A stretch of 35,827 nucleotides of DNA from Methanobacteriota archaeon (GTDB lineage Archaea > Thermoplasmatota > Poseidoniia > Poseidoniales > Poseidoniaceae), in the NCBI GenBank assembly GCA_011524855.1, contig WTJK01000052.1, positions 1-35,827 of the forward strand. The letters are read 5' to 3'. The position numbers and the translations under genes were made by a program. Of this stretch, positions 1 to 35,827 are shown one piece after another. The notes beneath the pieces are model-generated. The model was not told the DNA's origin and did not search any database. It was given only the letters and a program-made list of their open reading frames with translations. The number at the start of each line of letters is the position of its first letter. Positions within the stretch are counted from its first letter, which is position 1.

Positions 1-314
1 TCAGCGAGTTTCCAAGCGTTCTCGACCTTGACCACCAACATGCTCTCTGCATCGAGTGCGTGCTCCTGCACGCTCGCAGCCAAACCCTGAGGTGACAACC
101 CCGCTTGAACAGGTTGAACCGTCGCACCAACCTCACGAGCCAATGTTACGGTCTCGTCACTGGATCCTTCATCAAGTACCACCACGTCCCTGGCCAGTTC
201 CCGACCTCGAACGATCAACGAAACAATTCGGAGTTCGACGTCCTTGACAAGGAGGAACAAGCGGTCGAGGGAAGAGCCCACATTCAACCGGCCAGACTGA
301 ACACCTATGAACAC
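1..314 (-). CDS. Partial family 2-like glycosyltransferase (3' end beyond left edge), GTG start
   Basis: Reverse strand is open from GTG (312-314) to the window edge: VFIGVQSGRLNVGSSLDRLFLLVKDVELRIVSLIVRGRELARDVVVLDEGSSDETVTLAREVGATVQPV...; 'VVVLDEGSSDETV' resembles the GT2 DDGSxDxT motif. Not in the ORF track because it is truncated. Confidence 0.6.
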   Translation of the reverse strand, partial: MFIGVQSGRLNVGSSLDRLFLLVKDVELRIVSLIVRGRELARDVVVLDEGSSDETVTLAREVGATVQPVQAGLSPQGLAASVQEHALDAESMLVVKVENAWKLA

Positions 315-382
315 TCTTCTCAGAGCGGTGGCTTGAGCATGGATTGAGATAGGTTGATGGCAACGCAACGGCGGGAAGCGTC

Positions 383-1291
383 ATGCACGGTGGACATCGC
401 GTGGGGGTGGTCATCCCTGCAAGGAATGAACGCCGGTTCATCCGTGGCGTCATCGAAGGATTGCCAGCCTTTGTTGACCTCGCCGTTGTTGTGGACGACG
501 GTTCCGACGACGGTACGGCTGAACGGGCACGTACCGCATCCACGTCCGTCGAGGTCGAAGTGGTTCGCCTCACCGGCGAGGGGGTGGGCGCCGCCATCGA
601 TGCAGGCCATCGGTGTTTGCTCGAACGTTGGGATGAACCCTTTGTCAGTGCCGTGATGGCGGGTGACGGTCAGATGGACCCACAGGATTTGCTCGCGGTC
701 ATCGAGCCCGTTACTGCTGGCAAGGCTGACCACGTGAAAGGTGACCGTCGCTTGGACGGCTACAAAGGCATGCCAGCGAGCCGACGCTGGGCCACCGCCT
801 TGCTGTCGTTCTTCACAACGCTGGCGTGTGGACAACGTGTCCACGACCCGCAATGTGGGTACACGGCGACCCATCGAAGGGTGCTGGAGGCTTGGGATTG
901 GAAACGGGCTTGGCGCGGTTACGGCTACCCCAATCACTGGTTGATTCACTTGACGGGCATGGGCTATAGAATCGCCCACGTACCGGTAAAATCCGTATAC
1001 GGAGATGAGGTTTCCGGGATCATCAAGCGTCGGTTCTTTATCCGCGTTGGTTGGATGATGGCCGTTGAGCATCATCGGCGTAACCTCCGTTGGCTCATCC
1101 CGCACCGTGCATGTTGGCCCTCCTACGTGGCACTTGCAGCGTACACAGCGGGTTGGTTCGCCTGGGCTGCTGTGCTCACCGAAGGGTGGACAGCCTCGTT
1201 CGTGGCCATCGTGAGTTGGACGACCGCACACCTCTTTGACCGGTGGGCCGTGGTGTTACGCAAAGGGGGGGCGATGCATGCGGCGGTTTGA
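383..1291 (+). CDS. Family 2 glycosyltransferase (dolichyl-phosphate mannosyltransferase-like) with C-terminal hydrophobic segments
   Basis: VVIPARNERRFIRGVIEGLP...VVVDDGSDDGTAERA...AVMAGDGQMDPQDL motifs; hydrophobic C-terminus. Confidence 0.88.
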   Translation: MHGGHRVGVVIPARNERRFIRGVIEGLPAFVDLAVVVDDGSDDGTAERARTASTSVEVEVVRLTGEGVGAAIDAGHRCLLERWDEPFVSAVMAGDGQMDPQDLLAVIEPVTAGKADHVKGDRRLDGYKGMPASRRWATALLSFFTTLACGQRVHDPQCGYTATHRRVLEAWDWKRAWRGYGYPNHWLIHLTGMGYRIAHVPVKSVYGDEVSGIIKRRFFIRVGWMMAVEHHRRNLRWLIPHRACWPSYVALAAYTAGWFAWAAVLTEGWTASFVAIVSWTTAHLFDRWAVVLRKGGAMHAAV

Positions 1292-1607
1292 TCGACGACG
1301 GAAACCAAGAACGGCGCATGCACGCCACATCCTTGTCAAATCAAAGCCTCAAGCTTTGACCCTGCTTGAGGAAATCCAAGCGGCGAAACGTCCGTTTCGG
1401 AGCTTCAAACGTCTCGCCAAAAAACACTCGACCTGCACCTCAGCTCCAAAAGGCGGTGACCTGGGTGAATTCCGGGAAGGGCAAATGGTGCAAGCCTTCG
1501 AGGACGCCGTTTGGGCCACGCCACCGGAAACGGTTCCTACGTCGTTCACGAAAACGCAATTTGGCTATCACATCGTGTGGGTTCACAGCGTGACCGTACC
1601 AGAGTGA
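1278..1607 (+). CDS. Parvulin-type peptidyl-prolyl cis-trans isomerase
   Basis: ARHILVKSKPQALTLLEEI...FKRLAKKHSTCTSAPKGGDLGEFREGQMVQAFEDAVWA...TQFGYHIVWV: canonical rotamase domain. Start at ATG 1278 preferred over upstream 1236. Confidence 0.92.
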   Translation: MRRFDRRRKPRTAHARHILVKSKPQALTLLEEIQAAKRPFRSFKRLAKKHSTCTSAPKGGDLGEFREGQMVQAFEDAVWATPPETVPTSFTKTQFGYHIVWVHSVTVPE

Positions 1608-1685
1608 TGGTGGGCGTACCAAGATTTGAACTTGGGTCCAAGCGTCCCAAACGCCCGAGTATAGGCCAAACTAACCCATACGCCC
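1608..1685 (-). tRNA. tRNA-Pro (anticodon TGG), CCA encoded
   Basis: Reverse complement GGGCGTA-TG-GGGT..ACTC-(GGGCG TTTGGGA CGCTT)-GGACC-CCAAG TTCAAAT CTTGG-TACGCCC-A-CCA folds as a cloverleaf: 7-bp acceptor, TTCAAAT T-loop, anticodon loop TTTGGGA. Folded by eye. Confidence 0.9.
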
Positions 1686-1718
1686 TTGAGTTGTCCCACG
1701 GCGTTCAGCATTTGAACT

Positions 1719-2168
1719 TCACTCAATGAACTGCCAGCGACCGTGCCCTGAGCGGATGACCAAGCCCTCGCCCTCCACCATCGCCATGAGGTCCTCCACG
1801 GTCTGCCCCATGCCTTTGGCAACCAGCACGGCGTGGACGGCTGAATGTTCCAGCACGCCCGATGCATCCGTTGCCTCACGCAGAGCGTCAAGGAGAGAGG
1901 CGGGTGAAGGGGCTTCTGTTTCCGGCTCCACGACCCTCCCCATCCGGGCTGTGAGTTCCTCTCGCAGTTCCTCTGGCGTGTTGGCCACGGCCACAGCGCG
2001 CTGCAACTCGCCTGCACTGGAAGCGTACGACACCACATCGGGGTCGCGAGGGAAGGACTGCCCGCAACGTGTACAAGTTCGAGGTGCCTTGCGGTGTCCT
2101 GTGCACCTCCCGCAGGAGGCACACCTCACGACCATCCAGCGCTCTTCGCTCACGGGAACGCGCCTCAC
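1719..2168 (-). CDS. Conserved archaeal protein with N-terminal zinc ribbon (DUF5817-like)
   Basis: VVRCASCGRCTGHRKAPRTCTRCGQSF (two CxxC pairs) followed by helical region; overlaps upstream gene by 4 bp (2165-2168). Confidence 0.55.
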   Translation of the reverse strand: MRRVPVSEERWMVVRCASCGRCTGHRKAPRTCTRCGQSFPRDPDVVSYASSAGELQRAVAVANTPEELREELTARMGRVVEPETEAPSPASLLDALREATDASGVLEHSAVHAVLVAKGMGQTVEDLMAMVEGEGLVIRSGHGRWQFIE

Positions 2169-2833
2169 AAGGTGAAATCAGGTCCTTTGTTGGACTGGCC
2201 TGGGCGTCGCGCCGGTGCAGCAGGCGCTTTTGTGTCCACTCGCTTGGGAGGCTCGGATGCGGTACGGGTTAAGCCGCCTCGAATTGGACCGGTTCGGGTA
2301 CGGGCACCCAAGGCGAGTGAATCGGGGAGGATCAACGCGGCCACGGCGACCCCGTGGTGATCTTGACCAGCCGTGACTTCGTCCACCGCCATGTCAAACC
2401 GCACCACTTCCAAATCACGGCTTGCCAACCGGCGTTGCAGGTTGCGTCGCAACAGGATCGTGGTCTCTTCATAATCAAGCGTGGTGGTGATGGTGGCGAC
2501 GATGGCGCACTCATCGCCTTCCGGTGTGACGCACTCCGCCCATGCCACGCCAGCGGAGGCTGAGGACCCGTTCCAAGCGTATGCGGTAGCAAGGTGACAT
2601 TCCACAAGGGAGCCCATCGGCAACGGGCGCGGTGCCGAGGCGCCAAAACCCAGCGGAAGCATGGCTCCTTGCGCTTGAATCAACCGAACGTCCCCCAATC
2701 CAAGTTCCACCAAACCCTGGTCGAAAGCATCCTCGGCGTTTTCTCCCCATGGCGCGACCGCGGTCATCAACCATCCCGGGCATGCTGGACCTGCGTTGCT
2801 TTGCATGAAGATGCATGACCGCATGAGGTTCAT
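2165..2833 (-). CDS. PvlArgDC-fold (pyruvoyl-dependent arginine decarboxylase family) homolog, apparently lacking catalytic residues
   Basis: AEDAFDQGLVELGLGDVRLIQAQGAMLP...PLPMGSLVECHLATAYAWNGSSASAGVAWA aligns with the archaeal PdaD core ([27 protein letters not shown]...LPMGALVPTAYGYI...GETISAAISVAI). Confidence 0.7.
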   Translation of the reverse strand: MNLMRSCIFMQSNAGPACPGWLMTAVAPWGENAEDAFDQGLVELGLGDVRLIQAQGAMLPLGFGASAPRPLPMGSLVECHLATAYAWNGSSASAGVAWAECVTPEGDECAIVATITTTLDYEETTILLRRNLQRRLASRDLEVVRFDMAVDEVTAGQDHHGVAVAALILPDSLALGARTRTGPIRGGLTRTASEPPKRVDTKAPAAPARRPGQSNKGPDFTL

Positions 2834-2857
2834 GAACACCGTGGTGGACCGGCATGC

Positions 2858-3139
2858 ATGCGCGTGGGGCCACGGCACCTGCTGATCGTGGCATCCCTCG
2901 GTTTGGCCACCCTCATCGGCACGGCGGCCTTGCAGCGAGGTGCATGGGGCTTGACCCTCGCTTCGGTGTCAGCCACCATCGGCCTGACGGCCGTCTTGGT
3001 TTTCTCCAGTCGAGGACAGCGCCCGAGTGACCGTCGTGCAGGTTTGAGCCACCGTTCATCGGCAACGGTCACTCCGGTTGAGACACAGCAAGAAGACCTG
3101 CCCGATCCGCTCAATCACGGGTTTGACATACCGCTTTAG
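2858..3139 (+). CDS. Small hypothetical membrane protein
   Basis: 93 aa, two hydrophobic stretches (HLLIVASLGLATLIGTAAL, LTLASVSATIGLTAVLVFSS). Fills the gap between divergent and convergent neighbours. Confidence 0.5.
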   Translation: MRVGPRHLLIVASLGLATLIGTAALQRGAWGLTLASVSATIGLTAVLVFSSRGQRPSDRRAGLSHRSSATVTPVETQQEDLPDPLNHGFDIPL

Positions 3140-5049
3140 AGCAAACGCACGGTTTCCAAGTTCTTTGGCGCGTAGGTTCGGCATTTGTAGCGTTCACGAA
3201 GCGTGTGCCCCAATTCGTTGCATTTCTGATAATCACCGTGGTGACAAATGATGTTTCGGGGGGGAGGGTTGAGTTGATCCACAAACTCCAGCAGTTGCCG
3301 GCGATCGGAATGCCCGGAGAAACCGTCGATGGTGACCATTTCACAACCGATCTTGACAATTTCTGTTTTGCCGTTGATCAGCATGGGGACCTCTCCAAAG
3401 CCCTTCTGAAGGCGCCGACCCAACGTCCCTTCTGCTTGGTAGCCCACGAAGCACAACGAGTTCCGCTCTTCATGCGCCCAGTTCTTGAAGTACTCCATGA
3501 CGGGGCCGCCGTTCAGCATGCCAGAGGTCGCCAACACAATGCACGGTGAACTGTCCATGATGATGCTCTCTCGCAACTCGCGGCCTTTGACCGGCCGGAA
3601 CCACTCGCTGGTGAACGGGTTCTCACCGTCGTCCTTGAGCAAGGATCGACTCAAGGACTTCGTGAGGTATTTCGGGTGGGATGCATGAATGGCAGTGGCT
3701 TCCTGAATCATACCGTCAAGCCACACCGGGACCGGTTTCACCGCACCCGAACGGAACAGTTCGTCAATGGCGATCATGACTTCTTGACTCCGTCCAACCG
3801 CAAAGACGGGGCAAATCATCTTCCCGCCCCTCAGCAAGGTCCTTTGGACGATGTCCTGGAGCTCTTGGTTGGCTTCCTGCCGCGAGGGTTGGTAGTCACC
3901 CGAAGCCCCGTAGGTGGATTCAATCACCAACGTCTCAACACGTGGGAATCGGGTGTTGGCGGCGTCGAACAGCCACGATTTCTCGTATTTTTGATCGCCG
4001 CTGAAGACGATGTTGTGCTTTCCGTCGGCCACGTTCAAGTGAACCGCTGAGGACCCAAGGATGTGACCGGCGTTTGAGAAGGTCAATTTCACGTCAGGTG
4101 CAATGTCCGTGGTCTCACCCCAATCCACGTCGACCACGTGTTTCATGCACATGCGAATGTCTTCCATGTCGTATGCTGCACGCTTGCCTTCTGCTCCGCC
4201 TACCTTGATGTAATCGGTTTGGAGGAGCAGCATCAAGTCGCGGGTGGGCGGGGTGCAGTACACCGGTCCACGGTATCCGTACTTGAACAACACCGGCAAC
4301 ATGCCAGCATGGTCAAGGTGGGAGTGGGTAAGAACGACCGCATCGATCTTCTCCAACGGCAGCGCTTCTGGAGCGGTAAAGTAGGGCATGGGGTCGGTAT
4401 CGGATGCAATGTTGACCCCAACATCGATCATGATGCGTGATTCGTTCGTGGTCACGAAGTGACAGGCACGTCCAACCTCACGGTAGGAACCCAGCGCCGT
4501 CACCCGAGCCCATGTCGCACCGGGGCGGGTCGGGCGGTGAATGTTGAGCCCGAAGTCCTTGAGCAACTTTCGCCGCTCGTCGGCGTTGTGTTGTCGATAG
4601 GTCCGAATGTCATGCACGGTGCGGGAAAACAAAGGAGGCGTCCGTTCAACATTCACGCTCCATCCGGTGGCGTCCCGAATGGCCTTGAGGTGCTCACCGC
4701 GACGCCCCACGGCCGTGCTCGGTTGCTTGCATTGGATGATCACTTCACCGTAACAACCGTCGAAGTACATCTCGGTGATCTCAGCTTCGTCGGGAATCAA
4801 ATCCTCGATGAACGCCTTCGTATCGTCCATGTTTTTCATTCGGTCTTGAGGAGTCCTCAGGACAATTTTTCGCTTGATGCGCTTGGCGATTTTTCCGATG
4901 AGCCCATCACTGCCACTGAAGGTTTTCATGTCCGTTGTCAGAATGGCAATGTTACCACCTTCCAAGTCCACGGCGTACTCGACGCCGCGTGGGACCATCT
5001 TTGCGATTTCATCTTTCAGTTCCTTGTACGTCATGCGCATGGTGTTCAC
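3136..5049 (-). CDS. fttA: aCPSF1/FttA-type KH-domain metallo-beta-lactamase/beta-CASP ribonuclease
   Basis: N-terminal KH region (CYGEVIIQCKQPSTAVGRRGEHLKAIRDATGW), beta-lactamase motif HSHLDHAG, GHILGSSAV, FSGD, beta-CASP ATSGMLNGGPV, FSGHSDRRQL, ICHHGD. Confidence 0.96.
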   Translation of the reverse strand: MNTMRMTYKELKDEIAKMVPRGVEYAVDLEGGNIAILTTDMKTFSGSDGLIGKIAKRIKRKIVLRTPQDRMKNMDDTKAFIEDLIPDEAEITEMYFDGCYGEVIIQCKQPSTAVGRRGEHLKAIRDATGWSVNVERTPPLFSRTVHDIRTYRQHNADERRKLLKDFGLNIHRPTRPGATWARVTALGSYREVGRACHFVTTNESRIMIDVGVNIASDTDPMPYFTAPEALPLEKIDAVVLTHSHLDHAGMLPVLFKYGYRGPVYCTPPTRDLMLLLQTDYIKVGGAEGKRAAYDMEDIRMCMKHVVDVDWGETTDIAPDVKLTFSNAGHILGSSAVHLNVADGKHNIVFSGDQKYEKSWLFDAANTRFPRVETLVIESTYGASGDYQPSRQEANQELQDIVQRTLLRGGKMICPVFAVGRSQEVMIAIDELFRSGAVKPVPVWLDGMIQEATAIHASHPKYLTKSLSRSLLKDDGENPFTSEWFRPVKGRELRESIIMDSSPCIVLATSGMLNGGPVMEYFKNWAHEERNSLCFVGYQAEGTLGRRLQKGFGEVPMLINGKTEIVKIGCEMVTIDGFSGHSDRRQLLEFVDQLNPPPRNIICHHGDYQKCNELGHTLRERYKCRTYAPKNLETVRLL

Positions 5050-5116
5050 CGTTCCTCTCGCGTTGCATCACCGATGAAGGTTGCAGCGATGCGCTGCAAC
5101 ACGGGAGCGGTCATGC

Positions 5117-5737
5117 TCACTTGAGCAGTTTGTCAATCTCGTCTTGCGAGACTTGTTGGTAGCCCGAACCGGGCGTGATGATGGCGAGGTCCATGCCGTT
5201 GCCGGATGCCGCATCACGCTGTCCTGACGCTCGGAGTGCCCGGGCTGCGAGACTTAAGGCCTCCGCCTGCGTCATGTTTTCCTTGAACCCGTCTTCCAGC
5301 ACACCGTACATGTAAGGAGAGCCGGAGCCGGTAGCGCAATACAGGTCGGGGATCGAGCCGCCAGCGGAATCGATGGAGTACACATGGCCACCCTCGGCAT
5401 CAACACCGACGATGAGCAACTGGACCCAGTGAGGGCGGCCAGAGAGGATGTTGGCCGTGAGGGTGGCGGCACCCTTCACGGTCATGGGTTGTTGGCGTCG
5501 CAGTTCGAAGAGAGCCACTTCTGCGGCGAGGGTCCTCGAAAGAGACTGCGCATGGCCCACCAGCCCGGCGGTGGTGAGTGCGAGGTTATCGCCGATCTTG
5601 AACAGTTTCTGCACGCTCTTGTTGGCGATGAAATGGCCCATGGTCGCTCGGTGGTCTGCTCCAACCACCACGCCACCCTTGAAGGTGATGCCAACGGTGC
5701 TGGTACCGGTCTTGAGGACGCCTTGCTGCTCGGTCAT
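5117..5737 (-). CDS. psmB: Archaeal 20S proteasome beta subunit
   Basis: MTEQQGVLKTG/TSTVGITFKGGVVVGADHRATMGHFIANK: short propeptide and catalytic Thr; start at ATG 5735-5737 rather than the extended ORF. Confidence 0.95.
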   Translation of the reverse strand: MTEQQGVLKTGTSTVGITFKGGVVVGADHRATMGHFIANKSVQKLFKIGDNLALTTAGLVGHAQSLSRTLAAEVALFELRRQQPMTVKGAATLTANILSGRPHWVQLLIVGVDAEGGHVYSIDSAGGSIPDLYCATGSGSPYMYGVLEDGFKENMTQAEALSLAARALRASGQRDAASGNGMDLAIITPGSGYQQVSQDEIDKLLK

Positions 5738-5820
5738 GATGGTTACTCCACCGTGACACTCTTTGAACCTTGAGGCAACCCTGTCTCCGCCCTCGCCCTG
5801 CGAGCGGTGAGGGAGCGTTG

Positions 5821-6468
5821 ATGTACGGGGGCGTTCAACAGAAAACCGTGCGCCGCCGACGGAACTCAAAGCGGGACGAAGGCCAGTCCTCGCTGGATGC
5901 GTTTGAAACCGAAGGCGAACCAGCAGAACCACCGGCGTCCACGGCCATCCCCCCCATGGTTGACCTTGACCGACTCGAGGCGGCTCAACACCATGTTGAA
6001 ACCGAGGCATCAATATCGAGCAATCCCAACCAGGGCAACGGCCCCCGAGAGTTCTCGATGCCAAGCCTCAGCGGCGAAGGTCGCCCGACCGTCCCGGTGA
6101 CCTCCAGCATTTCCTTCCACGACCTTGAACGCCTCTACCCCTCCGCACCGGTCCCGGTGCAAGCGACGGGCACCGTGATCCACTACGCCATGCTGAACGA
6201 TTTGACGGGATGCGACGCTGTGATGGATTGGGTGGCCGATGGCCACGCCGTCCTCATTGACATGCAGCGCTTGATGGCAAGAACGACGGAATTCAACCAA
6301 ACGTTGGAACGCCTTCAGGGGTTCATCGAAGGAGACCTGAACGGCACTCTTCTCAAGATGAACGAAACAAGAGTGATGTGCCTGCCCGAACGGTGTCGCG
6401 GCGTTCGAGGTACCGAAATGGAGGCCTTCTCAAGTGAACGTTTTGAGGCGGGAGAGGTGTTTGAATGA
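5821..6468 (+). CDS. SepF-like cell-division protein (archaeal SepF family) with long disordered N-terminus
   Basis: C-terminal TVIHYAMLNDLTGCDAVMDWVADGHAVLIDMQRLMARTTEFNQTLERLQGFIEGDLNGTLLKMNETRVMCLPE resembles the SepF core (VxVDxxxL...RxxdFxxGxxxalxGxxxxixxxvfLxtP). Confidence 0.65.
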   Translation: MYGGVQQKTVRRRRNSKRDEGQSSLDAFETEGEPAEPPASTAIPPMVDLDRLEAAQHHVETEASISSNPNQGNGPREFSMPSLSGEGRPTVPVTSSISFHDLERLYPSAPVPVQATGTVIHYAMLNDLTGCDAVMDWVADGHAVLIDMQRLMARTTEFNQTLERLQGFIEGDLNGTLLKMNETRVMCLPERCRGVRGTEMEAFSSERFEAGEVFE

Positions 6469-7094
6469 ACGAGCAAGACATCGACCTACCGTGCCCCGTC
6501 TGCGGTGGCGTTGGCCAGGTGAAGATGATTACACACATCGATGAGATTCCGTATTTTGGCGAACACACGCAAGTGACCTTGATGTGCGATGCGTGTTCGT
6601 GGAGACAAACGGATTTCATCCCTGCAGAGGGGAAAAAAGCCGGCGCATGGGCTCTGCTCATCGACCACCCGGAGAAACTCACCTCGCGCGTGGTCAGGGC
6701 TTCATCGTGCACTGTCCGGATCCCTGAACTCGATCTGGCCGTGAACCCCGGCAGCAACGCCACAGGGTACGTTTCCAACGTGGAAGGTGTGCTGAAGCGC
6801 TTCCTCGACATCATCAACATGGTCCAACGTGACCTTATGAGTGCCGACGATGGCCAGGATGCCAACACGCAACAACAGCTGGCCCAATTGATCAACATGT
6901 CGGCCATCCTGACCCAACTGAACGAACCGGACGCTGCGCCTGTGACCGTGGAATTGTTGGACCCGCACGGTCATTCAATGATCATCCACGAAGACGCCAC
7001 CCAACGTGACCTTACCGATGATGAGTTGCGCGAATTGCCGGTTGGACCGGACCCTGCTGTGTTCTCGAGCGACGACCTCGAACCTTCAGCGTGA
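6465..7094 (+). CDS. ZPR1-type zinc finger protein
   Basis: CPVCGGVGQVKMITHIDEIPYFGEHTQVTLMCDACSWRQTDFIP...GSNATGYVSNVEGVLKRFLDII: ZPR1 Cys4 finger and domain. Confidence 0.92.
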   Translation: MNEQDIDLPCPVCGGVGQVKMITHIDEIPYFGEHTQVTLMCDACSWRQTDFIPAEGKKAGAWALLIDHPEKLTSRVVRASSCTVRIPELDLAVNPGSNATGYVSNVEGVLKRFLDIINMVQRDLMSADDGQDANTQQQLAQLINMSAILTQLNEPDAAPVTVELLDPHGHSMIIHEDATQRDLTDDELRELPVGPDPAVFSSDDLEPSA

Positions 7095-8471
7095 ATCAGC
7101 AGCGAGGAAAGACGGCACCAAATGTGCCGTTTGGTCCCGCATTTCGTCCAAATGCGACATCCATGCCACCGCTCGGTCGATGCATGCTTGCTTCATCTCC
7201 CCAGCGAGCAAGGTGCCTGCCCGGTAAGCTGCGTTCAGCTCGGCCAGGTGAGCATCGTCCTCTTCAAAGAAATACATCATGTACTGATACGCAACGTCAA
7301 TGTCGGGGTTTCCGCCCAGTCGGCGGTGCTCCTCAACGGTGGCTTGACTTCCGGAAAACGCTCGTTTGATCTTCTTCTCAACGGTAGCAAGATCGTCGCG
7401 CAAAAACAACGTTGTTTTGGGCTGACTGCTGCTCATTTTGCTCCCTGTCAATCCAACAGCAAAGTGATGGTACGTGGAGGAGGGGGCGAGAAGCCCCATT
7501 CCACCGAGGTCGCGCTCCAATCGAAGCAACGCCATGCGCAAACCATGGTGGTCGCGCTTGGTGGCGGAGGGCACGTGAACATGACCTTGTTTGGGGCTGG
7601 ATACGATGTCAGAGAAGCCCAAGGATTGGACGCATTGGACAATGCGGTCGTACACGGCCGCCACCTTGGCTTTGTCAAGCCGGCCGTTGGGCTGTCGACC
7701 AAACACGTGAGCGTTGTCATCGTGAACGGATGTGCTGATCAGGACACCCGATGAGGGGGCTGTGCGGAGGTTGAACCAGTTGGTTTTGGACGCCAATCCT
7801 CTCGTGAGACGAAGGTGGGGGTCTTGATCAACACCGACAGGCACAACCACTGGGCGCAATCCTCCAAACTCATCCAGCTGCGGATGCAAGATATCACCCA
7901 CTTGAACCATGGGAGCTTGTACGTGAGCCAAATTGGTCTCACCGCTGAAGCCGTAGATGGCTTCGAATTCACTCAAGTTTGTGCGTGTACCCAAGCGAAA
8001 ACCGAGCCGTTGTACAGCGTGTCGCGTGGACTGGAAGTAGACTTGCGTGCGCTCAGGATCCAAACCGAGTGCGGCGTAATGAGCGATGTATTCCTCCATG
8101 GCGACGGAACGACCTTTGGCCAGGTCAATGCCTCGCGTGGCTTGACTCTCAAGGTCGGCCACGGCGATGGAGACATCGGCCCCTTGCTGTTGAAACCATT
8201 TGACCTGCTCGACGACCATGGAATGACCCATGTGCATCTGGCCACTGGGCATCAATCCGGTCAACACCCCAACGGCATCGCCGGTCCGCTGAGCTTCCTG
8301 AACAGCTTCCATGTCCCTGTGGGCGAACACAATGCCACGACGGTGGAGCTTGGTGGGGTTGACCATGTCAACGCCGGCCATCGGTGAGAGCCCAAATTGT
8401 TCGATGATTCGGTCGTAATCGGTGGATTGGGCACTCCCCCACGGGTCGATGGTGATGTTCTCGTTGCCCAT
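7086..8471 (-). CDS. trpS: Tryptophanyl-tRNA synthetase
   Basis: Class I signature SGQMHMGH, KMSSS; archaeal/eukaryal-type TrpRS layout (VGVDQDPHLRLTRGLA). Confidence 0.94.
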   Translation of the reverse strand: MGNENITIDPWGSAQSTDYDRIIEQFGLSPMAGVDMVNPTKLHRRGIVFAHRDMEAVQEAQRTGDAVGVLTGLMPSGQMHMGHSMVVEQVKWFQQQGADVSIAVADLESQATRGIDLAKGRSVAMEEYIAHYAALGLDPERTQVYFQSTRHAVQRLGFRLGTRTNLSEFEAIYGFSGETNLAHVQAPMVQVGDILHPQLDEFGGLRPVVVPVGVDQDPHLRLTRGLASKTNWFNLRTAPSSGVLISTSVHDDNAHVFGRQPNGRLDKAKVAAVYDRIVQCVQSLGFSDIVSSPKQGHVHVPSATKRDHHGLRMALLRLERDLGGMGLLAPSSTYHHFAVGLTGSKMSSSQPKTTLFLRDDLATVEKKIKRAFSGSQATVEEHRRLGGNPDIDVAYQYMMYFFEEDDAHLAELNAAYRAGTLLAGEMKQACIDRAVAWMSHLDEMRDQTAHLVPSFLAADSR

Positions 8472-8489
8472 GGTTGTCCCTTCCTTGGG

Positions 8490-9827
8490 TCACTCGTCCT
8501 CGCCATGAAGCCTTCGCTCCACGGAAGGGGGGTTGCTGCGAATATCCAACGGGTCGTCCTTTGTCGGCCAACGACCCGCCAGAGGGCCAACGCCCTCCCG
8601 TGCAAGGATACCCAGCATCCCAACGAAGGTGGCGAGGGTGATGCCGACCACGGCATAGGTCATCCACGCACCATCGCCCTCGGCAGGTTTGGGTTCCACC
8701 AGCCAGGTGAACCTGAGGGAAGGGTCGTCAATGAACCGCTTGGACCATCGGAAAAGGTCCGTCGTTGCATGACCCGCAACGGTGACGGCGGCGGTGTGGT
8801 TGTTCCAAAACGTGGACTGTCCAAGGACGTCGTGGTCAACGTCGGAGGCGTTGAGATGGACGTCAATCGTTCGGTTGTTCTGCACCGAGAGAAGAACGGT
8901 GCCGTGCTCATCCTGCCACCAACCTTCCATCGTGTTCTGCTCACCAGCGATGTTCGGAAGGTCACCGTCCGGTCCAACAACCCGAGCCACGGCCACTCCC
9001 TCGACGTCAAGCATCCACGTGACGGGGAGGTTCCACACCATGCCGTCTTGGACGGCGGTGCATTGCTCGGTCAACAAGGGGCGGAAGCGCAAGATGCTCG
9101 TGTTGTTTTCAGCAACGAGGTTGTGTTCAAACTCAAAGCATCGCTTGGCCGCCCACGTTGACCACGCCTCACCCCACGTGGTGAGCCACGTGTCCTCTGC
9201 CGAAGTCAACATTTCCACAACCTCCCGATCGTGGCGAACGGTCGCATCGTTGATTCGCCCCACCCAGTACATGTTGACCAAACCGCCGGCTTCAACAGCG
9301 TTGCGTACGGCATCAACGTCGGCGATGCCCAACTCGAGGCTCCCCCCCCGTCGCCCAAGGTTGAACCAATCCCAAACATCTCGAGGTTCGTCTTCTGCGT
9401 CGTGCCATGCAGACACCGACAGGTCGGTGAGATCGCCGTGTACAGCGAACCCTTGGCCTTGTATCGTGGTGTGCTGGGCCATGGTGAGACCGCTCGGCGT
9501 GAACGTTGAGAGCGGGGCGTCACCCCACTTGCTGGCAGGGAGACGCTCCTCAATGTAGCGTCGGCAGGATTCAGCAACCGCACCTGGGTCGTTGTACCAG
9601 GAGAGGTGTGGCATGCCGTAACACCCGATTTCGTCGCCCAGCATCACCCGGTCCAACCCGATGTTGTTGCTCAGCCAACCGTCCTCCACCCACGCTGCTT
9701 GAGCAAGGGCCACCGGTTGCGCTGTCACCGTGACAAGGCAGGCCAGCACAAAGACGGGCAGCGCCTGCCCTACCCTTCGGTGACCCATGGGGATTGCCCA
9801 TGTTCCGTCCGCTTTGACGGTTGTCAT
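8490..9827 (-). CDS. Secreted/membrane-anchored hypothetical protein (signal peptide, C-terminal TM)
   Basis: Hydrophobic N-terminus VGQALPVFVLACLVTVTAQPVALA; C-terminal TM MTYAVVGITLATFVGMLGIL; no family recognised. Confidence 0.7.
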   Translation of the reverse strand: MTTVKADGTWAIPMGHRRVGQALPVFVLACLVTVTAQPVALAQAAWVEDGWLSNNIGLDRVMLGDEIGCYGMPHLSWYNDPGAVAESCRRYIEERLPASKWGDAPLSTFTPSGLTMAQHTTIQGQGFAVHGDLTDLSVSAWHDAEDEPRDVWDWFNLGRRGGSLELGIADVDAVRNAVEAGGLVNMYWVGRINDATVRHDREVVEMLTSAEDTWLTTWGEAWSTWAAKRCFEFEHNLVAENNTSILRFRPLLTEQCTAVQDGMVWNLPVTWMLDVEGVAVARVVGPDGDLPNIAGEQNTMEGWWQDEHGTVLLSVQNNRTIDVHLNASDVDHDVLGQSTFWNNHTAAVTVAGHATTDLFRWSKRFIDDPSLRFTWLVEPKPAEGDGAWMTYAVVGITLATFVGMLGILAREGVGPLAGRWPTKDDPLDIRSNPPSVERRLHGEDE

Positions 9828-9902
9828 CCATCAGCGACCAAAACCACCTCTTGAAGAAACAGAGGCAACAAGGCTGAAAACACCGTCCAATGAGGCGCCG
9901 CT

Positions 9903-10688
9903 GTGGAGCCGAGTGTTGAATTCGCCAAGGCATGGCAGGCGCTGGAGCCCCACTGGTCCATCAAAGCTGCGAGCGGTGGCGTCCCGTCCACGCCCTTGTA
10001 CAGCGGTTTGCGGCGGTTCCTCTCACCGATGTTGCGACCGCTGCTTCGATGGCGCATTTCTGGTGCTGGTCGGGTACCGCGTGAGGGACCGGTGATTCTC
10101 GCTGCCAATCACCTCTCTCACGTGGATCCCATCGCCGTCATCGCAGCAGCCCGCCGTACGACCTACTACCTGGCGAAGGAAGGCCATTTTGAGAAGTGGT
10201 ACACGCGTGTGGTCATGAATGCCACCGGCCAAATCGAAACCAAACGTGCCGAGGGAGGCACCGATGCGCTGGCCAGTGCCGCCACCGTGCTCGAGCAGGG
10301 GCAGGCGCTGGGCATTTTCCCCGAAGGCACGCGCTCACGCCGGACGGAGGCACCGTTCCTGCTCCCGGGAAAAACAGGAGTGGCTCGCCTCGCAGCGGCC
10401 TACCCGCACGCCAAGGTCGTGCCCATCGCACTGAACGGCACCCGGAACATCATGGCTCCAAAAGCAGACAAGTTTCCTCGGCTTTGGAAACGTTTTGAAG
10501 TGAACATTGGCCATCCGGTGAGCTGGCTGGAATGGCTGCAGCATCCCAAAGGGGGGGACATGAGTGTCCAGCAACTGATGGAGCTTGGTGCCCAAGGCGA
10601 ACACGAAGTGCGAGCGAGGCTGGCCCAATTGTACCGCACCTTCACCGACCAAATGATGGGGTCCCTGCAAGCGCTCGGAGCACCTTGA
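9903..10688 (+). CDS. PlsC-like 1-acyl-sn-glycerol-3-phosphate acyltransferase
   Basis: AANHLSHVDPIAVI (HX4D) and LGIFPEGTRSR motifs; first codon is a non-ATG in the ORF track. Confidence 0.9.
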   Translation: MEPSVEFAKAWQALEPHWSIKAASGGVPSTPLYSGLRRFLSPMLRPLLRWRISGAGRVPREGPVILAANHLSHVDPIAVIAAARRTTYYLAKEGHFEKWYTRVVMNATGQIETKRAEGGTDALASAATVLEQGQALGIFPEGTRSRRTEAPFLLPGKTGVARLAAAYPHAKVVPIALNGTRNIMAPKADKFPRLWKRFEVNIGHPVSWLEWLQHPKGGDMSVQQLMELGAQGEHEVRARLAQLYRTFTDQMMGSLQALGAP

Positions 10689-10705
10689 ACGTTGAAATAA
10701 CCTCG

Positions 10706-11479
10706 ATGAACAAGTCCGTTGTGGCAGCAGTGGATACGCCGTTTGGCATGCTCAACCTCGATGGCGAACTCAATCACGTCAACCCCCAACGGATGCAGGC
10801 TGAGCAACGCGGTTTGGTGCTGCTCAAAGGCATCGTCAACAAGGCGTCAACGTGGACACAACGCCGCAGCCGTTCATCGGGCAACGTCTTGCTCGTGTCC
10901 CAGGCAGGCGGATATGAATTGAGACTGGATGTCGTTGGAACGGTGGAACGCTACTTGTTGCACAACGACCCTCACCTCCGCCTCTCCTTGTTCCGGGGGA
11001 AAAACCGAACCGTCGGCTATTGCGAGGAGATCTGCATCCTGTTCAACCAACAACACCCGGGTTGCGCCATCGCCGATGGTCTCGTCTCCCTCGTCTTGCT
11101 TGGCGAAGCGGAATGGCCTCACCAGGCGACGCCACATCCGTTGCGCCGGTTCACCGAATGGGCTGAACGCGAGCGGATTGCACGCCGATGGAAATTGGGT
11201 ATCATTGAATTGACGGCGGAGGACATGGATGAGATCAACGACGTGCGCGAAGCCATGGAACTCGGCGTCCCTCACGCTGCGTTGGACATGCTCTGCGCTT
11301 TTGCTCGACGCTGCTACACGTGCAAAGGCATGGACGTTGAAGACGTGAACCTTCACTTGAAAGCCCTGTTTGAGGAATTTGACCCCAAGGACATCAAAGC
11401 CTACGCTGCATCGCCCAGCACCCCAAGTGACCGTTTGTTTTTGCCACCCCAAGGCGACGGTGCTGCTGAACAACCATGA
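10706..11479 (+). CDS. Hypothetical protein
   Basis: Open from ATG 10706 (MNKSVVAAVDTPFGMLNLDGELNHVN...); no family recognised; co-directional with plsC-like and thyA. Confidence 0.6.
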   Translation: MNKSVVAAVDTPFGMLNLDGELNHVNPQRMQAEQRGLVLLKGIVNKASTWTQRRSRSSGNVLLVSQAGGYELRLDVVGTVERYLLHNDPHLRLSLFRGKNRTVGYCEEICILFNQQHPGCAIADGLVSLVLLGEAEWPHQATPHPLRRFTEWAERERIARRWKLGIIELTAEDMDEINDVREAMELGVPHAALDMLCAFARRCYTCKGMDVEDVNLHLKALFEEFDPKDIKAYAASPSTPSDRLFLPPQGDGAAEQP

Positions 11480-11513
11480 AGTGCTGTCCAACCGACCTTG
11501 AGTCGGTGAAGCC

Positions 11514-12308
11514 ATGCGAGCCTACCTTGACCTGATGCAACACGTGCTCGACAACGGTGTGGAAAAAGGTGACCGGACCGGAACAGGGACGCTGTCTGTT
11601 TTCGGCTATCAAATGCGGTTTGACCTTGCCGAAGGGTTTCCCATGGTCACCACCAAAAAACTCCACCTCCCCTCCATCGTCCACGAATTGCTGTGGTTCC
11701 TCAAGGGCGATACCAACGTCAAGTACCTTCAGGACAACGGTGTTCGAATTTGGAACGAATGGGCCGATGAACACGGCGATTTGGGGCCGGTTTACGGGAA
11801 ACAATGGCGAGCCTGGGAAACCAAGGACGGTGCCATCATCGACCAAGTCAAGCAGGCCATTGAAACGATTCAATCCAACCCAAACAGCCGCCGCATCATC
11901 GTTTCTGCTTGGAACGTGGGCGAACTGGAGGACATGGCCCTGATGCCTTGCCACGCGTTCTTCCAATTCCATGTTGCGAACGGGAAATTGAACTGTCAAT
12001 TGTACCAACGCAGCGCCGACGTCTTCCTCGGTGTTCCCTTCAACATCGCTTCCTATGCGTTGCTCACGCACATGATGGCGCAGGTTTGTGGCCTCGAACC
12101 CGGTGTGTTTGTCCACACGCTGGGTGATGCGCACCTCTACCTTAACCACCTCGAGCAAGCCCGTCTTCAACTCACTCGCTCGCCGCTGCCGTTACCGACC
12201 CTCCAACTCAACCCCGCCATCACCAACATTGACGATTTCACCCATGAAGACATCGAAGTCGTTGGTTATGAACACCACCCGCACATCAAGGCGCCCATTG
12301 CTGTTTGA
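11514..12308 (+). CDS. thyA: Thymidylate synthase (folate-dependent ThyA)
   Basis: [51 protein letters not shown] (active-site PCH), [25 protein letters not shown]. Confidence 0.98.
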
Positions 12309-12317
12309 GGTGGTACC

Positions 12318-12788
12318 ATGCTCGTGATGATCTTTGCTTGTGATGAACAGAACGCCATCGGGAAGGACGGGGACCTCCCTTGGCGACAGTCCAGCGACCT
12401 CCAACACTTCAAGCGAACCACCTTGCACCGCACCGTGGTGATGGGGCGGAAAACCTGGGACAGCCTTGGGAAACCTCTCCCAAAACGTCGCAACGTGGTG
12501 ATGTCAAGGGCAACCGTTGAGGGCGAAGTGGAACAAATGGATGAAGCAGCGGTGTTGGCCTTGGCCGAAGAAGAAGACGTGTACATCATCGGCGGAGGTG
12601 AGATTTACGCCTTGTTCATGGAGCACTGCAAGGAACTCCATCGCACTGTCATCCACACAACGGTGGAGGGTGCTGATGCGTTTGCACCTCCACTGGAGGG
12701 CGAAGGGTTCCATTTGGTCGGTGAGCGGCATGTCCCGTCGGGTCCAAAGGATGACCACGCCATGACTTTTCAGCACTGGATTCGCTGA
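12318..12788 (+). CDS. folA: Dihydrofolate reductase
   Basis: MIFACDEQNAIGKDGDLPWRQSSDLQHFKRTT, VVMGRKTWDSLGKPLPKRRNVVMSR, DVYIIGGGEIYALF. Confidence 0.97.
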   Translation: MLVMIFACDEQNAIGKDGDLPWRQSSDLQHFKRTTLHRTVVMGRKTWDSLGKPLPKRRNVVMSRATVEGEVEQMDEAAVLALAEEEDVYIIGGGEIYALFMEHCKELHRTVIHTTVEGADAFAPPLEGEGFHLVGERHVPSGPKDDHAMTFQHWIR

Positions 12789-13157
12789 TCACTCCGGCCG
12801 GTACGCCGTGACCCGAACGCCCAATCTGCCCTGAAGCGCCTCCCGTTGCATGATGCGCTCGTACTTTGCTTCAAAGGCCGCTTTGAGGTCGATTTCCATG
12901 GCCAAACTGTGCCCCATCAGAAGAATGAGGACATCAGCCATTTCCTCAGCGCATTCCGCCAACGGCTTTCCTTTGGTGACGGCAGCGGACAACTCCCCCA
13001 ATTCTTCGATGGTCAGGGCAAGACGGTAGCCCATGTCGTGACCGTTTTGTCCCGCAAAGTCGTGCTTCTGGTGAAACAAGGCCACGTTGCGCATCATGGC
13101 TTCCCATTCGTTTTGTGGCTCGTGCGCAACCCAAGCATCGACGTCCATGCCCTGCAT
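12789..13157 (-). CDS. MazG-like nucleotide pyrophosphohydrolase
   Basis: LALTIEELGELSAAVTKGKPLAECAEEMADVLILLMGHSLAMEIDL: EExxE...ExxD MazG motif. Start at ATG 13157 (MQGMDVDAW) preferred to the longer ORF. Confidence 0.82.
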   Translation of the reverse strand: MQGMDVDAWVAHEPQNEWEAMMRNVALFHQKHDFAGQNGHDMGYRLALTIEELGELSAAVTKGKPLAECAEEMADVLILLMGHSLAMEIDLKAAFEAKYERIMQREALQGRLGVRVTAYRPE

Positions 13158-13182
13158 GGGGTTCCTTTGGGCGGCCAGAGCA

Positions 13183-13959
13183 TCATCTTTTCTTGAGGAG
13201 TGCTTTGATGCAAGCCATGACGGGTCCGAGGCGCTCGTTGGCTTGAGCCGACACGGCGTGGTGGTCCAGCGCTCGGTCCGCATCGCCTGGCTCCCTGCCC
13301 GCCGCCCAGTTTGAAGCGATGCAGACGGCCACATACGGCACGTTCAGTTCCATGGCCAGTTTTGCCTCCCTGGGCATCGTCATGCCCACCATGTCCCCAC
13401 CAAGCCGTTGGATGGCGTCGACCTCTCTTGGGGTCTCAAATTGCGGTCCTTCGGTGAGCCAGTAGGTGAACCGCAACGGTGCATCGTCCGGTATGCCCTG
13501 TTCTTGACGGAGCACCTTCTCCAACAACCCGTTGTGGTCGGCTGAAAACGGCGTTGTCGCCGACGTAAACACGGAAGATGCGTCATGGAAGGTGGTGGCC
13601 CGACCGGTGAAATCGATGTACTGTTCGGCAAGCCCGACCGTACCTGGGGGAAAGGAGGGGTGGAGGGTGCCCACGGAACACACCGCCATCATGACGTCCA
13701 GGTTGGCATCGGCCATCGCACGAATGTTCGCACGGTGGTTGATGGCATGAGGAGGGCACCCCGCATCACCTCCGCCGTGATGCCGTTGGAGGAACACAAG
13801 GGTGTGTTCACCTTCATCGATGCTGACCAAACGCAGCGGAACTTCACCGTACGGTGTAGCAACGCTGAGCGCATCATCGCGGTCAATGTTGCCGAGCACG
13901 GGGCCATCGAGCGTGAGGCTGACCAATCCCGTGCCGCCGATCACACCAACGCGTGCCAT
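13183..13959 (-). CDS. mtnP: S-methyl-5'-thioadenosine phosphorylase / purine nucleoside phosphorylase family
   Basis: VGVIGGTGL, FLQRHHGG, PPHAINHRANI, TEGPQFETPREVDAI, MVGMTMPREAKLAMELNVPYVAVCI. Confidence 0.88.
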   Translation of the reverse strand: MARVGVIGGTGLVSLTLDGPVLGNIDRDDALSVATPYGEVPLRLVSIDEGEHTLVFLQRHHGGGDAGCPPHAINHRANIRAMADANLDVMMAVCSVGTLHPSFPPGTVGLAEQYIDFTGRATTFHDASSVFTSATTPFSADHNGLLEKVLRQEQGIPDDAPLRFTYWLTEGPQFETPREVDAIQRLGGDMVGMTMPREAKLAMELNVPYVAVCIASNWAAGREPGDADRALDHHAVSAQANERLGPVMACIKALLKKR

Positions 13960-14011
13960 GGGCCTCCATCGACCCCTGCCATGTCAACCCTGCGGCGACG
14001 TAGAAGTGGTG

Positions 14012-14965
14012 TCACTCGTTCAAGCGGGCGATAAGGTCGGCCTTTTTGCCAGACACGGGCTTCCCAGCGGCCTTGAGGAGTTCCTTCAACTCGGCCACGG
14101 TCATGCTATCGTAGTCAGGAGCATCGTCCTGTTGTGCAGGGGCTTCCTCAACCTCCGCTGCAGCGGGTGCTTCGGCCTCCACTTCAGGAGCAGGTGCGTC
14201 TTCAACAGGGGCCTCGTCAACCTCATCACCGCCGGCTTCAGCGGCCTCTTCGGCCATGGCGGCGGCAAGTGCTGCAGCCTTCTTGGCCTTCAATTCAGCC
14301 TCTTCACGCTGCTCTTTGGCGTGAATTTCATCCAGCGTGGGACCGGACTGAACCACAACACCTTCCTGCAGGAGCTGGCTCTTGCGGATGGCGACCGAGC
14401 GAACGGGGTAAATGGGCTTGACACCCTTGCGGATTTCTTCCTCAAGCGTCCCGTCAAGGATGGCGGTTTGGACTTGAGCGTACGTGCTCTTGGCAGCGGA
14501 AGCGATGATGATCTCCCTGCAGCGGGTCCGCATGTCTTGCTTCACCGAGGTTTGCACGCGTTGTGCCGTAATGATGAGCGGCTTCACACGCACGAGATAA
14601 CCGTCCGTTGTGACCACATCGACCACGTCGTCAACTTTACCACGGTAGCGGCGAATTTGCCGTCGGGTGTGGTCGGTCTGGTGGTGATGGCCGATGAACG
14701 TGGTCAAGGCATCTTGACCAACGCACTCGTGAACACGGAACCGGAGGATCACGTGCATTTTGGAGAAGTCGCCGTTGAATTCTTGTTGGGTCATTTCGTA
14801 GACACGGCCGACGATGTGTTCGTCGGATTCACCGAGGGTCTCACCGATTTTCTGGAAATTCCATGGATGACGAGGGGCACGGATTGTGTACCATCGCTTC
14901 ATCTTCCACTTGTCACGTTGCTTACGTGCTGCTGCACGTGCCTTTGCACTGATTTTCTTCGCCAT
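14012..14965 (-). CDS. rps3ae: Ribosomal protein eS1 (S3Ae) with acidic/Ala-rich linker and C-terminal SAP-like motif
   Basis: MAKKISAKARAAARKQRDKWKMKRWYTIRAP...NFQKIGETLGESDEHIVGRVYEMTQQEF...RRYRGKVDDVVDVVTTDGYLVRVKPLII; C-term YDSMTVAELKELLKAAGKPVSGKKADLIARLNE. Confidence 0.95.
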   Translation of the reverse strand: MAKKISAKARAAARKQRDKWKMKRWYTIRAPRHPWNFQKIGETLGESDEHIVGRVYEMTQQEFNGDFSKMHVILRFRVHECVGQDALTTFIGHHHQTDHTRRQIRRYRGKVDDVVDVVTTDGYLVRVKPLIITAQRVQTSVKQDMRTRCREIIIASAAKSTYAQVQTAILDGTLEEEIRKGVKPIYPVRSVAIRKSQLLQEGVVVQSGPTLDEIHAKEQREEAELKAKKAAALAAAMAEEAAEAGGDEVDEAPVEDAPAPEVEAEAPAAAEVEEAPAQQDDAPDYDSMTVAELKELLKAAGKPVSGKKADLIARLNE

Positions 14966-15113
14966 GGTGTTCAACTCGGTTCGTGTCTTGCGGGGGCTAC
15001 CCCACTTGCAAGCCTGCGACCAACCTCCCCTATTTGAAGAAGCCTGCAACGCAGAGCACGCCGTCAACCCCGAACAACGACAACCTCATGTCCGTCCCGC
15101 CTGTCGTAGCACC

Positions 15114-15560
15114 GTGCCCTTCCATCACGTGACCTGGCGAACAACGGGAAGCGCCGTCGCCGACCCAGCCGTCATCGTTGAGGCCATGGCGTGGCTGGCA
15201 GGAGGAAGCGACCATGTTCATGAAGAGCGAAGCACGTCGTACCACGGCGCACCGCTTCATTTGATCACGGCAACACTCCGCAGCAAACGTACCACCGTCG
15301 CCACGCTGGCTCGCCTCGGAGCAGCCAACCTCCGCACCCTGATCGAGGAGCGACCGACGAGAACCGATGATCAGAACGTCCTGCACCTGCGTTTGGACCT
15401 CCATCAACTCGTGGCTGGGCGTGCGGTCTTGGCCACCCCAAGCGACGTCCCAACGGTGAAAGGTCAAGCCAAGCTGGCCCTCTACCCCGGTCAAGACGCC
15501 AATGAGGAATGGAGAGCCTCACTGGAACATGCTCTCCAGGCTGCGGAGGAATCGGCCTGA
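15114..15560 (+). CDS. COG1325-like RNA-binding protein (PF01877-type)
   Basis: EERSTSYHGAPLHLITATLRSKRTTVATLARL...DDQNVLHLRLDLHQLVAGRAVLATPSDVPTVKGQAKLALYPG; in-frame GTG at 15114 is a plausible start; the frame also extends to 14886. Confidence 0.6.
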   Translation: MPFHHVTWRTTGSAVADPAVIVEAMAWLAGGSDHVHEERSTSYHGAPLHLITATLRSKRTTVATLARLGAANLRTLIEERPTRTDDQNVLHLRLDLHQLVAGRAVLATPSDVPTVKGQAKLALYPGQDANEEWRASLEHALQAAEESA

Positions 15561-15577
15561 AACACCTCGCATGCCTG

Positions 15578-17713
15578 ATGGTGGTGGCGCTCCTGCTCTC
15601 GGGGCTTTCGTTGCCAGCTTCGGGTGAAGTCCACAGCGAGGAAGGCCCCACAGGGTGTGCGGCGAACCGCGAAAACTGGACCATCGGCTTGGTGCACTGC
15701 ACCAGTGAGGCATCGGTGGACTACGTGCTGTTTTCGCCCATTCCTTCCAACACAACCTACCTCATCGACCAAGAGGGGCGGATGATCAACGCTTGGACCT
15801 CGCCGGGTGCGTACCGCCCGGCCCTCTCCGCCTATTTGCTGCCGGACGGCAGCCTGCTCCGCAGTTCAAACATCGGAACCGAAGCCGTTGGCAATTTCAC
15901 CGGCGGTGGGATTGGTGGCAACATTGAGCGCATCGCATGGAACGGCACATTGCTGTGGTCATGGAATTACACCTCCGAGACGAGCATCCTTCACCACGAC
16001 ATCGAACCCATGCCCAACGGCAACATACTCGCCATTGCGTGGGAGGACATTCCCGAAGACGACGCCGTTGCTGCCGGGCGTAATCCCGCCATCGTCAGCG
16101 ATTCTCCGAACGGGGGCAACAACGTCTGGCCCGACAAGGTCATCGAAATTGAACCGGTCGGAAGCGACGATGCCAACATCGTGTGGACGTGGCGCGCCTG
16201 GGATCACCTCGTCCAGGACCACAACGCGTCCTTGCCCAACTACGGTGCCATCGCCGACCATCCTCGCCGTTTGAACGTGAACCACATGGGCGGTACCGGT
16301 GACCAGCAGGGACGAGCGGATTGGATGCACTGCAACGGTTTGGACTACCACCCTGTCTTGGATCAAATCGCCTTGTCCTGTCGAAGCATGAATGAAATTT
16401 ACATCATCGACCACAGCACCACCACCGAAGAAGCAGCCACCGATGCGGGTGGGAATGCTGGTCACGGTGGTGATTTCTTGTACCGTTGGGGCAACCCTCA
16501 GGTGTACGGTCAAGGCACGGGCGATGACCAACGGCTCTTTGCGCAGCACGATGTTCAGTGGGTGGTGGACGGTCATCCCGAGGCCGGAGGCCTGTCGGTG
16601 TTCAACAACGGTAACGGTCGTGCCGTTCCGTTCTCATCGGTCGACATCATCCAGCCCGTCCTCGACAACGGGACGTACGACATCAACGCCAGCGGAGCCT
16701 TCGGACCGGCTGAGCCCGCTTGGACCTGGGACATAGGCGAATCGATGTATTCCGGCTCGATTTCAGGCGCACAAGCCCTGCCCAACGGGCACATGCTGGT
16801 GACCCACGGAACGGTCGGCACGCTGTACGAAGTCGATGAAGCAGGGAACATTGTGTGGACGTACATTGACCCTGTGGGCCGAACCGGCCCGCACACGCAG
16901 GGCGAACCGGTGCCACCCGGCAACCGGGCGGGCACCACCTTGAATGCCGTTTTCAAGGCGATTCACTACGACCGTTCCTACCTTGAGGGGACAGGGATGG
17001 ACCTCGCACCCCAAGGCTACATCGAAGGGTGGGTGGACGACTGTCCCACCGTTGAGGCGTGGGGCTTGGACGTCGACGGCGATGGATGCGTGGACGATGG
17101 CGACGCGGACGGGGTGCCCGATCATGAAGACCGATGCCTTGCGGGAGACGACAGCGTTGACAACGACACCGACGGCGTGCCCGACGCTTGCGACACCTTG
17201 GTCGACAGCGACGGGGACGGCGTTGCCGATGCCGACGATCGGTGCGATGGGCACGACGACGCAGTGGACGTGGACAACGATGGGACACCGGATGCTTGCG
17301 ACGACCTGCTTGACAACGATGGCGATGGCATCGACAACACCAACGACCGCTGCAATGGGCACGACGACGGCGTGGACCTCGACGGGGACAACACACCGGA
17401 CGGTTGCGACGACCTCATCGATAGTGACATGGACGGTGTCGCAGACGTCGATGACGCGTGCCCGGCTCACGATGACAGGGTCGACACCGATGGCGATGGC
17501 GTTGCTGACGGTTGCGATGAGACACCTGCAGGCAACCAAACCCTTGGGGTTGAACCATCGAACAACACCAACGAACCGACGTCCTCCACCGAGACGGACC
17601 CCTCAAGCGGAACCCTTGCCCTCGCACCCGGCTTCGCTGTTGGAACGGTGCTTGCTCTCGGCCTGGCGGCCATCCTCGTCTGGCGAAGGTCCCGCAGTGC
17701 ACAGGGGCGTTGA
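15578..17713 (+). CDS. Secreted arylsulfotransferase (ASST)-like beta-propeller protein with thrombospondin type-3 repeats and C-terminal TM anchor
   Basis: N-terminal signal MVVALLLSGLSLPASG; SPIPSNTTYLIDQEGRMINAWTS, HHDIEPMPNGNILAIAWE, DWMHCNGLDYHPVLDQIALSCRSMNEIYIIDHS; DVDGDGCVDDGDADGVPDHEDRC... repeats; TM FAVGTVLALGLAAILVWRRSR. Confidence 0.82.
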   Translation: MVVALLLSGLSLPASGEVHSEEGPTGCAANRENWTIGLVHCTSEASVDYVLFSPIPSNTTYLIDQEGRMINAWTSPGAYRPALSAYLLPDGSLLRSSNIGTEAVGNFTGGGIGGNIERIAWNGTLLWSWNYTSETSILHHDIEPMPNGNILAIAWEDIPEDDAVAAGRNPAIVSDSPNGGNNVWPDKVIEIEPVGSDDANIVWTWRAWDHLVQDHNASLPNYGAIADHPRRLNVNHMGGTGDQQGRADWMHCNGLDYHPVLDQIALSCRSMNEIYIIDHSTTTEEAATDAGGNAGHGGDFLYRWGNPQVYGQGTGDDQRLFAQHDVQWVVDGHPEAGGLSVFNNGNGRAVPFSSVDIIQPVLDNGTYDINASGAFGPAEPAWTWDIGESMYSGSISGAQALPNGHMLVTHGTVGTLYEVDEAGNIVWTYIDPVGRTGPHTQGEPVPPGNRAGTTLNAVFKAIHYDRSYLEGTGMDLAPQGYIEGWVDDCPTVEAWGLDVDGDGCVDDGDADGVPDHEDRCLAGDDSVDNDTDGVPDACDTLVDSDGDGVADADDRCDGHDDAVDVDNDGTPDACDDLLDNDGDGIDNTNDRCNGHDDGVDLDGDNTPDGCDDLIDSDMDGVADVDDACPAHDDRVDTDGDGVADGCDETPAGNQTLGVEPSNNTNEPTSSTETDPSSGTLALAPGFAVGTVLALGLAAILVWRRSRSAQGR

Positions 17714-17716
17714 CCG

Positions 17717-17740
17717 TTTTCGGTTGTACGAAATCGAAAA
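17717..17740. promoter_or_regulatory. Inverted repeat TTTTCG-N12-CGAAAA between ASST-like gene and ferredoxin
   Basis: Direct reading: TTTTCGgttgtacgaaatCGAAAA, ~58 bp upstream of the ferredoxin ATG and 3 bp after the upstream stop codon. Confidence 0.45.
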
Positions 17741-17797
17741 CCTAACCTAACAAGCCATTAAGTAGAGTACCCGAGGTGGTTGTGACGAGGAAGCAAC

Positions 17798-18073
17798 ATG
17801 CCACACATCGTCACCTCTGCCTGCGTTGACCACAAGTATCAGGAATGCGTCGCCGTCTGTCCCGTTGAAGCCTTCCGAGAGGCTGACACCTACCTCGTCA
17901 TCGACCCCGACGAGTGCATTGACTGTGGTGCTTGCGTCCCGGAGTGCCCCGTGGACGCCATCTTCGCCGACACCGATGTTCCTGCTGAAGAGGAAGCATG
18001 GATCGACCGGAACGCCGAAGAATCCGTCGATGCTGAAATCGCCGAAGGCGATTCACCCGTTCTCGCTGATTGA
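17798..18073 (+). CDS. 7Fe/8Fe-type ferredoxin
   Basis: [18 protein letters not shown]...[21 protein letters not shown]7CX3CP plus CxxCxxCxxxCP. Confidence 0.94.
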
Positions 18074-18188
18074 AGCCGCTCAGCAATTCAATTTTTCCAA
18101 CGCGTTTAGCGAAAGCTGGACCCGACACTGCGTGGGCAACAACAAGCAAAGAACCAACCTTCTTGAAGGAACGGCGACAGCCAACAGC

Positions 18189-19187
18189 ATGAGCAGGGAA
18201 CCTGTGGATTTGGAACAACTTCGTCACGGCAGTAACCTCGTCAAGCGGGGCTTCGCACGCATGCAACAAGGCGGCGTGATCATGGACGTCGTTGATCCGG
18301 AACAAGCCGCGGTAGCCGAGGATGCAGGTGCTGTCGCCGTGATGGCCCTTGAACGCGTCCCCGCCGACATCCGCAAAGCCGGTGGCGTGGCTCGCATGAG
18401 CCATCCTGACATGATCCAAGGGATTCTTGATTGCACGTCCATTCCAGTCATGGCAAAATCCCGTATTGGCCACGAGGGTGAGGCCAGAATCCTCGAGGCC
18501 ATGGGTGTGGACATGGTGGACGAGAGCGAAGTGCTCACCCCCGCAGACCCCTACTTCCACATCAACAAACACACCTACGACATCCCCTTTGTCTGTGGAG
18601 CCACCGGGCTTGCAGAAGCCGTACGGAGAATCTGGGAAGGCGCAGCCATGATTCGAACCAAAGGCGAAGCAGGGACGGGGAACGTCGTCGCGGCCGTGAC
18701 CCACGCTCGCTTGATCGACCAAGAAATTCAACAAATTCAATCGCTGGATGACCACGGATTGAACGCAGCCGCCGAGCAAATCATTGACCGGTACAAAGTG
18801 CTGGCATCGCAATCCACCTTGCCAGGCACCCATCTCAACACACCGTTTGGTCCCGTGGACGACGCCATGCACGCCGGTGTTCGTGAGGTGCTGGATGAGG
18901 TCCACAAACTCGGACGGCTCCCGGTGGTGACGTTCTCTGCTGGCGGCATTGCAACCCCAGCGGACGCATCGTTGATGATGCGCATGGGCATGGACGGCAT
19001 CTTCGTCGGCTCTGGTATTTTCAAGTCGAGCGACCCGAAAACCATGGCCGATGCCATCGTGATGGCCACCGCGCACTACGACGACGCCTCAAAGGTGGCT
19101 GAAGCCATGGCCATGATGGCCGGCGAACCCATGAAGGGCGACGAATTGGAAACCCTCGAGGTTCGTTTGGATCAGCGCGGATGGTGA
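18189..19187 (+). CDS. pdxS: Pyridoxal 5'-phosphate synthase lyase subunit PdxS
   Basis: [108 protein letters not shown]. Start set to ATG 18189. Confidence 0.97.
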
Positions 19188-19191
19188 ACGC

Positions 19192-19494
19192 TCAGTTGAG
19201 CGGGTCGGAAATGCCTTTCTCACCGAGCGTCCACTTGAGTGTCTTCACGACGCCCTGAAGCGCTTTGTGGTTCCTTGCTGCCTCTTTCATGCCCTTTTGG
19301 TCATCTTCGCTCTTGCATGTTTCGTACCAGGCTTTCCATTCTTTCATCTTGACCTCTGCTTGGTCAAGCATTGCCTCGATTTCCGCCCAGGTGCGGTCGT
19401 AGGACCGCTCAGGTGCCTCATTCTGAACCATGGTGCTCAAATTTCGCCCCTTCGGCAGGGTATTTATGCCCTTGTCCGGAATGCCCATCTTCAC
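19192..19494 (-). CDS. Small helical hypothetical protein
   Basis: RTWAEIEAMLDQAEVKMKEWKAWYETCKSEDDQKGMKEAARNHKALQGVVKTLKW; 4-bp overlap with upstream gene. Confidence 0.6.
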   Translation of the reverse strand: MKMGIPDKGINTLPKGRNLSTMVQNEAPERSYDRTWAEIEAMLDQAEVKMKEWKAWYETCKSEDDQKGMKEAARNHKALQGVVKTLKWTLGEKGISDPLN

Positions 19495-20540
19495 GTTGGG
19501 ATTCGTTGACTGTCAAACGCACCGGCTTTGAGGCGCTCATCATCGCCGACAACGCATGCGTTTAACCTCGTCCCGGGCGACAGCACGACGTTGGTTCCGA
19601 TCACGGAATCCCTGATGACGCACCCCGGTGGAACGGGTGTTCCGCCCATCAGCAACGAACCCCTGACTTCTGCCCCCGCCGCCACCGAGCAACCGACGCC
19701 GAGGTAACTGCTCTGGAGTTCACCAGCGACCTGGACGCCGTGGGCTAGTACGCTGTTCGAGACGATGGTGGCACCGTCCTCGAGGGCGAACGGGAGTTCA
19801 TCACGGCGCTCCAACAGAGCGGCTTGAGCGTTCAACAACTCACTGGGCTGGCCGACGTCAAACCAAACACCGTTGATGGTTTGTGCATACATGGGCCAGC
19901 CCATCGCCAGCAAACGTGGGAAGAGTTGTTTGCTGAAATCGAATTTTTCACCAACCGGCACGTGCTCAAACACTTCGGGTTCCAAAACATACAAACCAGC
20001 GTTGATCACGTTGGAGAACGCCTCTTCTGGCGCCGGTTTTTCGAGGAAGCGTCGGATAAAGCCCGAACGCAGGTCTCCGTCCACTTCCCCGGCGGGTGTC
20101 GCCGACAAACCAACGATGCCGAACTCGGAGGGGTCGTCCACCTCCCACAACGCCATGGTTACCTTCGCACCATGACTGCGATGAGCTTCGACCAAGGCAC
20201 CCACGTCGAACGAGGCGACGGCATCACCCGAGCCAACAATGACGGTTCCAGTGATCCGGTCGCGAAGCAACCCCACGCTGCCTGCGGTCCCCATCGGCGT
20301 GGATTCCTGGTTCACCGAGGCGTTGAGACCTGACTGATTCCATGATTCGACGTGGGTTTCCAGTTGTTCACCGCGGTAACCGGTGGTCACGACGATGTCG
20401 GTGGCGCCCGCTTCCACCATTGCATCTTTGACGAAATCAATGACAGGGCGCCCAAGCAATTCCACCATCGGTTTGGGGCGGGTTCGCGTCAATGGCATCA
20501 AGCGCGAGCCCTGGCCTCCGGCCATGATGATGCCCAACAC
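19491..20540 (-). CDS. Sugar-phosphate nucleotidyltransferase with C-terminal left-handed beta-helix
   Basis: LGIIMAGGQGSRLMPLTRTRPKPMVELLGRPVIDF; IVGSGDAV; C-terminal hexapeptide-like repeat GVGCSVAAGAEVRGSLLMGGTPVPPGCVIRDSVIGTNVVLSPGTRL. Confidence 0.93.
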   Translation of the reverse strand: MLGIIMAGGQGSRLMPLTRTRPKPMVELLGRPVIDFVKDAMVEAGATDIVVTTGYRGEQLETHVESWNQSGLNASVNQESTPMGTAGSVGLLRDRITGTVIVGSGDAVASFDVGALVEAHRSHGAKVTMALWEVDDPSEFGIVGLSATPAGEVDGDLRSGFIRRFLEKPAPEEAFSNVINAGLYVLEPEVFEHVPVGEKFDFSKQLFPRLLAMGWPMYAQTINGVWFDVGQPSELLNAQAALLERRDELPFALEDGATIVSNSVLAHGVQVAGELQSSYLGVGCSVAAGAEVRGSLLMGGTPVPPGCVIRDSVIGTNVVLSPGTRLNACVVGDDERLKAGAFDSQRIPT

Positions 20541-20549
20541 ATCGAGACC

Positions 20550-21551
20550 TCAACGTCGACGGACAGGGTTGAGGCGACGCATGTTTTTCTTCTTGGAATT
20601 GGTGGCGCCTCGCTTTTCTTTCTTGACGGGTTCGTTGCTCCCAATGCCACCGAAGACCAGTTGACCTTCGCTCAAGAGCGAAGCGACCAGTTGGTCGGCG
20701 ACCTCATCGGATTCAGCACCGGTTTTCATCTCGGCCTTGACAGCGTTGTTGTGGTCAACCATCCACGATTTGCGTTCCTCAACCGCCATGTTCAGTTGCT
20801 CACGGACTTTGTTGACGTCCACCATCAACTCGGTGATCTTCTCGTGAACACCGTTTGCCTTCTCGTGGTATTCCACGGATTCGAGGTGGTGCCGGTCGCC
20901 TTCAGCCTTCAGGAAGTCCCGGTGGTCAAGACCTTCTTTGTACTCGGCCCACTTTTCATCGGCCCGCTTCAGTGCTTCAACGAAGAGGTTGTGCGCATCG
21001 TCGGACTCTGCTTTGAGCGTCGCAATGGCTTCGTCAAGGTTGGACAAGTCAACGCTGACGAGTTCAAACTTCTCTACCTCAGGCGCCAGTTCTTCGGCGC
21101 GTCGCTTCATGCGCTTGATGCGTTCCATGGTCTCCTTTTCCTTCTTGGTGCTTGAGGACGTTGTCTGAAATTGCTCGTCGAGATTCTTGATCTCGTTCAT
21201 CAACTGGGAGTACTCTGCGGTGGCGGATTTCTTTGCCCCCGCCTCGGACCGTCGCCCCTTGGCTTGACCGAAGAGTTCCTTCAGCTGAGCGTTCACAGCG
21301 TCTCGCTTTGCTTTGTGGAGGTTACGCTCAGCGTGGATGGCGTCCAGTTCAGACTTCACGAGCTTGAGTTTGTCACGATGTTCCCTGTACTGCTCCTGCA
21401 CGGCATCGCGCTTCTTGGCCAAGGCCTTGCCTTGTTCACGCAAAGAATTGCGCGTTTCGCGCATCTTGCGGACTTTGGCTTCCATGGTTTGAAGTTCTTC
21501 ACGAAGCCCTGAGTCGGGTTTCTTTTCATCGTCGCCCCTGAGGCCGCGCAT
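20550..21551 (-). CDS. Coiled-coil protein (COG1340-like)
   Basis: MRGLRGDDEKKPDSGLREELQTMEAKVRKMRETRNSLREQGKALAKKRDAVQEQYREHRDKLK...; charged heptad-rich; no TM. Confidence 0.75.
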   Translation of the reverse strand: MRGLRGDDEKKPDSGLREELQTMEAKVRKMRETRNSLREQGKALAKKRDAVQEQYREHRDKLKLVKSELDAIHAERNLHKAKRDAVNAQLKELFGQAKGRRSEAGAKKSATAEYSQLMNEIKNLDEQFQTTSSSTKKEKETMERIKRMKRRAEELAPEVEKFELVSVDLSNLDEAIATLKAESDDAHNLFVEALKRADEKWAEYKEGLDHRDFLKAEGDRHHLESVEYHEKANGVHEKITELMVDVNKVREQLNMAVEERKSWMVDHNNAVKAEMKTGAESDEVADQLVASLLSEGQLVFGGIGSNEPVKKEKRGATNSKKKNMRRLNPVRRR

Positions 21552-21613
21552 AACCAGTTCCACGGCCAACCACCTATCAAGGCTACGGGTGCTGCACGCA
21601 ACAAGCAACACGG

Positions 21614-23191
21614 TCAACCCGTGATACCGAAGACTTGCAGAGAAATCATGACCGAGGAAACCAGCACGCCGCAACCACCCAACACGTAGGCCATGATGGC
21701 ACCCGTACGGCGGAGCCATTGACTGAACTCTGCTCGAACGCGGACGTTGATTTGACGGCCCAAGAGAAGTTCCCCGTTGGTCTCCTCCAAACGGACCGAC
21801 ACCGTGGCGTCACCGTTGGAAATTGGGACCAAGGTTTGCCAAGACACGGTGCTGTCCATCAGGAGACCTGACATTTTTCCGAGCACGTCTTCGTTTCCTT
21901 TCTGCGCCAGTGGGAGGGATTTGGTGGACCACCAATACCGTTGACCCGGTTCGAGTCGATAGGTCAATGCCACGTCCTTGGGAAGGAAATTTGGCGTTTG
22001 AACGCGAAACACCACCGTCCGTGGCTGGTCGGAAAGGTTGTGAAACAGGGTGAACAAGTTGGCACGATCGGTGACAACGTTCTCCATGTCAACTTCGAAC
22101 ACGAGGTCTTCCATTGCAGGGCTATCCCCTGATTCGAGATTCTGTTTCAGGCGGTCCACCATGCGGAAAAACGCAGGGCTTCGCTTGGTGATGGTTCCCA
22201 TCAGCACCAACCAAACCTCAAGCGTGAACACAGGATGTTTGAACACGTATTCCATGCCCTTCAAGGTCAAAATTTCCTTGAGTTCGTTTTCCATCGTCGA
22301 GCGATCAAGCCCGGTGGCGTGACGGTACAACGTCATCAGGAATTTTTCGTGAGCGAATGCCCGCTTCACCGTTTTTCGGAAACCGCCTTCGAGACCCTTG
22401 CAGTACTCGTCGTACTCCGATCGCAGCAAGGGGTCCATGTGGGTCTTGAGCAGGTCGTTGAACACCATGGAGAGGGTTGAGGGGTGAACGGGGGGAGAAT
22501 ACGCCGCCATGAGCCCCGTCCGGTCCACCATGTTGAAGGGGGTTGAACGGGTTGGCAAGTGCGATCCAACCGACAACACCAGCAGCGCAGCCGCACCGAG
22601 CAACGAAACGGTGCCCAATTCGTCGGCTGGACCAACGTAGAGAACAACCAGCAGCATGAACGAGGCCAGCACGGCAAAGAGCAAACTGCGGTTGTGGTGG
22701 TGACCGGACTGCTTCATGGAGAAAACCAACCCATCGAACCCGTGCAGGGAAGCGACGGAGCGGTGGTCGTCGTTGGATTCGTCAATGCGCTGTTCAAACG
22801 CTTGCATCGACATGGCCACACGGTAGCGATGAAAACCGACCGCAAGGGTATAACCAAGGAGGACAACAAACGAGATGGATGCCAAAAACACGGAGAATGA
22901 CATGTTCAGGTTGGGCTCGATGTTGTCTGCCCACCAAGCAGGAGATGCGGAAGAAAACGCCCATGTCACAAAAAAAGTAAAGCCGGTGAACGCGGGCAAA
23001 AACAGGATCAGTCGGAGACCTGAACTGATGATCTGTGAATCGATGGCGTGCAGCACCGGCTCCGACAATCGAAAGCCAACATCGGAGGATGCGGGACCCG
23101 CTTCTGCGTGGGGGGTCGAAACACTCACCGATTCCTCGGTGGGATCCTCGGCAGACTCAGCGGCGTCGTCACCAGCAACGTCGCCCGCCAT
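21614..23191 (-). CDS. Multi-TM hypothetical protein
   Basis: TM segments LILFLPAFTGFTFFVTWAF, FSVFLASISFVVLLGYTLAV, LLFAVLASFMLLVVLYV, and C-terminal IMAYVLGGCGVLVSSVMISL; start at ATG 23191. Confidence 0.7.
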   Translation of the reverse strand: MAGDVAGDDAAESAEDPTEESVSVSTPHAEAGPASSDVGFRLSEPVLHAIDSQIISSGLRLILFLPAFTGFTFFVTWAFSSASPAWWADNIEPNLNMSFSVFLASISFVVLLGYTLAVGFHRYRVAMSMQAFEQRIDESNDDHRSVASLHGFDGLVFSMKQSGHHHNRSLLFAVLASFMLLVVLYVGPADELGTVSLLGAAALLVLSVGSHLPTRSTPFNMVDRTGLMAAYSPPVHPSTLSMVFNDLLKTHMDPLLRSEYDEYCKGLEGGFRKTVKRAFAHEKFLMTLYRHATGLDRSTMENELKEILTLKGMEYVFKHPVFTLEVWLVLMGTITKRSPAFFRMVDRLKQNLESGDSPAMEDLVFEVDMENVVTDRANLFTLFHNLSDQPRTVVFRVQTPNFLPKDVALTYRLEPGQRYWWSTKSLPLAQKGNEDVLGKMSGLLMDSTVSWQTLVPISNGDATVSVRLEETNGELLLGRQINVRVRAEFSQWLRRTGAIMAYVLGGCGVLVSSVMISLQVFGITG

Positions 23192-23228
23192 GGTCGTAGG
23201 AGGAGCGGGGTGTTCTAAAGCGTTCAGC

Positions 23229-23891
23229 CTAAGGGCGAACCTGCTCAACCAAAATCCCGTTCATCCATGAAGGATCGAGATGGAGTTCCATGTTGGCTTC
23301 GGTGGACCACGTCCCGTTTTCAAGGATCAACACGCTCTTGATGCCAATGTCCTGCTCAGCCAACCACTGCGTGACTTGCCCAGGAAGCAGCAGAAGGCGA
23401 ACGATGTAACGGCCAGAGGCTTTGACCGAACGAACCGGCTCGATGGTAGCGATTTCAGCGAGGCGGGCTTGAATTCGTTCACTCGGTTCGGGGATCGGCC
23501 GGCCGCTGGGGTCGGTGGTCAGACCGCTCAACATGGTGGACAACGCCACCTCAAGGTCGTCATCGATGGCATGCTCCAACCTGCAAGCGGTCTCATGCGG
23601 ATTGCCCTCGTAAGGCAACAAATCGAGCAGAACCTCGGCCAGTCGATGACGACGCTTCATCTGTTGGCCGTGAACCAGGCCAGCAGACGTGAGCTTAGCA
23701 CCTTTGTATGGAACGTACTCAAGGAAACCCCGTGCGGCCAGGCGTTGGACCATTTCTGTGGCCGATGCCGGTTTCACCCCGAGCTTGGCAGCCAAATCGC
23801 CGGTGCGTACCCTCCCATCGGGACGTTGCTCGTGAAACTCGTACATCATCTCAAGATATTCGTCTTCGAACTCTTGAAAATGGCCAACCAC
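23229..23891 (-). CDS. DtxR/IdeR/MntR-family metal-dependent transcriptional regulator
   Basis: EDEYLEMMYEFHE, wHTH LAAKLGVKPASATEMVQRLAARGFLEYVPYKGAKLTSAG, MKRRHRLAEVLL, ACRLEHAI; C-terminal SH3-like tail. Confidence 0.92.
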   Translation of the reverse strand: MVGHFQEFEDEYLEMMYEFHEQRPDGRVRTGDLAAKLGVKPASATEMVQRLAARGFLEYVPYKGAKLTSAGLVHGQQMKRRHRLAEVLLDLLPYEGNPHETACRLEHAIDDDLEVALSTMLSGLTTDPSGRPIPEPSERIQARLAEIATIEPVRSVKASGRYIVRLLLLPGQVTQWLAEQDIGIKSVLILENGTWSTEANMELHLDPSWMNGILVEQVRP

Positions 23892-23911
23892 GATGAATCA
23901 CGCCGATTGAA

Positions 23912-26464
23912 TTACGACCGGTCTGCTTTGAATACCTTTGTGCAGGCGGGACACCTCACCGAGCCCTCGTGGTCGGAGGGTACGCGAAGTTGCTGACTGC
24001 AATCGGGGCAGGAGACGGTCACCTTCACCGGTTCGGATGCGGGTGCTGGTTTTGAAGCAGCTGCGATGGCGTCCGCAGCATCAAACCGGTGAGCGCAATC
24101 GGGACAGCCAACCGAGCCTTCGTACGTGGAGGGAAGGCGAAGCCGACGCTCGCATGACGGACAAGCAACCTCCACTTTGACGGCGGCCTCAGAATCCCGT
24201 TGGGATGAAGGTCGGGGTGTCCTTGTCGTTCGTTCCGGTCGACCGGTCAGCACCCGTGCTGCAGCAACGATCACCGCACCCAGCACAACGCCCCAAAGAA
24301 CGGAAGCCCATGGAAGACCGGCTGAAGGCTCCTCTGGTGGAGGACTGGAAAGGTACGTTGCTTGTGCGTCAATGCGTTGGCCGTCGACGTCCCACACGGC
24401 CTGAATCATGACGTTCGTGCCGCTGGGCCATGCCAGGGTGATGCGCTGCGTGACATCGGAACCGGACCATGCATCGACCGGTTCTTCTGCAAGCAAGGCA
24501 CCGTAGGCGTCGAGGAGGCGAACCGTACCCGTGGCGTCCTGTACGGCACCGCTTTGTTCAAACTGAAGTTCAACGGTGACCTCGTCCCCAACCACGGGTC
24601 GTATCGGAGAGACCACCGGGTTCAATGTCAAACGGTAGGTTGTGGACTCGTCTGGAAGAGAGGCGGACACCGAAAGTGGGCCTGGTCCGATGGACCATCC
24701 AACCGGTGAAAGTCGCACAACAGCGCGGTCACCGACGGCGAGACCCAGGTCAAATTCGTGAACGAGGTAACCCGGCTCAAACGACCGCTCCTGTTCGTGC
24801 AGGTAAGTCGGCCCGTCACCTGCATCCACGCCGACTTGCAACAAAGCCACACGATCTGGCCCGTCGTCCATCTGTGTGGACACCGTCAACAATGTTCGAC
24901 CGTTGACCGTTTCGAGGCTGAGAATGGAGATGCCGATGGATTGCGGGGTTGCCACGGAAAGGTCAAAGCTCCCTGAGACGACGCCGGCGAATCCCCCGTT
25001 GTCCGAGTCCAAACGCCACTCCATGACACGCGTTCCTGATGTGGCGAGAACGTGGTGCACCCTCACTTCTCCCGCAGCCCCTGCTTCCAACGTCACCCAA
25101 TCGCCTGCGGTTTCAACGGACCCGTCTGTCAGTACCAAGCGCAGCCGCCCCAAGCGGTCGCCGGTGTTCCGAACCAACAGATGCGCACCCATGGCGTCCC
25201 CTTGATGCCAAGGGCCACCTTCCAGCGAAAGGGAAGCCGTCCCTGCGATGGTGAAACTGGCGGATTCGACATCGAACAGACGTACCACGGGCCAAGCATG
25301 GCCAGCCTCAACCCGCGAACCCGCATGAGAACACGTCAACGACATCGGTTTGGCGAGAACGGAAACGTTGAGCTCTGCGTGCTGCCCAGGAGCCAACGAC
25401 AACGTTTGGTTGTGCAGTGTTTGGTTCCCATCACCGCACACCACGCGCCCGTTGAATGCCGCAGTCCCGTTGTTCCAAACAGTGAGCGTCAGCGATACGG
25501 AATCACCCGCCACCAGCGTCGACGCATTGAGGTCAGCAAACGCACCGTTCAGCATCGGTAGCGGGGGGGGTTGGACGTCGACGGTGCCCTGGCGAACTCG
25601 CGTCGTTTCGTCATCGCCAATGTCACCAAGAAGTTCGAGCGTCCATGTCAAATTTCCTTCGGTGACCGGGGCGGTCCGGTCAACAGACTGAACCAACGAT
25701 GACATGGCGGGCACCACGATGTTGCTGAGGTTGTGAACCAACGTGATGTTTGATTGGTTCGTCGACAATTGCAAACTTCCGTTCCAGTCGACGTCCCCGT
25801 CGTTGATGATCGGGACGAGGAAACGCATGCCATCGCCGTCGTGGACGCTGCTGTTTCCGGTTTCTGTTCCATCTCCGTTCAAGCCTGTGATGGTGGGTGC
25901 TCCCAAGCCAACAGCAAGGGGTCGTAACCGGTGAAGCGGCCGAGTAAAACCGTTCACGTGGGTGGAGGTGTTCGCGCCAACCTCCCCCTCAAGGGAGAGA
26001 AACAACGTGGTGAACCCAAACGGGACGCCCCCCAACGTCAAGTTGTACACCAGCGAACCATCGCTACCAAGCGTCTGGTTGGACAACAATGTTTCGTTCA
26101 ACACCTGGCCTTCCACGGATTGCAGACCGTAACGCAACGAAAAGTTCGCCGTGCCGCTCGCCACCTCCTCCACGGTCACGGACCATGTCACGGTGGACGT
26201 GTTGATGGTCAAGGTGCTGTTGTTGGTGGTTTCTGAGACGACCACGCTGGCCGCACCGGCGGTAGCTGAAACCGGTGGGAGGGTGAGAACGGAAGCGAGG
26301 AGCAGGAAAGCGAGGGCTCCTGCTCGAACCGCTGACCTCCGCATGGTTTTGGCTGCGAGTGGGGGTTCTTCACCTTCACGCCGCATGGCATGCACAGGGA
26401 TTCCTTCTTGTAGATTGGGAGTCCAGCGGAACTCCATGCACACCCAGGCGTTGGTTGACCTCAC
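23912..26464 (-). CDS. Large Thr/Ser-rich surface protein with C-terminal TM followed by two zinc ribbons
   Basis: Signal-like AVRAGALAFLLLASVLTLPPVSA; CARDB-like repeats; TM ASVLWGVVLGAVIVAAARVL; tail VACPSCERRLRLPSTYEGSVGCPDCAHRF and VSCPDCSQQLRVPSDHEGSVRCPACTKVF. Exact start uncertain. Confidence 0.8.
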   Translation of the reverse strand: MRSTNAWVCMEFRWTPNLQEGIPVHAMRREGEEPPLAAKTMRRSAVRAGALAFLLLASVLTLPPVSATAGAASVVVSETTNNSTLTINTSTVTWSVTVEEVASGTANFSLRYGLQSVEGQVLNETLLSNQTLGSDGSLVYNLTLGGVPFGFTTLFLSLEGEVGANTSTHVNGFTRPLHRLRPLAVGLGAPTITGLNGDGTETGNSSVHDGDGMRFLVPIINDGDVDWNGSLQLSTNQSNITLVHNLSNIVVPAMSSLVQSVDRTAPVTEGNLTWTLELLGDIGDDETTRVRQGTVDVQPPPLPMLNGAFADLNASTLVAGDSVSLTLTVWNNGTAAFNGRVVCGDGNQTLHNQTLSLAPGQHAELNVSVLAKPMSLTCSHAGSRVEAGHAWPVVRLFDVESASFTIAGTASLSLEGGPWHQGDAMGAHLLVRNTGDRLGRLRLVLTDGSVETAGDWVTLEAGAAGEVRVHHVLATSGTRVMEWRLDSDNGGFAGVVSGSFDLSVATPQSIGISILSLETVNGRTLLTVSTQMDDGPDRVALLQVGVDAGDGPTYLHEQERSFEPGYLVHEFDLGLAVGDRAVVRLSPVGWSIGPGPLSVSASLPDESTTYRLTLNPVVSPIRPVVGDEVTVELQFEQSGAVQDATGTVRLLDAYGALLAEEPVDAWSGSDVTQRITLAWPSGTNVMIQAVWDVDGQRIDAQATYLSSPPPEEPSAGLPWASVLWGVVLGAVIVAAARVLTGRPERTTRTPRPSSQRDSEAAVKVEVACPSCERRLRLPSTYEGSVGCPDCAHRFDAADAIAAASKPAPASEPVKVTVSCPDCSQQLRVPSDHEGSVRCPACTKVFKADRS

Positions 26465-26837
26465 GCCTGCGGCGCTGGTGGAGTTGATTCAAGCCAAGCA
26501 TCGCCAACTTCTCAAGGACCTCCCGGGATTGTTGGACGTTCGTGAACAAGAGTTGTCCAGCGCCTTTGCGGCGGCCAAAGAAGCACGGTCCACCATGAAT
26601 GAAGACCCCAGTGAAGCCAACATCCAAGCGCACGATGAACGCGAAGCGTTTCGCAGGTCTGCGGAATCTCGCGTTTACCGGTTGAGGGATGCATGCGCCA
26701 ACACCGAGCAATCCATGGCTTACTGGGCCGACGATACCGAGCCTTGGCGCGAGTTGCTCGATGCGAGGGACCGGGTCGATGCAGGCCAAGCCCCTCGGTT
26801 CAAATCCAAGAAAAAAAACGGCGGTGACACCTCATGA
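26436..26837 (+). CDS. Small helical/coiled-coil hypothetical protein
   Basis: MHTQALVDLTPAALVELIQAKHRQLLKDLPGLLDVREQELSSAFAAAKEARSTM...; 4-bp overlap with downstream gene at 26834. Confidence 0.65.
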   Translation: MHTQALVDLTPAALVELIQAKHRQLLKDLPGLLDVREQELSSAFAAAKEARSTMNEDPSEANIQAHDEREAFRRSAESRVYRLRDACANTEQSMAYWADDTEPWRELLDARDRVDAGQAPRFKSKKKNGGDTS

Positions 26838-27607
26838 AGGGACCGTCATCGGCCAACAAGGCTGGACTCTCGGAAGACGAGTTGGCAGCCTTGGTCAAGA
26901 ACATAACCGAACTCAAAGAACAACGAGCGGCCGTCCGCCATCGGCGCCAAATCAACGCTCTGGCCATCACCCATGCCAAACGTGACAATCGCTCATTGAC
27001 GCTTCCCAAACAGCTCAAGGCATCCGATGATTCGGTGGTCCGTGAAGCACTGGAGGCAAAAACGGCGTTTCTCAACGCACACGCCGAGCGAGATTCCATC
27101 TCCGCCACCGTGCCCATCCCCCGCGCAACGATTGAGAAACGGTTGAGGCACCTGTTGAAGTCCCTGACCAAAAACATCGGTGTGGAGGGGGTGAAGCCGG
27201 TTGAAGTTGAACGGGCTGCCTTTGCAGAATTTTTTGAGTTCCAAGCCCTCCATCGGAGGGTTGGGTCGCTTGAATCGGCCAACGAAGCGATGATCGTCGC
27301 TCGTGAACGACTTCAGCAGGCCCTCGCTTTGTTGAACAAGCACAATCGCAATGCACACCGGGAAGAGCAAGCCATTCAACGGCAGTTGGATGAATCCTTC
27401 AAGGCTGCACGGGCCCTCCGCCGAGAGGTCGCTCGCGCCAACCCGCAAGCACGACCTGCCGTGTCCGTTGCAGCATCTGAATCATTGATGGAGCGATTCC
27501 GAGCAGGCCAATCCATCTCCATGGAAGAAATGCAAGACATGTTGGAGCACAGCAGTTTGTTCAAGGACCCCAACCCCACGGACCTTACCGACACAACGGA
27601 GGAATGA
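26834..27607 (+). CDS. Coiled-coil protein
   Basis: Charged helical 257 aa; C-term SESLMERFRAGQSISMEEMQDMLEHSSLF. Confidence 0.75.
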   Translation: MKGPSSANKAGLSEDELAALVKNITELKEQRAAVRHRRQINALAITHAKRDNRSLTLPKQLKASDDSVVREALEAKTAFLNAHAERDSISATVPIPRATIEKRLRHLLKSLTKNIGVEGVKPVEVERAAFAEFFEFQALHRRVGSLESANEAMIVARERLQQALALLNKHNRNAHREEQAIQRQLDESFKAARALRREVARANPQARPAVSVAASESLMERFRAGQSISMEEMQDMLEHSSLFKDPNPTDLTDTTEE

Positions 27608-27611
27608 GGCC

Positions 27612-28136
27612 TTGCCATCAATGGCCTGGGTCCCATGCGACGAACCACGCTTTCTGTCAGAACAGGAATGTCAGGATGTGCTCGCGCTCTTTTTGGAGGA
27701 AACCGGCGAACGGTACGTTGAATCATCGGTTCGTCATCTCCCCATCCCAGCGTGGGGTGGCAACATGAAACTCGTCGATCTCGACCTCAAGCAACCCCCC
27801 ATCGAAGGTGTGCTCTGGGCCACACCGTTCATGGACGACATTGTGCGCGTCGCGGCGTTTGTGGTTCACAGCCGCCACCAAAGCAAGGGGTATGGAGCTC
27901 AAGCCTGGTCTGAGTTCACACGGCACGCAACGGAAGCAGGATTTGGTCGGGTCCAACTTGAGGTCAAAGCTGCGAACACGCGAGCCCAATCGTTCTACAT
28001 CCAGCGCGGATTAACCGTTCAGGATTCGTTGATCGGTTACTACGCATCCGGTCCGGGCTACATGATGCGAGGACCCTTGGTTGGGAACCAGGGAAAAGAC
28101 CTTCATGCGATGGGCCGAGGCGAACACCGTGTTTGA
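27612..28136 (+). CDS. GNAT-family N-acetyltransferase
   Basis: VRVAAFVVHSRHQSKGYGAQAWSEFTRHATEAGFGRVQLEVKAANTRAQSFYIQRGLTVQDSLIGYY: acetyl-CoA loop (Q/RxxGxG/A) and GNAT C-terminal strand. TTG start in track; ATG at 27621 possible. Confidence 0.9.
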   Translation: MPSMAWVPCDEPRFLSEQECQDVLALFLEETGERYVESSVRHLPIPAWGGNMKLVDLDLKQPPIEGVLWATPFMDDIVRVAAFVVHSRHQSKGYGAQAWSEFTRHATEAGFGRVQLEVKAANTRAQSFYIQRGLTVQDSLIGYYASGPGYMMRGPLVGNQGKDLHAMGRGEHRV

Positions 28137-28461
28137 CCGCCTGCTCCAACCCCTCGCCGAAATGCGAGCGGTTCGTTCGGTCACGTTGCTGGATTCCGAT
28201 GGTTTTCTGATCCACACCACGGCCATGGACGCCACCAACAGCGAACCACAGCGCTTGCGTTGGTCAAAGCTGTGCAAGGAACGAGGCGATGAACGCATCA
28301 CGATGATGTTCGAACGCGGTGTGGTGGTGGTCGGCCAAGCACCGCTGGGTGTGTTGTTGGTTCATGCGGCTCATGCGGTCAACCTCGGCGCCCTTTACAC
28401 CTGCATTGACCGCACCCTCGAAACGATTCGTGACACCGGCCGCCGCCAAGACCCCCCATGA
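28105..28461 (+). CDS. Roadblock/LC7-like domain protein
   Basis: VFDRLLQPLAEMRAVRSVTLLDSDGFLIHTTAMD...ERITMMFERGVVVVGQAPLGVLLVHAAHAVNLGALYTCIDRTLETI; overlaps GNAT end. Confidence 0.55.
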   Translation: MRWAEANTVFDRLLQPLAEMRAVRSVTLLDSDGFLIHTTAMDATNSEPQRLRWSKLCKERGDERITMMFERGVVVVGQAPLGVLLVHAAHAVNLGALYTCIDRTLETIRDTGRRQDPP

Positions 28462-28495
28462 GGGTTAAATGGGGGTGGTCGTTGGCCATCGTTGC

Positions 28496-28515
28496 GGGAG
28501 GAAGGGATTCCTCCC
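28496..28515 (+). promoter_or_regulatory. Perfect 8-bp inverted repeat (GGGAGGAA-GGGA-TTCCTCCC) 20 bp upstream of the coiled-coil gene start
   Basis: Direct reading; AT-rich box gggttaaat at ~28462-28470 lies upstream. Confidence 0.5.
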
Positions 28516-28534
28516 CGAACAGGTGCGATGAACA

Positions 28535-29410
28535 ATGACGGAACTCAAAGGTCTCCTCGAAGAACGACGCAAAATGGTGGACAAAAAGGCCACGCATCAC
28601 CGTGAAATTCGAGACGACTGGAACGCCAAAACCAAAGAGTACACCACCACACGAAACGAACTCAACAACGAGGTTCGAGAACTGATCGTCCAGGTACGCG
28701 AACAGCGCGACCTTCGCGACCAAATGAACGAAATGGTCCGAGAAAAGAAGAAAGTTCGTGAGGAAGCCAACCAGCGCGTACGAGACGCCAAGGAGGCCGC
28801 TCGCGCCAACCAACCCGAACAGCCCCAGCAGTTTGACCGACGAGGGCGCCCCATTCGTCCCGATACGGTCCAATCCGTGACCCGAACCATGCAACGCTTG
28901 GAGCGAGAATTTGAACAGGGCAAACACACGGGGAAGAACGAAACGAAGTACTTCAAGCGCATGAAGGAACTCAGCGCCAAGCTGAAGAAACTCAAGGAAG
29001 AGCAATCCTCCATGACCGAGGGCGAAGGCAGCGAGGCCCTTCGTCAAGCCATGGCCGACCAAGAAGCCGCCCACACGGCCGTGAAAGAAGCGGCCGATGC
29101 TGCCCAAAGTGCTCACGATTTGATGATCGAGTGGAACACGGAAGTTGACAAGCAGCGCGAAAAGGCTGAGGCCGCTCACCGCCGCTTGCGTACCTCCAAG
29201 AAAGAGGCTGACAAAGAGCACAGCCTCTACATTGTCTCGCTGCGATGCCTTCACTCCATTCAAGACATTCTTCGAGCCATGCGCGGCGCCAGCGAAGGCG
29301 GTGGCCAGCGTCAATCGTCAAGCGAAGAAACGCAGGACTTGATGGCAAAGTTGCTCTCCGGTGGCACCCTGTCCACCGAGGAACTGATGCAACTCCAGCG
29401 GTTTGACTGA
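28535..29410 (+). CDS. Coiled-coil protein (COG1340-like)
   Basis: MTELKGLLEERRKMVDKKATHHREIRDDWNAKTKEYTTTRNELNNEVRELIVQVREQRDLRDQMNEMVREKKKVREEANQRV; C-term SSEETQDLMAKLLSGGTLSTEELMQLQRFD. Confidence 0.82.
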   Translation: MTELKGLLEERRKMVDKKATHHREIRDDWNAKTKEYTTTRNELNNEVRELIVQVREQRDLRDQMNEMVREKKKVREEANQRVRDAKEAARANQPEQPQQFDRRGRPIRPDTVQSVTRTMQRLEREFEQGKHTGKNETKYFKRMKELSAKLKKLKEEQSSMTEGEGSEALRQAMADQEAAHTAVKEAADAAQSAHDLMIEWNTEVDKQREKAEAAHRRLRTSKKEADKEHSLYIVSLRCLHSIQDILRAMRGASEGGGQRQSSSEETQDLMAKLLSGGTLSTEELMQLQRFD

Positions 29411-29461
29411 TTTCAACCGAGGGAACACATCAAGAACCTCAACGCACAGCCAACATCGGAC

Positions 29462-30628
29462 GTGGTTTCCATGATTGGGCAAGACGACATCGCCGCCTTG
29501 GTTGAAGAATACGACCGTCTCAAACTCCGTATTGGCATGACGGCTTCGCACTCGGCCTTGGACATCTGCGACGGCGCCATTGAGGAAGGGTTTCCCACCG
29601 TAGCATACTGCAAAGAAGGCCGGCACAAAACCTACGCCAATTACTTCAAAACCCACCGAAGCCAATCTGGCCGAGTTCGCCGTGGCATGGTGGACAAGGC
29701 CATTGTTATGAAGGAATTCAACGACGTGATGGCTCCAGACATGCAAGATGAAATGCGGAAGCGCAACGTGATTTACATCCCGAACCGCTCGTTTACGTCC
29801 TATTCCAACATCACCGATATCGAAGAGAACTTCCGCATCCCGATGTTTGGCTCTCGCAACATGCTCCGAATGGAGGAGCGAACCGAGGAGCAGGACTACT
29901 ATTGGATCCTCGAAAAAGCCGGTCTTCCGTATCCCGAAAAGATCGACCGTCCTGAGGACATTGATTGCTTGGTCATCGTGAAACTTCATCACGCCCAGAA
30001 AACATTGGAGCGGGGTTTCTTCACTTGTGCCTCGTTCAAAGAGTACCAGGAGAAGTCCTCCGCTTTGTTGGCGGAAGGTGTCATTGACCAAGCATCGTTG
30101 GACGGTGCCCGGATTGAACGATACGTCATTGGGCCCGTGTTCAACCTGAATTTCTTCTACAGCCCGCTGGCAGAAGAAGGTGAACGTCTGGAACTCCTTG
30201 GCGTAGACTGGCGCTTTGAGTCATCGTTGGACGGGCATGTTCGCCTCCCAGCTCCGCAACAAATGACCATGCCCGTTCATCAACAAATTCCAGAAATGAC
30301 CGTGGTTGGCCACAACACCGCCACCATCCGTGAATCGCTGCTGGAAAAGGCCTTTGAGTTGGGTGAGAAATTCATCAAGGCCAGCAAGGAACATTACGAC
30401 CCCGGCATCATCGGCCCGTTCTGTCTGCAAACCTGCATTGACAAGGACATGAATTACTACATCTACGATGTTGCACCCCGCCTCGGTGGCGGCACCAACG
30501 TTCACGTGAGCGTCGGTCATCCCTATGGAAACGCATTGTGGCGAAAACCCATGTCGAGCGGCCGTCGAATCGCCATGGAATTGCGAATGGCAGCGGAACA
30601 GGACCGGCTCCTCGAAGTCTTGACGTGA
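29462..30628 (+). CDS. purP: Formate-dependent FAICAR synthetase PurP
   Basis: ASHSALDICDGAIEEGFPTVAYCKEGRHKTY; VIYIPNRSF; IPMFGSRNMLRMEER; GPVFNLNFFYSPL; GIIGPFCLQTCID; DVAPRLGGGTNVHVSVGHPYGNALW. Confidence 0.95.
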   Translation: MVSMIGQDDIAALVEEYDRLKLRIGMTASHSALDICDGAIEEGFPTVAYCKEGRHKTYANYFKTHRSQSGRVRRGMVDKAIVMKEFNDVMAPDMQDEMRKRNVIYIPNRSFTSYSNITDIEENFRIPMFGSRNMLRMEERTEEQDYYWILEKAGLPYPEKIDRPEDIDCLVIVKLHHAQKTLERGFFTCASFKEYQEKSSALLAEGVIDQASLDGARIERYVIGPVFNLNFFYSPLAEEGERLELLGVDWRFESSLDGHVRLPAPQQMTMPVHQQIPEMTVVGHNTATIRESLLEKAFELGEKFIKASKEHYDPGIIGPFCLQTCIDKDMNYYIYDVAPRLGGGTNVHVSVGHPYGNALWRKPMSSGRRIAMELRMAAEQDRLLEVLT

Positions 30629-30632
30629 TTGG

Positions 30633-31310
30633 ATGCCCGTTGCGCTGGTGACCGGAGCCAACCGAGGCATCGGCCTCGAGTTCGTTCGCCAATTGTTGGC
30701 GCGTGGATACGAAGTCCATGCCTTTCACCGCAAGAGCATCGGCGGACTGGCCGACTTGGCTTGTGAAACGTTGAACCTTCATTGCGTCGATGTGGCCGAC
30801 AACTCCGCCGTTGAGCAGGCCATGGAAACCATTCGTTCCCCCATCGACCTGCTCATCAACAACGCAGCGGTCTACGACGGCCATGTCGGAAGCATGCTGA
30901 ACACCAGCGGAGAGGAGGTGATGCAGATGTTCAGTGTGAATGCTGTGGGTCCGTTCCGAACGGTGAAGGCAGCATGGAGCTTGCTGTCCCGGGCCGAACG
31001 ACCGATCGTGGCCATGATCTCAACCGGCATGGCATCGATCACCGACCGACCTGGCAGCAATGCGCCCGGTTATCGCGTTTCCAAAGCCGCTCTCAACATG
31101 GTGGGTCAACTCCTACGGCATGACCTCCACGCAATAGGGGGATCGGTGGTGTTGCTGTGTCCGGGATGGGTTGCTACGGACATGGGTGGCCGAGGCGCCT
31201 CATTGACACCTCAACAAAGCGTTCGTGGGATGTTGGCGCGCATCGATGAACAGCACAACGAAGTGTCGGGGCGGTTTGTTGGTTACGACGGAAGCCCGAG
31301 GCCTTGGTGA
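30633..31310 (+). CDS. Short-chain dehydrogenase/reductase
   Basis: VALVTGANRGIGLEFVRQL, LINNAAV, YRVSKAALNMV, CPGWVATDMGG. Confidence 0.95.
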   Translation: MPVALVTGANRGIGLEFVRQLLARGYEVHAFHRKSIGGLADLACETLNLHCVDVADNSAVEQAMETIRSPIDLLINNAAVYDGHVGSMLNTSGEEVMQMFSVNAVGPFRTVKAAWSLLSRAERPIVAMISTGMASITDRPGSNAPGYRVSKAALNMVGQLLRHDLHAIGGSVVLLCPGWVATDMGGRGASLTPQQSVRGMLARIDEQHNEVSGRFVGYDGSPRPW

Positions 31311-31335
31311 ATTGGGCCTTCGTTCTGTCACAACT

Positions 31336-31932
31336 TCAATCCAATTGGCCACTGTAACCCGATTCAGGGACAGCGGCTGCGACCCATGTCTGAATCGCTT
31401 CAGGATTGTCCCACAAGCCGATGCGCACCGCCAACACGGTGGCGTTGTCAACCAAGACCACGTGGGGAATGCCCTGCACCTGCATGGCAGAAGCGATCCA
31501 CGGCGCATGGATGAACGGCCGCTCAAGCGTACGATTGAGCTCGTCCTCCATGTGGGCTTTCCAAGACGTCATGTTGTCGTCCGAGTCATCTTTGTTGAAG
31601 ATCACCAGGTGGCCTTCAGGCAAGGCGACGTCCAATGCATCCAGCGTGGGCTTGCAGTGGGTGCACCAGTAAGCCGAAAGGTACGCCACCCAGCGTCCAG
31701 AGCCGTTGGCTGAAGTGAGGTTGTGAACTTCCCCCGCATCGTCCGTGAGGTTGAACGATGGGAACGCACAGGAGAGGTTCCATTCAGGGTACAATGGACC
31801 GTTGCACGAGGTTGCCTCCATTTCTGGAGCCTCCGCCTCTTCCTCAAATGCGGTCGTGGAGGACAAGCACCCTGCGAGCGGGGCCAACATCAACAGCATC
31901 ATCAGCAACAGCGAGCGTTGGAGGATTGACAC
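31336..31932 (-). CDS. Thioredoxin-like lipoprotein (TlpA-like)
   Basis: Lipobox LAPLAGCLSS; WVAYLSAYWCTHCKPTLDAL (CxxC) ; VVLVDNATVL. Confidence 0.82.
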   Translation of the reverse strand: MSILQRSLLLMMLLMLAPLAGCLSSTTAFEEEAEAPEMEATSCNGPLYPEWNLSCAFPSFNLTDDAGEVHNLTSANGSGRWVAYLSAYWCTHCKPTLDALDVALPEGHLVIFNKDDSDDNMTSWKAHMEDELNRTLERPFIHAPWIASAMQVQGIPHVVLVDNATVLAVRIGLWDNPEAIQTWVAAAVPESGYSGQLD

Positions 31933-31977
31933 GGTTAAACCACGAGGGTGGGGGATTTGAAGGCTCGGTACACGGAT

Positions 31978-32511
31978 TCAGTCCACCAATCCATGGCCAA
32001 CCAGAAGCAAGACTACAGCGACGATGGACAACGATCGTGAGATGTGGAGCAAGCGTGCGTTGCGTTTGACAAATCGCGGTGACTTGCCCCAGGTCATCGC
32101 TGAACCGGACAGGGCCACGACCCACATCGCTCCCGTACCGGCCCACAGGGTCCAGTGCCATTCCAACACCCAACCGTGCACCGTCCCCAGCAACGCTGCA
32201 CCAAAGCCTACCCAGTTGTGTGCACGCATGTACCAACGGTTCACCTTGCTCAAGCGCTGTTTGAAGGGGCGAGGTTCCTGATTGAACAATTCAGCACCGT
32301 TTTTCCTTAGCCATTTGAAGGCAGGACGCCACACCACGATGGCCAAGGTGGCCACCAGCAGCCACATCGCCGCATCACCCATCCCCTCGGCATCGACCCC
32401 GAACACCTTGGCCTCATCATCGTCCTCTTCATCGTCGTCATCGTCGGCCAAGGCGGTTGGCAACAACAACATCAAAAGAACGAGCCAGAGGAGTGGAGAC
32501 CGGTTGGTCAC
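31978..32511 (-). CDS. Multi-TM membrane protein with conserved-looking His residues (possible b-type cytochrome-like)
   Basis: Signal PLLWLVLLMLLLPTALA, acidic DDDDDEEDDDEA, then TMs with HNWVG, GTVHGW, LLHISRSL, LVGHGLVD. GTG start at 32511 suggested by TATA-like box ~25 bp upstream. Confidence 0.65.
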   Translation of the reverse strand: MTNRSPLLWLVLLMLLLPTALADDDDDEEDDDEAKVFGVDAEGMGDAAMWLLVATLAIVVWRPAFKWLRKNGAELFNQEPRPFKQRLSKVNRWYMRAHNWVGFGAALLGTVHGWVLEWHWTLWAGTGAMWVVALSGSAMTWGKSPRFVKRNARLLHISRSLSIVAVVLLLVGHGLVD

Positions 32512-32535
32512 ATTCCCGAGAATCAACGTGTGGCC

Positions 32536-32541
32536 TTTAAA
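32536..32541 (-). promoter_or_regulatory. TATA-like box (TTTAAA) for the membrane-protein gene, consistent with leaderless transcription
   Basis: TTTAAA 25 bp upstream of GTG codon 32511; spacing typical of archaeal TATA-to-TSS. Confidence 0.45.
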
Positions 32542-32686
32542 CCAATGCTGGGAAACCAAACGCCCGTCAACAACGGTACAATTGATGCCGTTACCGTGCG
32601 AGAGCGATGGGGGACAGGGCAGCGCCTGTATCCCCTGAACGGCGACGTCCTCCTAGGCCGCACCTTCTCCGGTGAACCCTGCGGGC

Positions 32687-35600
32687 TCACTGTTCAAACG
32701 GCATCCATGCTTGGGCGCCGTCGTCGAAGTACGACAGGTTGCCTTCGGCGTCTTTGGACCAGTGAACCCCGTTCTCTTCCCACTGCTGATGCTGTTGCGT
32801 GGCGTTGTCGAGGGAGGGAAGCGCCTTGTCCGACATGCCCATGTGCATCTCGGTCGCAGCGTCCATGGCGTTGTTCGCTTCGGCAAACGGCGACAAGGGG
32901 TCCGTGTTTTGCTTACGCATAACCGTGAAGCCAGCACCGCCGATCAGTGCAAGGACGACCAAAGCGATCAGCCCGTACATCAAGCCACTGCCGCCTTGCT
33001 CCACCACCGCTTGAGATTGCGTGGGGTCCTCGGGGAATGCATCGTACCGGTCAGCGACACCGTCACCGTCCGTGTCGACGGATTCGTTGGCATCGAATTT
33101 GAAAGCATCCTCTGCATCGTTCACCCCGTCACCGTCGGAGTCCTTTTGTGACAGAGCGCAGCCTTCGTCGTCAACGATTTCGCCCTCGACCGTGTTGATG
33201 CAGGTATCGAGGTGGTCCTTCACCCCGTCCCCGTCGGTGTCCTTCTGTCGGTCAGCACAACCGTCCACGTCCACCGAGTCTCCGGCGAGGGTGTCGGGGC
33301 ACAGGTCGCGTGCGTTGCTGATGTCGTCGTTGTCCTCGTCTTTTTGTGAGTCGGAACAACCGACCTGGTCGGCTTGCTCACCCTCGGGTGTGATGCGGCA
33401 AAGGTCCTCGCTGTTTGGGATGCCGTCACCGTCGTCGTCGAGTTGCGTATCGTCGCAACCGGTGAGGTCAACCTCGGCACCGTTGGCCGTTCCTGGGCAC
33501 TGGTCAAGGAGGTCGTTCACAAGGTCACCGTCGGTGTCCTTCTGCGACGGGGAACAGCCCACTGCATCGGGGGACTCGCTCATCGAGGTCCCGTCGCAGA
33601 CATCGTTAGCGTCGTTGACACCGTCACCGTCGGTGTCCCGCTCGTTGGCAGCACAGCCAACACCGTTGACGATGCTGCCTGCGGTGGTTGTGGGGCACTG
33701 GTCAATGTTGTCCGTGATGGTGTCACCGTCGGTGTCCAACTGATACAAGGCACACCCTGCTGCGTCAACGGTGCTGCCCAGCGTCGTGCTGGGGCAAGCG
33801 TCGAAGGCGTCCATCACACCGTCGTTATCGGCGTCCTCTTGGCTTCCTGAGCACCCGACGGCGTCCACGGTTTCACCAGCCGGCGTGTTCGGACAAGCAT
33901 CGTTGCGGTCGTTGACACCGTCCATGTCGGCATCGAGTTGCGAAGCTGCGCAGCCCTCGCTGTCCACCGCTTCGCCGGGGGGCGTGTTCAAGCAGCGGTC
34001 GGGGGAATTTCCGTTGGCGTTGTCTCCGTAGCCGTCACCGTCAGCGTCGAACCACTGAGTGGGATCGGTCGGGAACACGTCTGCGTTCATGCCTGCAGCG
34101 TTGTCACCGTAGCCGTCCCCGTCCCCATCGGCCCATTGCGTGGAGTCGTTGGGGAAGGCGTCGGGGTCCGTGCCGGCTTGGTTGTCACCGTAACCGTCGC
34201 CGTCAGCGTCGAACCATTGGCTGGCATCGTTGGGGAACTTGTCGCCGTTGTTCCCGTTGGCGTTGTCACCGTAACCGTCGCCGTCCATGTCCTCCCACTG
34301 CGTGTTGTCGTTGGGGAAGGCATCGGGGTCCGTGCCGCTGACGTTGTCACCGTAGCCGTCACCGTCTGCGTCGCTCCATTGGGTGGCGTCGGAGGGGAAC
34401 GCATCGCCGTTGGTTCCGGCAGGGTTGTCACCGTAGCCGTCGCCGTCCATGTCCTCCCATTGGGTGGCGTCTGCAGGCCAAAGGTCGGGATAGTTGCCGT
34501 TCGGGTTGTCGCCGTAGCCGTCACCGTCGCTGTCGGACCACTGGGTGGCGTCCTGCGGGAAGGCATCGGGGGCGTTGCCAGTGGCGTTGTCGCCGTAGCC
34601 GTCGCCGTCTGCATCGGCCCACTGCGAGGCGTCGGTTGGGAAGGCATCGGCCATGTTGCCCGAAGCGTTGTCACCGTAGCCGTCACCGTCCATGTCGGAC
34701 CACTGCGTGCTGTCGTTGGCGAAATCGTCAACAGCATCGTTGTACCCGTCGCCGTCCGTGTCCTTCTGCGAAAGGGCACACCCGTTGGCATCGACCGGCG
34801 TGGAAGGTGCCGTGTTGTTGCAGAGGTCAACTTCGTTGGCGACACCGTCGTTGTCGTCGTCAAACACCAACTGGAAACAGGCATCGTCGCCGGGAAGTTG
34901 CTGCATGGTGTTGGTGTAGAGGTCGATGACCACGCAATACGTGCCCGAGGCGGTGGGAGTAGTGTAGTTGAACATCGGAAGGGACATGTTCTGGGAGGTG
35001 GCCGTGAAGGCGGTCACCGATGACGAAGCGAGCACGGCACCACCGGCATCGGTGACGGCGTACTGGTAGCGGTAGGTGTCGCTAACGACCAGGTCGAGCC
35101 CCTTGGCTCGAACGTTGTTGGAGGCGGCGGTCGAGCTGGCAGAGTACGTGTCGATTTCGAGGCTGGGAAGCTGCGGGAAGAAGGCGTCGAAATGCCCCCC
35201 GGTCAGGTTCTCGTTGGTGATCACGTCCACCATCGTACCGTTCACCGAAAGCCCAGCAAACAGCAGGTGCTCATCAAGGGAGAGCGGGTTCGACCAATTG
35301 ATCTGGTAACTGATGGAGGACGTGGTCGGCGAGAGCGTCCACACGTCGCTGTCATGCAGTGAGACGTTGATGGCATCGTACGGGTTGTTGGACACCGTAA
35401 CGTTGTCAAAGAACGTGTCGTAGTTGATGACCATCCATCGCACGTCGTACGTGGTTGAGGTGGACAGGTTGGTCAAGTCGAGGGTCCCGGTCGTGGAAGA
35501 GGTGCTCATGGCCTCCATGTTTTCGATGTAAAGCTCCGCAGTATCGGTGCTTTGAACGACGCCACCGGGGCCAAACAGCGTGGCTGCAACGGTCAGCGTG

Positions 35601-35827
35601 GATTCTTCCATGTCGGGCATGAAAGAGAGGTTGACGCTGTGCGTGGTGTTGGTAGCGGTGAACATCCCTGTGGTTGATGTGCCCCACTGGGTCGAGTCGT
35701 CGTAGAACACTTGTCCGTAGGTGTGGTTGTAACTGTAGTTCGTTCCTGCGGTCAGACCGGCAAACTCGAGCGTGGCGTGCGTGGCGTTGTGCAGGACGAC
35801 GTTGACCACTTCGGCGGTTTGACCGCC
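32687..35827 (-). CDS. Giant cell-surface protein with TSP3-type Ca-binding repeats, C-terminal TM and cytoplasmic tail; 5' end truncated by window edge
   Basis: Reading frame stays open to base 35827 upstream of the annotated start (GGQTAEVVNVV...). Repeats DADGDGYGDN..., TSP3 units, TM GLMYGLIALVVLALIGGAGFTVM. Confidence 0.9.
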   Translation of the reverse strand, partial: GGQTAEVVNVVLHNATHATLEFAGLTAGTNYSYNHTYGQVFYDDSTQWGTSTTGMFTATNTTHSVNLSFMPDMEESTLTVAATLFGPGGVVQSTDTAELYIENMEAMSTSSTTGTLDLTNLSTSTTYDVRWMVINYDTFFDNVTVSNNPYDAINVSLHDSDVWTLSPTTSSISYQINWSNPLSLDEHLLFAGLSVNGTMVDVITNENLTGGHFDAFFPQLPSLEIDTYSASSTAASNNVRAKGLDLVVSDTYRYQYAVTDAGGAVLASSSVTAFTATSQNMSLPMFNYTTPTASGTYCVVIDLYTNTMQQLPGDDACFQLVFDDDNDGVANEVDLCNNTAPSTPVDANGCALSQKDTDGDGYNDAVDDFANDSTQWSDMDGDGYGDNASGNMADAFPTDASQWADADGDGYGDNATGNAPDAFPQDATQWSDSDGDGYGDNPNGNYPDLWPADATQWEDMDGDGYGDNPAGTNGDAFPSDATQWSDADGDGYGDNVSGTDPDAFPNDNTQWEDMDGDGYGDNANGNNGDKFPNDASQWFDADGDGYGDNQAGTDPDAFPNDSTQWADGDGDGYGDNAAGMNADVFPTDPTQWFDADGDGYGDNANGNSPDRCLNTPPGEAVDSEGCAASQLDADMDGVNDRNDACPNTPAGETVDAVGCSGSQEDADNDGVMDAFDACPSTTLGSTVDAAGCALYQLDTDGDTITDNIDQCPTTTAGSIVNGVGCAANERDTDGDGVNDANDVCDGTSMSESPDAVGCSPSQKDTDGDLVNDLLDQCPGTANGAEVDLTGCDDTQLDDDGDGIPNSEDLCRITPEGEQADQVGCSDSQKDEDNDDISNARDLCPDTLAGDSVDVDGCADRQKDTDGDGVKDHLDTCINTVEGEIVDDEGCALSQKDSDGDGVNDAEDAFKFDANESVDTDGDGVADRYDAFPEDPTQSQAVVEQGGSGLMYGLIALVVLALIGGAGFTVMRKQNTDPLSPFAEANNAMDAATEMHMGMSDKALPSLDNATQQHQQWEENGVHWSKDAEGNLSYFDDGAQAWMPFEQ
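33030..34018 (-). repeat. Array of TSP3-like repeats (QxDxDGDGVxDxxDxCxxTxxGxxVDxxGC)
   Basis: Protein repeats such as SQLDADMDGVNDRNDACPNTPAGETVDAVGCSGSQEDADNDGVMDAFDACPSTTLGSTVDAAGC, each with 2 Cys. Confidence 0.85.
34019..34747 (-). repeat. Nine tandem 81-bp coding repeats (27 aa: W-x-D-x-D-G-D-G-Y-G-D-N-x5-8-D-x-F-P-x-D-x-T-Q)
   Basis: 'gttgtcaccgtagccgtc' recurs at 34019, 34100, 34181, 34262, 34343, 34424, 34505, 34586, 34667: exact 81-bp period. Confidence 0.93.

Follow-up and report, generated by a model that had tools for sequence, protein, structure and literature searches.

A conserved coiled-coil, acetyltransferase, and Roadblock-fold gene block in Poseidoniaceae, with a predicted terminal uridylyltransferase fused to one coiled coil in relatives

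We describe a gene block that is conserved across Poseidoniaceae (Marine Group II archaea) and encodes three coiled-coil proteins, an acetyltransferase, and a Roadblock-fold protein. In many members of the family, the middle coiled coil carries an N-terminal domain predicted to be a eukaryote-like terminal uridylyltransferase (TUTase), which probably has been lost from the lineage studied here. We tentatively interpret the block as encoding a scaffold complex tied to RNA 3′-end metabolism and translation, giving this explanation somewhat less than an even chance. The window, i.e., the whole stretch of DNA that was analyzed (35,827 nucleotides), is one contig (C32) of a 1.94-Mb draft genome that is 84% complete.

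Results

Gene block and coordinates

The five plus-strand open reading frames of the initial annotation all exist where it had placed them, with small corrections to their starts (Table 1). Genes 1 and 2 overlap by 4 bp (ATGA), an arrangement present in many relatives and often retained where gene 2 is a fusion, and a gap of 4 bp separates gene 2 from gene 3. The Roadblock-like gene had been given a start at ATG 28105. GTG 28129 is most likely the correct start, because homologues in the alignment begin at that residue; the gene therefore overlaps the end of the acetyltransferase gene (stop at 28136) by 8 bp. The acetyltransferase gene may start at ATG 27621 instead of TTG 27612. Gene 5 lies 73 bp downstream of gene 4, and purP lies 51 bp downstream of gene 5. 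The block was previously taken to end at 29410, but the conserved run continues into purP.

Table 1. Features of the gene block and its surroundings in the window
Feature	Coordinates	Strand	Description or basis
Gene 1 (c1)	26436..26837	+	Small helical protein, 133 aa
Gene 2 (c5)	26834..27607	+	Coiled coil, 257 aa
Gene 3, GNAT acetyltransferase	27612..28136	+	Pfam Acetyltransf_1, profile against PDB, acetyl-CoA motif
Gene 4, Roadblock/LC7-fold protein	28129..28461	+	Family profile and predicted fold
Gene 5 (c0), DUF7121 (COG1340-type) coiled coil	28535..29410	+	Over the curated cutoff
purP (formate-dependent AICAR ligase type, DUF1246 + DUF1297)	29462..30628	+	Conserved downstream neighbor
Secreted/surface protein, C-terminal zinc ribbons	23912..26386	-	Divergent, conserved at the left edge of the block
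DtxR-type metalloregulator	23229..23891	-	Conserved, adjoins the divergent zinc-ribbon gene
Second full DUF7121 paralogue	20550..21551	-	6 kb from the block, position conserved; 34.3 bits against a cutoff of 29

Conservation and selection

The proposal of a co-directional block with coiled-coil, GNAT, and Roadblock content is borne out by synteny, profiles, and predicted fold. The arrangement is no peculiarity of this strain: its order holds throughout the genus, in Poseidoniaceae, and in some members of the sister family. From gene 1 through the acetyltransferase and Roadblock genes to gene 5 and purP, it did not differ between the examined loci of the genus and those of the other genera in the family. 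A homologue of gene 5 was present in 58 of 59 relatives, and single-sequence searches of the 59 found homologues of gene 3 in 36, gene 2 in 32, gene 4 in 28, and gene 1 in 26; iterated profiles recovered genes 1 to 4 in more relatives. The three coiled coils co-occur in nearly all genomes of the order with intact loci, and this core is retained in most genera of the sister family. One group of sister-family genera, clustered on the tree, lacks the GNAT, Roadblock, and purP genes. Downstream purP was found in Poseidoniaceae loci with a sufficiently long contig and in four sister-family genera.

Among close pairs, dN/dS was well below 1 for every gene (0.01 to 0.05 for DUF7121; mostly 0.05 to 0.18, with a maximum of 0.32, for the others; some pairs are saturated at synonymous sites), which indicates purifying selection on all of them, strongest on DUF7121 and purP. 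The identity of gene 5 was 91 to 98% among the genus pairs compared.

A TUTase domain fused to gene 2 in relatives

In 7 of the first 40 neighborhoods examined, gene 2 encoded 670 to 710 aa rather than about 280 aa. The fusion homologues found in many Poseidoniaceae span 673 to 731 aa and carry the TUTase at their N terminus. The N-terminal 360 residues match MTPAP-like_central and PAP_assoc, and a single fusion sequence matches eukaryotic URT1 (4.6e-46). Against the PDB, the TUTase profile retrieved TUT4 (1.7e-87), TUT7 (5e-87), URT1 (4e-75), and Cid1 (1e-60). In a model of the full-length fusion, a TUTase core that matches URT1 (E 8.9e-22; target TM 0.88) is followed by long helices. The catalytic Asp triad is invariant in 19 of 19 sequences, and the His equivalent to Cid1 H336 is found in 17 of them. 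In Cid1, H336 selects UTP, and the enzyme acquires poly(A) polymerase activity when this residue is changed to Ala or Asn (PMC4357723). Taken together, these sequence and model matches suggest that the fused domain is a complete eukaryote-like terminal uridylyltransferase of the URT1/TUT4/TUT7/Cid1 type, with UTP and RNA as its predicted substrates; its fusion to gene 2 therefore points to RNA metabolism.

Of 194 genomes of the order, 69 carry the fusion, and all 69 belong to Poseidoniaceae; outside that family, none was found among 390 genomes of the phylum. In a wider scan of 84,980 species genomes, made with narrow motifs that would miss more distant relatives, the matches listed were records titled Poseidoniales, Poseidoniaceae, or Euryarchaeota, except for one Rhodobiaceae-labeled record that is probably mis-binned. 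A search of viral contigs found no TUTase relatives. PF22600 matches outside Poseidoniaceae were rejected, as all scored below 35 bits (100 to 120 within the family) and most were short nucleotidyltransferases or had the length of CCA enzymes. RNA uridylation is known mainly from eukaryotes, and no report of an archaeal terminal uridylyltransferase was found in the literature that we covered, which was incomplete.

Neither the window nor its closest relative (G022) has the fusion. The window's gene 2 product (257 aa) had no match to a nucleotidyltransferase domain, nor did any TUTase match appear elsewhere in the genome (84% complete). Since the locus itself is intact, the absence of the TUTase from it is real. 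On the gene 5 tree, the distribution of the fusion requires at least four changes, two of which are forced by well-supported branches, and the simplest history would be a single basal gain in the family and three losses. Several losses of the TUTase are probable, so it is dispensable.

Coiled-coil proteins and the neighbors of DUF7121

Gene 5 matches the DUF7121 model (PF23435) with 49.3 bits (cutoff, 29) and has the C-terminal motif GxxLSTEELMxLQ. Genes 1 and 2 did not match this model, and a sister-family homologue of gene 1 matched it weakly (20.6 bits against the same cutoff of 29). In profile-profile comparison with the DUF7121 set, gene 1 reached 96.8% and gene 2 reached 95.6%, with the C-terminal SGGxLSxxDLxxL motif of the latter aligned. 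This is moderate evidence that genes 1 and 2 are distant DUF7121 relatives, since coiled-coil composition could inflate the similarity. Gene 1 is shortened here and mostly encodes 230 to 330 aa in other genera. Matches of the coils to SMC/Rad50 were dismissed as coiled-coil background.

DUF7121 itself was found in 143 of 145 genomes of the phylum and also in the Haloferax, Sulfolobus, and Methanosarcina controls. COG1340 presumably resembles yeast Bfr1, a likeness that carries no weight in our argument. A literature search on COG1340/DUF7121 returned nothing beyond one mention from 2005, which describes the COG1340 family as conserved in archaea and functionally uncharacterized.

Translation genes adjoin some DUF7121 genes in other parts of the phylum. 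Six genomes from four families have SRP54 no more than 3 kb away, and in four of these genomes, the tRNA methyltransferase gene TrmY is beside SRP54. In three genomes of one family in the same class, DUF7121 follows rpL1-rpL10-P1 on the same strand at a distance of 30 to 40 bp. In five genomes, DUF7121 is tail to tail with the CCA-adding enzyme, although four of these loci were chosen after the adjacency had been noticed and were left out of the following count. Among 36 loci chosen blind to their neighbors, SRP54 was found at 6, the stalk operon at 3, the CCA-adding enzyme at 1, and serine hydroxymethyltransferase at 6. Such adjacency is indirect evidence: a translation neighbor is absent at most sampled loci, and several of the matches come from one family.

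Roadblock-fold protein and a candidate NTPase partner

As a single sequence, gene 4 scored 18 bits against the Roadblock/LC7 model (PF03259; cutoff, 23), and the model retrieved nothing from its own genome at E ≤ 1e-3 because the family is too divergent. A profile of 25 members matched the Roadblock chains 7f8m (6.8e-8), 9jue (9e-6), cvnB5 (1.6e-5), and MglB (5e-4). The AlphaFold model (pLDDT 89) has the Roadblock order of elements (alpha-beta-beta-alpha-beta-beta-beta-alpha), and its Foldseek matches include Ragulator LAMTOR2 and Asgard Roadblock3 (E about 2e-6 to 4e-6; TM 0.70 to 0.77). Family profile and predicted fold uphold the initial Roadblock call.

The observation that no partner GTPase is encoded in the window extends to the genome for the Arf family, to which this search was confined: PF00025 matched none of 30 genomes (the window's own and 29 relatives) but 12 of 14 controls. 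A gene for a KaiC-family ATPase lies antisense between the Roadblock and DUF7121 genes in 11 loci from eight genera. Genera without Roadblock are also without this ATPase and its paralogue, which may represent one event on the tree. The KaiC-family ATPase is a candidate Roadblock partner, as a lead and not as proof. In the window's own genome, the KaiC-family paralogue adjoins glmS-like and maf-like genes and not Roadblock.

Acetyltransferase

Gene 3 scored 38.8 bits against Pfam Acetyltransf_1 (cutoff, 20.7), in agreement with its earlier assignment as a GNAT acetyltransferase, and contains the acetyl-CoA motif QSKGYG. Its profile matched ARD1 best in the PDB (4pv6; E 3.7e-17), followed by SSO0209, Naa50, and RimI; against the RimI equivalog it scored 36.7 bits (cutoff, 86.4). 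By these matches, gene 3 is ARD1/RimI-like, resembling archaeal N-terminal acetyltransferases. On the ARD1-class matches, the earlier idea of a protein-modification module is retained but narrowed to an enzyme resembling N-terminal acetyltransferases.

Discussion

We infer that the products of the block form one complex, in which the DUF7121-type coiled coils (genes 1, 2, and 5) would be joined by a homodimer of the Roadblock protein and by the ARD1/RimI-like N-terminal acetyltransferase. The ancestral block of Poseidoniaceae would have had the terminal uridylyltransferase on its middle coiled coil, and the scaffold would bring this U-tailing enzyme to its RNA targets, of which mRNA or rRNA fragments at or close to ribosomes are the most plausible; there, U-tails may mark RNA for decay or processing. 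The link to ribosomes is presumptive, and Roadblock proteins are not, to our knowledge, known to take part in RNA tailing. A clean deletion appears to have removed the catalytic domain in the lineage of the window. The remaining coiled coil, Roadblock, acetyltransferase, and DUF7121 genes are still under purifying selection without the enzyme, so an independent function of the scaffold is to be expected. Counting against the scaffold reading, the TUTase is dispensable, to judge from its probable repeated loss, and genes 1, 2, and 4 are fast evolving, unlike ribosomal proteins.

The fuller proposal is more speculative, and we hold it as doubtful: that Poseidoniaceae have an archaeal RNA 3′-uridylation system, in which a eukaryote-like TUTase, probably acquired in a single event early in the family and possibly of eukaryotic source, is fused to a DUF7121-like coiled coil and acts with DUF7121, Roadblock, and the N-terminal acetyltransferase at the ribosome, and that the window's lineage has since lost the enzyme but not the scaffold. 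If this is true, an intact, conserved archaeal TUTase in an abundant ocean family would be unexpected and directly testable, and it would give the first functional handle on DUF7121/COG1340, which is present in nearly every genome of the phylum.

A conserved housekeeping neighborhood, in which DUF7121, purP, and the fast-evolving genes merely share a transcript, is unlikely but deserves to be taken seriously. The membership of the block is variable, with GNAT, Roadblock, and purP gone from one sister-family group and KaiC and the TUTase intermittent, and evolutionary rates differ strongly among the genes. Against a lack of joint function, the short overlaps are maintained across both families, the three related coiled coils remain together in nearly all intact loci of the order, and one of them carries a fused enzyme. 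The initial annotation suggested a cytoskeletal or polarity module, where Roadblock would regulate a small GTPase or assemble on membranes with long coiled coils. The coiled coils are real, the Roadblock fold is close to LAMTOR2, MglB, and Asgard Roadblock, and the antisense KaiC-family ATPase could be a different NTPase partner. However, no Arf-family GTPase was found in the 30 genomes searched, the coils belong or are related to DUF7121, translation or metabolic genes adjoin DUF7121, and the fusion partner in relatives is a predicted RNA-tailing enzyme, so that we now consider this module improbable. Because of the TUTase fusion and the translation-linked neighbors of DUF7121, we read the scaffold as linked to RNA 3′ ends and translation rather than to polarity or the cytoskeleton.

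We give still less credit to an SMC-like coiled-coil system linked to the chromosome or DNA. The coils have weak SMC/Rad50/ASRP matches in NCBIfam, far under the cutoffs, but any coiled coil would give such matches, an ATPase head is absent, and the characterized relatives of the fusion partner target RNA. An antiviral defense module with a nucleotidyltransferase effector would fit the repeated loss of the enzyme domain among closely related genomes. It has only a very slim chance of being correct, as PADLOC gives no match, viral homologues were not found, the block has a fixed chromosomal position beside purP and DtxR, its genes are under purifying selection, DUF7121 is phylum-wide, and conserved presence without phage-dependent variation is largely what is observed.

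The scaffold and its ancestral enzyme resemble several known systems and depart from each. Like RimI and archaeal ARD1, gene 3 has the acetyl-CoA motif as well as the LEV..N..A..FY and YY motifs; unlike them, it is below the RimI equivalog cutoff and is tied to this locus. Gene 4 shares the fold of the Roadblock/LC7 proteins LAMTOR2, MglB, and Asgard Roadblock3, its best structural and profile matches, but its sequence falls under the Pfam cutoff and its genome has no detected Arf-type GTPase. The fusion in relatives keeps the catalytic core, the triad, and mostly the UTP-selecting His of Cid1, URT1, and TUT4/TUT7, whereas the archaeal TUTase, missing in the window's own lineage, is fused to a DUF7121-like coiled coil. 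Gene 5 belongs with the DUF7121 (PF23435)/COG1340 archaeal coiled coils, scoring over the cutoff and sharing their C-terminal GxxLSTEDLMxLQ motif. None of 20 DUF7121 loci from elsewhere in the phylum has such a block with coiled-coil, GNAT, and Roadblock genes; compared with other DUF7121 loci, gene 5 here is set apart by its tandem partners, which are two divergent relatives and the genes for a GNAT acetyltransferase and a Roadblock protein.

Genes around the block and DUF7121 at other sites

At the left edge of the block, a DtxR-type regulator and a large surface protein, which carries two C-terminal zinc ribbons, are encoded divergently from it, an arrangement conserved in both families. 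In eight genera, the interval between the Roadblock and DUF7121 genes holds an antisense gene for a KaiC-family ATPase, a paralogue of which lies elsewhere in the window's genome (G000).

At other sites, a DUF7121 gene immediately follows the ribosomal operon rpL1-rpL10-P1 (three genomes of the window's class) or adjoins the archaeal CCA-adding enzyme gene tail to tail (five genomes from two families of the phylum); in locus L191, a LigT-type RNA phosphoesterase gene precedes the CCA gene.

Elsewhere in the window, the large repeat-rich protein contains numerous aspartate-rich, thrombospondin-type-3-like repeats (DxDGDGxxDxxD) and, as judged by eye, is probably a calcium-binding surface protein.

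Features in the window and in relatives' loci (L)
Feature	Position	Strand	Remark
DtxR-type regulator and surface protein	window:23229-26386		
KaiC-family ATPase	L056:6797-7489	-	antisense, between Roadblock and DUF7121
Equivalents of L056 ATPase	L051, L054, L055, L057-L059, L063, L087, L090, L091		
ATPase paralogue	G000:C57:31539-32171		
FttA (aCPSF1), transcription termination factor	window:3136-5034		upstream of block
Large repeat-rich protein	window:32687-35809		by eye
rpL1-rpL10-P1/DUF7121 site	L178:5096-8170		also L179, L180
DUF7121/CCA-adding enzyme site	L198:3039-5219		tail to tail; also L199, L200, L201, L191
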